From Granulicella sp. L46 (lineage in GTDB: Bacteria > Acidobacteriota > Terriglobia > Terriglobales > Acidobacteriaceae), in the NCBI RefSeq assembly GCF_009765785.1, contig NZ_LMUT01000005.1, positions 174,642 to 238,641 of the forward strand: a stretch of 64,000 nt of DNA, written 5' to 3'. Position numbers and translations under genes: made by a program. Positions 1 through 64,000 of this stretch are shown one piece after another (the stretch's first letter is position 1; every line of letters starts with the position of its first letter). The notes under the pieces are model-generated. The model was not told the origin of the DNA. It was given only the letters and a program-made list of their open reading frames with translations, and searched no databases.

Positions 1-101
1 AGGTTCGCGGCGTCGGCGTCCAGCTTGTGGGTGGTTTGGGCTGGGGATGCGAGCGTGAGGACGAGGAATGCGGTGGAGAGGGCTCGGTGGATGGCGCGCA
101 T
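1..101 (-). CDS. Secreted protein, N-terminal fragment (runs off the left edge)
   Basis: An open frame on the minus strand begins at an ATG at 99-101 and continues past base 1. The 33 visible residues start MRAIHRALSTAFLVLTLASP and read on through AQTTHKL. This is a typical signal peptide: positively charged n-region, hydrophobic h-region of about 12 residues, and a likely cleavage near SPAQ. The mature part is outside the window, so no function can be given. The gene is divergent from nothing visible; it lies upstream of the repeat array at 184-400. Confidence rests on the signal-peptide pattern alone. Confidence 0.55.
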   Translation of the reverse strand, partial: MRAIHRALSTAFLVLTLASPAQTTHKLDADAAN

Positions 102-183
102 GGTGGTCAGGGTATGGGAGATGGTGCGGATGCGCAATTGCGTGTGGGTTGATAGTGAAGGGCGAGCTTGGCGGCTCGCTCTT

Positions 184-400
184 GGAGGAAGCAGATTCCC
201 AGAGGGAATGACAGAATGAAAGGCAAGAGCAAGAACGGGAGAAAGCAGGTTCCTCGCTGCGCTCGGAATGACAGACAGAAAAGCAAAAGCAAAGGCAAAA
301 GCAAAGGCAAAGGCAAAGGCAAAGGCAAAAGCAAGAGCAAAGGCAAATACGGGGGTCCTTCGCTGCGCTCAGGATGACGACGAAAAACGAGCAACGGCGC
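184..400 (+). repeat. Family A hairpin-module array, copy 1
   Basis: Noncoding array between two minus-strand genes. It contains a perfect hairpin (ATTCCC 195-200, loop AGA, GGGAAT 204-209), a second module with TTCC/GGAA arms (250-268), then about 75 bases of GGCAAA/AGCAAA hexamers (about 275-350), then a TCCT/AGGA module (356-374). Every hairpin is followed by ATGAC. The same modules recur in the same orientation at ten other loci of the window. After it, 401-483 holds loosely repeated gctTGCCgg units of no clear meaning. Confidence 0.85.
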
Positions 401-483
401 TGGCTTGCCGGGGGGCGCTCGATTGCCGGGAGGGCTAGCTTGCCGAGAGAGCTGGCTTGCCGGGCGCTCGCTTGCCTATGTGG

Positions 484-1470
484 TTATGGGTTGACCTTTA
501 GGGTCCAGGGGCTGGCGGCTTCGAGGGCCTTGTTTACGTTCTGGATGTTTTCTACGCCGGTGGTTTCCAGCCACTTGCGGAAGGCGTCGGCGCCTTGTTT
601 GGCGTAGATGGCGATGCCGTCTTTCCAGGTGGCGCGGCCGCAGAGGACGCCGTTGAAGGCTACGCCGGATTCGCCGGCTAGCTCCAGGGTTTCGATGAAG
701 ACCGGGTTGGAGACGCCGGCGGAGAGATAGATGAAGGGCAGGGTGGTTTCGGCGGCGGCGGCGCGGAAGAGGTCGAGGGCTTCGGCGCGGGTGTAGGCGT
801 TGGCGCCCTTGTTGGCCTTGGTGCCGGCGACGTATTCCATGTTGATGGGGACTTCTACTTTGAGAACGTCGACGCCGTAGCGGGGCTTGGAGAACTCCTT
901 CATGGAGCCGGAGACGACGGCGGGTTTCTTGCGGGCGAATTCGATGGCCTTTTCGTCGCCGCCGTGCTCGTCGTAGCCGACACACTCGAGGAAGAAGGGG
1001 ATGTCGTGGGCGCGGCACTCGTCGCCGATGCGCTCGACCCAGGCGTGCTTGATGTCGTTGATGCGGGGCTGGTCGAGAGGGGTGTAGTAGAGCAGGATCT
1101 TGATGCAGTCGGCGCCGGCTTCGGCTAGACGGCGAACGCTCCAGAGATCGAGCAGGTCGGGAAGGCGGCCTTGCGTGGTGGCGTCGTAGCCGGTCTTCTC
1201 GTAGGCGAGTAGAAGGCCTTTGCCGTTGCGGTGTTTGGCGGCGGGCAATCCGTATTCGGGATCGAGGAGGATGGCGGAGGCGTAGTGGGTGAGGACTTCC
1301 GTGACGAGCGTTTTGAAGACTTCGAGATCGTGGCCGTCGGCGGTGGCGCCGCGCTCCTTGGCGAGGGACTTCTGCAGGGATCCGCGTTGATCCATGGCGG
1401 CAGCGGCGATGACATTGCGCTCGTTGGAGACGGATTTGAGACCAGCAAGTTTTCCGGGCGTGATTTTCAT
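484..1470 (-). CDS. lacD: Tagatose 1,6-diphosphate aldolase-like protein (LacD family)
   Basis: A 328-residue class I aldolase of the LacD family, which cleaves tagatose 1,6-bisphosphate (and related ketose bisphosphates) to glyceraldehyde 3-phosphate and dihydroxyacetone phosphate. Length matches the family. The N-terminal AMDQRG segment (residues 25-30) and the Schiff-base lysine region DVLKVEVPIN (Lys about 204) are present, as is the phosphate-binding end GVLCGRATWKDG near residue 275. A strong ribosome site, GAGGAAA, lies about 6 bases before the ATG. No other lac/tagatose genes are adjacent, so it may serve general ketose-bisphosphate metabolism rather than lactose use. Confidence 0.88.
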   Translation of the reverse strand: MKITPGKLAGLKSVSNERNVIAAAAMDQRGSLQKSLAKERGATADGHDLEVFKTLVTEVLTHYASAILLDPEYGLPAAKHRNGKGLLLAYEKTGYDATTQGRLPDLLDLWSVRRLAEAGADCIKILLYYTPLDQPRINDIKHAWVERIGDECRAHDIPFFLECVGYDEHGGDEKAIEFARKKPAVVSGSMKEFSKPRYGVDVLKVEVPINMEYVAGTKANKGANAYTRAEALDLFRAAAAETTLPFIYLSAGVSNPVFIETLELAGESGVAFNGVLCGRATWKDGIAIYAKQGADAFRKWLETTGVENIQNVNKALEAASPWTLKVNP

Positions 1471-1684
1471 GATTTTCCTCGAACTGTATAGCTATTGGAT
1501 GCTCGACCAACCCGTCGGGAATCGGGGTATAGTCTGTGCGACCAGATGAGATTGTACATAGCGGTCGGGAAGGATCGCACGCGGTGTGCGTTGTTCGCGC
1601 GTTACGTTATGGTGAAAGATCTGTGAAGCCCACCCACGACGATGGGGCCGTCGTGAATGGGGCACCCAGGGGAAGGGTTGGAAG

Positions 1685-2244
1685 CTATGCGCGGAGGCGG
1701 TCGCGTAGATCGCCGGCGAGTTGAACGAGGTGACGGAGGCGTGGAGCCTGGATCGGGGACGCGTCGCGGAGGGCTAGCTCCGATTCGAGCAGGACGCCGG
1801 CGAGGGCGGTATTGAGTTCGCTCTGGAGGGCGGATGCGGCTGCGGTGTGAGCCTTCGAAAGTTCCTGGGTGCGGCGGGCTAGTGCGCTGCGGGCTTGTCG
1901 GACAACGCGTGCGGCGCTGGAGAGGGCGAGATTGAGCTCGAGGATGAGAGCGCTGCCGGAGTTCTGGTAGAGGAGGTCGGTGGTTGCCGGTTCGGCGGAG
2001 GCCAGGCTCTCGTCGATGAGAATGAGGGCGAAGTCCTTGCGACGCAGGAAGGTGAGCGCGGCGCGGCGGCTGGCAGTGGTCTCGACTTCGGCGTGGAGTT
2101 CCGAGCGGAGGGCTTCCGCGATGGGTTGGGCGGCGGATTCAGGGGCGATCAGGAGGAGGGCTGTGGGCATAAGGGCAGAGTGTAGAGAGTAGAGGGTGGA
2201 GGGTAGAGAGGGCGGCGGGGCACCAGGGGTGGACTGAGGGTTCG

Positions 2245-2248
<4 letters not shown>
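1685..2248 (-). CDS. Degenerate receiver plus DHp-like signalling protein
   Basis: A 187-residue protein whose start (ATG 2246-2248) overlaps the stop of the upstream sigma54-type regulator by ATGA, implying translational coupling. Residues 27-110 look like a receiver domain (strand ALLLIAPES, then FALILIDESL), but the acidic pair expected after the first strand is missing. Residues 135-187 resemble a histidine-kinase dimerisation helix pair: SALQSELNTALAG stands where SHELNNPL is usual, so the phospho-accepting His is a Ser. No ATPase domain follows. The first 26 residues are encoded by a family B repeat, so an ATG at 2170 (MPTALLL) may be the real start. Probably an accessory of the kinase/regulator pair upstream; the function is inference. 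Confidence 0.7.
2175..2212 (+). repeat. Family B GTAGAGN tract, copy 1
   Basis: Imperfect direct repeat of the type gagtgtagagagtagaggg. In this copy it lies just inside the annotated N-terminus of the 1685-2248 gene and just upstream of its alternative ATG at 2170. Similar tracts lie directly before several minus-strand start codons in the window (17881, 20417, 23401, 25717, 36184). Confidence 0.7.
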
Positions 2249-3813
<1,565 letters not shown>

Positions 3814-3833
3814 GGGATGATCCTCGGAGGTGC

Positions 3834-4751
3834 TTAGGGGGTAGGGGGACTTGAGTGGATGTTCGAAGGGCAGGGCTCGACGGTTAGGGCGGCTTGAATG
3901 GGCCACTTGAGACGGAAGGAGGTGCCCTGGCCGGGGCGAACGCGGATAGAGAGCTGACCTTCGCTGGCGGCGGCCAGCTCATGGACGATGCGGTGGCCGA
4001 GGCCGTGGTTGGCACCGGGTGGCAGCGGCTCGGGATGAAGATAGGCCTCGACGTTGGTTGGCGACATGCCGGGGCCATTGTCTTCGACGGTTAGCTGCAG
4101 ACGATCATCGACGACGGCGAGGGTGACACGGATTTCGCCAGCGGGGAGAAAGGGAACGAAGGAGGCGCGGGCCTGGTCGCGCCGAATGGCTTCGGCGGCG
4201 TTGCGGACGAGATTGACGGTGATGCGCTCGATGGTTTCGGAAGGAAAGCCGAGTGGAGGAAGCGAATCCTGGCACGTGACGGCGACGTCCGCTGCTCCGG
4301 CGGCGATGCGGCGGAGCACAGGCGTAAGGCTGAGCAACATGGCGGCGTGGTTGGAGGTGTTGGCGAGGACGTCGGAGGTGCGCGCATTGCGGCGGCGAAA
4401 ACGCTTGGATGGACGAACAGAGGCGGCGCTCGCGCTGAGCGAAAGGATGCTGGTAGCGGGCTTCGCCAGGAGGCGATGGATGAGCTGGGAGCTGCGGTCG
4501 GAGATGAGGCGGAGTTCGGTGGCGTAGTGCTGATGCTCTGGACGCAGAACGCCAGGGACCTTGAGGAGATCGCAGTAGAGACCGAGCGCGGCGAGCAGGT
4601 TTCCTGCGTCGTGGGCGAGGCCGGTGGTTTCGGCGAGGGAGGACGCCGGATGCGGCGCGGGCTGCGTCTTGAGGGAAGGCGCTGGGACTGGCGGTAAACC
4701 GTGCGGTGAGGGAACCCGTGCGGCCAGATTGCTCTGCGGTTGAGCCTGCAT
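3834..4751 (-). CDS. Soluble sensor histidine kinase
   Basis: A 305-residue kinase without membrane segments or a recognisable sensor domain. The phospho-acceptor His is about residue 47 in GLAHDAGNLLAAL; the ATPase boxes follow: N box NLVRNAAEAI (Asn about 184), G1 VEDNGPGM (about 222-229) and a G2-like GANHGLGHRIV (about 246). The first 40 residues are proline-rich and low in complexity. It is the first gene of a minus-strand operon with the response regulator (gap 20 bases to its GTG) and the receiver/DHp-like protein. The signal is unknown; a cytosolic or partner-delivered input is inferred from the lack of transmembrane helices. Confidence 0.87.
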   Translation of the reverse strand: MQAQPQSNLAARVPSPHGLPPVPAPSLKTQPAPHPASSLAETTGLAHDAGNLLAALGLYCDLLKVPGVLRPEHQHYATELRLISDRSSQLIHRLLAKPATSILSLSASAASVRPSKRFRRRNARTSDVLANTSNHAAMLLSLTPVLRRIAAGAADVAVTCQDSLPPLGFPSETIERITVNLVRNAAEAIRRDQARASFVPFLPAGEIRVTLAVVDDRLQLTVEDNGPGMSPTNVEAYLHPEPLPPGANHGLGHRIVHELAAASEGQLSIRVRPGQGTSFRLKWPIQAALTVEPCPSNIHSSPPTP

Positions 4752-4998
4752 GGTGATCTCCGGGGTGAACAGGTATTGTTTGGTTTGAGTGGCCTATCGC
4801 GTTCCGGATTGGAACGATTGAATCGCGACGGGTTGGGACTACTCTTACCTCTATCGACAGATTTAGCCTTGAGATCAGGAATTCCCGAAAAAATTCCCGA
4901 GATGGAACAGGACTATGGGATGCACAGTAGCACAGGCGGTTGGGAATTGCAGTGATGGATGTACTGATTCGGAGCAGAGGAGTGGAAGGGTTTCTATA

Positions 4999-5751
4999 AT
5001 GAGCGGTATGACTAAGGTTGAGGGTTCGGAGCTGTATCGCAGTGGTGGACGTGGAGCGCATGAGGCGCGGGAGCTGAAGTTGACGCCGGGATTTGTGGCG
5101 ACGGCGGAGGGGTCGGTGTTGATTGAGGTGGGGTATACGCGGGTTTTGTGCAATGCGACGATTGAGAATGGGGTGCCGGGGTGGATGCGGAACTCGGGAC
5201 GCGGATGGGTGACGGCGGAGTATGGAATGCTGCCGCGGGCTACGCTGACGCGGTCGCCGCGGGAGGCCGAAAAGGGCAAGATTGGCGGGAGAACGCATGA
5301 GATTCAGCGGCTGATTGGGCGAAGTCTGCGCAGCGTCGTGGACATGAAGCTGCTTGGGGAGCGGACGGTGATTCTGGATTGCGATGTATTGCAGGCGGAT
5401 GGCGGGACGCGGACGGCGGCGATCACGGGAGCTTGTACCGCGCTGGCGTTGGCGCTGGGGAAGTTGGTGGAGGCGGGGAGTTTGAAGGAGTCTCCGATGC
5501 GGGAGATGGTGGCGGCTACCAGTGTTGGGGTGGTGGATGGGCGGGTGCTGCTGGACCTGGCGTATGAGGAGGACTCGCGGGCGGAGGTGGATATGAATGT
5601 CGTGATGACCTCGGGGGGCGGTTTGGTGGAGACGCAGGCTACGGCGGAGAAGGGGACGTACACGCGGAAGCAGCTGGACGAGATGCTGGATGTGGCGGAG
5701 GTGGGGATTCGCGAGTTGCTGGCGGCGCAGAGGGCTTGTCTGGAGGGTTGA
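4999..5751 (+). CDS. rph: Ribonuclease PH
   Basis: A 250-residue phosphorolytic 3'-to-5' exoribonuclease that trims tRNA 3' ends. Start ATG 4999 is preceded by GGAAGGG; a second Met three codons later is also possible. Upstream in-frame codons back to 4915 do not match the family. Family hallmarks visible: [19 protein letters not shown] near the N-terminus, the arginine-rich [15 protein letters not shown], the [16 protein letters not shown] segment, the catalytic [18 protein letters not shown] region, and the C-terminal [10 protein letters not shown]. Divergent from the kinase operon with a gap of about 250 bases that should hold both promoters. Confidence 0.96.
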
Positions 5752-5753
5752 CG

Positions 5754-6167
5754 ATGGAGACGACGGCGGGTCGGAGTGCGATTCGAGAGTGCGTGATTGC
5801 ACCCTGGATTTCGGTGAAGAAGGGCCGCGGGGTGGAGGCGGTCGAGTTCTATAAGCGAGCATTTGGCGCGGAGAATCTTCTACTGATTGATAACGAGGGG
5901 GGCGTGGTGGCTCGGATGATTGTGGATGGCGCGGAGTTCTGGTTGGCGGACGAGTCGCCGGAGAATCGCAACTTCAGCCCGGAGACCGTGGGCGGCGTGA
6001 CGACGCGGCTGGTTCTGGTGGTGGATGATCCGGATGCGCTGTTTGCGCGCGCGGTGGCGGCGGGTGCGACAGTTCTTTGCGCGATGACGGATGATCATGG
6101 ATGGCGGGTGGGAGGGGTGCTGGATCCGTTCGGGCACCGTTGGGAGATGGCGCGGGAGACGAAGTAG
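5754..6167 (+). CDS. VOC-superfamily (glyoxalase/bleomycin-resistance-like, PhnB type) protein
   Basis: A 137-residue protein starting two bases after the rph stop with a GGAGG about 8 bases upstream, so it is probably cotranscribed and coupled with rph. It has the paired beta-alpha-beta-beta-beta layout of the VOC fold: IAPWISVKKGRGVEAVEFYKR at the start, FWLADESPEN in the middle, TRLVLVVDDPDALFARAVAAG and the closing LDPFGHRWEMA. PhnB-type members are small cytosolic proteins of mostly unknown substrate. No partner gene points to a specific reaction. Confidence 0.85.
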   Translation: METTAGRSAIRECVIAPWISVKKGRGVEAVEFYKRAFGAENLLLIDNEGGVVARMIVDGAEFWLADESPENRNFSPETVGGVTTRLVLVVDDPDALFARAVAAGATVLCAMTDDHGWRVGGVLDPFGHRWEMARETK

Positions 6168-6222
6168 GGCAATGGCGCTATGATTTCGTTTTGCGGTTGG
6201 AGGAAGGAATCGAGGAGGGATT

Positions 6223-6492
6223 ATGGCGTGTCATCATTTTGAACATTTGAAGCCGGTGCCGAGTGCGAAGGCTAGCTATGCGAAGGGATGTGCAGAGTGC
6301 ATCGCGATGGGCGATGAGTGGGTCCATCTGAGGGAGTGTTTGGTGTGCGGGAATGTGGCGTGCTGTGACTCGTCGAAGAACAAGCATGCGACGAAGCATT
6401 TTCATGCGACGAAGCATCCGGTAATGCGGTCGGTGGAGCCGGGCGAGGCTTGGGGATGGTGTTTTGTGGATCAGGTGATGGTGGAGTTTTAA
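6223..6492 (+). CDS. UBP-type zinc finger domain protein
   Basis: An 89-residue protein made almost entirely of a ZnF-UBP domain. Visible metal ligands: Cys3 and His5-type residues at MACHHF, CAEC (about 23-26), CLVCGNVACC (about 39-48), and His residues in HATKHFHATKHP (about 55-65). In eukaryotes this fold binds ubiquitin C-termini; bacterial stand-alone copies are common but uncharacterised, and a diglycine-tail ligand is only a possibility. The start has an AGGAGGG-like site (gaggagggatt) before the ATG. Confidence 0.85.
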   Translation: MACHHFEHLKPVPSAKASYAKGCAECIAMGDEWVHLRECLVCGNVACCDSSKNKHATKHFHATKHPVMRSVEPGEAWGWCFVDQVMVEF

Positions 6493-6496
6493 GAGC

Positions 6497-6530
6497 CAGT
6501 TGTTCGTTGTCCGTTCTCAGTTGTCAGTTG
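6497..6530 (+). repeat. Family C TTCTCAGTTG repeat, copy 1
   Basis: Short tract of gttgttcg, gttctcag and ttgtcagttgg units just after the zinc finger gene stop. It resembles tracts at 8951, 23006, 54516 and 58986. No open frame or terminator is evident in 6493-6595. Confidence 0.65.
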
Positions 6531-6595
6531 GTGCGGAGGTTGGATGAAAGGTGTGCGGGTGGGGGCTTGTTGTGTTCGTCGGGGTGGTTGAAGTC

Positions 6596-8605
6596 CTACT
6601 CCGTTGCGATGGGTAGGCTGATGTAGCTGGCCTTGCCGGGTTCGTGCCAGATCTTTTGCGTGGCCTTGATGTAGTCGGTGGGCTTGGCGTTGAAGATGTT
6701 GGGGACGAAGGTTTGCGGGTTGCGGTCGTAGAGCGGGAAGAGCGTCGACTGCACCTGCACCATGAGGCGATGGCCGGCGGGGATGGTGCGGTCGATCATG
6801 GGTAGACCGAAGGTGAACTCGGCGGCCTGGTTGGGGATGAGGGCAGAGGGGTGCTCGAAGCTGGTGCGATAGCGGCCGCGGAAGATGTCGATGCCGATGG
6901 GGGCCTCATAGCCGTTCATGTTGTAGGGGGTGCCGAGGACGCCGGCGAAGGGGCCGGTGTCGCCCGCGCCTGCCGCACCTGCGCCACGAGTCATCGGGAC
7001 GTCGGGGTAGACGTCGATAATTTTGACGACCCAGTCGGAGTCGGTGCCGGAGGTGGAGGCCCAGAGATGAGCAACCGGTTCGCCTGCTAGCTTGAGGGGC
7101 GCCTTGAGGGGCTCGGAGATATAGGTGAGGACGTCGGGGCGACCTTCTACGAAGTGCTGATCGGTGACAAGCCAGGTGCGCCAGTTGGAGCCGTCATAGG
7201 GACGTGGGGAGAACGGCACGGGATTGGCGGGATCGGAGACATACTCGTCGGGTGCGCCGGCTGTGGGGGCTTCGAAGGAGAGCGTGCCGTTGGCGGTGAG
7301 GTAGAGCGGCTTCGAGGTTTCGGGGCAGCCTTTCTCGCAGACCGTGGGCCAGACTTTGGGGGTGTCCCAGTGGTCGGTGCCGAGGCCTCCGAGGTTTTCG
7401 CCGCCGGCGTCATAGATGAGCGCCTTGGGGAGATCGAATTTGGGAGAGCCGGGCTTCAGGTAGGTGTTGAAGAACGGAACGAGGTAGTCGCGACGCCACT
7501 GTTCGGCTGTGTCCGTCGTCCACTGGAAAGGGCCGAGGCTGCGGCCACTACGATTGATTTGCGAGTGGAACCACGGGCCCATGACGATGTGGTTGAGCGG
7601 ATCGTTTTTGTGCGTGGCCTCAATGGCGCGGTAGGAATGGATGGCTCCCCACATGTCTTCCTGATCCCACTCGCCCTGCTCCCAGAGCGTGGGGACGGTG
7701 AGGCCCTTGGCGGCGAGGAGATGATCGAGGGCCTGGGATTGCCAGAAGGCGTCGTAGGCGGGATGGGCTTCGACCACCTTCCAGAAGGGAAGTTGATCTT
7801 CGCCCATGGCGCGGGCGGCGTCGCCGGTGCTGCCGAGGCGGAGGAAGTTCGCATACTCGTCGCGGCCGCCGCGGGGGACCATGTAGCCTTCACCCCGCTT
7901 CGCTGTCTGCTCCGTAAAATAGTCGAGGTTCGGCTGACGGAAAGCGCCGTAGTGGAACCAGTCGTCGCCCATCCAGCCGTCGACCATGGGGCTTTCGGGT
8001 GCGGCTACCTTGAGCGCGGGATGTGGGTGGAGCAGCGCCATGACGACGGTGAAGCCTTCATAGGAAGAGCCGATCATGCCGACGCGGCCGTTGGATTCCG
8101 GTACGTTCTTCACTAGCCAATCAATGGTGTCGTAGGCGTCGGTGGTGTCGTCGGCGCCTGAGGTGTTGAAGCCAGAGCCTACGGGCGGCGGGGTCATGAG
8201 GTAGATGCCCTCAGAGCCGTACTTGCCGCGGACGTCCTGATAGACGCGGATGTAGCCGTTCTTGACGAAGTCCTCGTCGCTGAGCGGGAGGGCTTCGAGC
8301 ATCTTCGGGGAGGTAGAGCGGGCGGCGCGTCCGGCGGCGTTGTAGCAGGTGCGCGTGAGCACGATGGGCGCTCCCTTGGCGTCCTTGGGCACGACGATGA
8401 CGGTGTAGAGCTTGACGCCGTCGCGCATGGGAATCATGACGACGTGTTTTTCGTAGTCAGGCGCCGCGGCAGGTGTGATTGCGGGCGGTTTGAAATTGGG
8501 ATTCAGCTCGTCGGTGACGGTTTTGGCCGGGTCCTGTTCCTGCGCGATGGAGTGGCTGGAGACGAAGAGGAGCGAAAGGGCAAGCGCGGTGGCGAGACGA
8601 TACAT
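6596..8605 (-). CDS. Secreted CocE/NonD-family alpha/beta-hydrolase (X-Pro dipeptidyl-peptidase S15-like)
   Basis: 669 residues with a clear signal peptide (MYRLATALALSLLFVSSHSI, cleavage near AQEQ), so the enzyme acts in the periplasm or outside. An N-terminal S15-type alpha/beta-hydrolase domain carries the nucleophile elbow MIGSSYEGF (Ser about 181) after VRGKYGSEG; the C-terminal half has the jelly-roll seen in cocaine esterase and X-Pro peptidases (segment GHRLMVQVQSTLFPLYDRN). Family members hydrolyse esters, amides or acyl-amino substrates; the substrate is not predictable. It lies convergent with the zinc finger gene and has a paralogue at 9021-11057, divergent on the other side of a CDGSH gene. 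Confidence 0.9.
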   Translation of the reverse strand: MYRLATALALSLLFVSSHSIAQEQDPAKTVTDELNPNFKPPAITPAAAPDYEKHVVMIPMRDGVKLYTVIVVPKDAKGAPIVLTRTCYNAAGRAARSTSPKMLEALPLSDEDFVKNGYIRVYQDVRGKYGSEGIYLMTPPPVGSGFNTSGADDTTDAYDTIDWLVKNVPESNGRVGMIGSSYEGFTVVMALLHPHPALKVAAPESPMVDGWMGDDWFHYGAFRQPNLDYFTEQTAKRGEGYMVPRGGRDEYANFLRLGSTGDAARAMGEDQLPFWKVVEAHPAYDAFWQSQALDHLLAAKGLTVPTLWEQGEWDQEDMWGAIHSYRAIEATHKNDPLNHIVMGPWFHSQINRSGRSLGPFQWTTDTAEQWRRDYLVPFFNTYLKPGSPKFDLPKALIYDAGGENLGGLGTDHWDTPKVWPTVCEKGCPETSKPLYLTANGTLSFEAPTAGAPDEYVSDPANPVPFSPRPYDGSNWRTWLVTDQHFVEGRPDVLTYISEPLKAPLKLAGEPVAHLWASTSGTDSDWVVKIIDVYPDVPMTRGAGAAGAGDTGPFAGVLGTPYNMNGYEAPIGIDIFRGRYRTSFEHPSALIPNQAAEFTFGLPMIDRTIPAGHRLMVQVQSTLFPLYDRNPQTFVPNIFNAKPTDYIKATQKIWHEPGKASYISLPIATE

Positions 8606-8720
8606 GACGTGTCCTGTTGGCCCGGTTGGGCTGAGTGAATATTCAGGATAGCAGCGGGGGCGAGCGGTCTGTCGGGGAGTCGGCGCTGCTATGCTGGAGG
8701 TTCGTATGGAGGTGTTGGAT

Positions 8721-8945
8721 ATGGCAGATGAGACAGTTTGTATTACGGTGCGGCCGAATGGTCCGTTGCGGGTGGAAGGGCATATTGTGCTGAAGGATGC
8801 CGATGGGCGGGAGTGGGATTTGACGGGTAAGCCGGCGATTAGTCTTTGTCGTTGCGGGTTGAGCGAGAAGCGCCCGTTCTGTGATGGAGCGCATGCGCGG
8901 AATAACTGGTTGTGTGAGACCGTGCCTCCGGGAAATCTTACTTAG
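8721..8945 (+). CDS. CDGSH iron-sulfur domain protein
   Basis: A 74-residue protein from the ATG at 8721, which has GGAGG 8 bases upstream; ATGs at 8706 (GGAGG 5 bases upstream) and 8691 are alternatives in the same frame. The C-terminal half carries the full CDGSH signature: CRCGLSEKRPFCDGAH, giving the three Cys and one His that bind a labile 2Fe-2S cluster. Such small proteins act in redox or cluster transfer. It sits in the gap between two divergent CocE/NonD esterases, with no obvious functional link to them. Confidence 0.88.
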   Translation: MADETVCITVRPNGPLRVEGHIVLKDADGREWDLTGKPAISLCRCGLSEKRPFCDGAHARNNWLCETVPPGNLT

Positions 8946-8950
8946 GGGCG

Positions 8951-8998
8951 GTTCTCAGTGCTCAGTTGTTAGTTCTCAGTTGTCAGTTCAGCGTTGTG
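8951..8998 (+). repeat. Family C TTCTCAGTTG repeat, copy 2
   Basis: Units gttctcagtg, ctcagttgtt, agttctcagt and tgtcagttc directly after the CDGSH gene stop and before the esterase start. Same orientation as copies 1, 3 and 4. Confidence 0.7.
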
Positions 8999-9020
8999 GA
9001 TGCTGTTTGGGAGAGTGCAC

Positions 9021-11057
9021 ATGCGGTCGATGAAGCTGGCGGTTTGTCTGGGGTTGGTGGGGAGCTTGGGTGGGTATGGTTTTGCGCAGACGGCGCCGGC
9101 TTCGACGACAATTCCGACGATCACGACGCAGGTGCCTGCGGCAGTTCCGGCGAAGGCTGAGGATGAGGCGGCGGCGCGGAAGGCTCGAATTGCTGCGGCG
9201 TTGAAGGACTATCACGGGCCGGAGTACGTGCGGTCGGAGGTGATGATTCCGATGCGCGATGGGGCGACGCTGCACACGGTGATTCTGCGGCCGGTGGGGA
9301 GCGAGAAGGATGGGGCGCCGCTGCCGTTTCTGATGACGAGGACGCCGTATGGAGTGGAGGGGTATTCGGACGTTGGGCTGAAGCTGCAAAAGCCGGAGCT
9401 GGCGGCGAGCGGATACATCTTTGTGGCGCAGGATATTCGCGGGCGGTATGCGTCGGGTGGGAAGTTTGTGATGAACCGGCCGATTGTTTCGCATGCTACG
9501 AAGGATGGTGTGGATGAGACGACTGATACGAATGACACCGTCGACTGGCTGGTGAAGAATGTGCCGAACAATGCTGGCAAGGTGGGCGTGCTGGGGATCA
9601 GCTATCCGGGGTTCCTGGCGATGATGGCGGGGATTGATGCGAACCCGGCGGTGAAGGCGATCAGCCCGCAGGCTCCGATGACGAATATTTGGGTGGGCGA
9701 TGACTTCTTTCACAATGGGGCGTTTCGCGAGTCGTATGGATTTGATTATGTGCAGCAGCTCGAGGCGCAGAAGACGGATGGGGTGGTGAGCTCGAAGGAG
9801 GATCAGTTCAATTTCTTCCTGAGTCATGTGAACTTTGCGGGCGCGGCAGCGTCGGCGGGGATGACAGACCTGCCAACGGCGAAGGTTTTTCTGACGGAAC
9901 CGAGTTATGTGAAGTTCTGGCAGGACATGGCCGTGGAGCCGCATCTGAAGCGGCCGGAGGTTCCTACGCTGGAGGTGGGCGGGTATTGGGACCAGGAAGA
10001 TATGTGGGGGACGCAGGCGGAGTACGCGGCGCTGCGTGCGCATCAGAAGGCTAACGAGCCGCTGCATAAGGTGTGGATGGTGCTGGGGCCGTGGAATCAC
10101 GGTGGATGGGCGGGCGGTCCGGGAGACAGGCTGGGCGGGAAGTTTGGAACGATTACGTTTGGTGGAGAGAAGACGGGTGCGTATTATCGCGCGCACTTCG
10201 AGGCTCCGTTCTTCGAGATGTATTTGAAGGGCAAGCCGGGATTTGATCTCGAGGATACGGCTACCTTCCGGACGGGCGAGAACCGGTGGCACACGTATGC
10301 GATCTGGCCGCCGAAGGTGGGATATCACGCGGAGCGTTTGTATTTGGAGGCCGATCATAAGCTGGGGTTCGTGGGGCCGAAAGGTGATTATGACGTGAAG
10401 GCGGCGGCGTATGTGGCGGATCCGGCGGACCCGGTGCCTTATCGGCATCGGCCGGTACAGTCGACGTATGGTGAGGGATCGACTTGGCGGACTTGGCTGG
10501 TGGAAGACCAGCGGTTTGTGAGTGGAAGAAAAGATTTGGCGAATTTTGAGACACCGCTGCTGACGAGCGATGTGACGGTGACGGGCGACGTGGTGGCGGA
10601 TATCTTTGGCGCGACGACGGGCACGGATTCGGATTGGATTGTGAAGCTGGTTGATGTGTATCCCGAGGGCGCGGATGGGGTGACGACTCCTGAGACTGGA
10701 GAGGCTACGGGTGAAGGCGCGAAGGGCGGATATGAGCTGATGGTGGCCGAGGAGATTTTGCGCGGGCGCTATCGGAAGAGCTATACGAAGCCGGAGGCGG
10801 TGAAGCCGGGTGAGGTGGCCGAGTACAAGTGGAGTCTGCATGGGGTGGACCATACGTTTTTGAAGGGGCATCGGATGATGGTGGAGGTGCAGTCGAGCTG
10901 GTTTCCGCTGTATGACCGGAATCCGCAGACGTATGTGGAGAACATCATGACAGCGCCGGCGTCGGCATATCAGTCGGAGACGGTGTCGATTTTTGGGTCG
11001 GCGAAGTATCCGTCGCATTTGGATCTGCCGGTGGCGGATGGAGCGGCTTTGCCGTAG
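9021..11057 (+). CDS. Secreted CocE/NonD-family alpha/beta-hydrolase, paralogue
   Basis: 678 residues from the ATG at 9021 (GGGAGAG about 5 bases upstream), which begins a signal peptide (MRSMKLAVCLGLVGSLGGYG, cleavage after FAQ). An upstream ATG at 8994 would spoil the signal peptide. The nucleophile elbow is VLGISYPGF (Ser about 194) after QDIRGRYASGG; the closing jelly-roll contains GHRMMVEVQSSWFPLYDRN. It shares domain order and these motifs with the 6596-8605 gene, so the two are likely old duplicates. The mature N-terminus is Ala/Thr/Pro rich. Substrate unknown. Confidence 0.9.
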   Translation: MRSMKLAVCLGLVGSLGGYGFAQTAPASTTIPTITTQVPAAVPAKAEDEAAARKARIAAALKDYHGPEYVRSEVMIPMRDGATLHTVILRPVGSEKDGAPLPFLMTRTPYGVEGYSDVGLKLQKPELAASGYIFVAQDIRGRYASGGKFVMNRPIVSHATKDGVDETTDTNDTVDWLVKNVPNNAGKVGVLGISYPGFLAMMAGIDANPAVKAISPQAPMTNIWVGDDFFHNGAFRESYGFDYVQQLEAQKTDGVVSSKEDQFNFFLSHVNFAGAAASAGMTDLPTAKVFLTEPSYVKFWQDMAVEPHLKRPEVPTLEVGGYWDQEDMWGTQAEYAALRAHQKANEPLHKVWMVLGPWNHGGWAGGPGDRLGGKFGTITFGGEKTGAYYRAHFEAPFFEMYLKGKPGFDLEDTATFRTGENRWHTYAIWPPKVGYHAERLYLEADHKLGFVGPKGDYDVKAAAYVADPADPVPYRHRPVQSTYGEGSTWRTWLVEDQRFVSGRKDLANFETPLLTSDVTVTGDVVADIFGATTGTDSDWIVKLVDVYPEGADGVTTPETGEATGEGAKGGYELMVAEEILRGRYRKSYTKPEAVKPGEVAEYKWSLHGVDHTFLKGHRMMVEVQSSWFPLYDRNPQTYVENIMTAPASAYQSETVSIFGSAKYPSHLDLPVADGAALP

Positions 11058-11102
11058 CGAAAAAGATGATGACGGTCCGGGTCAACCAGCATCCAAGTTG
11101 AA

Positions 11103-11432
11103 ATGTGGACTGTGTTGCTTCTGATCGGATCAAACATCTTTATGACGTTTGCGTGGTATGGCCACTTGAAGTACAAGGAAGTGGCGCTGTGGAAGGTCAT
11201 CCTGATCAGCTGGTCGATCGCGTTCTTTGAGTATTGCCTGCAGGTGCCGGCGAATCGGATTGGCTCACGAACGTTCTCCCCGGATCAGCTGAAGGTGATC
11301 CAGGAGGTGATCACGTTGAGTGTGTTCGGCGTGTTCAGCGTGTTTTACTTTGGGGATCGGCTGCACTGGAACCACTTCGTGGCTTTCACCTGTTTGGTGG
11401 CGGGGGCGTTCTTCATGTTTCACAAGTTTTAG
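11103..11432 (+). CDS. DUF486-family small membrane protein
   Basis: A 109-residue protein with about four hydrophobic segments (residues 1-20, 28-46, 70-86 and 90-108) and the conserved look of the DUF486 family: TFAWYGHLK after the first helix, WSIAFFEYCLQVPANRIG, FSPDQLKVIQEVITL, and a terminal FMFHKF. The family resembles half-size drug/metabolite exporters, but no substrate is known. It starts 45 bases after the esterase stop; no clear ribosome site was seen. Confidence 0.88.
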   Translation: MWTVLLLIGSNIFMTFAWYGHLKYKEVALWKVILISWSIAFFEYCLQVPANRIGSRTFSPDQLKVIQEVITLSVFGVFSVFYFGDRLHWNHFVAFTCLVAGAFFMFHKF

Positions 11433-11761
11433 GTGCGGCAGACTTCCTGACTGAGCGCGCGGGTCCTTGTTTGAGTTCGGATGACAGGGTCAAGCGTCGA
11501 TCGCAAGATGTGTCAGCCACATCGAGGTTTGTCCAAGTAAATTATTGAGAAATGAGCACATGGGCCGGGTTTGTCTGGTTGCGATGTAGTCTAGAAAACG
11601 TATTTTCCAGAGAAACTTTTGCGCCCTTGGTTCGTATCTTGAAGAGTGCCTGCGTGTTCCCGGCGGGAAGCGGCTTTGTTTTTGGGCGCTTCGGCTGCGC
11701 GAGCGCCGGGTCATCGCTGCCTGGTTGGACGGGTCGTTCCCGCATCACAGGTAGAAGAAGA
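11433..11761. other. Intergenic gap with a decayed family A-like module
   Basis: 329 bases without a convincing gene. Around 11470-11488 a stretch reads ggtccttgtttgagttcggatgacag, shown here in two parts as ggtccttgtt and cggatgacag; it has the TCC/GGA arms and ATGACAG end of a family A module but is degenerate. An open frame continues from the downstream gene back to 11552, but its residues there do not look like protein leading into a signal peptide. Confidence 0.4.
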
Positions 11762-12964
11762 ATGACTTCCGATGCGATGAGACCAAGGATGAGAGCAAGA
11801 GAGATGCGAATGATGAGCTTAGCGAGAGTTTGGGCGAGAGTGTCGATGATGATGGCTGTGCTGGCGGTTCCGATGATGCCGATGGCGGCGCAGGCACCGG
11901 CAGCTGCGGGGGAGCGGCAGGTGGGGACGGTGAAGTCGACGAGCGCGACGGGGCTGACGCTGACGACGGCGGCTGGGCAGGATGTGGTGGTAACGATTCC
12001 GGATGCGGCGAAGGTATTGATGGTCGCGCCCGGGAGCAAGGATTTGAAGTCGGCTACGCCGGGAACGTTGAGCGATGTGACGGTTGGGGATAAGGTGCTG
12101 GTGGTTGGGGATGCCAGCGGTTCGGGATTGACGGCGACGCGCGTGATTTTGATGAAGGCGGGGGCGATTGCGGCGACGCACCAGGCGGAAGAGGCGGCCT
12201 GGAGCAAGGGTGGGGGCGGGATTGTGAAGTCGGTTGACCCGGCCACAGGAACGATTGTGATTGCGAGCGGGCTGAAGACGGTGACGGTGATGGTGACGCC
12301 GCAGACTGTGATTCGGCGCTACTCGGGTGAGTCGGTGCGGTTTGCGGATGCGAAGGTGAGCACGATTGCGCAGATTCAGAAGGGCGATCAGCTGCGGGTG
12401 CGGGGCACGAAGTCGGCTGATGGAAGCACGATTACGGCCGATGAGTTGGTGACCGGGATGTTCCGGAATTATTCGGGGCTGGTTGCTTCGATCGATGCGA
12501 CGGCGGGGACTGTCACGCTGAAAGATCTGACGACGAAGAAGACGGTGACGGTGGCGGTGGGGGCGAATAGCGATGTGCGGAGGATTCCTCCAATGATGGC
12601 GGAGAGGGTGGCGGCGCGGATGAAGGGAACGGGCGCAGCGCCAGGAGCCGCGGGTGCAGCTCAAGGAGCTCCGGCTGCCGATGGGGCGCAGCGCGAGCGG
12701 AGTGCGGGGTCGGATCTGTCGCAGATGTTGTCGCGGCTACCGACCGAGACGTTGGCTGGGTTGAAGGTTGGGGATGCGGTGATGATTGTGGCGACTTCGC
12801 CGAGCTCGGATACGGAGACACCGATGGCGGTGACGTTGTTGGCGGGCGTGGACGCGATTCTGCGGGCGTCGCCGAGCGGGCAGACGATGACGTTGTCGCC
12901 GTGGAGCCTGGGCGGTGGCGAGGGCGGCGAAGGCGGCGGCGGACCGGAAGGCGGACAGCGGTAG
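11762..12964 (+). CDS. Secreted DUF5666-like beta-repeat protein
   Basis: About 400 residues from the ATG at 11762; ATGs at 11777, 11789, 11804 and 11810 are also in frame, and the last two sit immediately before the signal peptide (MMSLARVWARVSMMMAVLAV, cleavage near AAQAPA). The mature protein has at least three copies of a roughly 70-residue beta-rich unit of the DUF5666 kind: a VKSTSATGLTLTT-type strand, a TVGDKVLVVG-type strand and a TATRVIL-type strand, again at GIVKSVDPATGTIVI and LVASIDATAGTVTL. An Ala/Gly-rich linker follows and the end is Gly/Glu-rich. Probably exported; role unknown. The TonB receptor starts 164 bases downstream. Confidence 0.75.
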   Translation: MTSDAMRPRMRAREMRMMSLARVWARVSMMMAVLAVPMMPMAAQAPAAAGERQVGTVKSTSATGLTLTTAAGQDVVVTIPDAAKVLMVAPGSKDLKSATPGTLSDVTVGDKVLVVGDASGSGLTATRVILMKAGAIAATHQAEEAAWSKGGGGIVKSVDPATGTIVIASGLKTVTVMVTPQTVIRRYSGESVRFADAKVSTIAQIQKGDQLRVRGTKSADGSTITADELVTGMFRNYSGLVASIDATAGTVTLKDLTTKKTVTVAVGANSDVRRIPPMMAERVAARMKGTGAAPGAAGAAQGAPAADGAQRERSAGSDLSQMLSRLPTETLAGLKVGDAVMIVATSPSSDTETPMAVTLLAGVDAILRASPSGQTMTLSPWSLGGGEGGEGGGGPEGGQR

Positions 12965-13128
12965 GCGAGTTCGCGATAGAAGCGGTTGCAGTGGAATTTA
13001 CACGTAGGTAGGGCCTGGGTGTGTAGGCGTAGGCGACGTGTCGGTCGTCCTAAGCAGAGAAGATTCGGTTGTGAGGATCGCTGCAGAGCGAGACGGAAGA
13101 CGGACCGTTGGAGAGTTCAGGAGTGAGA

Positions 13129-16068
13129 ATGCTGGTTGATGGCTTGTGCAGGAAGACGATGTCGGGATGGTTGGGAGCAGGGTTGGCGGTCGCACTGATC
13201 GTTGGAGCGCATGGTGCGGCGAGCGCGCAGGCGGCCGGGGCTGCGGTGGTTCAGTCGGGGAAGACGCGCGTGCATGGCGTGGTGACGGATCCGGATGGAG
13301 CGTTGATTCCGGGAGCTACGGTGACGCTGACGGGGAACGGGCCGGCGGTGAAGGCGACGTCGGGGTCGGACGGATCGTATAGTGCGGCGGTGACGCCGGG
13401 GACCTATACGGTGACGTTCACTATGCCGGGCTTTGCTACGTACACGGCAACGGATATTGCGATTGGCGCAGCGAACGGGATGACGCTGAATGCGAAGATG
13501 CAGATTGGCGTGCAGTCGCAGGTGATTACGGTGAATTCGGATTCGGTGCAGTTGAGTGTGGATCCGGATTCTAACGCGAGCGCGGTGGTGTTGACGGGCA
13601 AGGACCTGGATGCGCTGTCGGATGATCCGGATGAGTTGTCGGATGAGTTGACGGCGCTGGCGGGGCCGGCGGCGGGGCCGAATGGTGGGCAGATTTATGT
13701 GGATGGATTCACGGGGGGGCAGCTTCCGCCGAAGTCGTCGATACGCGAGATTCGAATTAATCAGAATCCATTTTCGGCGGAGTATGACCAGCTTGGGTAT
13801 GGGCGCGTGGAGGTGTTTACGAAGCCGGGAACGGACAAGATCCATGGCAACTTCCAGGTAAACGGAAACGCTTCCCAGTTCAATTCCGGCAACCCGCTGG
13901 CGACGGGATATCAGCCCCCGTACCACACGCTTTTCGGGTTCGGAAATCTAACGGGGCCGCTGAACAAGGGAGCGTCGTACAACATTGGCGGAAGCTATCG
14001 CGACATTGAGTCGGATGAATTTACGAACGCAATTATTCTGGCGCCGGAGGCGGGTTCGCCGATACTGTGCGCGCCGGGAGATGCGACGTGCGTGGAGACT
14101 CCGTTCCAGGCGTCGACGTATTTCCCGCAGAAGCGCGGGGACATTAATCCGCGGCTGGACCTGGCGCTGGGAGCGAAGAATGTTCTGACGACGCGGTACC
14201 AGTATGTGAACAACTCGGCTAAGAATGATGGCGTGAACAATTTGAATCTGCCATCGACGGCATACGACCAGAGTTCGTTGAGCAACATTCTGCAGATGAG
14301 CGATACGGAGACGTGGAACTCGCGCATTGTGACGGAGACGCGGTTTGAGTATGAGCGCGAACATACGTCGGTAACGCCGGCGAGCACGGCACCGGCGGTG
14401 GGTGTGTCGGGATCGTTTACAGGCGGCGGCTACTCGGCACAAGGGTTGAGCGATCACCAGGATCACTACGAGGTGCAGAGCTACAACTCGATTCAGTTGA
14501 AGAAGAATTTCATTCGATTCGGCGGGAGGCTGCGGGCGACGCGGGAGGCGGAGAACACGGGAAATCTGACGAACGGATCGTTCACCTATGCGACGTCGGA
14601 TGATTATTTGGCGGGAACGCCGAGTCAGTTCCGGATTACGGTGGTGAACAATCACAAGATTGGGGACACGCTCACGGACGTTGGACTGTATGCGGAGGAC
14701 GACTGGAAGGCGCGGCAGAATCTAACGATTTCGTATGGCATCCGGTACGAGACGCAGAATCATCTTGCGAACAACCAGGCGGTCGCTCCGCGCGTGGCGT
14801 TCAACTATGGATTATTCAGCGGCAAGGGTGCGCCTAAGACGGTGATCCGTGGGGGATTCGGCATGTTCTACACGCGGTTTGCGCAGGAGTACGTGCTGAC
14901 TACGGAGGAACAGAACGGGATCAACACGACGTCGTACACCGTGGCCGATCCGGGAACGAGCTGCAATCCGAGCGCACCGAATCTGATTGAGGCGTGCGGC
15001 GCTACGTCGGACTCGCAGACGACCTATACGTCGGCGCCGAATCTTCGCGCACCGTACATTCTGGAGTTTGCGGCAGGTGCGGATCAGCAGGTGGGACGCA
15101 ATGGAACGATCTCGGTGAACTATCTGCACACGCAGGGTGTGCATCAGTTTGCGACGCAGAATATTGGTTATAACTTTGCAGATCCTGCGGCGAGCACAGC
15201 GCAGTATCAGTTCTTCAGCGAAGGCGTATTCAATCAGAACCAGTTGATTGTGCATGGGCGGGTGCAGACGGGGAAGGCGATCTCGCTGTTCGGGTATTAC
15301 TCGTTGAACTCGGCGCATGGCGATACGTCGGGCGCGACGTCGGACATTACGACGCCGGAAAATATTGCGGCGGATTATGGACGCACGGCGTTCGATGTGA
15401 GGAACCGGATATTCCTGGCGGGGTCGGTGACGCTGCCGAAGTATATCCAACTGAGCCCGTTCTTCCTGGCGCAGAGCGGAACGCCTTACAACATTACGAC
15501 CGGCAGCGACAACAATCTGGACACGTTTTACAACGACCGCGCGGACCTGGTGACGGGCGTAGCGCCGAATGGAAGCACGATCAAGTCGATTCCTGGGTGC
15601 GGAACATTTGCGCAGCCGGGGATTGTGGGCGGAGCGCCGGTGGTGCCGATCAACTATTGCACGGGGCCGTCGCTGTATACGTTCAACCTGAGGGTGACGA
15701 AGACGTTTGGCTTTGGAGCGTCGACGCGGGCGAATGCTGGCGGAAACGGTGGTGGTCCGGGCGGTCCTGGCGGCGGTCCTGGTGGTGGTGGCGGTCGCGG
15801 CGGCGGTGGTGGTGGAGGCGGCGGTCGCGGCGGTCCTGGCGGAGGTGGTGGGGGTATGGGAGGCGGCGGCGGTACGAGTACGGGCAAGCGCTATAACCTG
15901 GCGTTCGGCGTGCAGGTGCAGAACCTGTTCGACAATAAGGATCTGTCGACACCTCAGGGTGTGTTGTCGTCGTCGAATTTTGGACAGTCGACGCAGATTT
16001 ACGGACAGCCTTATACGACGACCAGCGCGCTGCGACGGATTACGCTGCAGACGTCGTTCACGTTCTAA
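13129..16068 (+). CDS. TonB-dependent receptor, Oar-like, with carboxypeptidase-regulatory domain and Gly-rich insert
   Basis: 979 residues from an ATG at 13129 with AGGAG 6 bases upstream (an in-frame TTG at 13108 is weaker). Order: signal peptide (to about ASAQ), carboxypeptidase-regulatory beta-sandwich (VHGVVTDPDGALIPGATVTL to about residue 120), plug-like segment (GGQIYVDGFTGGQLPPKSSI, then NPFSAEYDQLGYGRVEVFTK), and a long beta-barrel of alternating strands ending in a C-terminal aromatic, LQTSFTF, as expected for BAM insertion. Near residues 870-915 there is an almost pure Gly run with Pro and Arg, inserted before the last strands (RYNLAFGVQVQNLFDN). Such receptors take up large substrates with TonB energy; acidobacteria carry many paralogues. 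Confidence 0.9.
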   Translation: MLVDGLCRKTMSGWLGAGLAVALIVGAHGAASAQAAGAAVVQSGKTRVHGVVTDPDGALIPGATVTLTGNGPAVKATSGSDGSYSAAVTPGTYTVTFTMPGFATYTATDIAIGAANGMTLNAKMQIGVQSQVITVNSDSVQLSVDPDSNASAVVLTGKDLDALSDDPDELSDELTALAGPAAGPNGGQIYVDGFTGGQLPPKSSIREIRINQNPFSAEYDQLGYGRVEVFTKPGTDKIHGNFQVNGNASQFNSGNPLATGYQPPYHTLFGFGNLTGPLNKGASYNIGGSYRDIESDEFTNAIILAPEAGSPILCAPGDATCVETPFQASTYFPQKRGDINPRLDLALGAKNVLTTRYQYVNNSAKNDGVNNLNLPSTAYDQSSLSNILQMSDTETWNSRIVTETRFEYEREHTSVTPASTAPAVGVSGSFTGGGYSAQGLSDHQDHYEVQSYNSIQLKKNFIRFGGRLRATREAENTGNLTNGSFTYATSDDYLAGTPSQFRITVVNNHKIGDTLTDVGLYAEDDWKARQNLTISYGIRYETQNHLANNQAVAPRVAFNYGLFSGKGAPKTVIRGGFGMFYTRFAQEYVLTTEEQNGINTTSYTVADPGTSCNPSAPNLIEACGATSDSQTTYTSAPNLRAPYILEFAAGADQQVGRNGTISVNYLHTQGVHQFATQNIGYNFADPAASTAQYQFFSEGVFNQNQLIVHGRVQTGKAISLFGYYSLNSAHGDTSGATSDITTPENIAADYGRTAFDVRNRIFLAGSVTLPKYIQLSPFFLAQSGTPYNITTGSDNNLDTFYNDRADLVTGVAPNGSTIKSIPGCGTFAQPGIVGGAPVVPINYCTGPSLYTFNLRVTKTFGFGASTRANAGGNGGGPGGPGGGPGGGGGRGGGGGGGGGRGGPGGGGGGMGGGGGTSTGKRYNLAFGVQVQNLFDNKDLSTPQGVLSSSNFGQSTQIYGQPYTTTSALRRITLQTSFTF

Positions 16069-16085
16069 CTGCAGGCGGGGAAGAG

Positions 16086-16120
16086 AAGAGGCGCAGCCTG
16101 GTGGCTGCGCCTCTTTTGCT
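16086..16120 (+). terminator. Rho-independent terminator of the TonB receptor gene
   Basis: A perfect 13-bp stem, AAGAGGCGCAGCC (16086-16098) with GGCTGCGCCTCTT (16103-16115), loop TGGT, followed by TT and a short T-rich end. It begins 17 bases after the receptor stop. The A-run on the other side could also serve the convergent aldehyde dehydrogenase gene. Confidence 0.9.
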
Positions 16121-16154
16121 TAGATCACCTGGGCACCCGGATTTGTGGTGGCGC

Positions 16155-17879
16155 TCAGCGTAGGTGGAGCATGGAGCCGTCGGGGGGTGGGGGCGTGTCG
16201 TCGTCCTTATTGGGCTCCTGGGGATTGAGTTGGGAAGGAGCTGGCTCGGGTGGGGGTGGTTCTGCCGGGATTGGCTCGGCGCTGGTTGGTTCGGGCTGGA
16301 GCGGATTTGGAGAGTTGGGCTCTGTGGTTGGCGACGAGGGCTTGTTCGGCTCGAATTTGCGTATCTGATCGGCGATGTGCTGGAACTCGTTTGGCTTGTC
16401 GGAGCGCGGGTCGGCGGGGGGCTCGGATGTGGGTTTGGGTTTGACGTTGTCTGAAGATTTGTCTGTTGATTTGTCCAGAGGAGTGGGGTGGGTTTCGGCG
16501 GGGAGTTCGGCGACGACGATGGTCTTGGCGTTGAGGAACTCGCGCATGCCGGCGGCACCTAGTTCGCGGCCGTAGCCGGAGCGCTTGATGCCGCCGAAGG
16601 GAAGGCGGGGGTCGCTGGCTACGGGGGTGTTGAAGAAGACAGCGCCGCACTGGAGCTCGATGGCGAGGCGCTGGCGTTCGGCGTCGTCGGTGGTCCAGGC
16701 ACTGGCGGCAAGGCCGAAGGGGGTGTCGTTGGCGAGGGCGATGGCGTCGTCGAGCGAGGCGACGCGGAAGAGCAGGGCGACGGGGCCGAAGATCTCTTCC
16801 TGGCAGATGGGGGCGTTGCGCATGAGGCCGGCGATGACGGTGGGCTTGAAGTAGTTGCCCATGTCGCCGTCTTCGACGAAGGCGCGGGCTCCACCGGTGA
16901 GGACGCGGCCACCGGATTCGCGAGCCATGGTGACCTGCTGGAGGAGCTCTTCGAGGATCTCCGGGGTGGCGAGGGGGCCGATGTCGGTGGTTTCGAGCAT
17001 GGGGTCGCCGATGCGAAGGTCGGCCATGCCGGCGACGAAGCGTTTTTCGAACTCGGTGTAGATGCTTTCGTGGACGATGATGCGCTTGGCGGCGATGCAG
17101 CTTTGACCGTTATTGATGCAGCGGGCCTTGATGGCGTTCTCGACGGCGGCGGCGAGGTTGGCGGAGGGGAGGACGATGAAGGGGTCGGAGCCGCCGAGTT
17201 CGAGGACGGACTTCTTGACGAGCCAGCCAGCCTGGGCGGCGACGGCTCGGCCAGCGGCCTCGGAGCCGGTGAGGGTGACGGCGGCGACGCGGGGGTCGTT
17301 GAGAAGGTGTTCTACCTGGCGGGCCTCGATGAGGAGGGTTTGGAAGACGCCGCGGGGGAAGCCGGCGCGGCGGACGAGGGCCTCGATGGCGAGGGCGCAT
17401 TGCGGGACGTTGGAGGCGTGCTTGAGCAGGCCGATGTTGCCGGCCATGAGCGCGGGGGCGAGGAAGCGGAAGACCTGCCAGAGGGGGAAGTTCCAGGGCA
17501 TGACGGCGAGGATAACGCCGAGGGGGTCGTAACGGACGTAGCTGTCGGAGTGCTCGGTTGCGATGCGTTCGGGGGCGAGGATGCGGGCGGCGTTGTCGGC
17601 GTAGTAGCGGCAGCCGGCGGCGCACTTGGAGACTTCGTCGCGGGCGGAGACGAGGGTCTTGCCCATCTCTGAGGTCATGGTGATGGCTAGCTCTTCGATG
17701 TCGGCTTCGAGGAGCGCGGCGAGACGACGCATCCAGAAGATGCGTTGGTCGAGCGTCTCCTTGGGATAGGTTTTGGCGGCGCTCGCTGCAATGGCTAGCT
17801 TGGCGTTGAGAGCTTCAGGTGTGAGCGGATCAAAGCTGCGGAGAAGCTTTCCATTGGCCGGATTCAGGGATTGGATCAT
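16155..17879 (-). CDS. NAD(P)-dependent aldehyde (succinate-semialdehyde) dehydrogenase with proline-rich C-terminal extension
   Basis: 574 residues; the first 455 or so are a complete aldehyde dehydrogenase close to the Sad/GabD group. Visible: PWNFPLWQ cofactor and substrate pocket, ASNVPQCAL cofactor strand, TGSEAAGRAVA, catalytic Glu in LELGGSDPF, catalytic Cys in NNGQSCIAAKR, and EEIFGPVA and PFGGIKRSGYGREL. After about residue 465 comes a tail of about 110 residues rich in Pro, Glu, Ser and Lys (for example PPPPEPAPSQLNPQEP), not part of the family. The frame stays open to a clean stop. The family oxidises succinate semialdehyde or related aldehydes. It is preceded by a family B tract at its start. 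Confidence 0.9.
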   Translation of the reverse strand: MIQSLNPANGKLLRSFDPLTPEALNAKLAIAASAAKTYPKETLDQRIFWMRRLAALLEADIEELAITMTSEMGKTLVSARDEVSKCAAGCRYYADNAARILAPERIATEHSDSYVRYDPLGVILAVMPWNFPLWQVFRFLAPALMAGNIGLLKHASNVPQCALAIEALVRRAGFPRGVFQTLLIEARQVEHLLNDPRVAAVTLTGSEAAGRAVAAQAGWLVKKSVLELGGSDPFIVLPSANLAAAVENAIKARCINNGQSCIAAKRIIVHESIYTEFEKRFVAGMADLRIGDPMLETTDIGPLATPEILEELLQQVTMARESGGRVLTGGARAFVEDGDMGNYFKPTVIAGLMRNAPICQEEIFGPVALLFRVASLDDAIALANDTPFGLAASAWTTDDAERQRLAIELQCGAVFFNTPVASDPRLPFGGIKRSGYGRELGAAGMREFLNAKTIVVAELPAETHPTPLDKSTDKSSDNVKPKPTSEPPADPRSDKPNEFQHIADQIRKFEPNKPSSPTTEPNSPNPLQPEPTSAEPIPAEPPPPEPAPSQLNPQEPNKDDDTPPPPDGSMLHLR

Positions 17880-17880
17880 A

Positions 17881-17918
17881 GGCAGAGTGTAGAGGATTGA
17901 GAGTTAAGGCTAGAGCGT
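17881..17918 (+). repeat. Family B GTAGAGN tract, copy 2
   Basis: ggcagagtgtagaggattga followed by degraded units, beginning one base upstream of the aldehyde dehydrogenase ATG, so it would be the 3' part of that gene's untranslated leader. Confidence 0.7.
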
Positions 17919-17992
17919 GTGGTTCGGTGAAGATTGAAAGATGGTTGCTTCCGTCTTGGTGTGAGTAGTGTAGCTGTAAGGCGGCGTCGGGG

Positions 17993-19318
17993 CTAGGAGG
18001 TGTAAACCTCTTTGGTTAACTGTGCGAGGGCGAGCGCGAGGACGCGGGTGCCGAGGGCGATGGATTCGGGGGTGGCGTATTCGTCGGGACGGTGGGATAC
18101 ACCGTTGCGGCAGGGGATGAAGAGCATGGCGACGGGAGCGATGGGGGCGATGAAGTTAGTGTCGTGGTAGGCACGTGCCACCATTTTTTTATAAGGGATG
18201 GCGTTGGACGTGCAGATGGATTCGAGGGTGGCGAGGATGTGGGGGTCGCTGATGGCGGGGACGTCGGCGTTGATTTTTTGTTCGGTGATGGTGACTTGGC
18301 GACGGGATTCGATCTCGCGGATGTCGTTGTGGAGGGCGGACATGATTTGGTTGCGACGGGCTACGTCGGTGTCGCGAATGTCGAGGGTGAGGGTGACGCG
18401 GGAGGGGACGGAGTTGATGGCGCCGGGATGGACGGCGATGGTGCCTACGGTGGCTACGGAGTCTGAGGTGCCGGAGGCGGCGTTGGCTGCGAGGGTGTGC
18501 TTCTCTATGGAGAGGATTGTTTCAGCGGCGGCGCAGAGGGCGTCGCGACGGTCGGGCATGAGGAGGGCGCCGGCGTGGCCGCCGAAGCCGGTGATCTCGT
18601 AGCGGTAGCTGGCGGGGGCGGCGATGTTGGTGACGATGCCGATGGGGATTTGCTCGCGTTCGAGGAGGGGGCCTTGCTCGATGTGGAGTTCTACCCAGGC
18701 GTGGTAGTAGTGCGGGGGGAGCTTGACGGTGTCGAGGCTGGCGGTGAAGCCGGCGGCCGTGCGGACGTCGTGCAGGGTCAGGCCGGTGGTGGCCTGGGGA
18801 TCAGTTTCGGGGAGCCGGTCGGGGAGGTTGTCGGCTGTGGTCGGGTCAATGGAGCCGCCGAGGAGGCGGGAGCCGATGCAGCCGATGCCGAAACGGGTGG
18901 GCTCCTCGGAGGTGAACATTAGGGTTTCGATGGAGCGCTTGGGGATGAAGCCGGACTCTTTGAGGGAGCGCATGGCTTCGAGGCCGCCGAGGACGCCGAC
19001 AGTGCCGTCGTACATGCCGGCGTGGGGGATGGCGTCGGTGTGGGAGCCGGTGCCTACGGCGGGGAGGGTGAGGTCGGTGCCGGGGAAGCGGATGAAGGTG
19101 TTGCCGATCGCGTCGACGCGGAGAGTGAAGCCTGCGGCTTCGGCGAGTGTGCGGATGTAGGCGCGGGCTTCGAGGTCGCGGGGAGTGAAGACGATGCGGG
19201 TGACGGCTGTGGTGGGGGAGGCGAGGGTGGTGTCGGTGTTGGGTGGGCAGTCGGTTAGGGTGGCGAGGTGGTGGAGCTCGCGGAGGAGGCGGTCGGTGTT
19301 GATGTGGAGGTCGGTCAT
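17993..19318 (-). CDS. M20-family Zn-dependent amidohydrolase, candidate ureidoglycolate amidohydrolase
   Basis: 441 residues of the M20 hydantoinase/carbamoylase subfamily. Metal and catalytic motifs: GTGSHTDAIPHAGMYDGTVGVLGGLEA (given here as the segments GTGSHTDAIP and MYDGTVGVLGG), TSEEPTRFG with the general-base Glu pair, HIEQGP, and a late ARAYHDTNF in place of the usual GxGHDA. The dimerisation domain contains GFGGHAGALLMPDRRDA. It belongs to the ureide cluster: the neighbour at 19651 makes ureidoglycolate and the paralogue at 20647 fits allantoate amidohydrolase better, so this enzyme most likely releases glyoxylate, ammonia and CO2 from ureidoglycolate. That assignment is from context. 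Confidence 0.82.
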   Translation of the reverse strand: MTDLHINTDRLLRELHHLATLTDCPPNTDTTLASPTTAVTRIVFTPRDLEARAYIRTLAEAAGFTLRVDAIGNTFIRFPGTDLTLPAVGTGSHTDAIPHAGMYDGTVGVLGGLEAMRSLKESGFIPKRSIETLMFTSEEPTRFGIGCIGSRLLGGSIDPTTADNLPDRLPETDPQATTGLTLHDVRTAAGFTASLDTVKLPPHYYHAWVELHIEQGPLLEREQIPIGIVTNIAAPASYRYEITGFGGHAGALLMPDRRDALCAAAETILSIEKHTLAANAASGTSDSVATVGTIAVHPGAINSVPSRVTLTLDIRDTDVARRNQIMSALHNDIREIESRRQVTITEQKINADVPAISDPHILATLESICTSNAIPYKKMVARAYHDTNFIAPIAPVAMLFIPCRNGVSHRPDEYATPESIALGTRVLALALAQLTKEVYTS

Positions 19319-19335
19319 GGTTGTTCCTTGAAGGA

Positions 19336-19632
19336 GCGGGCGCGCGATTCGCGCGCGAGAAGCAGGTTCCTCGCTGCGGTTGGAATGACAGACAGAAAGG
19401 CAAGAGCAACAGCAAGAAGCAGATTCTTAGAGGGAATGACAGAAAGAAAGGCAATAAGAACAGCAACAGCAACAGCAAAAGCAAAAGCGACGGCAACTAC
19501 AGGGGTCCTTCACTTCACCCAGGGTGACCGCGAAAAACAAACAAAGGCAGGTGCAACTGCGAGGGCAAAACCAAAAGAAGAAGCAGATCCCTGCGGGATG
19601 ACAACCAGAAAGGCAAAAGCAGCAGCAAGGGC
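19336..19632 (+). repeat. Family A hairpin-module array, copy 2
   Basis: Fills nearly all of the 332-base gap. Modules: CGCGCG/CGCGCG around ATT (341-355 of 19 kb), TTCC/GGAA, a partly decayed ATTC/GGGAAT module, hexamer tract with AACAGC units, a TCC/GGG-type module, and a perfect ATCCC/GGGAT hairpin with loop TGC near 19587-19600, each ending in ATGAC or GTGAC. It lies downstream of the ureidoglycolate-pathway gene that ends at 19651. Confidence 0.85.
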
Positions 19633-19650
19633 GTGTTGTGCCCGGGGACG

Positions 19651-20415
19651 TCAGCCGAGGGGATGGCGGTTGAAGTCTTTGTAGATTAGATATTTTGCGG
19701 GCGCTTTGCCTATGGCGCCGAACCATTGGGGGCAGTAGGCGGACATCCAGATGAAGTCGCCGGCTTTGGTTGGGTACCAGCTGTCGCCTAGGCGGTAGAT
19801 GCCGCCGCCTTCTAGCATTAGCAGGCCGTGCTCCATGTAGTGGATCTCTACTTGCGAGAGGGCGGCGCCGGGGTCGTAGGTCATGGTGTTTACGGCGAAG
19901 TCGAAGATGTGGGAGTCGGGCAGGAGGGAGCGGACCTGGAGGCCGGGGTCTCCGTTGAGGGCGACCGGGGCGATGTCGGGTTCGCGGTTGAGGAGGAACC
20001 ATGGATCGGGGTCGGCGCCGGGGTCGTTGATGTAAAGCGGGTCGAGAGGGAGGAAGGGCTTGTCGATGACGGCTACGCGTGCGGGTGTGACGGCGGTGAG
20101 CGTGTGTTCATAGCCCGTCGGGAAGTAGGCGTAGCTGCCGGGGGAGAGGTCGTGGGGGATGGACTTGCCTGGCTCGTCTAGTTTGAGATTGCCTTCGAGG
20201 ACGTAGAGGAACCGTTGGCTCGGGCCTTGGATGAGTTTGCCGTCGGCTGCTATTTCGAGGGTCATCATAGTGAAGGCGGCGCCGGTGGGGGGAGCGACGT
20301 GGACGATGGCGAGGCCGTTGGTGAGGCCGGGGAGGGGCGTGCGGATGAAGGTGTCGGGGGTGAGGAGCAGGTGGTCGCGATGGTTCGCGCTGCGCGTTTG
20401 GCCGAGGTTGTGCAT
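19651..20415 (-). CDS. allE: (S)-ureidoglycine aminohydrolase
   Basis: 254 residues, a bicupin of the AllE/YlbA/UGlyAH family, matching its usual length. It converts (S)-ureidoglycine to (S)-ureidoglycolate and ammonia, fixing stereochemistry after allantoate amidohydrolase. Features: N-terminal RDHLLLTPDTFIRTPLPG, first cupin with GPSQRFLYVLEGNLKL, middle FLLNREPDIAPVAL-type linker, second cupin with metal ligands in QVEIHYMEHGLLMLEG and closing GDFIWMSAYCPQWFGA. Start ATG 20413-20415 follows a family B tract. It sits between the two M20 hydrolases, the order expected for the ureidoglycine route. Confidence 0.93.
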   Translation of the reverse strand: MHNLGQTRSANHRDHLLLTPDTFIRTPLPGLTNGLAIVHVAPPTGAAFTMMTLEIAADGKLIQGPSQRFLYVLEGNLKLDEPGKSIPHDLSPGSYAYFPTGYEHTLTAVTPARVAVIDKPFLPLDPLYINDPGADPDPWFLLNREPDIAPVALNGDPGLQVRSLLPDSHIFDFAVNTMTYDPGAALSQVEIHYMEHGLLMLEGGGIYRLGDSWYPTKAGDFIWMSAYCPQWFGAIGKAPAKYLIYKDFNRHPLG

Positions 20416-20416
20416 A

Positions 20417-20472
20417 GGAGAGAGTGTAGAGGAAAAGGGCAGGGGATAGAGCGTAGAGGATAGGGGATAGGG
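20417..20472 (+). repeat. Family B GTAGAGN tract, copy 3
   Basis: agagagtgtagaggaaaagg then gatagagcgtagaggatagg, immediately upstream of the ureidoglycine aminohydrolase ATG. It is followed by a tagcttttagcttctaggg segment (20480-20500) that also appears near 48886 and 51870. Confidence 0.75.
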
Positions 20473-20563
20473 AAGCGGCTCCTAGCTTTTAGCTTCTAGG
20501 GAAAGGCAACTGCAGAAGCGGAGTTCGGTGGGCGACAGCGTCCATGAGGATGGGGTCGGCTGG

Positions 20564-20640
20564 AAGAAGAACGGGAGACAGCAGGTTCCTCGCTGCGCTC
20601 GGAATGACAGCCAGAAAGGCAAGGCAGAGGCGAAAGCGGC
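20564..20640 (+). repeat. Family A hairpin-module array, copy 3 (short)
   Basis: Contains agaacgggagacagcagg, the TTCC/GGAA module at about 20586-20604, the ATGACAGCCAGAAAGG end and a brief hexamer tract, directly beside the stop of the allantoate amidohydrolase gene. The second class of module (GGTCC type) is absent. Confidence 0.8.
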
Positions 20641-20646
20641 GGTGGG

Positions 20647-21918
20647 TTATTTGTGGGGGTGGAGGTGTAGGAGGAGGTTTAGGACTGTGGCTAGGGCGGC
20701 TTCTACGTCTTCGAGGCGGACGTCTTCGTCGGGGTGGTGGGAGAGGCCGTTGGGGGAGCGGAGGAAGAGCATGGTGGTGGGGACGGCGGCGGCGAGAATC
20801 ATGGCGTCGTGGCCAGCGCCGGAGAAAATTGGTTGAGCGTCGAAGCCGGCTCGCTCGGCGGCTTGATGAAGCTTGAGGGTTAGGTCGCGATCCATGGGGA
20901 CCGCGCGCTGCTCGGACTGGACGGTGGCATGGACGCGAACGCCGCGGAGGGCGCCGGCGGCTTCGGCCTTGGTGAGCAGATGGGCGATGGCGGCGTGGCG
21001 GGATTCGTCTTTCGGGTGGCGTATGTCGAGGGAGGTGCGGACCGTGCCGGGGATGACGTTGATGGCTCCGGGCTCGGTGGAGATGCGGCCGACGGTGGCG
21101 ACGAGTTGGGTGTAGTTGGCGGCGTAGCGCTCGACTTCGACGATCCATTGGGCGGCGGCGGCGAGGGCGTCCTGGCGCAGCGACATGGGGGTGGTGCCGG
21201 CGTGGTTGGCGTGGCCTTCGAAGGTGAGCTCGAGGCGGGACTGGCCGACGATGGCTTCGACTACGGCCAGGGAGGTGTCGCTCTTGTCGAGGACGGGGCC
21301 TTGTTCGATGTGGACTTCGAGGGCGCCGAAGGTGTTGGGGGCTAGCGGGCAGGTGAGGGGGATGTTGTCGGGGTCGAGGTGCGTGCCGTCGGTGCGCGTG
21401 AAGTTGCGGATGGCGTCGGCGAGGGTGATGCCGGCGGCGTCGGTGCGGGCGAGATGGTCGGGGTTGAGTTGGCCGGTGGTGGCTAGCGAGGAGAGGAAGG
21501 GGAAGCCGAAGCGGACGCCCTCTTCTTCGGCGAAGGCGATGAGCTCGATGTGGAAGGGGAGAGGTGTGGCGCCTAGTTGCTCGATGGCGGCGAGGCCGAG
21601 GAGGACGCCGAGGGGGCCGTCGAAGGCGCCGGCGTTGGTGATGGTGTCGATGTGGGAGAAGAGGACGAAGGTGGGGGCGTCGGGGTGGGGAGAGCGGCGC
21701 GTGGCGCGGAGATTGCCGGCGTCGTCGGTGCGGGCGGTGAGGTTGGCCTGGCGGATCCACCACTCGAGGAGGGTGTGGGCGTCGCGTGTGGCGGGCGAGA
21801 GGAAGAGGCGGGTGGTTTGGTTGGGGATGTCGGTGATGCGGGCGAGCTCGCGGCAGCGCGCGATCACGGTGGTGGCGCGGGCGGCGAGGGATTCGGTGGT
21901 GGTGGGCGTGTGGGGCAT
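20647..21918 (-). CDS. allC: Allantoate amidohydrolase (M20 family)
   Basis: 423 residues of the M20 AllC/hydantoinase group. It hydrolyses allantoate to (S)-ureidoglycine, ammonia and CO2 using a two-metal site. Motifs: FSHIDTITNAGAFDGPLGV (first metal ligands), FAEEEGVRFGFPF (general-base Glu), EVHIEQGPVLD, GHANHAGTTPMSLRQDAL in the dimerisation domain, SGAGHDAMILAAAVPTTML and the final ligand in GLSHHPDED. Compared with the sister at 17993 it keeps the typical GAGHDA motif, which favours the allantoate role. It is upstream of allE in a minus-strand run. Confidence 0.88.
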   Translation of the reverse strand: MPHTPTTTESLAARATTVIARCRELARITDIPNQTTRLFLSPATRDAHTLLEWWIRQANLTARTDDAGNLRATRRSPHPDAPTFVLFSHIDTITNAGAFDGPLGVLLGLAAIEQLGATPLPFHIELIAFAEEEGVRFGFPFLSSLATTGQLNPDHLARTDAAGITLADAIRNFTRTDGTHLDPDNIPLTCPLAPNTFGALEVHIEQGPVLDKSDTSLAVVEAIVGQSRLELTFEGHANHAGTTPMSLRQDALAAAAQWIVEVERYAANYTQLVATVGRISTEPGAINVIPGTVRTSLDIRHPKDESRHAAIAHLLTKAEAAGALRGVRVHATVQSEQRAVPMDRDLTLKLHQAAERAGFDAQPIFSGAGHDAMILAAAVPTTMLFLRSPNGLSHHPDEDVRLEDVEAALATVLNLLLHLHPHK

Positions 21919-22107
21919 GCAGCAATCATTCTACGGTCCTGCGTGGACGGCGGTCCTGCGCGGACGGCGAGAGTTGAGTTTGGTGGATCATGGAGCGTAC
22001 ATCCCACTGATGACGAGAAGATGTCATGAATGGGGCGCCCCGCAGTTGTGGCGGCCCACCTTAGGCGCAACGTACGCGCCGAAGATGGGGAGCCCAGTGG
22101 GGAGGGA

Positions 22108-22989
22108 CTAAGCGCGGCGGATGGTGGCTTCGATGGTGCCGTGGGGTTCGTCGGTGGGGACGAAGATGTGGTTGGGGTTTTCCTGGCCGAAGCGAGCGAG
22201 GTCGACGAGGAGGTTGTGCTTGTTGGGCATGAGGAGGTAGATCTCGTCGATGAGGGTGGTGTGGTGGAGCGCGGCTTCGGCCATGGCGTAGAGGGTTTGC
22301 TGGACGGAGAGGGAGTCGTGCTTGGCGAAGACGGTGATCATGACGTCGCGAATGTGATCGCGGACTTTGTTGAAGTCGATGGCATTTTCCGGAGAGGACG
22401 CGGCGCTTGCAATGGCTTCGGGGGCGTAGGGCCATTCGGCCTTGAGGGCCGTGCCGAAGAGACGGTCGGTGGTTTCGGGGAGGGTGGTGAGGGAGTCCTT
22501 GATGTAGCCGGTGAAGGCGGAGTTCGAGGTCTTCAGGAGGGTGAGGCGGTCGAGGCCGGCGGTGATGGTGAAGGGAGCGTTTTGCGCGCGCGCAACGGTG
22601 GTGGTCTGGCGTTCGTCGGAGCCGCGCATGAAGGCGGTGGGGAAGGGCTTGCCGTCGACGGTGAGACGCTTCCAGAGAGTGGATTCGATGATGACTTCGG
22701 CGGAGGCGACCTGGGGGTTGCGAGTGAGGATGTAGTCGACGAGCTCCTGGGCGTAGCACTCCATGGAGGTGGACTTGGTTTGGCGTGCGACGAAGTAGAC
22801 GGTGTTCTTCATCGTGTCGGTGGGGAGGATTTTGGAGTTGTCGCCGAGGGTGTGGGCTGTTTCGAAGTCGCCGGTGAGGAGGATTTGGACGGTCCACTCG
22901 TCGAGGTCGTGGTGGTCGAAGTGCTTGGTGAGACGCATGAGGCGGACGCGGGATTTGCCGTAGCGGTTGGTGTGGAGTTTTGCGGGCAT
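22108..22989 (-). CDS. Uricase (factor-independent urate hydroxylase)
   Basis: 293 residues, the usual length for cofactor-free uricase of the T-fold family. It oxidises urate with O2 to 5-hydroxyisourate and H2O2. Visible: N-terminal NRYGKSRVRLMRL with the catalytic Lys region, the catalytic Thr in LPTDTMKNTVYFVA, the DRLTLLKTSNSAFTGY strand, and the C-terminal LPNKHNLL-like segment LLMPNKHNLLVDL. No XdhC or molybdenum enzyme is adjacent, so xanthine dehydrogenase must lie elsewhere. H2O2 from the reaction would need a catalase outside the window. Confidence 0.94.
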   Translation of the reverse strand: MPAKLHTNRYGKSRVRLMRLTKHFDHHDLDEWTVQILLTGDFETAHTLGDNSKILPTDTMKNTVYFVARQTKSTSMECYAQELVDYILTRNPQVASAEVIIESTLWKRLTVDGKPFPTAFMRGSDERQTTTVARAQNAPFTITAGLDRLTLLKTSNSAFTGYIKDSLTTLPETTDRLFGTALKAEWPYAPEAIASAASSPENAIDFNKVRDHIRDVMITVFAKHDSLSVQQTLYAMAEAALHHTTLIDEIYLLMPNKHNLLVDLARFGQENPNHIFVPTDEPHGTIEATIRRA

Positions 22990-23005
22990 GTGGGCTCCTG
23001 GGTGC

Positions 23006-23046
23006 GAGTTGTCAGTTGTTCGTTCTCAGTTCTCAGTTGTGCGTTA
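23006..23046 (+). repeat. Family C TTCTCAGTTG repeat, copy 3
   Basis: gagttgtcagttgttcgttc and tcagttctcagttgtgcg in the 72-base gap between HIU hydrolase and uricase; it would lie in the leader of the uricase gene (minus strand) or between two cistrons. Confidence 0.65.
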
Positions 23047-23061
23047 CAGGCACTGAGTCGA

Positions 23062-23397
23062 TCAACTGCCTCTGTACGTTGTGTAGCCGTTGGCGGTGAG
23101 CAGGAGAGGGATGTGGTGGTGCTGGGTGGGGTCTGTGATGGTGAAGACTATTTCGATGTAGGGGTAAAGGCTGGGCAGGCTCAGCGCATGGAAGTAGGGC
23201 GCGGTGTTGAAGCGGAGCTTGTAGGTGGCGGCGGCGAGAGGGTTGTTGCCGAGGAGGGTTTTGCAGCGGCCGTCGGCGTCAGTGTGGCCGCTGCCGATGT
23301 CGTGCCAGGCTTCGGCATCGAGTTGCGAGAGCGTGATGGTTACGTTGGCGGCGGGGCGTCCGAGCGCTGTGTCGAGGATGTGAGTGGAGAGTCCCAT
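23062..23397 (-). CDS. 5-Hydroxyisourate hydrolase (transthyretin-like)
   Basis: 111 residues from the ATG at 23395-23397; the frame is open much further upstream but only this part is the protein. It hydrolyses 5-hydroxyisourate from uricase to OHCU. Family signature: N-terminal LSTHILDTALGRPA (His ligand), HTDADGRC in the middle, PYIEIVFTI and PLLLTANGYTTYRGS with the diagnostic C-terminal YRGS. The family B tract is three bases upstream of the start. The upstream neighbour (OHCU decarboxylase) and the downstream neighbour (uricase) supply the steps on either side. Confidence 0.94.
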   Translation of the reverse strand: MGLSTHILDTALGRPAANVTITLSQLDAEAWHDIGSGHTDADGRCKTLLGNNPLAAATYKLRFNTAPYFHALSLPSLYPYIEIVFTITDPTQHHHIPLLLTANGYTTYRGS

Positions 23398-23400
23398 TGG

Positions 23401-23438
23401 ACAGAGTGTAGAGGATAGAGGGTAGAGCGTAGAGAGGG
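23401..23438 (+). repeat. Family B GTAGAGN tract, copy 4
   Basis: acagagtgtagaggatagag then ggtagagcgtagagaggg, filling the 44-base gap between the OHCU decarboxylase stop and the HIU hydrolase ATG. Confidence 0.78.
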
Positions 23439-23441
23439 ACT

Positions 23442-23957
23442 TTAAGAGGCCAGCCACTTGCGAAGGCGGATCTGGGTGATTTGGCGTTGTTGTTCGGCGG
23501 CTTCGCGGAGTTCGGTGGCAGGGTCGTTGAAGAGGCGGCGTTGGAGGATGGCTAGCATCTCGTCGGCGGATTTGCCGGTGGCGCAGACGATGAAGATGCG
23601 TCCGAACTTTTCTTCGTAGGCGCGGTTGGCGGCGGCGAGGGCGGCTTCGGTGTCGGTGGTGAGTTGCGCGGTGGACTGTTCGGTTGCGGAGAGAGCGAGG
23701 CTCTCGGCGGTGGCGGATTTGGCGTGGCGCTCGCCGATGCGGGGGTGGGAGTCGAAGGCATGTTGCTGGTCGGCGGCGGGGAGGGAGCGCCAGACTATGT
23801 CGGCGGTGCAGGTTAGGTCGAAGGGGGTAGCGAAGGGGCGGAGGGCGGCCAGTTGGTCGGCCCAGGCCTGCGAACCGTTGCAGGGGAGGATGGCTGCTGC
23901 GGCGGCGGAGGTGTCGAGGGCGTGCCAGGCGTCGAGGGTGGGGTTGGTGGTCGACAT
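23442..23957 (-). CDS. OHCU decarboxylase
   Basis: 171 residues of the UraD family, which decarboxylates 2-oxo-4-hydroxy-4-carboxy-5-ureidoimidazoline stereospecifically to (S)-allantoin. Key motifs present: catalytic His in SHPRIGERH (about residue 70), Glu following it, and FIVCATGKSADEMLAIL with the substrate-binding Arg/Lys pattern, then RLRKWLAS at the end. Length is family-typical. It is the third step of the urate branch; 44 bases separate it from the HIU hydrolase gene downstream. Confidence 0.93.
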   Translation of the reverse strand: MSTTNPTLDAWHALDTSAAAAAILPCNGSQAWADQLAALRPFATPFDLTCTADIVWRSLPAADQQHAFDSHPRIGERHAKSATAESLALSATEQSTAQLTTDTEAALAAANRAYEEKFGRIFIVCATGKSADEMLAILQRRLFNDPATELREAAEQQRQITQIRLRKWLAS

Positions 23958-23974
23958 AGTTGGTGGTGTTGGTC

Positions 23975-24175
23975 GAAGAACGGGAGACAGCAGGTTCCTC
24001 GCTGCGCTCGGAATGACAGCCAGAAAAGCAAATGCAAATGCAGAAGCGAAAACGAAAGCAAAGGCAAAGACGAAGGCGAAGGCAAAGGCGAAGGCAGAAG
24101 CAAATACAGAAGCGAAATACAGCGGTCTCTCGACTGCGCATGACGTGAAGCCGTCATGCTTCGGTCGAGATGACG
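23975..24175 (+). repeat. Family A hairpin-module array, copy 4
   Basis: TTCC/GGAA module, about 110 bases of AAGCAAA/AGGCGAA hexamers, then an unusually long nested module: outer stem TCTCGAC (24128-24134) with GTCGAGA (24164-24170) and inner stem GCATGACG (24138-24145) with CGTCATGC (24152-24159), ending in TGACG. It lies between OHCU decarboxylase and the allantoinase stop; the following 100 bases (24176-24274) hold nothing I recognise. Confidence 0.85.
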
Positions 24176-24274
24176 AATTTTACCGCGTTGCTTTACGGTG
24201 TTGAATTGCTTTGTCGAGTTGGATTTGACCGTTGGATTTGGCCGCGTTGCACTTACCTCGTTTATGGAGGCGGT

Positions 24275-25702
24275 TTAGGAAAAGGATATCTGGTGTTCGC
24301 GGCCTTGGGGTGGGAGGGAGAATTCGTCGGTGTTGTTGGTGCGGGTGAAGACTCGTTGGCCGCGGAGCCAAGTGGAGCGGACCTGGCCGCGGAGAGTTTC
24401 GCCTAGGTAGGGGGAGATTTTGTGGCGGTAGTGGAGCATGTCGGGGGTGAGGGTGAAGATCGCGTCGGGGTCGAAGGCTACGAGATTGGCGTGCTTGCCG
24501 GGTTCGATGGAGCCGATGTGCGTGGCGAGGCCGGCGAGACGGGCGGGCGCGGCGGAGGTCCAGTGGGCTAGGTGTGTGAGGGGGAGCTCGCGGCGGGTGC
24601 ACTCGGTCCAGAGGACGGAGAGCGCGGTGGAGAGAGAGGGGATGCCGCCCCAGGCCAGGTCGAAGCGGCCGGCGGCTGTATTCCCATTTTTGTAGTCTTT
24701 CAATCGCTTCATGTGCGGCGGGCAGGGAGAGTGGTCGGTGGCTATCAGGTCGATGGTGCCGTCGATGAGGGCTTGCCAGAGTTGTTCGCGGTTGGCGGCG
24801 CTGCGGATGGCTGGTGCGGACTTGCAGAGAGTGGGGCCGTTGGGATTCGCGGGGATGGTCTCGGCGGTGAGGTGCAGGAAGTGCGGACAGGTTTCGACCG
24901 TGACGGGAAGGCCTTCGCGCTTGGCGGCGGCGATGAGTGGAAGTGCACGCGCTGTCGAAAGGTGGACGATGTGGAGCTTGAAGCGGTGTTCGCGGCAGAG
25001 TTCTAGAAGCATTTCGATGGCGTCTAGCTCGGCTTCGTCGGGGCGGGAGGCTAGGTAGGTGGCGTATTGCGTCCAGTCGGCGTTGGTGGCGTTGAGGTGG
25101 GCTACGGCGGCGTTGATGGAGGGGTCAAGTTCGGCGTGGACTAGGAGGGGAAGGCCGGTGCGGACGATGTGGGGGATGGCGCGGATGAGGTTTTGTTTGT
25201 CGATGGCGGTGAAGCCGTCGCAGCCGGGGTAGATGAGGAAGCTTTTGAAGCCGGCTACGCCGGCTGAGGCGAGGGGTTCAAGGTCGCGCTGGTTGTTGTC
25301 GACGCAGCCGCCCCAGAAGGCGTAGTCGATCATGCACTGCGAGGTTCCGTTGGGGCCGCCAGTTGCTGCGGCTTCTCGCTTGAGCTCGAGGGCGGCGACG
25401 TTGGTGGTTTCGGGGAGGCAGTTGAGCGGCATGTCGATGAGGGTGGTGAAGCCGCCGGCGGCTGCGGCCCGGGTGGCGGTGGCGAAGCCTTCCCAGTCGG
25501 TGCGGCCGGGTTCGTTGATGTGAGTGTGGACGTCGATAAGGCCGGGGAGCAGGGCGAGCGAGCCGAGATCTTCGGTGGGGAGATTCGAATGGCGGGATGC
25601 GTTTGGGTGGACTGCGGAGATGATGCCGTCCTCGATGATGACCGTGGCATCCTGCTCGCCATGGGGCGTGATCACGCGACGGGAGCGGAGAGCGTGTACC
25701 AT
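24275..25702 (-). CDS. allB: Allantoinase (cyclic amidohydrolase)
   Basis: 475 residues from the ATG at 25700-25702; the open frame extends upstream to 26329 through noncoding and opposite-strand sequence. It opens the allantoin ring to allantoate. Dihydroorotase-like metal site: LIDVHTHINEPGRTDWEGF (His-x-His), the carbamylated Lys in GFKSFLIYPGCDG, HAELDPS, KLHIVHLSTARAL, and the catalytic Asp in IATDHSPCPPHMK. The C-terminal GSIEPGKHANLVAFD closes the composite domain. A family B tract lies in its leader. Together with the genes from 17993 to 23957 it completes the urate-to-glyoxylate route. Confidence 0.94.
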   Translation of the reverse strand: MVHALRSRRVITPHGEQDATVIIEDGIISAVHPNASRHSNLPTEDLGSLALLPGLIDVHTHINEPGRTDWEGFATATRAAAAGGFTTLIDMPLNCLPETTNVAALELKREAAATGGPNGTSQCMIDYAFWGGCVDNNQRDLEPLASAGVAGFKSFLIYPGCDGFTAIDKQNLIRAIPHIVRTGLPLLVHAELDPSINAAVAHLNATNADWTQYATYLASRPDEAELDAIEMLLELCREHRFKLHIVHLSTARALPLIAAAKREGLPVTVETCPHFLHLTAETIPANPNGPTLCKSAPAIRSAANREQLWQALIDGTIDLIATDHSPCPPHMKRLKDYKNGNTAAGRFDLAWGGIPSLSTALSVLWTECTRRELPLTHLAHWTSAAPARLAGLATHIGSIEPGKHANLVAFDPDAIFTLTPDMLHYRHKISPYLGETLRGQVRSTWLRGQRVFTRTNNTDEFSLPPQGREHQISFS

Positions 25703-25716
25703 GATGCTGATTACAA

Positions 25717-25755
25717 CAGAGTGTAGAGGATAGGGGATAGAGGGTAGGGAGAGAC
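25717..25755 (+). repeat. Family B GTAGAGN tract, copy 5
   Basis: cagagtgtagaggatagggg then atagagggtagggagag, 14 bases upstream of the allantoinase start and also 40 bases upstream of the divergent guanine deaminase. Confidence 0.75.
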
Positions 25756-25792
25756 TCTCTACTCGAAAGCTGGGTGCTTTCGTGGAGGCGGG

Positions 25793-26269
25793 ATGGAAGG
25801 TGGTAACCAAGAGTTTATGCAGCAGGCGATTGCGTTGGCGGTTGAGAACGTGACCAGCGGGCGGGGCGGACCGTTCGGCGCCGTGATCGTGAAGGATGGC
25901 AAGGTGATTGCGACCGGCGCGAACCAGGTGACTGCGACGAATGATCCGACCGCGCATGCGGAGGTGACGGCGCTTCGGAATGCGTGCGCGTCGCTGGCGG
26001 CGTTTCAGCTGGAGGGTTGCGATATCTATAGCAGCTGCGAGCCGTGTCCTATGTGTCTTGCGGCGATTTATTGGGCGCGGTGCCGGACAATTTATTACGG
26101 GTGTACGGCAGCGGATGCGGCGAAGGCTGGATTCGATGATGCGTATTTGTATGAAGAGATGAAGAAGCCGCTTGGTGAGCGGACGTTGCCGGTTGTGAAT
26201 CTGTGTCGGGAAGATGCGGGGAAGGCGTTTGCTGCGTGGATGGAAAGCCCAATGAGAGTGGAGTATTGA
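25793..26269 (+). CDS. guaD: Guanine deaminase (CDA-fold nucleoside/base deaminase)
   Basis: 158 residues of the cytidine-deaminase fold, guanine deaminase type. Zinc site: HAEVTAL (catalytic HAE) and SCEPCPMCLAAIYWA. The segment AFDDAYLYEE-like FDDAYLYEEMKKPL and the tail MRVEY are typical for guanine deaminase rather than TadA, whose C-terminal helix differs. It converts guanine to xanthine and so feeds the purine pathway encoded on the other strand; it is divergent from allantoinase with a 90-base gap. GGAGG lies shortly before the ATG. The stop overlaps the hom start (TGATG). Confidence 0.86.
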   Translation: MEGGNQEFMQQAIALAVENVTSGRGGPFGAVIVKDGKVIATGANQVTATNDPTAHAEVTALRNACASLAAFQLEGCDIYSSCEPCPMCLAAIYWARCRTIYYGCTAADAAKAGFDDAYLYEEMKKPLGERTLPVVNLCREDAGKAFAAWMESPMRVEY

Positions 26270-27588
26270 TGTCTGACGAGAGTGTAGTGCGGGTAGGGCT
26301 ATTGGGGTTCGGGACGGTGGGCAGCGCATTTGCAGAGGTGCTGGCGGCGCATGGCGACCTGGCTGCGCATGGAGATGCGGCGGCCCACGGGCACGCGTTG
26401 GTGCGGGTTACGCATGTATTCAATCGCGGCGTGGACAGGAAACGGACGCATGCGCGGGCGAAGTTTCTTGCGAAGGATGTGGTGTGGACACAGCGGGTGG
26501 AGGACGTGCTCGAATCGCCGGATGTAGATGTGGTGGTGGAGTTAATGGGGGGGCTGGATCCGGCGGAGGGCTGGATACGCGCGGCGTTGAATGCGGGTAA
26601 GCACGTGGTGACGGCGAACAAGCTGTTGATTGCATATCGCGGTGCGGAGCTGTTTGCGCTAGCTGCGGAGAAGGGCGTGCAACTGCGGTACGGGGCTGCG
26701 GTTGCGGGCGGCGTGCCGGTGATTCCGGGGATTGCGCAGGGGCTGAGCGGGGATGTGATTACCCGGATCAGCGGGATCGTGAATGGGACGTGCAATTTTA
26801 TTTTGAGCTCGATGGAGGACGGCGCGGACTACAGCGAGGTATTGGCGAAGGCGCAGGCGGCGGGGTATGCGGAGACAGATCCGTCAGCGGATGTGGATGG
26901 TTTCGATGCGCGGGCGAAGCTGTGTGTGCTGGCGCGGCTGGCGCTGCATGCGGAGATTGATCCGGACGAGGTGCCGACACAGACGATTGCGATGATCTCT
27001 GCCGTGGACTTTGCGTATGCGAAGGAGCTGGGGTGCACGGTGCGGCAGGTGTCGCGCGCTGAATTGATCGAGGGTGTGGTGAGCGCGAGTGTGGGGCCGA
27101 TGCTGGTGCCGAGGACATCGCCGATTGCGTACTCGCACGGGACGCAGAATATGGTGGTGACGAGCGGCAAGTTTGGCGGGGATGTGGTGTTCAGCGGACA
27201 TGGTGCGGGCGGGCATCCTACGGCGGTCGCGGTGATGAGCGACGTGCGGGCGATTGCGGAGGGAAGCGTGCAGGTGCGGCTTCCGGCGCAGAAGATGAAG
27301 GTGGTGGGGGACGTGGTGGCGCCGCACTATCTGCGGTTCGTTGTGGCGGATAGGCCCGGGATTGTGGCCGCGATTGCGGGGGCGCTGGCGAAGGTCGGAG
27401 CGAATATTGATTCGATCCTGCAGCACCGCGGCTTTGCGGGGGATCGGTTGCCGTTCGTGGTGACGACGGAGCCGTCGATGAGTGCATGGCTGAAGGAGGC
27501 GGTGGAGGAGATGGCGGGGTTTGATTTTATGCTGGAGCCGCCGGTCTGTTTGCAGATATTGGTGGTAGATGATCGGGACACGGACTAG
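26269..27588 (+). CDS. hom: Homoserine dehydrogenase
   Basis: 439 residues from the ATG at 26269, which shares its A with the guanine deaminase TGA, so translation is probably coupled. NAD(P)-binding LLGFGTVGSAF, substrate domain with ELMGGLDPAEGWIRAAL, TANKLLIAYRG, GIVNGTCNFIL and the conserved YAETDPSADVDGFDARAKL, then a C-terminal ACT domain from about residue 355 (LRFVVADRPGIVAAIAGAL) that should bind threonine or isoleucine as feedback inhibitor. It reduces aspartate semialdehyde to homoserine. Coupling a biosynthetic gene to a purine deaminase is unusual and may be positional only. Confidence 0.95.
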   Translation: MSDESVVRVGLLGFGTVGSAFAEVLAAHGDLAAHGDAAAHGHALVRVTHVFNRGVDRKRTHARAKFLAKDVVWTQRVEDVLESPDVDVVVELMGGLDPAEGWIRAALNAGKHVVTANKLLIAYRGAELFALAAEKGVQLRYGAAVAGGVPVIPGIAQGLSGDVITRISGIVNGTCNFILSSMEDGADYSEVLAKAQAAGYAETDPSADVDGFDARAKLCVLARLALHAEIDPDEVPTQTIAMISAVDFAYAKELGCTVRQVSRAELIEGVVSASVGPMLVPRTSPIAYSHGTQNMVVTSGKFGGDVVFSGHGAGGHPTAVAVMSDVRAIAEGSVQVRLPAQKMKVVGDVVAPHYLRFVVADRPGIVAAIAGALAKVGANIDSILQHRGFAGDRLPFVVTTEPSMSAWLKEAVEEMAGFDFMLEPPVCLQILVVDDRDTD

Positions 27589-27599
27589 CGGGCTGTGAA

Positions 27600-28001
27600 C
27601 TAGCGGTGGGCGAGGTTGACATAGAGTTCGGAACGGATCTTCCAGCCGTCTTTGGTGTGTTCCCACATGGCCATGTAGGTGCCGGTGTAGACGGTTTTGT
27701 TGTTGGCGTCGGTGGCGATCCAGTGGCCTTGTTCGGCGGCGATGGGGTGGGTGGTGGAGAGCTGGATGGTGTCGGTGACGCGCTCGTAGGTGAGCGAGGT
27801 CTTGGGGGCGTCGAAGCCTTGCTTGAAGAGCTTGAGGTAGGCTGCGCGGGTGGGGACGAAGGTGCCGTCGCCGATGACGGCTACGAAGTTTTCGGCGAGA
27901 GAGTCACCTACGCCGAGGAGGTTTCGGCGGGCGATGGAGCGGTTGGAGTGGGCGCGCGCGGTGCGGATGTTGGCTTCGTCCTGGGTGGGGTCGGTGATCA
28001 T
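27600..28001 (-). CDS. NTF2-like (DUF4440/SnoaL-type) protein
   Basis: 133 residues with the cone-shaped NTF2-like pattern: helix of acidic and basic residues at the start (DEANIRTARAHSNRSIARRN), LAENFVAVIGDGTFVPTRAAYL, strand TYERVTDTIQLSTTHPIAAEQGHW, then YTGTYMAMWEHTKDGWKIRSELYV. The last segment is the usual DUF4440 ending. Such proteins are small enzymes or binding proteins; no residue points to a reaction. Convergent with hom (11-base gap). Confidence 0.8.
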   Translation of the reverse strand: MITDPTQDEANIRTARAHSNRSIARRNLLGVGDSLAENFVAVIGDGTFVPTRAAYLKLFKQGFDAPKTSLTYERVTDTIQLSTTHPIAAEQGHWIATDANNKTVYTGTYMAMWEHTKDGWKIRSELYVNLAHR

Positions 28002-28089
28002 GGAATTGTTGTAGCAGGTTGGGGCGCGACCGCAACGATAGAACGAGATTTCCAGAAGTTATGACAGAAGGAATGCAAGGGCAGCGGCA

Positions 28090-28266
28090 AGAACGGGAGA
28101 AAGCAGGTTCCTCGCTGTGCTCGGAATGACAACCAGAAAAACAAGGACAACTGCAACGGCAACGACAGAAGCAGATCCCTACGGGATGACAGCCAGAAAA
28201 GCAAAAGCAAAAGCAAGAGCACGGCAAAAGCAAGAGCGAGAGCAAAAGCAAGAGCGAGAGCAAAAG
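28090..28266 (+). repeat. Family A hairpin-module array, copy 5
   Basis: TTCC/GGAA module with a G-to-T change in the loop (gctgtgctc), then a perfect ATCCC/GGGAT hairpin with loop TAC near 28174-28187, each ending ATGACA, and a long AGCAAAAGCAAGAGC tract. It lies 5' of the NTF2-like gene and 3' of the MoeZ gene. Confidence 0.83.
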
Positions 28267-28296
28267 CAACGACCCTCGGGAGGAGGGCCGTTGTTT
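28267..28296 (-). terminator. Possible terminator hairpin downstream of moeZ
   Basis: CAACG-A-CCCTC (28267-28277) pairs with GAGGG-C-CGTTG (28283-28293) around GGGAG, with one A/C mismatch. On the minus strand it is followed by TTGCTTTTGCTTTTGC, a T-rich stretch supplied by the family A tract. It begins about 20 bases beyond the moeZ stop. Confidence 0.5.
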
Positions 28297-28316
28297 CGTT
28301 GCGTAGTTGTGTTGGA

Positions 28317-29540
28317 TTAGTACTTGGGGAGGGATTTATCGATGCGGTCGGCCCAGGCTAGGATGCCGCCGGAGAGGTTGCTGACGTTGGTGTAGCCCTG
28401 TTCCTTGAGGAAGAGGGCGGCGCGCTGGGAGCGGGCTCCAGATTTGCAGTGGACTACGATTTCGGTGGTCTTGGGGAAGGTGAGGCGGTGGAGCTGGTTG
28501 GGGAGATCGCCGACGGGGATGAGCGGTGCGCCGATGTCGACGATCTGGTATTCGTGGGGCTCGCGGACGTCGAGGATGAAGGGCGCGGTGTTGCTGTCCA
28601 TGCGGGCTTTGAGCTGCTCGACGGACATTTGCGGGATACCGTCGACGATGGGGAGATCGGGCGTGGAGCCGTGTGAGGAGACTTCGAGGGGGCCGGCTTC
28701 TGTGGGCTTGGGGATGCCGCAGAACTGGTCGTAGTCGATGAGCTCTTTGATTTCGTGGGTGCCGCACATGGGGCACTCGGGATTTTTGCGGAGCTTCATG
28801 GTGCGGAAGCTCATGGCTAGCGCGTCGACTAGAAGAAGGCGACCGATGAGGGGTTCGCCGATACCTAGAATTAATTTAATGACTTCGGTTGCTTGAATGA
28901 CACCGACGAGGCCGGGGAGAATGCCTAGGACGCCACCTTCGGCGCAGCTGGGGACGAGACCCGGCGGTGGTGGCTCGGGATAGAGGCAGCGATAGCAGGG
29001 TCCGTCTTCCGTCGCAAAGACAGAGGCCTGGCCTTCGAAGCGGAAGATGCTGCCGTAGGCGTTGGGCTTGCCGGTGAGGACGCAGGCGTCGTTGACGAGG
29101 TAGCGAGTCTGGAAGTTGTCGGTGCCGTCGGCGATGACGTCGTAGTCCTTGAAGATCTCGAGCGCGTTGGCGCTGGTGAGCATGGTGTTGTGCTTGATGA
29201 TGTTGGTGTTCTTGTTGAGGCCTTTGAGGGTGATCTCGGCGGAGTCGACTTTGAGTTTGCCGACGGTGGACTGCGAGTGGATGATCTGGCGCTGGAGGTT
29301 GGATTCGTCGACGATGTCGAAGTCGACCAGGCCGATGGTGCCGACGCCGGCGGCGGTGAGGTATAGGGCTAGCGGGGCGCCGAGGCCGCCTGTGCCGACG
29401 CAGAGGACCTTGGCGGCCTTGAGTTTCTGCTGGCCTTCCATGCCGACCTCGGGGAGGATGAGGTGGCGGGAGTATCGGGCGATCTCCTCGTTGGTGAGCT
29501 TGGGGAGGGCGGCGGTTTCGGGTTCGAAGGCGGTCGGCAT
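28317..29540 (-). CDS. moeZ: MoeZ/MoeB-type sulfur-carrier adenylyltransferase with rhodanese domain
   Basis: 407 residues from the ATG at 29538-29540. Residues about 10-260 are an E1-like ThiF/MoeB domain: RYSRHLILPEVG, nucleotide loop GTGGLGAPLALYL, the Arg finger in ESNLQRQIIH, catalytic Asp in ADGTDNFQTRY, and zinc-binding CPMC near residue 258 with CYRC near 190. Residues about 300-407 are a rhodanese domain with active-site Cys in VVHCKSGARSQRA. Such proteins adenylate the C-terminal Gly of MoaD/ThiS/CysO-like carriers and load sulfur as thiocarboxylate. The carrier gene lies 131 bases upstream on the same strand. Confidence 0.92.
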   Translation of the reverse strand: MPTAFEPETAALPKLTNEEIARYSRHLILPEVGMEGQQKLKAAKVLCVGTGGLGAPLALYLTAAGVGTIGLVDFDIVDESNLQRQIIHSQSTVGKLKVDSAEITLKGLNKNTNIIKHNTMLTSANALEIFKDYDVIADGTDNFQTRYLVNDACVLTGKPNAYGSIFRFEGQASVFATEDGPCYRCLYPEPPPPGLVPSCAEGGVLGILPGLVGVIQATEVIKLILGIGEPLIGRLLLVDALAMSFRTMKLRKNPECPMCGTHEIKELIDYDQFCGIPKPTEAGPLEVSSHGSTPDLPIVDGIPQMSVEQLKARMDSNTAPFILDVREPHEYQIVDIGAPLIPVGDLPNQLHRLTFPKTTEIVVHCKSGARSQRAALFLKEQGYTNVSNLSGGILAWADRIDKSLPKY

Positions 29541-29671
29541 GGTGTCCTTAAGTGTAGCGGCGTCGGCCCACATCTCCAAGGCGGGATGCGGGGCGCGGTG
29601 ATGCCTACCTAGAGCAGATGCTCGGGGTGGCGGGTGCGATTCGGATGTGGGGTGGGGTGGGGTTCTCGCGG

Positions 29672-29977
29672 CTAGCGACAACAACCGGTGGCGGCGGAAC
29701 CGCCGGCGATGCTGGGGATGATAGTGAGTTCGTCGGTGGGGGTGACGGCGGTTTCTTCCTTGGCGGGAAGGTACCGGACGTCGTCGTCGTTGAGGTAGAG
29801 GTTGACGAAGGAGCGCAGCTTGCCCTCGGGGGTGTAGAGGTGCTGCTGCATGGCGGGGTGCGCGGCGACGAGCGCAGCCAGGCCTTCGGAGACCGTCGAG
29901 CCTGAGACCGAGACAGTTTCCTGCTTGTCGGTGTAGGCGCGCAGCGGGGTGGGGATGTGGATCTGCATAGCTTTCAT
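29672..29977 (-). CDS. CysO/MoaD/ThiS-like sulfur carrier with an 8-residue tail after Gly-Gly
   Basis: 101 residues with the beta-grasp (ubiquitin-like) pattern: MQIHIPTPLRAYTDKQ, SEGLAALVAAHPAMQQHLY, LRSFVNLYLNDDDVRYL and DELTIIPSIAGG. In CysO and MoaD the protein ends at the Gly-Gly, which becomes the thiocarboxylate. Here the frame continues SAATGCCR before a TAG, so the Gly-Gly would first have to be exposed. A JAMM peptidase (31754-32188), a MoeZ-type E1 and a CysM-type synthase in the same minus-strand run suggest a carrier-dependent cysteine pathway as in Mycobacterium (CysO-CysM-Mec). The processing step is inference. Confidence 0.85.
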   Translation of the reverse strand: MKAMQIHIPTPLRAYTDKQETVSVSGSTVSEGLAALVAAHPAMQQHLYTPEGKLRSFVNLYLNDDDVRYLPAKEETAVTPTDELTIIPSIAGGSAATGCCR

Positions 29978-30021
29978 TATGACGCGTCAGGGTGCTCCAT
30001 CGATAGAGATGCGTTGGGCGG

Positions 30022-31665
30022 TTACACGCTACCTTGCGGACCTGTATCTGTGAGTGCCAGGTATTCGTGAATGAAGGCAATCGACATGCTGCCTTCGCCG
30101 ACGCTGCTGGCAACGCGTTTGACGGAGCCGTGGCGAACGTCGCCGGCGCAGAAGATGCCGGGGATGCTGGTTTCGAGCGCGAAGGGCTCGCGGTCGAGTG
30201 ACCAGGTGCTGATGTCGCGGCCCGTGCAGATGTAGCCGTTGGCGTCGCGCTCGAGGGATGGGGGTAGCCAGTGGGTTTTGGCGACAGCTCCAGTCATGAT
30301 AAAGAGTGCTTTGGCGTCGCGGGTGCAGGTGGATTCGGGGACGTCGGGTGGTCGGGACGTGGTTGTGATCTGCTCAAGATGGTCTTCGCCGAGGACGGCT
30401 GTGACCTGGGTATAGGGCTCGACTCGGATGTTGGCCTTGTCGTGGATCTGCTGGATGAGGTATTGCGACATGGTTTGTGCAAGCCCGGCGCCGCGGACAA
30501 GCATGATGACTTCGGCAGCGTAGCCGGAGTAGAAGACGGCGGCCTGTCCGGCAGAATTGCCGCCGCCGATGATGAAGATACGTCGGCCGGTGACGGCAAT
30601 ACCGTCAAAGCGGGACGCGCCGTAGATGATTCCTCGGCCGAGCAAATCGTCGTGGCCTTCAAACTCGAGGCGATGCCAGGAGACGCCGGTGGTGAGCAGG
30701 AGAACGGATGCGCTGATGCGGTCGCCGCCATCGAGGGTGACGCAGTGGCCATCGTCGAGCGATTGCACCTCCTCGATGTTGCGCTTGACCAACATTTCGA
30801 CGCCGAAATGTTTGACCTGCTTGAGGGCGCGTTCGGTTAGTTCGTCGCCGGAGATGCCGGCGGGAAAACCGAGATAGTTTTCGATGCATGAAGATGTGCC
30901 CGCCTGGCCTCCAGCGGCGAAGCGTTCGACGAGGAGAACCTTGAGTCCTTCCGAAGCGCTATAGACAGCGGCGGCCATGCCTGCTGGACCAGCGCCGGCG
31001 ATGATGATGTCGTAACGCGAATGTTTGGGGATGGTCTGGAAGCCGAGGGCTTCGGCGACGCTGCGGACGGTAGGAGTTTCGACCTCTCGTCCTTCTACGA
31101 AGGCGGTGGTGATGGTTTCCGCCTCAGGGGGTTCGGGAGGCCATTCGTAGTCGTACTGGATGCGGTTGGCGGATAGAAATGCCCGGATGGCGCGGCAGTT
31201 GTGGTCGTATTTCGATCCGGCGATGCGAACGCGCGAGGAGGGCGTGTCGCGAGCGAGCTGTTGGGCCATGCCGAAGCGTTGGGTCATGGTGGAGAAGATG
31301 ATTTCGCCGGCGGAGGGGCTATCGCGAACGAGCTCCTGGAGCTGCTGGCGTTCGAAGCGAGCGACGCGGCATTTCGTAACGGCGCGGACGGAGACGATGT
31401 TGGCGGTGCCCATGAAGATGGGCGTTTCTCCGGAGAACATGCCTGCGACGCTCCTTCCAAGTACGCGACGCTGGCCGACGATGTCTTTGATAGCGTCGAG
31501 TTCTCCATCAAGGATGACGAAGAAGCGCGGCTCTTCACCCTCACGGGCGAGCCACTCTCCGGGTTCGAGGTGAATGTCGGCGGCACGGCGCGCGAGGCGT
31601 CGTCGTTCTTGTTCTTCAACGCCTGCAAAGAGCGGAATTTTTTCAAGGTCTGCGGAAGTAATCAT
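30022..31665 (-). CDS. Cyclic-nucleotide-binding domain / thioredoxin-reductase-like flavoprotein fusion
   Basis: 547 residues in three parts. Residues 1-125: cNMP-type domain (LFAGVEEQERRRLARRAAD, then GMFSGETPIFMG as phosphate-binding cassette). Residues about 145-210: a thioredoxin/glutaredoxin-like segment with GSKYDHNCRAIRAFL, where the first redox Cys of a CxxC is missing. Residues about 220-547: FAD/NAD(P) oxidoreductase of the TrxR fold (IIIAGAGPAGMAAAVY, IFIIGGGNSAGQAAVF, IFCAGDVRHGSVKRVASSVGEG), without the TrxR CxxC in its central domain. Such fusions occur in actinobacteria and acidobacteria; electron acceptor unknown. Its position inside the sulfur-carrier cluster suggests a redox role there, which is inference. 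Confidence 0.87.
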   Translation of the reverse strand: MITSADLEKIPLFAGVEEQERRRLARRAADIHLEPGEWLAREGEEPRFFVILDGELDAIKDIVGQRRVLGRSVAGMFSGETPIFMGTANIVSVRAVTKCRVARFERQQLQELVRDSPSAGEIIFSTMTQRFGMAQQLARDTPSSRVRIAGSKYDHNCRAIRAFLSANRIQYDYEWPPEPPEAETITTAFVEGREVETPTVRSVAEALGFQTIPKHSRYDIIIAGAGPAGMAAAVYSASEGLKVLLVERFAAGGQAGTSSCIENYLGFPAGISGDELTERALKQVKHFGVEMLVKRNIEEVQSLDDGHCVTLDGGDRISASVLLLTTGVSWHRLEFEGHDDLLGRGIIYGASRFDGIAVTGRRIFIIGGGNSAGQAAVFYSGYAAEVIMLVRGAGLAQTMSQYLIQQIHDKANIRVEPYTQVTAVLGEDHLEQITTTSRPPDVPESTCTRDAKALFIMTGAVAKTHWLPPSLERDANGYICTGRDISTWSLDREPFALETSIPGIFCAGDVRHGSVKRVASSVGEGSMSIAFIHEYLALTDTGPQGSV

Positions 31666-31753
31666 TGCCTTTTCTTAGCATACTGACGGGTGGGATTGTT
31701 ACGTCGGGTCTGTTGCCTTGACTCGTGCGTGCGAGAACAAGATGTTTGAGGCG

Positions 31754-32188
31754 CTAGGTGACTTCGATGGGATGTGAGATGAAGGTTTTGTCGTCTTCGG
31801 TGGTGCCGGTTAGGAGGAAGCTGTTGGTGATGGCGGCGTGGCCTTTTTCGATGGCGGTGATGACGTAGGCGCAGCCGAACCAGTGGGCCTCGGCGAAGTC
31901 GGTGGGGGACCACTGGGCTGGGTGGTCGGGGTGGGAGTGGTAGAAGCCTATGATGTCGAGGCCGGACTTGCGGGCCTGGCGCTGGGCGGCGATTAATTCT
32001 TGAGGGGCGATGTTGTAGCGGTTGTGGGCGCTGTCCGTGCGGGTGTTGCCGGCGCGGATTATCTGGTGGACGTGGAGGTCGGGGTCGGCGGATTTGCCGA
32101 GGAGGATGCCGCAGCACTCGTGCGGGTAGGTTTCTTCGCCGTGGGCGCGGAGTTCGTCGTAAAGGGGCTGGGGGATGGTGAGGGGCAT
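31754..32188 (-). CDS. JAMM/MPN+ metallopeptidase (Mec-like, M67)
   Basis: 144 residues from the ATG at 32186-32188; the frame opens further upstream through a family A module that is not protein. The JAMM zinc site is intact: Glu in YPHECCGILLG, His pair in FYHSHPDHPAQWSPTD with Ser and the final Asp at the expected spacing. Bacterial Mec removes cysteine from CysO-Cys; related enzymes trim C-terminal tails of sulfur carriers to bare the Gly-Gly. Both jobs are plausible here given the tailed carrier at 29672 and cysM immediately upstream. Confidence 0.9.
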   Translation of the reverse strand: MPLTIPQPLYDELRAHGEETYPHECCGILLGKSADPDLHVHQIIRAGNTRTDSAHNRYNIAPQELIAAQRQARKSGLDIIGFYHSHPDHPAQWSPTDFAEAHWFGCAYVITAIEKGHAAITNSFLLTGTTEDDKTFISHPIEVT

Positions 32189-32254
32189 TTGTGGTTGCTC
32201 GAAGACGGATCCGGTTGGAAAGTGGTGGAGAGTTGAGGTCAGATGGACAGCGTC

Positions 32255-32303
32255 GGGGTCCTTCGACTGCGTGCTGCGCACTCCGCTCAGGATGACAGAT
32301 TTC
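32255..32303 (+). repeat. Family A single module, nested hairpin
   Basis: GGGGTCCTTCGACTGC then GTGC-tgc-GCAC as an inner hairpin (about 32271-32281) and the outer TCCT/AGGA pair, ending GATGACAG. It lies between the cysM stop (32340) and the JAMM start, in the common orientation. The inner stem sequence is not shared with other copies. Confidence 0.75.
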
Positions 32304-32339
32304 TGTTCGAGGCAGCGAGATTTTAGTTCGTAGAGTGGG

Positions 32340-33290
32340 TTATTCGCCTTCTGTTTTTTCGGTCCAGTAACGTTCGCTTAGGTATTTGTCGGCGGAGTCG
32401 GGGAGGATGGTTACGATGACGGCTTCGCGGTTGGCGCGGGCTTCGGCTTCGGCGATGTCGAGGGAGGCGGCTACGGCTGCGGCTGCGGAGACTCCGACTA
32501 ACAGGCCTTGGGTTTTGCCGAGGCGCTTGGCCATGAGGTAGGCGCGCTCGGTGGGCATGTCGATGTTGCGGTCGGCGAGGGTGGGGTCGTAGATGGGCGG
32601 GACGATGGCGGTGGCCATGTGCTTGAGGCCTTCGAGGCCGTTGAACGGCGAGTTGGGCTGCATGGAGATGCACTGAATGGACGGGTTGAGCTCGCGCAGG
32701 CGGCGGGTGGTGCCCATGAAGGTTCCGGAGGTGCCGAGGCCCGCGACGAAGTGAGTGATGCGGCCTTCGGTTTGCTGCCAGATTTCGTTGGCGGTGCCGT
32801 GGTAGTGGGCTAGCCAGTTGTTTTCATTGCCGTATTGGTCGGCGTAGAAATACTTTTCGGGTTCGGCGGCGGCGAGCTCGCGGGCTTTACGGATGGCGCC
32901 GTCGGAGCCGTCGGCTGGGTCGGTCCAGATGACGTTTGCGCCGTAGGCGGCGAGAATGTTTTTGCGCTCGGGGCTGACGTTCGAGGGCATGCAGAGGACA
33001 ACGGGGAAATTCATTGCGGAGCCGAGCATGGCGTAGGCGATGCCGGTGTTGCCGCTGGTGGCGTCGAGTAGAGTTTTGCCGGGGGTGAGCTTGCCTTCGC
33101 GCTGTGCGGCGAGGACGATGGCCGATGCGGCGCGGTCTTTGACGCTGCCGCCGGGGTTAGACCACTCGGCCTTGCCGAGGAGCTGGATGTTGGGGAGATG
33201 CGATGTGAGGCGATCGAGACGCAGGAGGGGCGTGTTGCCGATGCGGTCGAGGAGGCTGGTGCCTAGTTGCGTTTGGGTTGCGGTGGACAT
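32340..33290 (-). CDS. cysM: Cysteine synthase, CysM/CysK family (candidate CysO-dependent)
   Basis: 316 residues from the ATG at 33288-33290. Fold type II PLP enzyme: PLP Lys in NPGGSVKDRAA, substrate loop TSGNTGIAYAM, phosphate-binding GLGTSGTFMGTTR, and the late GVSAAAAVAAS motif. The family forms cysteine from O-acetyl- or O-phosphoserine and a sulfur donor. The neighbourhood (tailed carrier, E1/rhodanese, JAMM) argues that the donor is a carrier thiocarboxylate. First gene of the apparent minus-strand run, although gaps of 150 bases with repeats separate the members. Confidence 0.9.
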   Translation of the reverse strand: MSTATQTQLGTSLLDRIGNTPLLRLDRLTSHLPNIQLLGKAEWSNPGGSVKDRAASAIVLAAQREGKLTPGKTLLDATSGNTGIAYAMLGSAMNFPVVLCMPSNVSPERKNILAAYGANVIWTDPADGSDGAIRKARELAAAEPEKYFYADQYGNENNWLAHYHGTANEIWQQTEGRITHFVAGLGTSGTFMGTTRRLRELNPSIQCISMQPNSPFNGLEGLKHMATAIVPPIYDPTLADRNIDMPTERAYLMAKRLGKTQGLLVGVSAAAAVAASLDIAEAEARANREAVIVTILPDSADKYLSERYWTEKTEGE

Positions 33291-33448
33291 GAGGTGTGCG
33301 GAAGTTCTCGGTAGCTTTTGAGTGTATCGTCCGGCTGTGATCTGGTTCATTGAATCTGCGCGCGGGGATGTGCGAGAGTTAGTAGAGGTTTAGCCGTTGG
33401 CTCGCTGTGCGTGATGGGCGGGCTGGGCAGAGAGTTGTGAAATCGATC

Positions 33449-33865
33449 ATGGCAAAGACGAAAGCGGTTCCTACGTTTGATGAAGTGCTGGCTACCCTGG
33501 GTAGCGAAAAGTTTGATGTGTCTCCGGCGACGGAAGGTTCAAATCGAGCGGCGGGAGCGTACCGGGTGAGTAAGGACGGGTGCGCGGCAGAGATTGCGCC
33601 GAGCCCGGAGAAAGATGCTCCGACTCGTTTGCTGACTAAGGGCGGATGGGTGTTGGGTGGAGAGATTGCGCGCCTGGTGGATCGTGGGTATCAGAAATTT
33701 CTCAAGACTGGCAAGCTGGAGATTCCGGCGACGGCTGATCATCTGCGCGCGCTGCATGGGTTTGATGAGCAGTTGAAAGAGGCTGTGGGATCGATGGTGC
33801 TTTATAACGAGGCGCTGGGGACGACCAGCGATCGGTATGACTACGATCGGATCAAGGGGCGGTAG
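33449..33865 (+). CDS. Conserved hypothetical protein
   Basis: 138 residues from the ATG at 33449 (a GTG at 33407 is also in frame). Not recognised. The N-terminal half, VPTFDEVLATLGSEKFDV then KDGCAAEIAPSPEKDAP, looks loosely folded; the C-terminal half, HLRALHGFDEQLKEAVGSM, is helical and amphipathic. No signal peptide, membrane segment or metal motif. Even codon use and clean boundaries support a real gene. Confidence 0.6.
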   Translation: MAKTKAVPTFDEVLATLGSEKFDVSPATEGSNRAAGAYRVSKDGCAAEIAPSPEKDAPTRLLTKGGWVLGGEIARLVDRGYQKFLKTGKLEIPATADHLRALHGFDEQLKEAVGSMVLYNEALGTTSDRYDYDRIKGR

Positions 33866-33883
33866 AGGCTTGTTCGCGCGATA

Positions 33884-33965
33884 TGCCGGGCCTTCAGCCC
33901 TTGGTATTTTGGCGGCCTGAGCCTAGGCCTTCGACCTAGGCTGTGATGATACCGCGCCGTTGGCG
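33884..33965 (+). repeat. Palindromic intergenic repeat between a hypothetical and rsmI
   Basis: AGCCTAGG (about 33918-33925) pairs with CCTAGGCT (about 33933-33940) as an 8-bp perfect hairpin, preceded by gggccttcagcccttgg. It sits in the convergent gap between the gene ending at 33865 and rsmI. Without a T-run it is not a standard terminator; it resembles acidobacterial REP-like elements built on the CTTCAGCCC motif. Confidence 0.55.
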
Positions 33966-33978
33966 GTGTGGAACCAGG

Positions 33979-35025
33979 TTAGCGTTTGCGGGGTTGGGAG
34001 CGCTGCCATTCGCGGTAGGCTTCGCTTTTGCCGATGTTGCGGGATTTGGCTACGCGCTTGAGGGCGTCTTTTTCGGATAGGGATTCAGAGCGCATGAGGG
34101 CTGCGACTTCGTCGGATAGGGTGGTGGGGCGCGTGGTTGCGCTGGTGGTAGATGCGGTGGTGGGAGTGCCGTCGATGAGGAGGACCATTTCGCCGCGGAC
34201 GGAGGGGCGGGCGCGGAGGTTGGCGAGAAGCTCGGCGGCGGTGCCGCGGAGGAACTCTTCGTGGAGCTTGGTGAGCTCGCGGGCTAGGACTATGCGCTGG
34301 TTGGGGCCGAAGAGGTCGACGATGTCGGCTAGTGCGTCCACGATGCGGTGGGGGGTTTCGTAGAAGATGTGGGTGGTTGGTTGTTCGCCGGGGCTAAAGC
34401 CCCTCATCTTTTCTGAAGGGTTGTGAGACCCAACGCTGAAGCCTTGGGGTACCTGATCTGGGGCGGTCCCCGAAGACGAAGGACGATCTACGGAACGAGG
34501 GTAGAGCCCATCGCGCAGGGTTTCGAGGGTGGTTCGGCGTTGGCCTTCTTTACTGGGGAGGAAGCCGTGGAAGGCGAAGCGTTCGGCGTTGAGGCCGCTG
34601 GCGATTAGGGCGCTGAGCGCGGCGTTGGCTCCGGGGATGGGGTAGACGGTGATGCCGGCGGCAATGGCTTCGGCGGCGATGGTGGCGCCGGGGTCGGCGA
34701 TGCCGGGCATGCCTGCGTCGGAGACTACGGCGATGCGGCCGCCGGCTTTGAGGGCTTCGATGAGCTCGCTGGCGCGGGCATTTTCGTTGTGGGTGTGGTA
34801 GCTGATCGTTGGTGTGCGGATGCCGAAGTGGCCGAGTAGCTTGGCGGTCTGGCGGGTGTCCTCGCAGGCGATGCGGTCGACTGAACGAAGGACGCGGAGG
34901 GCGCGGAGGGTGATGTCTTCGAGGTTGCCGATGGGGGTGGCGACGAGGTAGAGGCCGGGGGCGAGGGGCCTGTCGTGCGACAGCTCAGAGTTGGACAGGT
35001 CGTCCTCGGCTGACGGGTCAATCAC
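33979..35025 (-). CDS. rsmI: 16S rRNA (cytidine-1402-2'-O)-methyltransferase with an in-frame repeat insertion
   Basis: 348 residues; the known family is about 285. Family motifs: GLYLVATPIGNLEDITLRAL, ACEDTRQTAKLL, ISYHTHNENARASELI, VVSDAGMPGIADPGA, PIPGANAALSAL, FHGFLPSKEGQR and FYETPHRIVDAL. Between LETLRD and TTHIFYETPHR there are about 42 residues (RSVDRPSSSGTAPDQV and GFSVGSHNPSEKMRGF) with no place in the family; their DNA is a palindromic repeat (see 34385-34515). The insertion keeps the frame, so activity may survive if the segment loops out. The start overlaps the stop of the M50/CBS gene by 8 bases. Confidence 0.92.
   Translation of the reverse strand: MIDPSAEDDLSNSELSHDRPLAPGLYLVATPIGNLEDITLRALRVLRSVDRIACEDTRQTAKLLGHFGIRTPTISYHTHNENARASELIEALKAGGRIAVVSDAGMPGIADPGATIAAEAIAAGITVYPIPGANAALSALIASGLNAERFAFHGFLPSKEGQRRTTLETLRDGLYPRSVDRPSSSGTAPDQVPQGFSVGSHNPSEKMRGFSPGEQPTTHIFYETPHRIVDALADIVDLFGPNQRIVLARELTKLHEEFLRGTAAELLANLRARPSVRGEMVLLIDGTPTTASTTSATTRPTTLSDEVAALMRSESLSEKDALKRVAKSRNIGKSEAYREWQRSQPRKR
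34385..34515 (+). repeat. Palindromic repeat inserted in frame in rsmI
   Basis: The element begins near a perfect palindrome GGGGCTAAAGCCCC (34390-34403) and continues with further pairable segments (ggttgtgagacccaacg; ggggcggtcccc). The core GGGCTAAAGCCC is also found between genes at 47373-47384. Boundaries were set from where the protein stops matching RsmI and are approximate. Confidence 0.7.
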
Positions 35026-36160
35026 GGATGTTCTCGCGCAGTTTGGAGGTGGTGGGACGCATGAGTTTGATTTGCTGGACGGCGCGGGAGAGGCTTTGCG
35101 GGGTGAGGATGCCGATCATCTTGAAGTCGGCGCCATCGTCTTCGACGACGGGAATGAATTCACTGGCGCCAAGCAGGGCGGCGCGGCGGAGGGCTTCGAC
35201 TAGCTTGTCGGTGGGGCTGGCGAGTTGCAGGCTGCGGGTCATGATGCCTTGCAGATAGCTGTCGCCGTCGGAGACCAGGCGGTCGGCGATGGTCTGGCGG
35301 GCGATGGAGCCGACGAGGCGGTCGCCACGGACGACGGGGAAGACATCCTGGCCGCTGTGGACGGAGCGGTCGAGAGCGCCCTGGAGGGTGTCGGAGCTGG
35401 AGAGCAGGGTGTACTCGGTGAGCATGACTTCGCGGACGAGGATGGTTTCGGCGTCAGTGGTGGAGACGGTGTGGGCGCTGGAGAGTTGTGCGCCAAGCAT
35501 CATGAAGCCGCCGAGGATGACCATCCACAGGCTCATCAGGATGAAGCCGGCGACGATCATGGCGAGGGCAAGACCGGTTCCCAAACCGAAGGAGGGGAAG
35601 GGCAGCATGCTGGCGACGCCGGACTTCGCGGGCTTGCCTTCTACTGCGGGTTCGGTTTTGGCGGCGGCGGGGACCACGGGCATAGGCAGAAGGCTGACCA
35701 TGCCGAGGATGATCTGCATCCAGACCAGGCTGCGGAGGATGTGGCTTGTCGAGATCCAGGGCTGAGCGAGGAGTGAGACATGCGGCTCAAGGCCATAGCT
35801 TGTGCCCAGCAGGAGCAGGCCAACGCCGAAGTTGGCGATGGGGCCGGTCAGCATCAGCAGGCGGGTGTTGGCTTCGGGAGTGGCATCGTTTGAGGATGTG
35901 GAGAAGGCCATGAGGCCGCCGATGGGGAGAAGAAAGAGCGCGCGCAGACGGAGGCCTACGTAGGTTGCTGCGATGGAGCGCGCGACTTCGCGAACGAGAA
36001 CGGCGGAACACATCCCGAGCCACAGAGCAACGCCGCGGGTGGCGCCGCCGTTTTCGACGACGGAAAAGCCGACGGAGATGATGAGCAGAAGGACGAAAGA
36101 GATGTGTACGCGCAGATCGACATTCATGAATCTGCCGATGGCGATGGACGAACGCAGCAT
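35018..36160 (-). CDS. Site-2-protease-fold (M50) membrane protein with CBS pair, catalytic residues lost
   Basis: 380 residues. N-terminal M50-like membrane domain (hydrophobic segments around 18-36, 78-96, 100-120, 145-165 and 205-235) followed by two CBS domains (about 245-365: VREVMLTEYTLLSSSDTLQ, then GIMTRSLQLASPTDKLVEAL). The opening RFMNVDLRVHISFVLLL and GLRLRALFLLPIGG match SpoIVFB-type proteins. The HExxH zinc motif reads REVARS and the later DG motif is replaced by LLPMPVVPAAAK, so no zinc site remains. Probably a non-catalytic regulator whose CBS pair binds adenine nucleotides. Its leader contains a family B tract shared with divergent rsmD. Confidence 0.83.
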   Translation of the reverse strand: MLRSSIAIGRFMNVDLRVHISFVLLLIISVGFSVVENGGATRGVALWLGMCSAVLVREVARSIAATYVGLRLRALFLLPIGGLMAFSTSSNDATPEANTRLLMLTGPIANFGVGLLLLGTSYGLEPHVSLLAQPWISTSHILRSLVWMQIILGMVSLLPMPVVPAAAKTEPAVEGKPAKSGVASMLPFPSFGLGTGLALAMIVAGFILMSLWMVILGGFMMLGAQLSSAHTVSTTDAETILVREVMLTEYTLLSSSDTLQGALDRSVHSGQDVFPVVRGDRLVGSIARQTIADRLVSDGDSYLQGIMTRSLQLASPTDKLVEALRRAALLGASEFIPVVEDDGADFKMIGILTPQSLSRAVQQIKLMRPTTSKLRENIRD

Positions 36161-36183
36161 GGATCTATTGTAGGCGGAAGAAC

Positions 36184-36219
36184 AGGGGATAGAGGATAGA
36201 GTGTAGAGCGTAGGGAGAA
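36184..36219 (+). repeat. Family B GTAGAGN tract, copy 6
   Basis: aggggatagaggatagagtg then tagagcgtaggg in the 68-base divergent gap between the M50-like gene (start 36160) and rsmD (start 36229). Confidence 0.75.
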
Positions 36220-36228
36220 GAACTTAAG

Positions 36229-36789
36229 ATGCGAGTGATTGCGGGGGAGTACCGGTCGCGGATGTTGCAGGCGCCGAAGGGCGTCGCCACGCGGCCAACC
36301 AGTGACCGGTTGCGGGAGACGCTGTTCAATGTATTAGGGCCGCTGGTGGAGGGTTCGCGGTTTGTGGATTTGTATGCGGGTTCGGGGGCGGTGGGGATTG
36401 AGGCCATCAGCCGGGGCGCGGATTTTGTGTGGTTCGCGGAATGTGCTCGGCCGGCGGCAGCGGCGATTCGAGCGAACCTGTCGGCGCTGAAAATTGCTGG
36501 GGGTTTTGCGCTTGAAGATCGAGGCGTGAAGAAGATGCTGGAGTCGTTGCTGACGAAAGAGCGCGCCGCGGAGATCGTGTTTCTGGATCCGCCGTACGAG
36601 GATGCCGAGGCTTATGAAGAGACGCTGAAGTTTCTGGCGCGGCATCATGCTGCGGTGCTGGCGGATGGAGCGGTGGTGGTGGCGGAACATGCTCGCAAGT
36701 CGCCGCTGGAGGCGAGGTATTCGGTGCTGCAGAGGACGCGGGTGTTGGAGCAGGGAGATGCTGCGCTGAGCTTCTATCGGGTTGTATAA
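36229..36789 (+). CDS. rsmD: 16S rRNA (guanine-966-N2)-methyltransferase
   Basis: 186 residues. MRVIAGEYRSRML at the N-terminus, then TRPTSDRLRETLFNVL, SAM-binding VDLYAGSGAVGIEAISRGA, and the N6/N2-methyltransferase catalytic motif FLDPPYED. It methylates G966 of 16S rRNA in the 30S subunit. A weak ribosome site (gggagaagaac) precedes the ATG. Two rRNA methyltransferase genes, rsmI and rsmD, thus flank the M50-like gene. Confidence 0.94.
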   Translation: MRVIAGEYRSRMLQAPKGVATRPTSDRLRETLFNVLGPLVEGSRFVDLYAGSGAVGIEAISRGADFVWFAECARPAAAAIRANLSALKIAGGFALEDRGVKKMLESLLTKERAAEIVFLDPPYEDAEAYEETLKFLARHHAAVLADGAVVVAEHARKSPLEARYSVLQRTRVLEQGDAALSFYRVV

Positions 36790-36809
36790 AGCGAGCCGAC
36801 TTTGTTGGT

Positions 36810-37466
36810 TTAGCTGGGGTGGGCGGCGAGGAACTGTTTGTAGTTGGAGGAGAGTCCCTCCATGAACGAGTTGACGAGAATCAGTTGCCCCTGGAGGACT
36901 TCGATCTTCTCGATGATGCTTTGGGCTTGCTCGCGAGAGGGCGGCGCAGAGTCATTGGGCTGGTTGAGGAAGGGACCGATGGCGAGGACGGAGTCGCGTG
37001 CGGCCTGTTGTTCTGCGCCAGTGAGCAGGTCCTGCTGCGAATAGATGCTCGAGTAGTCCTGGGCCAGGTCGTAGGGCATGTAGGAGAGCGCGCCGGTAGA
37101 TTGCGCGGTCTTCCAGCCTACGCTTTCGAAGCCGACAATTTGGAAATCTACCTGCATGTGTTTGTCCTCGGGATATTTTCCGTTGGTGGCGATGTAGTTG
37201 AGGACGTAGACGTCGTGCTTGAGGATGTCCTGGCGCTTATGGAGGTCGGCGAGGGTGGCGTCCATGTTTTGCGCGTTGCCTTTGATTTCGGCGTGCAGGC
37301 CGGCTTCGGCGTCATGGACGAGATGGCGGCGGTGTTGCCACTCAACCATGCCTTCGAGCGAGAGCGCGATGAGCAGGCCAATGGTGATGGTGGTGAGGTG
37401 GAGAAAGAAATCGCGCCAGCCGTGCATGGATTCGTGGGGAGGGTGGACGTCCAGCAAGAAGGGCAC
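36810..37466 (-). CDS. Membrane-anchored conserved hypothetical protein
   Basis: 218 residues from a GTG at 37464-37466; the N-terminus LDVHPPHESMHGWRDFFLHL is a pattern I associate with acidobacterial hypotheticals, which supports this start over the ATG at 37427. One membrane helix (about 23-42, LTTITIGLLIALSLEGMV), then a long helical region with HRRHLVHDAEAGLHAEIK and QDILKHDVYVLNYIAT. Topology likely N-in with a periplasmic helical domain. No catalytic motif. Function unknown. Confidence 0.72.
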   Translation of the reverse strand: MPFLLDVHPPHESMHGWRDFFLHLTTITIGLLIALSLEGMVEWQHRRHLVHDAEAGLHAEIKGNAQNMDATLADLHKRQDILKHDVYVLNYIATNGKYPEDKHMQVDFQIVGFESVGWKTAQSTGALSYMPYDLAQDYSSIYSQQDLLTGAEQQAARDSVLAIGPFLNQPNDSAPPSREQAQSIIEKIEVLQGQLILVNSFMEGLSSNYKQFLAAHPS

Positions 37467-37530
37467 CTCGTCGTCGAGCGATATGGGTAGCGTAGCAAAG
37501 TTGCAGGCTGTGGCGTGAAGCTGCCAGCCT

Positions 37531-38103
37531 TCAGCCTGTAAAGCCGCCTCCGTGGTGAGCGCCGGTTAGAAGATCGACGGTGAAGGGAACTTCGCGGTCG
37601 GTGTGCAAGTTCCATCCGGTGCCGTGAAGGTGGTCGGCGTCGGTGTGGGTGAGGGTGATGCCTTCCCAGCTGAGGCGCGCGCTTTGCCAGCGGATTCCTG
37701 CAGCGTCGAGGGCGAGGACGTTGTGGAAGCCGGCGAGGAGGATGAGGCCGGCGGTGGGCGCCGGGAGGACCTGGGTGACGGGGCGGAGGGGGAGGTGGAG
37801 GCAGTGATCGGGGGCGCGCGTGTCGATGAGATAAGCGTAACCGCCGGCGATGGCGAGCAGATCGTCGGGGCGCGGGCAGGCGAAGATTCCAGTGGGAAGG
37901 GAGGGCTCGCGGAAGCCGAGGGCGCAGGTGGCGAGAAAGTTCGGAGAGGCTGCGGGTTTGACGTCGAGTAGAAGAGCGCCGCGGTTCATGGCGTCTTCTT
38001 CCCCGGGGATGTGCTGCGGGTAGACGTACTGGCGAGCAGGCGCGATGAGCGGCGGAGCGGTGAGGATGCGCGCGGTCCAGGTTTGAGGGAAGGATTGGGT
38101 CAT
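37531..38103 (-). CDS. Conserved hypothetical protein
   Basis: 190 residues from the ATG at 38101-38103; an ATG at 38154 adds 17 residues but abuts a family A module. Not recognised. The middle is beta-rich (FLATCALGFREPSLPTGIFA, LLAIAGGYAYLIDTR, TAGLILLAGFHNVLALD), reminiscent of one or two propeller blades, and the end GWNLHTDREVPFTVDLLTG fits another strand pair. No signal peptide. Isolated between the membrane hypothetical and thiL. Confidence 0.6.
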   Translation of the reverse strand: MTQSFPQTWTARILTAPPLIAPARQYVYPQHIPGEEDAMNRGALLLDVKPAASPNFLATCALGFREPSLPTGIFACPRPDDLLAIAGGYAYLIDTRAPDHCLHLPLRPVTQVLPAPTAGLILLAGFHNVLALDAAGIRWQSARLSWEGITLTHTDADHLHGTGWNLHTDREVPFTVDLLTGAHHGGGFTG

Positions 38104-38154
38104 GGGCTGAATGGTTCGAACAATTTGGGTAGGGCCGGCGTCTTCGGGATTCAT

Positions 38155-38203
38155 CGACTGCGTCTCTCGTATAGTGCCGCGAGAGACTTCGCTCAGGATG
38201 ACA
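38155..38203 (+). repeat. Family A single module, nested hairpin
   Basis: GTCTCTCG (38162-38169) pairs perfectly with CGAGAGAC (38180-38187); the flank ACTTCGCTCAGGATGACA is the common end. It ends seven bases before the thiL stop codon, the usual position and orientation for this family. Confidence 0.78.
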
Positions 38204-38209
38204 AATTAT

Positions 38210-39322
38210 CTAGCTGAAGTGTTCCCAGCCGTGGGGTTGGAGCTCGAAACGGTCGTTGTCGCTGAGGAGGGTCATCTGCGGTTTGTTTTTTTGCGGCTTG
38301 AGGAGGCGGCCGATGCGGGCGATGGGGACGCCGGCGATGGAGCGCGGGATTTTTGTGGAGGGAGCGGCGGTGAAGAGGAGTTCGTAGTCTTCGCCGCCGT
38401 GAAGAAGGGCGGTGATCTGGGCGCCGTCGTCGAGGCTGGCGGCTAGAGGGTGGAGTGGGAGTCGCGCGAGGTCGAGCTCGGCGGCGACGTTGGAGGCGGT
38501 GCAGAGGTGGGCGAGGTCGGTGGAGAGGCCGTCGCTGATGTCGATGCAGCCGGTGGCGAGGCGGCGGCGTAGGAGGGCTTGGCCGACGGCGAGGCGCGGC
38601 TGGGGGAAGAGGTGCGGGTGGTTGTCTGCGGAAGTTACGTTGCGGAATTTGCGTGGCGAGGCGGAGAGGGCGGTGAGCTCGGCTGCGGCGCCGCCGAGAG
38701 TGCCGGTGCAATAGACGAGGTCTCCGGGATGGGCTCCGGAACGGTGGAGAGCGCGGCCTGCGGGCGCGGAGCCGATGAGGACGATGTCGGCGAGGATTTG
38801 ATCGGCGGGAGATTGCGAGGTGTCGCCGCCAGCTAGGGGCACGTTGTATGTGGTGGCGAGGGCTAGCAGTCCATCGAGGAAGCCATCGAGCCAGCGAGGG
38901 TTGCGGGCGGTGGATTTCGGCATGGCGAGGGAGAGGAATGCGGCGAGGGGCTTGGCTCCCATGGCGGCGAGATCGCTGAGGCCGCGGGCGAGGGCGCGAT
39001 GGCCGATGGAGGTTGGGCTATGCCATTGGCGGCGAAAGTGGCGATCTTCGAGGGAGAAGTCGGTGGTGACGAGAAGCTCGTGGCCGGGGGTTGGTTTGAG
39101 GATGGCGCAGTCGTCGCCGATGCCTAGGCGGACCGCGTTTGAGAGGGAGGTGCGGGCGCGGATGCGGTCGATGATGCGTAGTTCGCCGAAGGGATTTTGC
39201 ACAGGGCGGCGGCGGGAGGGATAAGGCACAGATTCCAGAGTAAATCCACGAGGCGAAGCGCTGTTGGAGAGTGACGGAAAGGCTGCGAACGGCTGGTTTA
39301 CTGGTTGCTCTAAGGCGACCAC
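38210..39322 (-). CDS. thiL: Thiamine-monophosphate kinase
   Basis: 370 residues. The ThiL core starts near residue 45 (GELRIIDRIRAR) with metal- and ATP-binding motifs: RLGIGDDCAIL, TTDFSLEDRHFRRQW, DLAAMGAKPLAAFLSL, PLAGGDTSQSP, GCIDISDGLSTDLAHL and HGGEDYELLF. It phosphorylates thiamine monophosphate to the cofactor ThDP. The first 40 or so residues are extra; a later GTG could be the true start. No TPP riboswitch-like leader was noticed. Confidence 0.92.
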   Translation of the reverse strand: MVALEQPVNQPFAAFPSLSNSASPRGFTLESVPYPSRRRPVQNPFGELRIIDRIRARTSLSNAVRLGIGDDCAILKPTPGHELLVTTDFSLEDRHFRRQWHSPTSIGHRALARGLSDLAAMGAKPLAAFLSLAMPKSTARNPRWLDGFLDGLLALATTYNVPLAGGDTSQSPADQILADIVLIGSAPAGRALHRSGAHPGDLVYCTGTLGGAAAELTALSASPRKFRNVTSADNHPHLFPQPRLAVGQALLRRRLATGCIDISDGLSTDLAHLCTASNVAAELDLARLPLHPLAASLDDGAQITALLHGGEDYELLFTAAPSTKIPRSIAGVPIARIGRLLKPQKNKPQMTLLSDNDRFELQPHGWEHFS

Positions 39323-39517
39323 TCCGTTAAGATAGAGAGATGTTCATCGGGTGATCGTATGGAACTCTCCCAGGTTTCCAACTCGATGCTGATCACAAAA
39401 AAGGTCGCAAAAAAAGCGGCTATCGTTACGGCCCTGCGTTGCACTCGGGAGTATTGTTTCAGCGAGGGAAGGAAGACGCGCAAGGTTGTCGCGAATCTGG
39501 TGTAGGCAGGAGAAGCA

Positions 39518-40513
39518 TTGCGGAAACGCTTTATTGTTTATGTAACGCAGCATGAGGATGGCACGGTGGAGCGTGTGGGCATCCCGATGCGGTACGTTAC
39601 GATGTTCGTCGTGGCCGGGGTGGTGGGAATGTTTTCGATCGCCGGCATGGCGGGATCGTACACGCGGATGCTGGTGAAGGCCGAATCGATTAATCACATG
39701 CGTGATGAGCTGGCGATGACGCGCAAAGATTATGCGGGCCTGGAGAAGCAGGCTCATGAGAAAGATGTTCAAGCGGCCAGCCTCGGGTCTCTGGCGGTCG
39801 AGGTTTCGGCAATTTACGGGCTGACTGCCGGGAAATTGACTCACATTCACGGGCCTCACCTTTCGAAGTCGGCGGCGGTGGAAGCGGCGAAGGCGCCGTT
39901 GAAGGATGATGCGGCGAATTTCAGCGATGATAGCTATTACAAATCGCTTGAGACGTTTAACGCGCTGAAAGACACGGCTACGGAAGGACTTACGGCGCCG
40001 CAGCCGGTGAATCAGAATCTTGGGGTTCGCGGTGTGCTGAGTGATTTCGCGTCATTTGATGCGAGCGTGGGTGCGAATGTTCCCGATATGTGGCCGATCA
40101 TGGGACCGATTAATAGCGGTTTCGGCGAGCGTGAAGATCCTGTTTTAGGCACTGGGGAAGGGGAGTTTCACGAGGGTGTGGACATTGGTGGGCCGAATGG
40201 GACGCCGGTGCATGCTCCTGCTGGGGGGCGGGTGGTTAAGGCGGGGATGGGGACTGGGTATGGGCGCGAGGTGCAGATCGATCACGGGAACGGGATTGTG
40301 ACGCTGTATGCGCATCTGCAGGGGTTCAACGTGATTGCCGGCCAGAACGTGGTCAAGGGCGAAGTGATTGGTTATGTTGGACATAGCGGCACGCGGGTGA
40401 CCGGGCCGAACCTTCATTACGAGGTTCGGGTGCGGGGAATCCCGGTGAATCCGCACAAGTATCTGCGCACTACGATGGCGCAGATTGGTGGCGTGACGGG
40501 CGGCGGACGCTAG
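39518..40513 (+). CDS. M23-family (LytM-type) cell-wall peptidase, membrane-anchored
   Basis: 331 residues from a TTG at 39518 with AGGAG seven bases upstream, a convincing start. One N-terminal membrane helix (about 25-45, RYVTMFVVAGVVGMFSIAGM), a helical stalk (about 50-90), a linker, and a C-terminal LytM domain from about 195: GFGEREDPV, EFHEGVDIGGPNGTP with the His and Asp zinc ligands, VTLYAHLQGF and LHYEVRV with the HxH ligand pair. It should cleave peptide cross-links in the periplasm or activate amidases. All ligands are present, so it is probably active. Confidence 0.92.
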   Translation: MRKRFIVYVTQHEDGTVERVGIPMRYVTMFVVAGVVGMFSIAGMAGSYTRMLVKAESINHMRDELAMTRKDYAGLEKQAHEKDVQAASLGSLAVEVSAIYGLTAGKLTHIHGPHLSKSAAVEAAKAPLKDDAANFSDDSYYKSLETFNALKDTATEGLTAPQPVNQNLGVRGVLSDFASFDASVGANVPDMWPIMGPINSGFGEREDPVLGTGEGEFHEGVDIGGPNGTPVHAPAGGRVVKAGMGTGYGREVQIDHGNGIVTLYAHLQGFNVIAGQNVVKGEVIGYVGHSGTRVTGPNLHYEVRVRGIPVNPHKYLRTTMAQIGGVTGGGR

Positions 40514-40721
40514 CCTCGAATCTGGAAAAGAGCGTGTTTTCGGTGTTTTCCTGCGCGACTTAGCCCGGTTTCGCGTCCCAAATCAACTTGTTTAGCCTAG
40601 TTTCGGGTGTCTGAGCGGGGGGCAGTGCTGCTGCAGCGTTTCGGTCGTCTGTGCGAGGGTGTGTTTGGCGGCACAGACGAAAGAGGGCATTTGGTAGAGC
40701 CTCCTGGTAGAGGTACTCCCA

Positions 40722-41789
40722 ATGACTCAATCCCGATCAACCAGAAGTATTATCGACACGCATCGGCACATCTTCGGTCCGAAACTGCTTCAGAAATTCG
40801 TGGAGAACATAGGCTTTGATCCGTCAAAGCCGTTGCCGCAGGCAAACGCTGGCGAGATGTTTTTCTATCGGGAGTCGGTGGACGTTGATTATTCGATGGA
40901 GATCCAGCAGAAGAGTGGAGTGACGCTCTGCCTGAACAGCTATGGCGGCGAGATCGAGACGTTCGCCCAGAGCATCATTAAGGCAAGCACCGTCGACACA
41001 ATCAAATTCCTGCACGACGAATCCTTCGAACTTCGAGATAGATTCCCGAAGGACATTGCCGTCATGGCCAACGCCCATGCTCTCGAGGAGAATACGCGTG
41101 ATGTTATTGATCCTCTGATTTCCAGCAAAGAAGCATGCGCCATCAGCATTTGCACCAGCTACGGAGCCGGTGCCGATCAGGTGTTTCTCGACTCGCCGAA
41201 GGCCGAGTGGCTATGGGAGTATGCGCAGGATAAGGATGTTCTGGTTCATATTCATCCACCGCTGGTAGCGATAGGCGCTGTCGCCATGCAGAAGTACAGG
41301 CTCAATGAAGCGCTCGGCCGGCCATTCGATACTGCGCTGTCGGCGGCTCGCATGATCTATAGCGGCGTCTTTGACAGGTACCCAAGGCTCAAGGTTCTTT
41401 TCGTTCACATGGGCGGAGCGATTGCTCCGGTGATTTGCAGACTCGATTGGAACTGGGAGTTGAACTATAAGGGGATTCAAAATCCACCGATTGAAAAGGT
41501 GGATAAGAACCTTCGCAAGCCGTCGGAATATTTCAAGTCGAATATCTATGTGGATACGATGGGCCCAAGCGCGATCGCTCTTAGGGGCATCATCGAAACG
41601 TGCGGCGTTGACCACGTATTGTTTGGAACTGATTTCGGACCGGTCCCTATGAGTCCGAAGTTGCACATCGATCTTGTAGACGACACGATCGCCGATGAAG
41701 GCGATCGCAAGAAGATCTTCTCGACCAATACTCTTGCGTTGCTCCATCTGGCTGAGACCGCACCTCGGCTTGTCCCCAAGGCTGCTTAG
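40722..41789 (+). CDS. Amidohydrolase-2 family protein (ACMSD-like)
   Basis: 355 residues with the TIM-barrel layout of amidohydrolase 2: metal motif IIDTHRHIFGP (HxH) near the N-terminus, HIHPPLVAIG in the middle, FVHMGGAIAPVI with a His ligand and FGTDFGPVPMS with the catalytic Asp. Relatives include aminocarboxymuconate-semialdehyde decarboxylase and resorcylate decarboxylases, so decarboxylation or hydrolysis of an aromatic or muconate-like acid is possible. Codon use is less GC-rich than its neighbours, suggesting later acquisition. The convergent next gene is a phenol-hydroxylase-type flavoprotein, which would fit aromatic catabolism. Confidence 0.83.
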   Translation: MTQSRSTRSIIDTHRHIFGPKLLQKFVENIGFDPSKPLPQANAGEMFFYRESVDVDYSMEIQQKSGVTLCLNSYGGEIETFAQSIIKASTVDTIKFLHDESFELRDRFPKDIAVMANAHALEENTRDVIDPLISSKEACAISICTSYGAGADQVFLDSPKAEWLWEYAQDKDVLVHIHPPLVAIGAVAMQKYRLNEALGRPFDTALSAARMIYSGVFDRYPRLKVLFVHMGGAIAPVICRLDWNWELNYKGIQNPPIEKVDKNLRKPSEYFKSNIYVDTMGPSAIALRGIIETCGVDHVLFGTDFGPVPMSPKLHIDLVDDTIADEGDRKKIFSTNTLALLHLAETAPRLVPKAA

Positions 41790-41914
41790 TCTTTGTGCGC
41801 GGGCCCTTGGAAAAACGCACGCCTGGAATATCGATGGCCATCACGAAAACTGTGCTTTGTGATGGCTGTCTTTCTGCTGAGATCGCTCAGAAGACCAGCA
41901 GGTTTGAGGAGGGT

Positions 41915-43459
41915 CTAGTTTGCTCGGCCGAACCAGCGTTCGATTGCTTCGTTCGCGGAGCTTGCGACTGGCTTCGACTCAGTGGCCCAGACTACGAAGC
42001 CGTCGGGTCTGACGAGGAGCGCCGTGAGGCCTCTGGCGTCTTTTACTTTGGCGGAGACAAATTTGAGTTGCTCGCGTGGGGTGTGGCCGAGGGCGGAGAG
42101 CTCGGCTGCCTCTGTGAGGTCGAGCAATAGACCTTTGCCATCGTGCAAGCGATCGCCTAAGCGGGTGCCATCTTCGAACTCAAGGTCGGGGGCGCTGCAG
42201 CCGATCAGTGGGTGGTCGCCGGGCAGGTTATATCGCAACGATATGCCAGACGTCTTTGCTACGAAGTAGGTTGATGCATCTTTTGTCTGCATGAGGTCGC
42301 GGATGACGGAGGCGATGGCGCGTGCGTGTGGGTCGGGTCTCATGATGGCAACCTGGGCGCGTGTCCAGTTGAGAGCCCAGGCACCGATGGGATGACGTTC
42401 CTCGGTGTAGGTGTCGAGGAGGTCTGGAGGCGCCCAGCCTTTGATGGTGGCAGCGAGTTTCCAACCGAGATTCATCGCATCGCCGATACCGGTGTTCAAT
42501 CCCTGGCCTCCGAGCGGCGAGTGCACATGGGCGGCGTCTCCGGCGAGCAAGACGCGACCTTTGCGATAGGTGGTTGCCTGGCGTGCGCGGTCGGTGTAGC
42601 TGGAGGCTACGCCCAGAGAAGCGATGGTGACGTCGGTGCCAGATACTCGCCGAAGGACAGCCTGAAGGCTTTCGAGGGTGATGGTGGTGTTGCGGTCGAA
42701 GGCGGCATTGTCGAAGTCGACCAAGCCGATGCGATCGGGTCCGGGTCCATTGATGTACATACCGGTTTCAGTGAGATTGAAGCCGGGCCGGAGTTTCTCG
42801 GGGTCGACGAGTTTCGCGGACGCGGTGTAGCCGGTGAACTCGGGCTCGGTGCCGGCGAATTCGAATCCTGCGAGCTTGCGTACGGCGCTGCGTCCGCCAT
42901 CGCAGCCGACCAGCCAATGGCCTTCGAAAGTCTCGTCACCGGCAATGACAGTGATTCCGTTCTCGTGCTCCTTGAAGTCCGTGACTTCGAGGCCCTGCTT
43001 CAGGTCGACGCCCAAGGCTACGGCGTGTTGGGCTAACAGTAACTCGAGGGTTTCGAGGCTGATCATGCCGCCGGAGGCAGAGGGGCCGGAGAGCACGTAT
43101 TTCCGATCGGAAAAATCGACCTTCGCCATGTCGAGCATGATGCCGGCGAAGTGCCCGGCAAAACGTGGCGCGGTGGTCGGGGCTGCACCGCCGGTGCCGC
43201 GCAACTCGAGGCCAGCCTTCGGGTCTGCACCCATCCATCCCAACGCGCCGGCGCGCACCTCATCCAAGAGCCCTCTACGATAGAACGCTTCGACGGATGG
43301 GAAGTTGAGGCCACGCATGCCCATCCACCCTTCTTTCAGGGGAGAGCGAGGATCGGCCATCTTCTCGAGAACGAGGACGGATACTCCTGCCAACTGCAGC
43401 TCGCAGGCCAGGAAGAGGCCTACTGGCCCACCGCCGGCGATCACTACGTCATAGATCAT
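41915..43459 (-). CDS. FAD-dependent aromatic monooxygenase (PHBH/rifampicin-monooxygenase-like)
   Basis: 514 residues from the ATG at 43457-43459 with GGAGAACGG upstream. Group A flavin monooxygenase: VVIAGGGPVGLFLACELQLA (FAD Rossmann), LVGCDGGRSAVRKLAGF (the DG motif) and GRVLLAGDAAHVHSPLGGQG with NTGIGDAMNLGWKL (the GD motif). The C-terminal thioredoxin-like extension (LLLDLTEAAELSALG to VVWATES) is typical for polyketide and drug hydroxylases. Substrate could be a phenol, a polyketide or an antibiotic. The AraC regulator directly upstream may control it. Confidence 0.9.
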   Translation of the reverse strand: MIYDVVIAGGGPVGLFLACELQLAGVSVLVLEKMADPRSPLKEGWMGMRGLNFPSVEAFYRRGLLDEVRAGALGWMGADPKAGLELRGTGGAAPTTAPRFAGHFAGIMLDMAKVDFSDRKYVLSGPSASGGMISLETLELLLAQHAVALGVDLKQGLEVTDFKEHENGITVIAGDETFEGHWLVGCDGGRSAVRKLAGFEFAGTEPEFTGYTASAKLVDPEKLRPGFNLTETGMYINGPGPDRIGLVDFDNAAFDRNTTITLESLQAVLRRVSGTDVTIASLGVASSYTDRARQATTYRKGRVLLAGDAAHVHSPLGGQGLNTGIGDAMNLGWKLAATIKGWAPPDLLDTYTEERHPIGAWALNWTRAQVAIMRPDPHARAIASVIRDLMQTKDASTYFVAKTSGISLRYNLPGDHPLIGCSAPDLEFEDGTRLGDRLHDGKGLLLDLTEAAELSALGHTPREQLKFVSAKVKDARGLTALLVRPDGFVVWATESKPVASSANEAIERWFGRAN

Positions 43460-43515
43460 TTCCGTTCTCCGAGAGATGAAGCTTGCGAGCGAAGTATAGC
43501 GTGAGGTTGGATGGG

Positions 43516-44523
43516 CTACGAGGCGGCGGTGGAGCGGGCGTACTGCCTGGGGGCGCAGCCCATTACGCGGCGGAAGGCTTTGCCGAAGGCGCTTTCGGAT
43601 TCGTAGCCCAGGGAGGTGGCGATGACCGAGAGGCAGTCTGTTGTGTTTTTTAATCGGTCGGCACCGAGGAGCATGCGCCAGCGGGTGAGGTACTCCATGG
43701 GGGTGGCGCCTACGATTTCGCGGAAGCGGAGGGCGAAGACGGAGCGGGACATTCCGACGCGTTCGGCGAGCGACTGCAGCGTCCAGGGATGGCCGGGGTC
43801 GTTGTGGATGCTGGTGATGGCGAGGCTCATGTGTTTGTCGGAGAGAGCGAAGAGCCAGCCTGGGCTGGCGGTGGCGGCGTCGGCCAAGTGCAGGCGGAGG
43901 GCCTGGACGAGCATCATGTAGGCGAGTTGTTGCGCGATGAGGGAGCTGCCGGGTTGGGCGCTGCGGAGTTCTTCGCGCATGCGCTCGAGGGACCAGCGCA
44001 TGGCTGCCTTGTCGGACTCGCGGCGGATGTGGACGATGGGCGGGAGCGATTGCAGGATCATCTCGGCGGGGCCGCCGGTGAGGGCGAAGTGGCCGCCTGC
44101 GATGTACGGCGCGTCGAGGTGGTCGCCGGGAGTTTCGCTGATCGTGCCGAGGCGAGCGAAGGCTTCGGTGTAGTGGATGGGTTCGAGGCTGAGGTCGGTG
44201 GCGAGGCGGAAGGGTAGACCGCGGGGGAGGAGGAAGCAGTCGCCGGCGTGGAGGAGGACGGGCTCGGGCACGGTGTCGACTACCAGCCAGCATTGACCGG
44301 CGAGCATGGCGTAGCACTTGATGCCTGCGTGCTTGGGAAAGTGGACGGCGATGTCGCCGATCACCGCGAAGCCGCCGGCTACGTAGAGCTGGGGTTTCAT
44401 GAGGGCGAGGACCTCGGAGAGAGGGTCCATGCGGGGGCTCAAGGGCTGGTAAGGCTTAGCGGGCGGCGTGGTGGAGTTGGTGGTGTGGTGAAGCTCGATG
44501 GGCGGGACGATTGGACTAATCAT
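43516..44523 (-). CDS. AraC-family regulator with cupin_6 ligand domain
   Basis: 335 residues from the ATG at 44521-44523 (ATG 44430, MDPLSEVLALMKPQL, is the start of the conserved part and an alternative). N-terminal cupin_6 domain (AGGFAVIGDIAVHFPKHAG to LLHAGDCFLLPRGLPF) and two C-terminal AraC helix-turn-helix units (WTLQSLAERVGMSRSVFALRF, and VIATSLGYESESAFGKAF with GCAPRQYAR). Such regulators often control the divergently transcribed oxidoreductase; here an SDR starts 94 bases away on the other strand. Confidence 0.9.
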   Translation of the reverse strand: MISPIVPPIELHHTTNSTTPPAKPYQPLSPRMDPLSEVLALMKPQLYVAGGFAVIGDIAVHFPKHAGIKCYAMLAGQCWLVVDTVPEPVLLHAGDCFLLPRGLPFRLATDLSLEPIHYTEAFARLGTISETPGDHLDAPYIAGGHFALTGGPAEMILQSLPPIVHIRRESDKAAMRWSLERMREELRSAQPGSSLIAQQLAYMMLVQALRLHLADAATASPGWLFALSDKHMSLAITSIHNDPGHPWTLQSLAERVGMSRSVFALRFREIVGATPMEYLTRWRMLLGADRLKNTTDCLSVIATSLGYESESAFGKAFRRVMGCAPRQYARSTAAS

Positions 44524-44617
44524 ACGGACTTTCAGTATAGATCGTCCGAAGTGTAGGAGCCATCTAGTGATCGACGGTGCAAGATGGCCGGACATTCTGG
44601 ATTGAGGAGAGAAGCTC

Positions 44618-45514
44618 ATGCGTATTTTTGTGACGGGCGCGACGGGATTTATTGGTTCGAGGCTGGTGCCGGAGTTGATCGCGGCGGGGCATACGGTGCT
44701 GGGGTTGACGCGGTCGGAGGCTGGCGCGGAAGCGCTGCGGGCGGCTGGGGCTGAGGTGCAGTATGGGGATCTCGAGAACCTGGACAGTTTGCGCGAGGGC
44801 ACGGCGAAGTCAGAGGGTGTGGTGCATCTTGCGTTCATCCACGACTTCTCGAATTTCCAAAAGGTTTGTGAGGTCGACCGGAGCGCGATTACGACGATGG
44901 GCGAGGTGCTGCTGGGGTCGAAGCGGCCGCTGGTGGTGACGTCGGGAACGGCGATTGCGGCGAATGTTGACGGTAAGCCGTCGACTGAGGACAGCCCGAA
45001 ATCTTCGCACAATCCGCGTGCGGCTTCGGAGGCGGCGGTGCAGGCGTTGACGGAACGCGGCGTGAATACCACGGTGGTGCGGTTGTCGCAGATTCACGAC
45101 ACGCACAAGCAAGGGCTGGTGCCTTACGTGACAGCGGTGGCGCGGGAGAAGGGCGTGTCGGTTTACCTTGGCGAGGGCGGAAACCGGTGGCCGGCGGCGC
45201 ATGTGTCGGACACGGCGCGGCTGTATCGGCTGGCGGTGGAGAAGGCGGAGCCGGGGGCGATTTATCACGCGGTGGATGAGGAGGGCGTGTCGATGAAGGC
45301 GATTGCCGAGGCGCTGGGGCGCGGGCTGAAGGTTCCGGTGAAGAGCATCACGCCGGACGAGGTTGAGGCTCACTTTGGGTGGCTGGCGATGTTTGCGCGG
45401 CTGGATATGCCTTCGTCCAGCGCGATTACTCGGAAGAAGCTGGGATGGAAGCCGAGTGGGCCGGGGCTGATCGCTGATTTGGATGGGATGGATTACTCGC
45501 AGGTCCAAATCTGA
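44618..45514 (+). CDS. SDR-family NAD(P)-dependent epimerase/reductase
   Basis: 298 residues, extended/atypical SDR. MRIFVTGATGFIGSRLVPEL binds the dinucleotide, with YGDLENLDSL and VVHLAFIHDFSN following. The expected YxxxK active site is not obvious: SSHNPRAASEAAVQ occupies that place, so it may be a non-canonical (NmrA-like) member. C-terminal WPAAHVSDTARLYRLAVEK and KLGWKPSGPGLIADL are common in bacterial NAD-dependent epimerases. Divergent from the AraC regulator, which is its likely controller. Confidence 0.85.
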   Translation: MRIFVTGATGFIGSRLVPELIAAGHTVLGLTRSEAGAEALRAAGAEVQYGDLENLDSLREGTAKSEGVVHLAFIHDFSNFQKVCEVDRSAITTMGEVLLGSKRPLVVTSGTAIAANVDGKPSTEDSPKSSHNPRAASEAAVQALTERGVNTTVVRLSQIHDTHKQGLVPYVTAVAREKGVSVYLGEGGNRWPAAHVSDTARLYRLAVEKAEPGAIYHAVDEEGVSMKAIAEALGRGLKVPVKSITPDEVEAHFGWLAMFARLDMPSSSAITRKKLGWKPSGPGLIADLDGMDYSQVQI

Positions 45515-45573
45515 GTGAGGGCGCACCGGCGTGGGTTAAGTGCCGGTGTGCTTTTCGAGATGACATGTTGGGG

Positions 45574-45729
45574 AAGAACGGGCGCGCTTCGCGCGAGAAG
45601 CAGGTTCCTCGCTGCGCTCGGAATGACAGACAGAAAGGCAAGGGCAAGGGCAAAGGCAAGGACAAGGGCAAGGGCAAGGGCAAAGGCAAAGGCAAGAGCA
45701 AGAGCAAGGGCAAAGGTAAGGGTAGGGTG
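45574..45729 (+). repeat. Family A hairpin-module array, copy 6
   Basis: CGCGC (45583-45587), loop TTC, GCGCG (45591-45595); then the TTCC/GGAA module and about 100 bases of GGGCAA/AGGCAA hexamers. It lies between convergent genes and runs directly into a terminator hairpin. Confidence 0.82.
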
Positions 45730-45760
45730 AAACGGCGACAACTTTTGCTGTCGCCGTTTG
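45730..45760. terminator. Bidirectional terminator between SDR and sorbosone dehydrogenase genes
   Basis: AAACGGCGACA (45730-45740) pairs perfectly with TGTCGCCGTTT (45749-45759), an 11-bp stem with loop ACTTTTGC, T-run on both strands. Suited to stop both convergent transcripts. Confidence 0.85.
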
Positions 45761-45774
45761 ATTTGGTGGCGGGG

Positions 45775-47250
45775 TTATTTGCTTAGGTAGCTTACGTGCC
45801 AGACGGAGCGGCTGCCGTCGTCGGTTACGTAGAGGCTGCCGTCTGCGCCTACGGTTACACCTACGGGGCGGCCCCAGACCTGGCCGTCGAGGGTTACGAA
45901 GCCGGTGAGGAAGTCATCGTATTCGCCGGTGGCGCGGCCGTCTTTCATGGGGATGTAGATGAGTTCGTAGCCGGCGCGGTTGGCGCGGTTCCAGGAGCCG
46001 TGCTCGGCGGCGAAGATGCCGCCGTCGTAGGTTGCGGGGAAGGCTCCGTGGGCTTTGCCGATGGTGGTCTTGTCGGGATAGAAGGTCATCTCGAGGGAGG
46101 CCATGTGGGGCTGGACTAAGACGTCAGGAGTGCGGACTTTGGAGGAGAGGTCTACGCGCTTGCAGTCTTTGGCGTCGGCCGCGGAGAGAGGCTTGGCGAG
46201 GCCGGGGTTGGGGCCGGTGCCGTTGGCGCAGGGTTGGGGTAGGCGTGGGTCCTGGTGGCCTCCCATGTAGTACCAGGGCCAGCCGAAGAAACTGCCATGC
46301 GGTACCGACGTCACGTAGTCGGGGACGAGGTGGTTGCCGAGGTTATCGCGCTCGTTGGTGGAGCACCAGAGAGAGCCGGTAACGGGATTGATGGCCTCGC
46401 CGACGCAGTTGCGAAGGCCGTTGGCGTAGACCTCGACGAACTTGCCGTCGGGGGTGTAGGCGAGGACGTCGGCGCGGTGGAACTCGCGGGGGTGGGTGTC
46501 GGCGTCGTCTACGTTGGAGCCGGAGCCTACAGAGACCAGGAGGTACTTGTCATCCTTGGTGAAGACTACGTCGCGGGTCCAGTGACCGCCGCCGCGGAGT
46601 TGGGCGTAGCCGGGGATGTCGGGGACGATGGTCTCGGGTTTGCCGGTCGCGTGAAGGTCACCATTTTTGTACGCGAAGCGCTGGATGGTGGTGGCGTTGC
46701 CGATGTAGACGTACTGAGGGTTGGGTCCGGAGGGGTAGAAGGTGATGCCGAAGGGGTGGTCAAGGCCAGTGGCGAATTTTTCGATGGTGGCGGCGCGGCC
46801 GTTGGGGGCGATGCCGCGGAGGATGAAGATGGTGCCGGCGCCGGAGTCGGCGAGGAAGAGATCGCCGTTGGGGGCGGTGCGGATGAGGCGCGGCTCGGTG
46901 AAGGTGCCGTTGGAGAGCTTCATGTGCTCGGTGGCGTCTTTGCGCTCGAGGGGCGTGGAATCGCCGCCGGCGTAGAGGGTGACGCTGAAGCTGGCGGGCG
47001 CGATGGGCCACGCGTTGATGGGGCGGGGGACGACGTTGGGACCGTTGTCGACGGCTTCGGTGGGGTTGGGGGCGGGGAGGTCGGCGGTGGTGATCTTGTG
47101 GCGGACGCCGGGATGTTGCTGGTTCCAGTCGGTGAAGGCGGCCTGGCCGGTGAGGAGCGGCGGTGGGGGCGCTGTCGCGGCTGGGATTTTCTGGGCGACG
47201 GCGGCGGAGGTGCAGAGGGCGAGAGCGAGGAGGGTGATTCGCGGGTTCAT
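45775..47250 (-). CDS. Secreted sorbosone-dehydrogenase-like (PQQ sugar dehydrogenase fold) protein
   Basis: 491 residues with a signal peptide (MNPRITLLALALCTSAAVAQ). The rest is a six-bladed propeller of the L-sorbosone/soluble glucose dehydrogenase type: LIRTAPNGDLFLADSGAG, GLDHPFGITFYP, the cofactor-region GGGHWTRDVVF, VSVGSGSNVDDAD, GLRNCVGEAINP, NERDNLGNHLVPDYVT, and a final blade FAAEHGSWNRANRAGYEL with DGSLYVTDDGSRSVW. These proteins oxidise aldoses or sorbosone with PQQ in the periplasm. Whether this strain makes PQQ cannot be seen here. Confidence 0.88.
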   Translation of the reverse strand: MNPRITLLALALCTSAAVAQKIPAATAPPPPLLTGQAAFTDWNQQHPGVRHKITTADLPAPNPTEAVDNGPNVVPRPINAWPIAPASFSVTLYAGGDSTPLERKDATEHMKLSNGTFTEPRLIRTAPNGDLFLADSGAGTIFILRGIAPNGRAATIEKFATGLDHPFGITFYPSGPNPQYVYIGNATTIQRFAYKNGDLHATGKPETIVPDIPGYAQLRGGGHWTRDVVFTKDDKYLLVSVGSGSNVDDADTHPREFHRADVLAYTPDGKFVEVYANGLRNCVGEAINPVTGSLWCSTNERDNLGNHLVPDYVTSVPHGSFFGWPWYYMGGHQDPRLPQPCANGTGPNPGLAKPLSAADAKDCKRVDLSSKVRTPDVLVQPHMASLEMTFYPDKTTIGKAHGAFPATYDGGIFAAEHGSWNRANRAGYELIYIPMKDGRATGEYDDFLTGFVTLDGQVWGRPVGVTVGADGSLYVTDDGSRSVWHVSYLSK

Positions 47251-47335
47251 GGGCAGTCCTTGGTGGCGAAGGGTGGTGAGGAAGTGCAGCTTTTTGTTAA
47301 GGGCAAGATCAACGGCGAGGGCGACGATGTCCCAG

Positions 47336-47390
47336 AGGCTAAAGCCCGTCTACGGGTGGGTTGTTATTGTCCGGGCTAAAGCCCGAACCT
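47336..47390 (+). repeat. GGGCTAAAGCCC palindromic repeat pair
   Basis: A gaggctaaagcccg unit followed 25 bases later by CCGGGCTAAAGCCCG (47371-47385), a perfect palindrome. The same core opens the element inserted into rsmI (34390). Confidence 0.65.
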
Positions 47391-47394
47391 ATCT

Positions 47395-47545
47395 CAGGAG
47401 CAACAGCAACGGCGAGAACAACGGCAAATGCAAGAACAACAGCAACGGCAAATGCAACAACAAATACAGGGATCCTTCGCTTCGCTCTAGGATGACGGCG
47501 TAAAACAAACAACGGCAACGGCAACAACAACGGCAACGAGTGCTA
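47395..47545 (+). repeat. Family A array, copy 7 (class 2 module only)
   Basis: AACAACGGCAAATGC-type hexamers, one TCCT/AGGA module (gatccttcgcttcgctctaggatgac, about 47470-47495) and further CAACGG units, adjacent to the stop of the hypothetical gene at 47556. It lacks the TTCC/GGAA module. Confidence 0.75.
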
Positions 47546-47555
47546 CAGGGTTCGG

Positions 47556-48710
47556 TTAGTTGGACGCAGCAGGGGGCGTTCGGGTCGCATGGTGAGGTTT
47601 TGGGGCAGGGGATTGGCGTGCCGGTGGGGAGGAGGGCGGTGGGGCGGGGGTTGGGGAGGTGGGGCTGAATGATGAGGGGGCGAGGGGGGAGGCGGCGGGG
47701 TCGTGGGTGGTGGTTAAGGCTTTGAGCTGGTCGATGCCGGCGTTGGCGTTGAGGAGGACGCGGTCGTCGTGGTGGGTGAGCGTGATGGAGTTGAGGATGG
47801 ACTGGATGGCATCGTTGGAGGGGTTGGGGGGTTGCTGGGCGGCTGCCTGTTCGGCGCTGATGCCGCGGAGGAGGTTGAGTAGGTTGGTGAGGGCGTCGAC
47901 GGTGGAGGTGGCGGAGGTGGAGTCGGGCGCGAACTCTTCGATGCGGAGGTGGACGGCGCCGCCGGAGAGGACGTGGGCGGCGGCGGTGTAGCGGAGGCTG
48001 GCGACGAAGTCGGTGTCGGTGCGGAGGGGGAGCTGGAGGCCGAGGACGCTGATGAAGTTGGGGTCGTCGTCGGAGGAGAGCGGGAGGCCTATATGGCCGA
48101 TGCCCCAGGCTTCGGAGAGGATGGGGACCTCGTGATAGCGGGCGGCGAGGAGCGAGGAGCCGGGGGTGGAGAGGGCGCCGGCGCGGGAGCGGTCGAGCAT
48201 GGAGTGGATCTGCTCGGTGGTGGGCATGTTGGAGGCGGCGAGAATATCGTAGCCGAGCTGGGCGATGCGAAGCTGGCGGCCGTCGATGGGGATGGTGAAG
48301 ATGGTGCGGCCGGCGTACGGCTCCTCGGTGGAGGCGAGGGAGTGGAGGTACTGGGCGAGGCGAACGCCGTCGAAGCGGCCGACGAAGACTTCGGAGAAGG
48401 CGACGGGGCCGTTGGGGCCGTTGGGGTCGGGCATGCGGTGGAAGGCGAGGGCGACGGAGTCGAGGTCGCGCTCGGGGACGATGCCGGTGACGTCGATGAA
48501 GTGCTGGAAGTCGGGGCTGCGCTGGAGGGTAGTTTTGTCGAAGTGGGTGGCGGCGCGGACGGGCTTGAGGTTGAGGAAGACGATTGCGTCGGATTCGGGT
48601 AGGAGGCGCGCGGCTTCAGGGGGAGCCTTGGCGCGGAGATAGAGCATGACTCCCAGGACGCAGAGCAGGAGGATGGCGATGAGCAGGGGAATCAGCGTGC
48701 GTTTGCGCAT
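47556..48710 (-). CDS. Membrane-anchored conserved hypothetical protein
   Basis: 384 residues: positive N-terminus and one helix (MRKRTLIPLLIAILLLCVLG), then an exported domain with ESDAIVFLNLKPVRAAT and VALAFHRMPDPNGPNG, IFTIPIDGRQLRIAQLGYD and SILNSITLTHHDDRVLLNA. The final 40 residues are rich in Pro and Ala (PTPAPPPSSPPARQSPAP). The domain pattern, with repeated hydrophobic strands and amphipathic helices, resembles acidobacterial hypotheticals annotated without function. No catalytic motif seen. Confidence 0.72.
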   Translation of the reverse strand: MRKRTLIPLLIAILLLCVLGVMLYLRAKAPPEAARLLPESDAIVFLNLKPVRAATHFDKTTLQRSPDFQHFIDVTGIVPERDLDSVALAFHRMPDPNGPNGPVAFSEVFVGRFDGVRLAQYLHSLASTEEPYAGRTIFTIPIDGRQLRIAQLGYDILAASNMPTTEQIHSMLDRSRAGALSTPGSSLLAARYHEVPILSEAWGIGHIGLPLSSDDDPNFISVLGLQLPLRTDTDFVASLRYTAAAHVLSGGAVHLRIEEFAPDSTSATSTVDALTNLLNLLRGISAEQAAAQQPPNPSNDAIQSILNSITLTHHDDRVLLNANAGIDQLKALTTTHDPAASPLAPSSFSPTSPTPAPPPSSPPARQSPAPKPHHATRTPPAASN

Positions 48711-48910
48711 GTGCCTTTGAGGTTGTGCGGGGAGGGTGAGGCGAGGGAGGCGCGGCGCTGAGGGTGGTCGGCGAGCGGATGTATGGGTGCGGGTGAAACC
48801 GTGGCCATGGGTGCCATGCTACCACTACGCGCTGGGCAAGACGCGCTGCGCGCGCCTGGGCGGTCAGGGTGTGTGAGAGATGGGAGCTTTTAGCTTCTAG
48901 CTTTAGCTAA

Positions 48911-49123
48911 AGGCAAGAACGGGCGCTCGCTGCGCGAGCGAGAAGCAGGTTCCTCGCTGCGCTCGGAATGACAGCCAGAAAGGCAAGAGCAAGAGCAAAA
49001 GCAAAGGCAACGGCAAAAGAAGAAGCAGATCCCTTCGGGATGACAGCCAGAAAGGCAAGGGCAACGACAAGTGCCAATACAGGGGTCTCTCCGCTGCGCG
49101 CTTTGCGCTTGGGTCGAGATGAC
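48911..49123 (+). repeat. Family A hairpin-module array, copy 8
   Basis: The clearest array: CGCTCGC (48924-48930), loop TGC, GCGAGCG (48934-48940), a perfect 7-bp hairpin; TTCC/GGAA module; perfect ATCCC-ttc-GGGAT hairpin near 49027-49039; then a TCTC/GAGA module with an inner GCGCGC/GCGC pair. Each ends with ATGACAGCCAGAAAGG or ATGACG. 48711-48910 upstream holds no gene; a tagcttctagctttagct segment lies at about 48890-48908. Confidence 0.87.
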
Positions 49124-49215
49124 GAGGCTGGTGGGTGGTGGGACGTCTTCGTTCCCACCCGCTCGCTGGTTCGCGGACGGGTGGGGTACTGCAAGGCCGG
49201 TAGCTAGCAGTTTGG

Positions 49216-49995
49216 TTAGGCTACGGCGAAGGCGGTGGCGGCTTCGAGCATGATGGCGCGGGGAAAGAGGATGTTGTTTTCTAAGTGCATGTGTTGGCGA
49301 AGGTCGTGCTCTAGCTCCTGGAGGCCGGTGTAGAAGATGCGGTAGCTGAGGCAGACGCCGAGGGGTGGAGTGAAGTTGTGGCTTAGTTGGCGGATGTGGG
49401 AGAGGAGGGCGCCGACATCTTCATGGTCGTGGGAGAGGACGGCGACGGGGTCGGGGAGGAAGCCGTAGCAGCTGACGGGATCGACGTCGGGTGAGGTGAG
49501 GGAGCGCTCGAGGCTGACGATGTAGGGGAAGAGGACAGACTCTTCCTTGGCGAGGTGTTGGTTGATCTCGGTGTCGAGCTGGGAGAGGGCGGCATGGATG
49601 GCGGCGAGCTCGGGGTGGGTTTCGCCGTGGCGGGCGAGGACGTTGGTGGCCAGGTCGAGGAGGCGGGGAAGCTCGCGGCGGGCGTAGGCGTGGTGCTTGA
49701 CGATGATGTGGGCGCAGAGGAGCTCGAGGGAGGCCTTGCCCCATTCGGGCTGGGGGAGGGTGGGGCGGCCGGCGGCAAACTCGAGGGCGAGGAGAACGGC
49801 GTGGGCGTCGAGGTTGACGGCGGCGCAGGCGGCGGCGAGGGACTGGTTGCCACCACAGCAGTAGTCGATCCCAAGGTGCTCGAATACACGGATGGCGGTG
49901 GGTTGGTGGAGGGCGATGTCGCGAACGGTTGGGATGGCGGCGAGGTACTCTGCGGCGTTGTGGGTTGCGGGTAGGTGGGTCTCGGTGGACGTCAT
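49216..49995 (-). CDS. ric: Iron-sulfur cluster repair di-iron protein (RIC/ScdA/YtfE)
   Basis: 259 residues from the ATG at 49993-49995 with AAGGGAG 8 bases upstream. N-terminal ScdA domain (VRDIALHQPTAIRVFEHLGIDYCCGG) and C-terminal hemerythrin-like domain with the di-iron His/Glu set: IIVKHHAYARRELPRL, HLAKEESVLFPYI, LSHDHEDVGALLSHI and DLRQHMHLENNILFPRAI. It repairs iron-sulfur clusters after nitric oxide or peroxide damage. It is divergent from hcp, which reduces NO or hydroxylamine, so the pair forms a nitrosative-stress unit. Confidence 0.94.
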   Translation of the reverse strand: MTSTETHLPATHNAAEYLAAIPTVRDIALHQPTAIRVFEHLGIDYCCGGNQSLAAACAAVNLDAHAVLLALEFAAGRPTLPQPEWGKASLELLCAHIIVKHHAYARRELPRLLDLATNVLARHGETHPELAAIHAALSQLDTEINQHLAKEESVLFPYIVSLERSLTSPDVDPVSCYGFLPDPVAVLSHDHEDVGALLSHIRQLSHNFTPPLGVCLSYRIFYTGLQELEHDLRQHMHLENNILFPRAIMLEAATAFAVA

Positions 49996-50204
49996 GGCTA
50001 ACTCCCTTGGATCGAACTTAGAAGGGTTGGGCGGGTTGTCGCTGCGATTGAAATCACACGACGCACATTTATTTTTTTGGGGATGACATTTCGGGAATGG
50101 ATCCCTGGGATATGTGATGGGCGTCGCAGCGCGGGTTGGCAGGTGGTGGTTAGGGTGGTGGGGTAGACGGAAACAGTAGATGGAATCCAGGGAGGAAACG
50201 AGAC
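49996..50204. promoter_or_regulatory. Divergent control region of ric and hcp
   Basis: 209 bases separating two nitrosative-stress genes. The only symmetrical site noted is GATT-GA-AATC within tgcgattgaaatcacac (about 50040-50056), which loosely resembles CRP/FNR-type (DNR, HcpR) half-sites. The match is weak and no -10/-35 pair was clear. Confidence 0.3.
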
Positions 50205-51869
50205 ATGTTTTGCTATCAGTGTGAGCAGACGGCCAAGGGTGTGGGATGCCAGACGCAGGGTGTGTGCGGCAAGGATGAGACGACGGCATCACTGCAGGAT
50301 TTGTTGATTCATGTGGTGAAGGGGATTTCGGTGTATGCGCACCATGCTCGGTTGCTGGGCGTCGCGGACAAGCGGCTGCGGGTGTGCGATCCCGAGGTGG
50401 ACGCGTTTGTGGTCGAGGCGGTGTTTGCCACGTTGACGAATGTGAACTTCGATAAGGATCGGCTGGTGGAGCTGATTTATGAGGCGGTGGCGATGCGGGC
50501 GGCGGCGCGGTGTGTGTATGAGCGCGCGGCGGGCGAGAGTGGGATTGCGGCTGTAGAGTTTGGCGGCACGGCGGAATGGATACCGGCGGAGACGGTGGAG
50601 GGATTGATTGCGCAGGGACTGACGGTGACGCTGCCGGCGCGGATTCAGTATGAGAGCAAGGAGATTGCGAATCTGCAGGAGTTGGTGCTGTACGGGATCA
50701 AGGGGGTGGCGGCGTATGCGGAGCATGCGCTGGCGCTGGGTGCTGGCGATCCGGAGGCTTTTGGGAAGATTCATGAGGTGCTGTGCTTTCTTACGCACGA
50801 GCACCCGAGCGTGGCGGAGTTGTTGGCGATGGCGCTGAGCGTAGGCGAGTTGAATTATCGCGTGCTGGAGGTGCTGGATAAGGCGCATACGGGGACGTTC
50901 GGACATCCGCGACCTACGAAGGTGCGGCTGGGCGCGCGCAAGGGTAAGGCGATCCTGGTTTCGGGACATGATTTGCATGATCTCTATGCGCTGCTGGAGC
51001 AGACTCGGGGGACGGGGATCGAGGTGTATACGCATGGCGAGATGCTGCCGGCGCATGGGTATCCGAAGCTGAGAGCGTTTGCGCACCTGGCGGGGAATTA
51101 TGGCGGGGCGTGGATGGATCAGGCGACGGATTTCGCGGCGTTCCCGGGGGCGATCCTGATGACGTCGAATTGCATGCAGCAGCCGAAGGTTTCTTATGAG
51201 GGGAGGATTTTTACTTCGGGCGCGGTGCATTGGCCGGGGGTGAAGCACGTGGAGGGTGTGGATTTTGCTGCGGTGATTGAGGCGGCGCTCGAGGCGGAGG
51301 GATTTGCGGAGGCTGGTGGGGGCCGGGAGATTACGGTGGGGTTTGGACATCACGCGGTGTTGAGCGTCGCGGACAAGGTGGTGGAGGCGGTGAAGTCGGG
51401 TAAGCTGCGCCATTTGTTTTTGGTTGCGGGATGCGATGGGGCGCGGTCCGAGCGGAGTTACTACACGGAGCTGGCCAAGGAAGTTCCGGAAGACTGCGCA
51501 ATTTTGACGCTGGCTTGCGGGAAGTATCGGTTCAACAAGTTGGAGTTTGGCGAGGTGGCAGGGCTGCCGCGATTGATGGATATGGGGCAGTGTAATGATG
51601 CGTACTCGGCCGTGCAGGTGACGCTGGCGCTGGCGAAGGCGTTGGAGTGTGGGGTGAATGATCTGCCGCTGTCGATCGTGCTGTCTTGGTATGAGCAGAA
51701 GGCGATTGCGGTGGTGCTGACGCTGCTTTATTTGGGGGTGAAGAATCTGCGGATTGGGCCTACGCTGCCGGCGTTCTTGTCGCCGGGAGTGTTGGCGCTG
51801 TTGCGGGAGAACTATAACTTGATGGCGATTGGGACGGCGGAGGAGGATTTGGTACAGATGCTTTCTTAG
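50205..51869 (+). CDS. hcp: Hydroxylamine reductase (hybrid cluster protein)
   Basis: 554 residues, class I Hcp. N-terminal cluster motif MFCYQCEQTAKGVGCQTQGVC supplies the first cubane Cys set; the hybrid cluster ligands are in VSGHDLHDLYALLEQ (His), HGEMLPAHGYPKL (Glu), TSNCMQQPKVSYEGR (Cys), CDGARSERSYYTELAKEV, and LTLACGKYRFN and ADLP-like GLPRLMDMGQCNDAYSA. It reduces NO to N2O or hydroxylamine to ammonia under low oxygen. GGAGG is upstream of the ATG. No Hcr reductase is next to it; the NapH-like protein downstream could supply electrons, which is inference. Confidence 0.96.
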   Translation: MFCYQCEQTAKGVGCQTQGVCGKDETTASLQDLLIHVVKGISVYAHHARLLGVADKRLRVCDPEVDAFVVEAVFATLTNVNFDKDRLVELIYEAVAMRAAARCVYERAAGESGIAAVEFGGTAEWIPAETVEGLIAQGLTVTLPARIQYESKEIANLQELVLYGIKGVAAYAEHALALGAGDPEAFGKIHEVLCFLTHEHPSVAELLAMALSVGELNYRVLEVLDKAHTGTFGHPRPTKVRLGARKGKAILVSGHDLHDLYALLEQTRGTGIEVYTHGEMLPAHGYPKLRAFAHLAGNYGGAWMDQATDFAAFPGAILMTSNCMQQPKVSYEGRIFTSGAVHWPGVKHVEGVDFAAVIEAALEAEGFAEAGGGREITVGFGHHAVLSVADKVVEAVKSGKLRHLFLVAGCDGARSERSYYTELAKEVPEDCAILTLACGKYRFNKLEFGEVAGLPRLMDMGQCNDAYSAVQVTLALAKALECGVNDLPLSIVLSWYEQKAIAVVLTLLYLGVKNLRIGPTLPAFLSPGVLALLRENYNLMAIGTAEEDLVQMLS

Positions 51870-51970
51870 CTTCCAGGTTCTGGCTTTTAGCAAAGGCTAG
51901 GTCTTTGGTCCTGCGCGGACAACGGGAGCTAGATGTGGGGAGGGGCTTGATTTATGGGCGTTGCAAAGGG

Positions 51971-52169
51971 GAGAACGGGAGACAGCAGGTTCCTCGCTGC
52001 GCTCGGAATGACAGACAGAAAAGCAAGGGCAAGAGCAAGGGCAAGAGCAAGGGCAGGAGCAGGAGCAAGGGCAGGAGCAGGAGCAGGAGCAGGAGCAGGA
52101 ACAAGAGCAACGGCAATTGCAAATGCAGGGGTCTCTCCGCTGCGCGCTTTGCGCTCCGGTCGAGATGAC
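51971..52169 (+). repeat. Family A hairpin-module array, copy 9
   Basis: TTCC/GGAA module, about 100 bases of GGGCAAGAGCAA/AGGAGC hexamers, and a TCTC/GAGA module with inner GCGCGC/GCGC (about 52134-52168), between convergent hcp and the NapH-like gene. Confidence 0.85.
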
Positions 52170-52207
52170 GACGGTTTGGTGGTCGGAGACGGAGAGTGGA
52201 ACTGAGG

Positions 52208-53344
52208 CTAGTGGGTGTAGTCGTCGGCGTGGGGGACTAGTTGTTGGTAGACCGAGCGGGGTAGGTTGGTCTGCCAGTGGTGCGTGATGCGGGCTGCGGT
52301 GATGAGTCCGAAGAAGAGGATGGCTAGGATGAGGACGACTGTGCGGGGTTGGAGGGCGCGGTTGTGCCACCGGATGGTGGAGATGGCGAGGGACTGAACT
52401 GCGGGCGAGATGTCCGCAGCGAGCTGGACGTTCGGTGTTTGGCGCGGTAGGAAGGCGAAGTTGAGGGCGTTCTCTGCGGGGCAGATGGCGATGCAGCTTA
52501 GGCAGCCTGTGCACTCGGCGGAGCGGATGGTGACGAGCTGGGCTACGGGGAGGTGGGAGGGACAGGCGTGGGTGCATTTGTTGCAGTCGATGCAGGCGGC
52601 TTCGTCGCGACGGATTTTTACTGGGCTAAGGATGGAGACTAGGCCCATGAGCGCGCCGTAGGGGCAGAGGAATCGGCACCAGACGTTCTGGATCATTAGG
52701 GAGAGAAGCACGAGGGTGAGGATGACGGCGATGCCGATGAGGCTCATGTGGCGGAAGAAGTTGAGCATCTTGACGTCGGCGATGATGCCGAAGGGGGCGA
52801 GGAGGAATTGGTGGAGGCCGTCGGCCGAGAGCGTGGCGACGACGTAGACGAAGAAGGCGAGAAGGATGTACTTGAGGCTGCGGAGGGGGATGTCGAGCCA
52901 GCGGGGGAGGATTAGGCTGCGGTGGAAGAGTTGCTGGCCAAGATGCCAGAGGTATTCCGATGCGGTGCCTACGGGGCAGAGCCAGGAGCAAAAGGATTTT
53001 TTCAGGAGCCAGCTCGAGATGAGGAAGATGACGAGGAGAACCATGGCTGCGGGATGGATCGCGGAGACGTGGTGGGTGGAGAGGAAGTACTTGAGGTTCA
53101 TGAGGCCGGCGATGGGGAGCCAGCCTTCGATACCGGCGGGGCGGTCGATGTAGAAGCCGCGGCCGTTGGTTTCGTAATAGCGAACCCAGAGATAGAACTC
53201 CAGGCCGAGCCAGGCGTTGAGAGCGAGGAAGGCGATCTGGACGGCGTGGCGGATGCGCTGGGAGTGGTCGAGGAGATGGCGGCGGATGAAAGGCTTTTTG
53301 GCCGACGTTGTTGCGGTGGGTTCGGGAGCGGTGAGGGTCGGCAT
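52208..53344 (-). CDS. NapH/NosR-type polyferredoxin membrane protein
   Basis: 378 residues with about five membrane helices (near 32-50, 100-117, 155-175, 195-225 and 335-355). Conserved CSWLCPVG (about 118) and CRFLCPYGALMG (about 225) motifs sit at the membrane, followed by two ferredoxin-type sets CIDCNKCTHACP (about 252) and CTGCLSCIAICP (about 278), enough for two 4Fe-4S clusters. Relatives (NapH, NosR C-terminus, RdxA/CcoG) pass quinol electrons or assist metalloenzyme maturation. Located beside hcp and ric, it may feed or protect a nitrogen-oxide enzyme; that link is inferred. Confidence 0.88.
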   Translation of the reverse strand: MPTLTAPEPTATTSAKKPFIRRHLLDHSQRIRHAVQIAFLALNAWLGLEFYLWVRYYETNGRGFYIDRPAGIEGWLPIAGLMNLKYFLSTHHVSAIHPAAMVLLVIFLISSWLLKKSFCSWLCPVGTASEYLWHLGQQLFHRSLILPRWLDIPLRSLKYILLAFFVYVVATLSADGLHQFLLAPFGIIADVKMLNFFRHMSLIGIAVILTLVLLSLMIQNVWCRFLCPYGALMGLVSILSPVKIRRDEAACIDCNKCTHACPSHLPVAQLVTIRSAECTGCLSCIAICPAENALNFAFLPRQTPNVQLAADISPAVQSLAISTIRWHNRALQPRTVVLILAILFFGLITAARITHHWQTNLPRSVYQQLVPHADDYTH

Positions 53345-53487
53345 GGGCTTCCTTCTGCTGCTGACTGTAGGTGGATGGGGAGGGCGGCGATAGGGCGCCG
53401 GTCACAGGGGTGGGGATGATTTTTTGGTTGCGTGTGGGGGGATCGGGTGACTAGGATGCTCGGTAAATGGTGGGGCGGAGGTGCTTT

Positions 53488-53958
53488 GTGGTTAATAAGA
53501 TGTTGGTGAAGGTCGTGGCGACGAGCGGGTTGCTGGCGGGATTTTTTCAGGCGCCGATGGCGCCGCCGATGAAGCTGGGGTTGTGGGAGACGACGTCGTC
53601 GACGACCATGCAGATGCCGGGGATGGATATGCCGCCGCGGTCGATGAAGATACGGAGCTGCGCGACGGCGGAGTCGTGGAGCAAGGCGTTTGGGCAGTCG
53701 CGGCAGAATAAGGACTGCACGCCGGTGAACGAAAAAAGGACGGCGACGAGCTACAGCTTCGATTTGAGCTGCTCGTCGAGCAAAGCGACGGGGCATGTTG
53801 AGATGGATTTCGGGAGCGGGTCGACGGGGCACGGGTCGATGCACATGGTGATGAACGCCGGGGGAAAAGAAATGACGATGGATACGAAGTGGGAGAGCAA
53901 GTATGTGGGGGCGGACTGTGGATCGGTCGCGCCGGGGACGCCGGAGATCCTTCAGTAG
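53488..53958 (+). CDS. Secreted DUF3617-family protein
   Basis: 156 residues from a GTG at 53488 with GGAGG six bases upstream (ATG 53467 and ATG 53500 are alternatives). Weak signal peptide (MLVKVVATSGLLAGFFQAP). DUF3617 pattern: MKLGLWETTSSTTMQMPG, two Cys in SCATAESW and NKDCTPVNE, SYSFDLSC, GHVEMDFGS and ESKYVGADCG. Four Cys suggest disulfides and therefore export. Function of the family is unknown. Confidence 0.82.
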   Translation: MVNKMLVKVVATSGLLAGFFQAPMAPPMKLGLWETTSSTTMQMPGMDMPPRSMKIRSCATAESWSKAFGQSRQNKDCTPVNEKRTATSYSFDLSCSSSKATGHVEMDFGSGSTGHGSMHMVMNAGGKEMTMDTKWESKYVGADCGSVAPGTPEILQ

Positions 53959-54183
53959 GGCTGATTATCGGGCAGGGGATGCGTCGCGCGGGGGTTTGGC
54001 GGGGTTTCTCGCGGCGTGCCGCCTATGGTAAAGTGAAAGCTGCGCTCGGGTGTTTTGACGAGCGCCGTTTACTGTTAGAACCCAGTTGGGCAGCGATGTC
54101 TTGAGAGGGTTTTGGCGTACTGCCCGGAGAGCTTCGAGCTGAGGAATTCAAGCGAAGAGATTCGAAGGGGGCCCGGCTATCGG

Positions 54184-54259
54184 GCTGGCGTAGCTCAGCT
54201 GGTAGAGCACCTGATTTGTAATCAGGCGGTCGGGGGTTCAAATCCCTTCGCCAGCTCCA
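54184..54259 (+). tRNA. tRNA-Thr (TGT)
   Basis: 76 bases with encoded CCA. Acceptor stem GCTGGCG (54184-54190) with CGCCAGC (54249-54255), anticodon stem CCTGA/TCAGG, loop TTTGTAA with anticodon TGT at 54217-54219, T loop ggttcaaatccc. First tRNA of the cluster leading to tuf. Confidence 0.97.
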
Positions 54260-54424
54260 GACTTCTGGGGCGCAGTAGATGAGAAGGAAGTTGGTTGTAC
54301 CTGCCGGTTGTTACCCCTTGCAGCGTTCGCCATCGACAACTCCGGCAGAAGATTTCGTGCGAGATCGCGCGAACTTGGATTGCGGAAGCGATGGGTTGCG
54401 GGAAAAGCGATTGGTGAGGCTTGG

Positions 54425-54511
54425 GCACAGGTGGCCGAGTGGTTAATGGCAGCAGACTGTAAATCTGCCGCGTTATGCGCTACGAAGGTTCGAATCCTTC
54501 CCTGTGCACCA
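54425..54511 (+). tRNA. tRNA-Tyr (GTA)
   Basis: 87 bases with a long variable arm and encoded CCA. Acceptor GCACAGG (54425-54431) with CCTGTGC (54501-54507); anticodon stem GCAGA/TCTGC, loop CTGTAAA, anticodon GTA. Confidence 0.97.
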
Positions 54512-54515
54512 TTTT

Positions 54516-54549
54516 TCAGTTGTTAGTTGTTAGTTCTCAGTTGTAAGTG
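54516..54549 (+). repeat. Family C TTCTCAGTTG repeat, copy 4
   Basis: tcagttgttagttgttagtt then ctcagttgtaag, four bases after the tRNA-Tyr CCA end and before a small membrane-protein gene inside the tRNA cluster. Confidence 0.68.
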
Positions 54550-54562
54550 GAGTGAGTGAGGT

Positions 54563-54827
54563 ATGGAACGATCACTCAACCCGGCGGCGGACCGAGGGCG
54601 GATGTTTGTTGCACTCGGAGTTTTGGTAGTCTTAGGCTTGCTGTCGTGGTTCACGATTGATCCCGCGGCGGTACTCCACATGCATGGGTATTCTTCCAGG
54701 TATGTGGGGATTGCGGATCGGGACGTCGAGATTCGATGGTTGCCGATCTTGTTTTTAGGGCTCTTTGCGTTTCGGGTCGTGATCGCGAATATGCGCGCAC
54801 GAATCGAGGAGCGAAGAGAACAGGAAC

Positions 54828-54832
<5 letters not shown>
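54563..54832 (+). CDS. Small two-helix membrane protein
   Basis: 89 residues with two hydrophobic helices (about 14-32, [19 protein letters not shown], and 58-76, [19 protein letters not shown]) and a charged Arg/Glu tail. Not recognised. It lies between tRNA-Tyr and tRNA-Thr(GGT); its TGA stop (54830-54832) overlaps the first five bases of that tRNA, so it is probably read from the same transcript. Small size lowers confidence, but the helix pattern supports it. Confidence 0.65.
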
Positions 54833-54902
<70 letters not shown>

Positions 54903-54919
54903 GAATTTTGTAAGGCAGG

Positions 54920-54994
54920 GCGGGAGTAACTCAGTGGTAGAGTCACAGCCTTCCAAGCTGTTGGTCGCGGGTCCGATTCCCGTCTCCCGCTCCA
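54920..54994 (+). tRNA. tRNA-Gly (TCC)
   Basis: 75 bases with encoded CCA. Acceptor GCGGGAG (54920-54926) with CTCCCGC (54984-54990), anticodon stem ACAGC/GCTGT, loop CTTCCAA, anticodon TCC. The Thr-Tyr-Thr-Gly order before tuf is a widespread bacterial arrangement. Confidence 0.97.
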
Positions 54995-55028
54995 GATTTT
55001 GAAGAACCCCGAAGGACGGTAGTACACG

Positions 55029-55376
55029 ATGGCGCAACCCCAGTTTCAGGTAGACCGCACGACCGCTCTGTATGAGCGCCCGGCAATGGATATTGTGGAC
55101 GCAACCACGTTTGCCGAGGTGAAACAGGCGATTGCGAGCGCGTTTGCGCCGGGCAATGTGGAGAAGTTTTTGAAGTCGGTGGAGCGCGCTGGCGTGCGGA
55201 TTCGCAGCTTTGAGAGCGTGCTGCAGGCTGGGCTGCTGGGCAAGGAGACGGCGGCGCAGTATGGGAAGTTGTCGAATGGCGACCAGGGGCAGATTCGCGA
55301 GTTCTACCTGGCGTCGGTGGAGCAGGTGGAAGTTAAGCTTCGTGACAAACATTTCAAGATCTACGCGTATTACTAG
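55029..55376 (+). CDS. Conserved hypothetical protein between tRNA-Gly and tuf
   Basis: 115 residues, cytosolic. Not recognised. N-terminal FQVDRTTALYERPAMDIVDA is followed by a helical core (TFAEVKQAIASAFAPGNVEK, FLKSVERAGVRIRSFESVL) and a mixed end (FYLASVEQVEVKLRDKHFKI). It starts 34 bases after tRNA-Gly and ends 106 bases before tuf, so it is likely cotranscribed with both. Confidence 0.72.
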   Translation: MAQPQFQVDRTTALYERPAMDIVDATTFAEVKQAIASAFAPGNVEKFLKSVERAGVRIRSFESVLQAGLLGKETAAQYGKLSNGDQGQIREFYLASVEQVEVKLRDKHFKIYAYY

Positions 55377-55482
55377 GAAGAGCTAAACGCATGAGCCGGA
55401 TTAAGGCTGGGCTTTCGGGACAGCGGCCGGCGGTGAGTTGTGCAGTAAGACAGATTCGATATCGAGAGGAAAGTGAGCAGTC

Positions 55483-56670
55483 ATGGCGAAGGAAAAATTT
55501 GATCGCAGCAAGCCGCACGTAAACATTGGAACGATCGGACACATCGATCATGGCAAGACGACGCTGACGGCGGCGATTACGAAGGTGCTGTCGAAGCATA
55601 ATCCGAAGAACAGCTTCCGCTCGTTCGACACCATCGATAACGCTCCAGAAGAGCGCGAGCGCGGCATCACGATCTCTACTTCGCACGTGGAGTACGAGAC
55701 GCCGAACCGCCACTATGCGCACGTCGATTGCCCGGGTCACGCGGATTACATCAAGAACATGATCACCGGCGCAGCGCAGATGGATGGCGCGATTCTTGTG
55801 GTCGCGGCTACCGACGGCCCGATGCCTCAGACCAAGGAGCATGTGTTGTTGGCGCGCCAGGTTGGCGTTCCGTTCATCGTCGTGTTCTTGAACAAGTGCG
55901 ATGCGGTTGAGGACGAAGAGCTGATCGAGCTGGTGGAGATGGAAGTCCGCGAGCTGCTCTCGAAGTACGATTACCCGGGCGACGATACACCGATCATCCG
56001 CGGTTCTGCACTTGGTGCGCTCAATGGCGAAGCCCAGTGGGAAGCGAAGATCGACGAGCTGATGGCGGCGGTGGACAAGTTCATTCCGCAGCCGGAGCGC
56101 GCTGTTGATCTGCCCTTCCTGATGCCGATCGAGGATATCTTCTCGATCTCTGGTCGTGGAACGGTTGTCACCGGCCGTATTGAGCGCGGCAAGATCAAGG
56201 TTGGCGAGGCTGCATCGATCGTCGGCTTCCGCGATACACAGGCGACGGTTGTTACGGGCGTCGAGATGTTCAAGAAGCAGCTGGATGAAGGTCTGGCGGG
56301 CGATAACGCTGGTCTTCTTCTGCGCGGTATCGCGAAGGAAGATGTTGAGCGCGGGATGGTGTTGGCCAAGCCGGGTTCGATCACGCCGCACACCGTGTTC
56401 AAGGGCGAGGTTTACGTTCTGAGCAAGGAAGAGGGCGGGCGTCACACTCCGTTCTTCAACGGCTATCGTCCCCAGTTTTATTTCCGGACCACGGACGTGA
56501 CCGGTTCGGCGAAGCTGCCGGAAGGTACCGAGATGGTGATGCCGGGCGATAACATCTCGCTCGAGATTACGCTGCATACGCCTGTTGCCATGGAGAAGGG
56601 TCTGCGCTTCGCGATTCGCGAAGGCGGCCGCACCGTGGGCGCGGGTACGATCTCCGAGATCATCAAGTAG
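55483..56670 (+). CDS. tuf: Elongation factor Tu
   Basis: 395 residues, standard EF-Tu. GTP-binding motifs: [22 protein letters not shown] (switch II), NKCD, and the G5 SALGAL; switch I contains [14 protein letters not shown]. Domains 2 and 3 follow ([42 protein letters not shown]). It delivers aminoacyl-tRNA to the ribosome. GAGAGGAAAG lies upstream of the ATG. A strong terminator follows, separating it from the SDR/ArsR insert. Confidence 0.98.
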
Positions 56671-56716
56671 TCCTGCGCGGACGGCGAGAGTTTCCTTGCC
56701 GGTCGCGAAACGAATG

Positions 56717-56747
56717 AAAGCGGCGGGCTTCGGCTCGCCGCTTTTTG
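56717..56747 (+). terminator. Rho-independent terminator of tuf
   Basis: AAAGCGGCG (56717-56725) pairs with CGCCGCTTT (56736-56744) around GGCTTCGGCT, followed by TTTTTGTTT. It starts 46 bases after the tuf stop; a cctgcgcggacggcgagag segment between them also occurs at 21956. Confidence 0.92.
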
Positions 56748-56776
56748 TTTGCGCAAAAAATGAGGGACATTTGCGA

Positions 56777-57508
56777 TTAGATGGAGACCAGGCCGCCGTC
56801 AACATACAGGTCGACGCCGTTTATAAAGCTCGAGTCACTTGAGCCAAGAAAAAGTGCGGTGGTTGCGATTTCCTCTGGACGTCCGATTTCACCCCGGGGG
56901 ACGAGCGCGGTGAACTGCTCCTTGGCGTCGGGACCGAGGGGATCGAGGATTGGGGTGTCAATTGGGCCGGGGCTGATCACATTGACGCGAATCCTGCGGT
57001 CCTTGAGCTCATTGAGCCAGGTACGCGCAAACGAGCGCACGGCTGCCTTGCTCGCCGCATAGACGCCGAAGGCAGGGAAACCCTTCACGCCAGCGATCGA
57101 GCCGTTCAGGATGATTGAGCCGTTGTCGTTGAAGAGGGGCAGAGCCTTCTGCACTGTGAAGAGCGTGCCGCGAACGTTGAGGTCGAAGGTCTCATCGAAG
57201 TGCTGCTCCGTGATCTGACCGATCGCACCGAACTCTCCACGTCCTGCGCTGGCAAAGAGGATGTCGATGTGGCCTTTTTCTTTCTTGACGGTGTCGTAGA
57301 GTCGGTCGAGGTCGGCGAGGTTGGAAGCGTCGCCTTGAACGCCGGTAACATTCTTGCCGATGGCTTTGACGGCTTCGTCGAGCTTGTCTTTGCGGCGGCC
57401 GGTGATGAAGACGTAGGCGCCTTCTTCGACGAAGAGCTTGGCGGTGGCGAGGGCCATGCCGGAGGTGGCGGCTGTGATGACGGCTACTTTTCCATTGAGC
57501 TTACCCAT
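56777..57508 (-). CDS. Classical SDR oxidoreductase
   Basis: 243 residues. Dinucleotide loop VAVITAATSGMALATAKL (a variant of TGxxxGIG), NAG-like ASAGRGEFGAIG, catalytic Ser in NGSIAGVKG, catalytic YAASK, and VISPGPIDTPI near the end. Fits the many uncharacterised 3-oxoacyl-reductase-like enzymes that act on alcohols or ketones. It is divergent from an ArsR-type regulator 123 bases away; the pair looks like an inserted regulated cassette in the tuf-rpmG interval. Confidence 0.9.
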   Translation of the reverse strand: MGKLNGKVAVITAATSGMALATAKLFVEEGAYVFITGRRKDKLDEAVKAIGKNVTGVQGDASNLADLDRLYDTVKKEKGHIDILFASAGRGEFGAIGQITEQHFDETFDLNVRGTLFTVQKALPLFNDNGSIILNGSIAGVKGFPAFGVYAASKAAVRSFARTWLNELKDRRIRVNVISPGPIDTPILDPLGPDAKEQFTALVPRGEIGRPEEIATTALFLGSSDSSFINGVDLYVDGGLVSI

Positions 57509-57631
57509 GATGAGACTCCTGTGAAGGCGGTGGTTTTTGGCGGGCTCGGGATGAGCAGCGTCGTTCTGCCTTCTGGAGCATCGGATGAGAGGTGGTAGTT
57601 CGGCGATTCAATAGTTCAGGAATTATGAACT

Positions 57632-58033
57632 ATGTGTGTTGAAGAGCTAGAATGGGGTGCGATGCGACCGCTTGTTCATCCCGCGATTGAGGAAGTTACG
57701 GTGGAGGCGATTCTGCATGCGCTTTCGGACCCGGTGCGGGTGGCGATCTTTGCAGAGATTGTGGGGCAGGAGTGTACGCAGAAGTGCTCGAGCTTTGTAC
57801 CGGTGGGAGGAGAGGCGATTCCGAAGTCGACGCTGTCGCAGCACTTCAGGGTTTTGCGTGAGGCTGGGCTGATACGAGGGGAGCGGCGGGGGGTGGAGAT
57901 GCATAACGTGTCGCGGTATGTGGAGGTTGATCAGATGTATCCGGGGCTGCTTGCGGCGATTGGTCAGGCACATACGCTGCAGGTGGGGCGCGCGGCGAAG
58001 GCGGCGAAGAAATCGGGGAAGAAGACAAAGTGA
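57632..58033 (+). CDS. ArsR-type winged-helix regulator
   Basis: 133 residues from ATG 57632 (AGGA about 10 bases upstream); ATG 57662, giving MRPLVHPAIEEV, is an alternative. Winged-helix pattern: VEAILHALSDPVRVAIFAEI, IPKSTLSQHFRVLREAGLIR recognition helix, ERRGVEMHNVSRYVEV wing. A pair of Cys (ECTQKC) lies between helices and could sense metal or thiol redox, though most such regulators in this subfamily control the adjacent oxidoreductase. The C-terminus is Lys-rich. Confidence 0.86.
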   Translation: MCVEELEWGAMRPLVHPAIEEVTVEAILHALSDPVRVAIFAEIVGQECTQKCSSFVPVGGEAIPKSTLSQHFRVLREAGLIRGERRGVEMHNVSRYVEVDQMYPGLLAAIGQAHTLQVGRAAKAAKKSGKKTK

Positions 58034-58150
58034 GGTTTTGCGATCCTGCGCGGAGCGAGGAGGGTTTCCTGCCGGGTCGCGACGTAAATTCAGGCGACAG
58101 GCTTCCACTCGCAGCTTGTCATTTATCGCGGAAACCGTTACAAGCTGTGC

Positions 58151-58600
58151 ATGCCGATCTTTTCTCGTACGGTGTTCTTTCTTTCCGCCGTCTGTGCGTT
58201 GCAAGGCTCTCCTGCGACTTCGAGAGAGATCAAGTACGGCTCGGAGGTAACGATGCATGGGCGGTTGGTGTCCTCTTGGAGGTTCGGTCCCCCCGGCTTT
58301 GGAGAAACTCCGAAGACAGACCCAAAGGTTCGGTTTGTCTTCCTCCAGCTGAATGATCCGGTCAACGTCGGTCCTGCCCAGGCTGTCCCAAAGGATGATT
58401 CAGATATAGAAGCTCACAATAACGTCAAGGTAATTCGACTGTGGTGTATGGATAACGTGGAATGTGAAGCTGTCGTGAAGCACCTTCCAGTATGTCCAGT
58501 TTCAGTGTCCGGGAAGTTGCACGCGGAGGTTGCACCTCTGGACTTTCTTCCCGTGACGATGGATGTTGACGAAGTGAAGGTGGAGCATTGTGCCAAGTAA
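58151..58600 (+). CDS. Secreted DUF4431-like protein
   Basis: 149 residues with a signal peptide (MPIFSRTVFFLSAVCALQGS). The mature part resembles DUF4431: GSEVTMHGRLVSSWRFGPPG, KVRFVFLQLNDPVNV, NVKVIRLWCMDN and PVSVSGKLHAEVAPLDFLPV. Cys at about 100, 106 and 115 could form disulfides. GC content and codon use are lower than in the flanking genes, which suggests separate origin. Function unknown. Confidence 0.7.
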   Translation: MPIFSRTVFFLSAVCALQGSPATSREIKYGSEVTMHGRLVSSWRFGPPGFGETPKTDPKVRFVFLQLNDPVNVGPAQAVPKDDSDIEAHNNVKVIRLWCMDNVECEAVVKHLPVCPVSVSGKLHAEVAPLDFLPVTMDVDEVKVEHCAK

Positions 58601-58620
58601 AGGCCAATGATCGCCTAGCT

Positions 58621-58649
58621 TTGGCAAAATTGGCGATTTCGTGGATAAT
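58621..58649 (+). promoter_or_regulatory. Sigma70-type promoter for rpmG-trnW-secE-nusG-rplK
   Basis: TTGGCA (58621-58626), 17-base spacer, GATAAT (58644-58649). Both boxes are close to consensus with ideal spacing, and the site lies about 180 bases upstream of rpmG at the head of a housekeeping transcription unit. Confidence 0.7.
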
Positions 58650-58829
58650 GGGAGAGGGCGAGCGTGTGCCTGACCGCTTGGCTATCCCGTTTCAATTTCA
58701 GGAATACAGGTTGCAGGGACCTTAACCCTGCGTTGCGGCGTGACCGGTGGGCGGAAGCTAAATGCTTCCAACTGCAGGGCAAGCTGCTTGCCAGCCGAGG
58801 TGGCTGGCCAAACTAGAGAGGAAGTACTT

Positions 58830-58979
58830 ATGCGCGAGATCATTACCCTGCAGTGTCCGGATTGCAAGAACCGGAACTATTCGACGACGAAGAACAAGAA
58901 GACAACCACGGGACGGTTGGAGTTCTCCAAGTTTTGCAACACGTGCCGGAAGCACACGGCGCACAAAGAGACCAAGTAA
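58830..58979 (+). CDS. rpmG: 50S ribosomal protein L33
   Basis: 49 residues from the ATG at 58830 with AGAGGAAG upstream. [20 protein letters not shown] and [16 protein letters not shown] keep the four Cys of a zinc-ribbon (C+ form), so this L33 binds zinc and would not need a zinc-independent paralogue under normal supply. It is followed by tRNA-Trp, secE and nusG, a very common order. Confidence 0.97.
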
Positions 58980-58982
58980 CGA

Positions 58983-59060
58983 TTGGTTCTCAGTTGTCAG
59001 TTCTCAGTTGTTAGTAAGAGCGGTTTTGAACTGAGAACTGAGAACGGATAACTGAGAACT
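58983..59060 (+). repeat. Family C inverted copy forming a long hairpin before tRNA-Trp
   Basis: GTTCTCAGTT (58986-58995) pairs with AACTGAGAAC (59050-59059) and a second GTTCTCAGTT (59000-59009) pairs with AACTGAGAAC (59036-59045), with a 4x4 internal loop and a 26-base end loop. It ends four bases before the tRNA-Trp 5' end, so it could affect 5' processing or attenuation. No T-run follows. Confidence 0.75.
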
Positions 59061-59063
59061 TAC

Positions 59064-59139
59064 AGGGGCGTAAGCTCAACGGTTAAACTGTCGGTCTCCA
59101 AAACCGAACTTCTCGGTTCGAATCCGAGCGCCCCTGCCA
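59064..59139 (+). tRNA. tRNA-Trp (CCA)
   Basis: 76 bases with encoded CCA. Acceptor AGGGGCG (59064-59070) with CGCCCCT (59129-59135), anticodon stem TCGGT/ACCGA, loop CTCCAAA with anticodon CCA. Located between rpmG and secE. Confidence 0.97.
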
Positions 59140-59190
59140 GACTTTTGAAGATCGGTAACAGAACGCAGCAGCAGTTTCAGGAGTACATCC

Positions 59191-59451
59191 ATGGCGAAGG
59201 CCGCCGTAGTTGAGACAAGCGAACAGAGCGCAATCCAGCGGGCAACCGCGGGTCCCCAGCGGCTCATTGAGTTTCTGAAGGAAACGCGGCAGGAGATGAG
59301 CAAGGTGCACACGCCGTCGCGGGCAGAGGTGCAGGCGACGACGATCGTGGTGATCGTCACGGTGTTCCTGTTTGCCGCGTACTTTGAGGCGGTTGACCTG
59401 GTGCTGGGCTCGGGCATCGATAAGATGTTTTTGCATCTGACGAAGCACTAG
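59191..59451 (+). CDS. secE: Preprotein translocase subunit SecE
   Basis: 86 residues. Amphipathic helix RLIEFLKETRQEMSKVHTPS followed by one membrane helix (about 51-70, TTIVVIVTVFLFAAYFEAVD), the classical single-helix SecE. It clamps SecY in the inner membrane. It stands 51 bases after tRNA-Trp and directly before nusG. Confidence 0.95.
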   Translation: MAKAAVVETSEQSAIQRATAGPQRLIEFLKETRQEMSKVHTPSRAEVQATTIVVIVTVFLFAAYFEAVDLVLGSGIDKMFLHLTKH

Positions 59452-59523
59452 ATTCGAGAGGCGAGAGGCTAAGTCTCGAATCTCGAACGATGACAAGATT
59501 TTGGTTTGAAGGAAAGTAAAACC

Positions 59524-60222
59524 ATGGCAGATGAGTTGAAGCAGGAAGAAGAGCAGGTCGTACCGGTCGGAGCCGATGAGGCGCTGGCGAGCGACGTTGC
59601 GGTTGACCCTGAGACCTCGACTGAGGGCGAGGCTGTTGGCGGCGAGACAGCGGGCGGCGAAGTTGCTGCCGCGGCGCCGGTCAACGAGAACTTCAAGTGG
59701 TACATCATTCACGCGTACTCGGGATTTGAGCGCAAGGTGAAGGAATCGTTGCAGAGCCGCGTGGCGGCGTACCACCTCGAGGACAAGGTGGGGCGGATCG
59801 AGATTCCTACCGAGCCGACGACGGAGCTGCGCAACGGGAAGAAGTACACGATCGACCGCGTGTTTCTGCCGGGGTATGTGTTCGTGGAGATGGCGCTGGA
59901 CAACGATATGTGGCACGTGGTGAAGAACACGCCGCGGGTTACGGGATTTCTGCAGACGGGCGATCAGCCCAATGCGCTCTCCGAGGCTGAGGTTAATGCG
60001 ATGTTGAATCGCAGCGATGTGACCAAGGAGAAGCCGAAGCTCAAGCTCAAGTTTACGAAGGGCGAGCAGGTTCGGATTACCGATGGGCCGTTCAACAACT
60101 TCAATGGCGCGGTCGATGACGTCAATGAAGACAAGCAGACGCTGAAGGTGATGGTATCGATCTTTGGCCGGCCAACGCCTACCGAGGTTTCGTTTGCGAA
60201 TGTTGAAAAGGTAGAGGCGTAA
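59524..60222 (+). CDS. nusG: Transcription termination/antitermination protein NusG
   Basis: 232 residues from the ATG at 59524 (ATG 59506 also in frame). NGN domain: WYIIHAYSGFERKVKESL, PTEPTTELRNGKKYTIDRVF, LPGYVFVEMALDNDMWHVV and NTPRVTGFLQ; KOW domain: FTKGEQVRITDGPFNNFNG to the end. A 45-residue acidic N-terminal extension (rich in Glu, Ala, Gly) precedes the NGN domain and is longer than in E. coli. It couples RNA polymerase to the ribosome and Rho. Confidence 0.96.
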   Translation: MADELKQEEEQVVPVGADEALASDVAVDPETSTEGEAVGGETAGGEVAAAAPVNENFKWYIIHAYSGFERKVKESLQSRVAAYHLEDKVGRIEIPTEPTTELRNGKKYTIDRVFLPGYVFVEMALDNDMWHVVKNTPRVTGFLQTGDQPNALSEAEVNAMLNRSDVTKEKPKLKLKFTKGEQVRITDGPFNNFNGAVDDVNEDKQTLKVMVSIFGRPTPTEVSFANVEKVEA

Positions 60223-60223
60223 A

Positions 60224-60267
60224 GGCAGAGCGTAGAGGATAGAGCGTAGAGAGTAGAGCGTAGAGAA
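60224..60267 (+). repeat. Family B GTAGAGN tract, copy 7
   Basis: ggcagagcgtagaggataga then gcgtagagagtagagcgtag, starting two bases after the nusG stop in the 206-base nusG-rplK gap. It is the only copy between two plus-strand genes. Confidence 0.78.
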
Positions 60268-60428
60268 AGACTTGCTCGCGGGGCGAGCATGAGCAGCAGA
60301 CAAGTTTTGGGAGTCACAGCCCGGGCGCTTCACCGGACCTTCTAACTCCTGGCAGTACGAGCGGTAGAAAAAATCATGCGAGGCGATGTGCAGTTGCACC
60401 GCCCGCAACATTGAGAAGGATTACGAAT

Positions 60429-60866
60429 ATGGCACCGAAGAAGGTTCAGGGATACGTCAAGCTACAGATCATTGCCGCGAAGGCGACGCCGGCACCGCCG
60501 GTTGGACCAGCGCTTGGACAGGCGCAGGTCAACATCATGGAGTTCTGCAAGCAGTTCAACGAGCGCACCAGCAAGGATCCGTCGATGGCGGGTCTGACGA
60601 TTCCGGTCGTCATCACGGTGTATGCGGACCGCACGTTTTCGTTTATCACGAAGACGCCGCCGGCTCCGGTACTGCTGTTGAAGGCGGCTGGAATTCCTAA
60701 GGGCTCGGGCACACCCAACAAGGACAAGGTTGGCAAGGTGACCGAGAAGCAGATCCAGGAGATCGCGAAGCAGAAGATGCCGGACATGAATGCGGCGTCG
60801 ATTGAGTCGGCGGCGAAGAGCATTCGCGGTACGGCGCGGTCGATGGGCATTGAAGTCGTCGCGTAA
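60429..60866 (+). CDS. rplK: 50S ribosomal protein L11
   Basis: 145 residues from the ATG at 60429 with AAGGA about 8 bases upstream. [52 protein letters not shown] and the RNA-binding C-terminal domain ending TARSMGIEV. It forms the GTPase-associated centre with 23S rRNA. Unusually, rplA does not follow: a hairpin and a sensor kinase do. Confidence 0.97.
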
Positions 60867-60884
60867 GCGGAAGTTTAGAAGAAC

Positions 60885-60942
60885 AAAGGGCGCAGAAGGA
60901 TTGTGGAGGGTCTCCCTCGCGATCCGGCTGCGCCCTTTCTGT
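60885..60942 (+). terminator. Terminator-like hairpin after rplK
   Basis: AAAGGGCGCAG (60885-60895) pairs perfectly with CTGCGCCCTTT (60928-60938), enclosing a smaller GAGGG/CCCTC hairpin (about 60906-60918). The T-rich end is short (CTTTCTGTT). It closes the rpmG-rplK unit 18 bases after rplK. Confidence 0.65.
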
Positions 60943-61066
60943 TGCCGGGTGGTGAATGGGGTACGGCTGCGGACTCGCGTGGACGCATCTTATTGTTAGC
61001 GATCGAAGTGTGCGATGCTGCTCATTGTGCACAGATGCGCGGTGTGCGAGGTATCAGAACTGACTC

Positions 61067-62572
61067 ATGGCCGTTTCGAATACATTCCAGCGCGATAATC
61101 CTGCGATCAACCTTGGGGCGGAGGGATCGGCCTCCTTGCTGGAGGCGATTGTCCATTCTTCGGAAGACGCGATCATTGCGAAGGATTTGGATGGAATTGT
61201 TACGAGCTGGAACCCGGCGGCTACAAGAATCTTTGGATATCAGCCGGAGGAAATCGTTGGGCAATCGATTCTGAAGTTGATTCCTCGAGAGCTGGAGCAT
61301 CAGGAGCCGTTCATTCTGGGCAAGGTGAGGGCTGGGGAACAGATCGCGCACTTTGAGACGGAGCGGGTGAGAAAAGACGGGCGGAAGATTTTTGTGTCGT
61401 TGACGATCTCTCCGGTACGGGACAGCCGCGGGAACGTGATTGGGGTGTCGAAGATTGCGCGGGACATTACGGACCGGCGGCAGATGGAGATTGCCCGGGC
61501 TCGGCTGGCGGCGATAGTGGAATCGGCCGATGATGCGATTCTGAGCAAGGATCTGAACGGCACGATCACGAGCTGGAACCAGGCCGCTGAGCGGACGTTC
61601 GGGTATAGCGAGGATGAGATGGTGGGGGCGTCGATTTTGACGCTGGTGCCGGAGGAACTTCATCCGGAGGAGCAGATGATCCTGGGGAAGATTCGCGCGG
61701 GGGAGCGGATCGAGCATTACGAGACAGTTCGTCTGGCGAAGGATGGGACGCGAATGAATGTCTCGCTGTCGATCTCGCCGTTGCGGAATGCTTTGGGTGA
61801 GGTGGTGGGCGCGTCGAAAGTGTTGCGCGATGTGACACAGCGGAAACGGATGGAGCAATCGCTGGTGCAGGCGGAGAAGCTTTCCGCGAGTGGGAGGATG
61901 GCGGCGTCGATTGCGCACGAGATCAATAATCCGCTGGAGGCGGTACTGAATTTGATTTACCTGGCGCGATCCAATTCCTCGGATGGGGAGGTGATCTCGT
62001 ATTTGAATACGGCAGAGAGCGAGCTGGTGCGGCTGTCGCATATTGCTAAACAGACGCTGGGGTTTTATCGCGAGCAGAATTCGGCGGCGATGGTTTCGTT
62101 GACGGAGTTGGTAGGAGAGGTGCTGAAGATTTATAGCTCGAAGCTGCAGGAGGCGGGGGTGAAGGTGGAAACAAGCTTCGCGTCGGCACGCGCGGTGGTG
62201 GTGCGGAAGGGAGAGCTGATGCAGGTGGTCTCCAATCTTGTGACGAATGCGATGTATGCGATGACGCCGGGAGGTACGCTTCGAGTGACAACCGAGGATG
62301 GAACGTGCGGCGACCGGGAAGCGATTGTGCTTTCGATTGAGGACAACGGACGAGGCATTCCGGCAGAGAATCTTCAAAAGGTGTTCGAGCCATTCTTTAC
62401 GACGCGCGGAGCGATTGGTACCGGGATCGGGTTGTGGGTGGCGAAGCAGTTTATTGCGGGGCACTCGGGAACGATTGGGGTGGAGAGTAGCACGGATGGG
62501 GTGTCGCACGGGACGACGTTTCGGATAGCGCTGCCGCTGGAGAATGCGTATGCGAGCGACTCGGCGAATTAA
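61067..62572 (+). CDS. Double-PAS soluble histidine kinase
   Basis: 501 residues, no membrane segment. Two tandem PAS-PAC units (SSEDAIIAKDLDGIVTSWN about 31-49, and SADDAILSKDLNGTITSWN about 151-169, very alike, implying internal duplication), then DHp with phospho-acceptor His in SIAHEINNPLEAVLNL (about 288), N box SNLVTNAMYAM, G1 IEDNGRGIPAE and G2 GTGIGLWVAKQF. NtrB/FixL-like arrangement, so it may sense redox, oxygen or a small ligand. No response regulator is adjacent, so the partner is unknown. Confidence 0.92.
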   Translation: MAVSNTFQRDNPAINLGAEGSASLLEAIVHSSEDAIIAKDLDGIVTSWNPAATRIFGYQPEEIVGQSILKLIPRELEHQEPFILGKVRAGEQIAHFETERVRKDGRKIFVSLTISPVRDSRGNVIGVSKIARDITDRRQMEIARARLAAIVESADDAILSKDLNGTITSWNQAAERTFGYSEDEMVGASILTLVPEELHPEEQMILGKIRAGERIEHYETVRLAKDGTRMNVSLSISPLRNALGEVVGASKVLRDVTQRKRMEQSLVQAEKLSASGRMAASIAHEINNPLEAVLNLIYLARSNSSDGEVISYLNTAESELVRLSHIAKQTLGFYREQNSAAMVSLTELVGEVLKIYSSKLQEAGVKVETSFASARAVVVRKGELMQVVSNLVTNAMYAMTPGGTLRVTTEDGTCGDREAIVLSIEDNGRGIPAENLQKVFEPFFTTRGAIGTGIGLWVAKQFIAGHSGTIGVESSTDGVSHGTTFRIALPLENAYASDSAN

Positions 62573-62622
62573 GCGCGGGACTAGTGGGGGAGCAGTTTGC
62601 TAATGGTTTCGATCGCACGCTG

Positions 62623-62817
62623 CTAGTGGTTGCGATAACACTCGACTTGCATGAAGTCGGTCCAGGTGCGGGCGTCGGTGGATTGATCGCCTTGGTTGTA
62701 CGCCGTTAGGAACGCCGACTCGTTGGTGGGTTCTATCTTGCCACAGCCGGGCGAACGCGTGGGGGCGTGAATGATGGCGTGCGCGGTATCCGACGAGAGA
62801 CGTGGTGTGTCGGGCAT
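62623..62817 (-). CDS. Possible small protein in the kinase-permease gap
   Basis: 64 residues, start ATG 62815-62817 without a good ribosome site. MPDTPRLSSDTAHAIIHAPT and AYNQGDQSTDARTWTDFMQV look like real protein composition, but the frame is short and I do not recognise it. It lies opposite the otherwise empty 62573-62896 region. Confidence 0.3.
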   Translation of the reverse strand: MPDTPRLSSDTAHAIIHAPTRSPGCGKIEPTNESAFLTAYNQGDQSTDARTWTDFMQVECYRNH

Positions 62818-62896
62818 AATGGTTGCTTCGCGACAGGCTGCTTGATCTGGGCTGTGGTGAGTGCGAGATCGTACGCGATTCGCGCGGAGGTTGCCG

Positions 62897-63877
62897 ATGT
62901 TTGTTCCGTCCACGTTTGCTGTGGCGCTGCTGATGACGATCCTTAGCACGGTGTGCTGGGGTTCGTTTGCGAATACGTTCAAGGGAACGAAGAATTATCG
63001 GTTCGAGCTGTACTACTGGGATTATGGGCTGGGGATTTTTTTGATTGCGCTGGTGCTGGCGTTCACGATGGGGAGTTATAAGGGCGGGCCTACGGCGTTT
63101 GTCGCGAATGTACACTCGGCCGATTACTTGAACCTGGGGTATGCGGCGCTGGGTGGGTTCATCTTCAATATTGCGAATGTGCTGTTGATTGCGGGCATTG
63201 AGATTGTGGGGCTGTCGGTTGCGTTTCCGATCTCGATTGGGATTGCGCTGGTGGAGGGCGTGGTGCTGAGTTATGCGCTGCAGCCGCGGGGGAATGCAGT
63301 GTTGCTGGGCGCGGGCGTGTTGATGGCGGTGGTGGCGGTGGTGCTGGTGGGGAAGTCGTATGGGGCGTTGCGGTCGGGCAGCCAGGAGGTGTCGAAGAAG
63401 GGAGTGTGGGTGTGTGTGGTGTCGGGATTTTTGATGGGGATCTTTGCGCCGTTTGTGACGCGGGCGATGACGCATGGGAACACGTTAACTCCTTATACGA
63501 CGGCGGTGTTTCTTACGGCGGGGGCGTTCGTGTGCTGCTTTTTCTTCAACACGATTTTGATGAGGAAGCCGATTGTGGGTGTGCCGGTGGCGGCGTTGGA
63601 TTATTTTCGCGCGCCGCTTGGCTATCATGCGCTGGGATTGCTGGGGGGAGCGATCTGGGGGCTGGGCACGGTGTTTAATTTTGTGGCGGCGAGTTTGGTG
63701 GGGGTGGCGATCTCGTATGCGATTGGACAGGCGTCGCCGATGGTTGCTTGCTTGTGGGGAGTGTTTGCGTGGAAGGAGTTCAAGGGCGCGAACAATAAGG
63801 CGAAGGGATACTTGGCGGCGATGGTGGTGTCGTATTTGCTGGCGCTGGTGTTGATTGCTCGTGCGTATGCTGGATGA
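62897..63877 (+). CDS. DMT/GRP-type sugar or ureide permease-like transporter
   Basis: 326 residues from the ATG at 62897 (GAGG about 6 bases upstream); about ten membrane helices, e.g. MFVPSTFAVALLMTILSTVC, GYAALGGFIFNIANVLLIAG, GAGVLMAVVAVVLVGKSYG and YLAAMVVSYLLALVLIARAY. The split into two five-helix halves and motifs TVCWGSFANTFKG and GLGTVFNFVAAS place it in the drug/metabolite superfamily near the GRP/RhaT sugar transporters and plant ureide permeases. A ureide role is tempting given the allantoin cluster about 35 kb away but is unsupported here. The stop overlaps the next start (ATGA). Confidence 0.82.
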   Translation: MFVPSTFAVALLMTILSTVCWGSFANTFKGTKNYRFELYYWDYGLGIFLIALVLAFTMGSYKGGPTAFVANVHSADYLNLGYAALGGFIFNIANVLLIAGIEIVGLSVAFPISIGIALVEGVVLSYALQPRGNAVLLGAGVLMAVVAVVLVGKSYGALRSGSQEVSKKGVWVCVVSGFLMGIFAPFVTRAMTHGNTLTPYTTAVFLTAGAFVCCFFFNTILMRKPIVGVPVAALDYFRAPLGYHALGLLGGAIWGLGTVFNFVAASLVGVAISYAIGQASPMVACLWGVFAWKEFKGANNKAKGYLAAMVVSYLLALVLIARAYAG

Positions 63878-64000
63878 ATGCGGGAGGGTTTGTGGTCCTT
63901 GAAGCGGCGGTGCTGAACGTGGTTGGCGGCGAGGAGCGGGCATTTGAGCAGGCGATGAGGACCGCGCGTCCGCTGATTGAAATGACGCCGGGGTTTGTGT
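63874..64000 (+). CDS. ABM-domain (antibiotic biosynthesis monooxygenase-like) protein, N-terminal fragment
   Basis: Frame opens at the ATG at 63874-63876, overlapping the permease stop by ATGA, and leaves the window open. About 42 residues are visible: VVLEAAVLNVVGGEERAFEQ then AMRTARPLIEMTPGF, the first strand and helix of the ABM dimeric alpha-beta barrel. Such small proteins include quinol monooxygenases and haem-degrading enzymes; function cannot be set from this part. Coupled to the permease. Confidence 0.7.
   Translation, partial: MNAGGFVVLEAAVLNVVGGEERAFEQAMRTARPLIEMTPGFV

Follow-up and report, generated by a model that had tools for sequence, protein, structure and literature searches.

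A REP/REPIN-like two-hairpin repeat in frame in rsmI of Granulicella sp. L46, oriented with the local GC skew

Introduction

How does a gene for an rRNA methyltransferase come to carry palindromic DNA within an open reading frame, and what kind of element is that DNA? The question is raised by rsmI in the window analysed here, a stretch of 64,000 nucleotides from the genome of Granulicella sp. L46. This genome is denoted G000; other G numbers denote the genomes of relatives.

Results

The extra segment of rsmI

Pfam assigned RsmI a TP_methylase match that stops at residue 170. Solved homologues were matched (5hw4, 9pzg and 3kwp), and the alignment to 3kwp ends at query residue 167 and restarts at 213. 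This gap, together with the end of the TP_methylase match, indicates that the approximately 42 extra residues proposed in the initial annotation are real. The palindrome GGGGCTAAAGCCCC was found inside the uninterrupted 348-residue frame, as that annotation had also claimed (Table 1). The nearest named relatives of this rsmI are from Bryocella elongata, Granulicella and Acidipila and point to a host in the Acidobacteriaceae. The whole extra segment had been taken for palindromic DNA; this held for 34378-34459, which supplies approximately 27 of the 42 residues, but not for 34460-34503. The latter was considered as a second repeat and ruled out, with no significant match and no convincing relative elsewhere in the genome by BLAST (best E 0.12).

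The AlphaFold model of RsmI was confident save mainly for residues 1-4 and 191-212. Residues 191-212 had pLDDT below 50 and formed a loop between a confident helix and a confident strand. In this model the insert is a predicted disordered loop, which together with the use of several reading frames (below) speaks for tolerated DNA rather than a protein domain. A different palindromic intergenic stretch, GCCTAGGCCTTCGACCTAGGC, was noted just downstream of rsmI at 33885-33950.

Table 1. Positions in the window of rsmI, its extra segment and the related repeat.
Feature	Position	Strand	Remarks
rsmI, 16S rRNA C1402 2'-O-methyltransferase gene	33979-35025	minus	348 aa; frame open across insert; TP_methylase, solved homologues
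Extra coding segment of rsmI	34378-34503	minus	approximately residues 175-216; missing in 22/25 same-genus relatives
Repeat copy in rsmI, ~80 bp double hairpin	34378-34459	plus (= G-rich strand)	model R1, 72.4 bits, E 6e-18
First hairpin of rsmI copy, GGGGCTAAAGCCCC	34390-34403	plus	
Spacer between hairpins of rsmI copy	34404-34427	plus	sequence and length vary among copies
Second hairpin of rsmI copy, ACCCAACGCTGAAGCCTTGGGG	34428-34449	plus	consensus ACCCAAGGCTGAAGCCTTGGGG; one stem mismatch here
Non-repeat remainder of extra segment, LYPRSVDRPSSSGTAPD	34460-34503	minus	other rsmI carriers differ here
Divergent two-hairpin relative, intergenic	47323-47395	plus	R1, 20.2 bits; same G-rich-strand orientation

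The repeat family

Alignment of 25 copies gave the consensus GGCATACCC-c-GGGGCTAAAGCCC(C)-spacer-TATGAGACCCAAGGCTGAAGCCTTGGGGTACC, which spans approximately 80 bp and forms two hairpins. The spacer varied in sequence and length among these copies, and two-sided changes in the second stem preserved pairing. The 5.48 Mb genome contains the 13-mer GGGGCTAAAGCCC 56 times and the reversed control once, and a BLAST search with the rsmI stretch returned approximately 40 similar places. A covariance model, R1, yielded 86 genome matches at E <= 0.1. One of them (C5:562359), overlapping an opposite-strand match, was discarded as an artefact of the palindrome, leaving 85 copies. A known RNA family was rejected, as Rfam gave no match for the repeat.

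Under a strand-neutral codon model 72 of the 85 copies were placed between genes (29 convergent, 33 in the same direction, 10 divergent) and 13 inside genes; many stand 3' of genes or between convergent genes. The core said to recur at 47373 is indeed present, with the correction that it forms half of the divergent two-hairpin match in Table 1. Beside that copy, 47395-47550 contains a GGATCCTTCGCTTCGCTCTAGGATGAC palindrome along with simple repeats of AACAACGGCAAC type. Copy number within the genus ranged from 0 to more than 80 by species, and none was found in 7 of 28 genomes. Among 120 genomes sampled from the host's family and searched with stricter filters, strong R1 copies were present in 2 of 79 genera.

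In-frame copies inside other genes

Further in-frame copies, for which a search had been proposed, were found in this genome (11 in nine genes, rsmI included), with more in relatives. Single copies lie in genes for a PMT-family protein, RecG, an ABC transporter, RsmB and an unnamed protein, two each in genes for a PIG-L protein and an Lhr helicase, and a divergent one in the gene for MnmG. The rsmB site is empty in relatives, for example in G013 at 122815/122822. Taking this genome and its relatives together, in-frame copies use all three frames of one strand and one frame of the other, for which genes for MoeA and a KDO transferase in G006 are examples; since several frames are used, the repeat is not preserved for any one peptide. 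Copies read on the G-rich strand have one open frame, AKAP..MRPEAEASGYL (L121 1654-3075; L181; L201). The peptide set depends on the strand of the gene, those on the C-rich strand encoding one set and those on the G-rich strand another.

Other repeat-like in-frame segments, CHPERSAQRAAEGPAT and VILSEARSAQPKDP among them, were seen in the same proteins (L154, L161, L137, L130, L169). They have the look of a second family of translated intragenic repeats.

Orientation of copies and GC skew

Copy orientation was defined by the strand bearing GGGGCTAAAGCCCC, and polarity was scored against local GC skew. This strand was the locally G-rich strand for 85/85 copies in the genome of the window. The R1 strand was likewise the G-rich strand for 30/30 copies in G016 and 46/49 in G006, where the skew at the three exceptions, all located at two Y1 genes, does not exceed 0.1 in absolute value. 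The lock to skew holds whichever strand the host gene uses. The peptides open to a copy inside a gene are set by the fixed orientation.

A lock to transcription was considered and rejected. A first codon model, built from long ORFs, had put 83/83 informative copies antisense to genes and had left almost no convergent or divergent contexts; the effect was gone under the strand-neutral strong/weak model. The apparent lock was an artefact, because the extreme GC skew had made the first codon model read strand and not coding. A sign of this was that it put all 58 window genes on one strand despite a plausible plus-strand gene at 33407-33865.

GC skew was approximately +0.30 across the whole window (1-64000) and 0.7-0.8 at fourfold sites whichever the gene strand, with plus-strand G:C counts of 2580:287 for genes on the minus strand and 1498:264 for those on the plus strand. 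Outside the window, on contig C5 of the same genome and in G006, the skew changes sign between patches of approximately 100-250 kb. A simple two-arm replication pattern was rejected: the skew flips about a dozen times round the closed G006 genome and thus gives no clear reading of replication direction. Repeat-bearing parts of contig C5 show strong skew of alternating sign, and at 12 of 20 repeat-free sample points its size is 0.1 or less; inversions and recently acquired unskewed DNA could explain this pattern. That one strand-specific process in this genus, acting in sign-flipping patches, both fixes the orientation of all copies and drives the extreme excess of G over C at fourfold sites is a conjecture that we rate as quite unlikely. 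Candidates for such a process would be an unusual programme of replication, or recurrent single-strand synthesis or repair where Y1 has nicked repeats.

The rsmI site in relatives

An empty rsmI site in sister species, which the initial annotation had proposed to look for, was found: the segment is absent from 22 of the 25 same-genus relatives whose rsmI was read. A conserved protein segment carried by all relatives, which would have spoken against an insertion, was accordingly not the pattern among these 25. In G020, for example, the halves of the gene meet at positions 30311/30315, and relatives with an empty site have rsmI linkers of approximately 4 to 17 residues.

Three same-genus relatives, G014, G018 and G006, carry a copy at the identical place, so that four carrier species share site and coding orientation. 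The copies of G014 and G018 are in frame. In G006 (L075) the upstream frame hits a stop inside the element and the gene is frame-broken around the copy, which may be a real lesion or an assembly error. An RsmI tree built without the insert placed the four carriers in three groups, and a single clade was rejected (p-AU 0.002). Spacers in the four rsmI copies are all 20 nt long and resemble one another more than random sets do (7 of 20,000); this similarity fits one old insertion with many losses over frequent movement. These copies may go back to a single old insertion that was lost many times, to exchange between species or to insertion on several occasions.

A Y1 transposase gene beside copies

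The genome of the window contains one Y1_Tnp match, with full copies directly on both sides in direct, not inverted, orientation. The gene is frameshifted and split between two frames, which may mean that the copies in this genome are relics. In G006 the homologue (154 aa, 82% identity over residues 9-96) is intact, with copies on both sides in opposite orientation; this gene adjoins, on its other side, a homologue of the gene that neighbours the G000 Y1 gene. The Y1 protein was assigned to PF01797 and has an HVH motif. Weaker R1 matches were seen beside Y1 genes in G016, G018, G025, G027 and G001. A RAYT-type Y1 transposase probably moves the repeat, to judge from these neighbourhoods.

Discussion

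We consider it likely that a mobile, non-autonomous REP/REPIN-like element with two hairpins has left a copy in rsmI, in frame and in a surface loop, and that this copy, if the gene is expressed, yields a disordered loop that is tolerated. The repeat would be moved as single-stranded DNA by a RAYT-type Y1 HUH transposase and inserted into one strand only, most likely the lagging-strand template, whereby each copy would acquire a fixed orientation. An orientation fixed by strand is also expected if single-stranded DNA inserts in the manner of IS200/IS605. Inside genes, a copy would persist only if the orientation imposed on it kept the frame open and the loop that received it was tolerant; other intragenic copies would be purged or would break the gene.

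Three other explanations were weighed. The rsmI copies might stem from one ancient insertion in the genus, since lost many times or exchanged, with the element now immobile here. We regard this as a real contender that falls somewhat short of an even chance: the common site and coding orientation in four species, the likeness of their spacers and the broken Y1 gene of G000 all favour it, whereas the scatter of the carriers over three groups of the RsmI tree goes against it, as do the many separate losses that a single gain would demand, the nearest sisters having no rsmI copy. It is unlikely, in our judgement, that the repeat is instead a selected functional element (a KOPS- or Chi-like polar signal, or an mRNA structure) whose orientation reflects function and not insertion. 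Near-perfect polarity against the G-rich strand in three genomes is reminiscent of polar chromosome motifs, and the numerous copies 3' of genes or between convergent genes would suit such a role. Yet copies lie within unrelated genes in several frames, their number differs widely among species of one genus, single sites are present or absent between relatives, and the transcription-linked version of the idea is the artefact described above.

Very little probability is given to rsmI being dead in this lineage and the insert being a decaying lesion rather than a tolerated loop. The frame-broken G006 gene, with its copy at the same site, is what such decay would look like, but the frame runs open through the insert in G000, G014 and G018, with conservation of the C-terminal part; the codon pattern of rsmI is that of coding DNA on both sides of the insert, and the predicted structure has the insert outside its confident core.

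With a mobile element in a tolerated loop as the preferred reading, in-frame invasion of genes by palindromic repeats is extended to free-living soil Acidobacteriaceae, and the invaded genes include those for core rRNA- and tRNA-modifying and repair proteins. Unlike symmetric REPINs, the asymmetric, strand-locked repeat records the polarity of insertion copy by copy. The single-strand insertion model for REP-like DNA thereby becomes directly testable, with a transposase that is intact in one species and broken in another.

Keyword searches of PMC2817692, PMC3116915, PMC3733652 and PMC8266576 found no description of a skew-locked orientation or of this repeat family, and by these searches strand-locked orientation is a new feature of the family. 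An earlier report of the repeat itself was also sought: sequence strings returned just GGGCTTTAGCCC, a similar stem-loop in an H. influenzae REP (PMC2817692), the other papers retrieved being unrelated. In having a short inverted hairpin pair, a variable spacer, tens of copies and a flanked Y1_Tnp (PF01797) gene, the repeat is like REPs and REPINs with RAYTs, as portrayed in PMC2817692 and PMC3116915. As with REPs, its palindromes are abundant, GC-rich and mostly extragenic (85 copies, 72 intergenic). In RAYT-associated REP systems two inverted copies flank the transposase gene; the copies seen here are inverted beside the intact gene of G006 and direct beside the frameshifted one of G000. The palindrome of such REPs adjoins a GT(A/G)G head (PMC2817692); this head is absent from the 25 aligned copies, whose ends read GGCATACC and GGTACC. 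REPINs comprise two identical inverted REPs, whereas the two hairpins here differ in stems and loops, and it is this unlikeness that gives each copy a polarity. The repeat is therefore a new REP/REPIN-like family that departs from two defining REP/REPIN features, head sequence and identical inverted units.

The gene neighbouring the repeat belongs to the same Y1 enzyme superfamily as those of IS200/IS605 elements (IS608, ISDra2). IS608 and ISDra2 target the lagging-strand template (PMC6006769), which would fix orientation. Unlike IS200/IS605 elements, the repeat is approximately 80 bp long and non-coding, and orientation here is fixed relative to GC skew. Intragenic GTAG/CGTC REPs are known from O. 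terrae, Thioalkalivibrio, Thauera and R. conorii; many of the host genes serve DNA repair or replication, each insert encodes 20-30 residues, and loops or linkers have been proposed as tolerant sites (PMC3733652). Like the present repeat, they are small palindromes, single or as dimers, within coding sequence; the present repeat differs in having neither a GTAG nor a CGTC head and in pairing two unlike hairpins asymmetrically. No description of a strand-locked orientation of these REPs was found in PMC3733652.

Rickettsia palindromic elements, to which the rsmI insert had been likened, also lie in frame in unrelated genes, stay translatable and have empty sites in relatives (PMC3733652 and general knowledge). 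The host here is by contrast a free-living acidobacterium, copies flank a Y1 gene and orientation follows GC skew. The likeness stands as an analogy and not as family membership: by this comparison the Rickettsia elements are an analogue that works alike, and the rsmI insert is an acidobacterial REP/REPIN-like element with a Y1 gene beside some of its copies.
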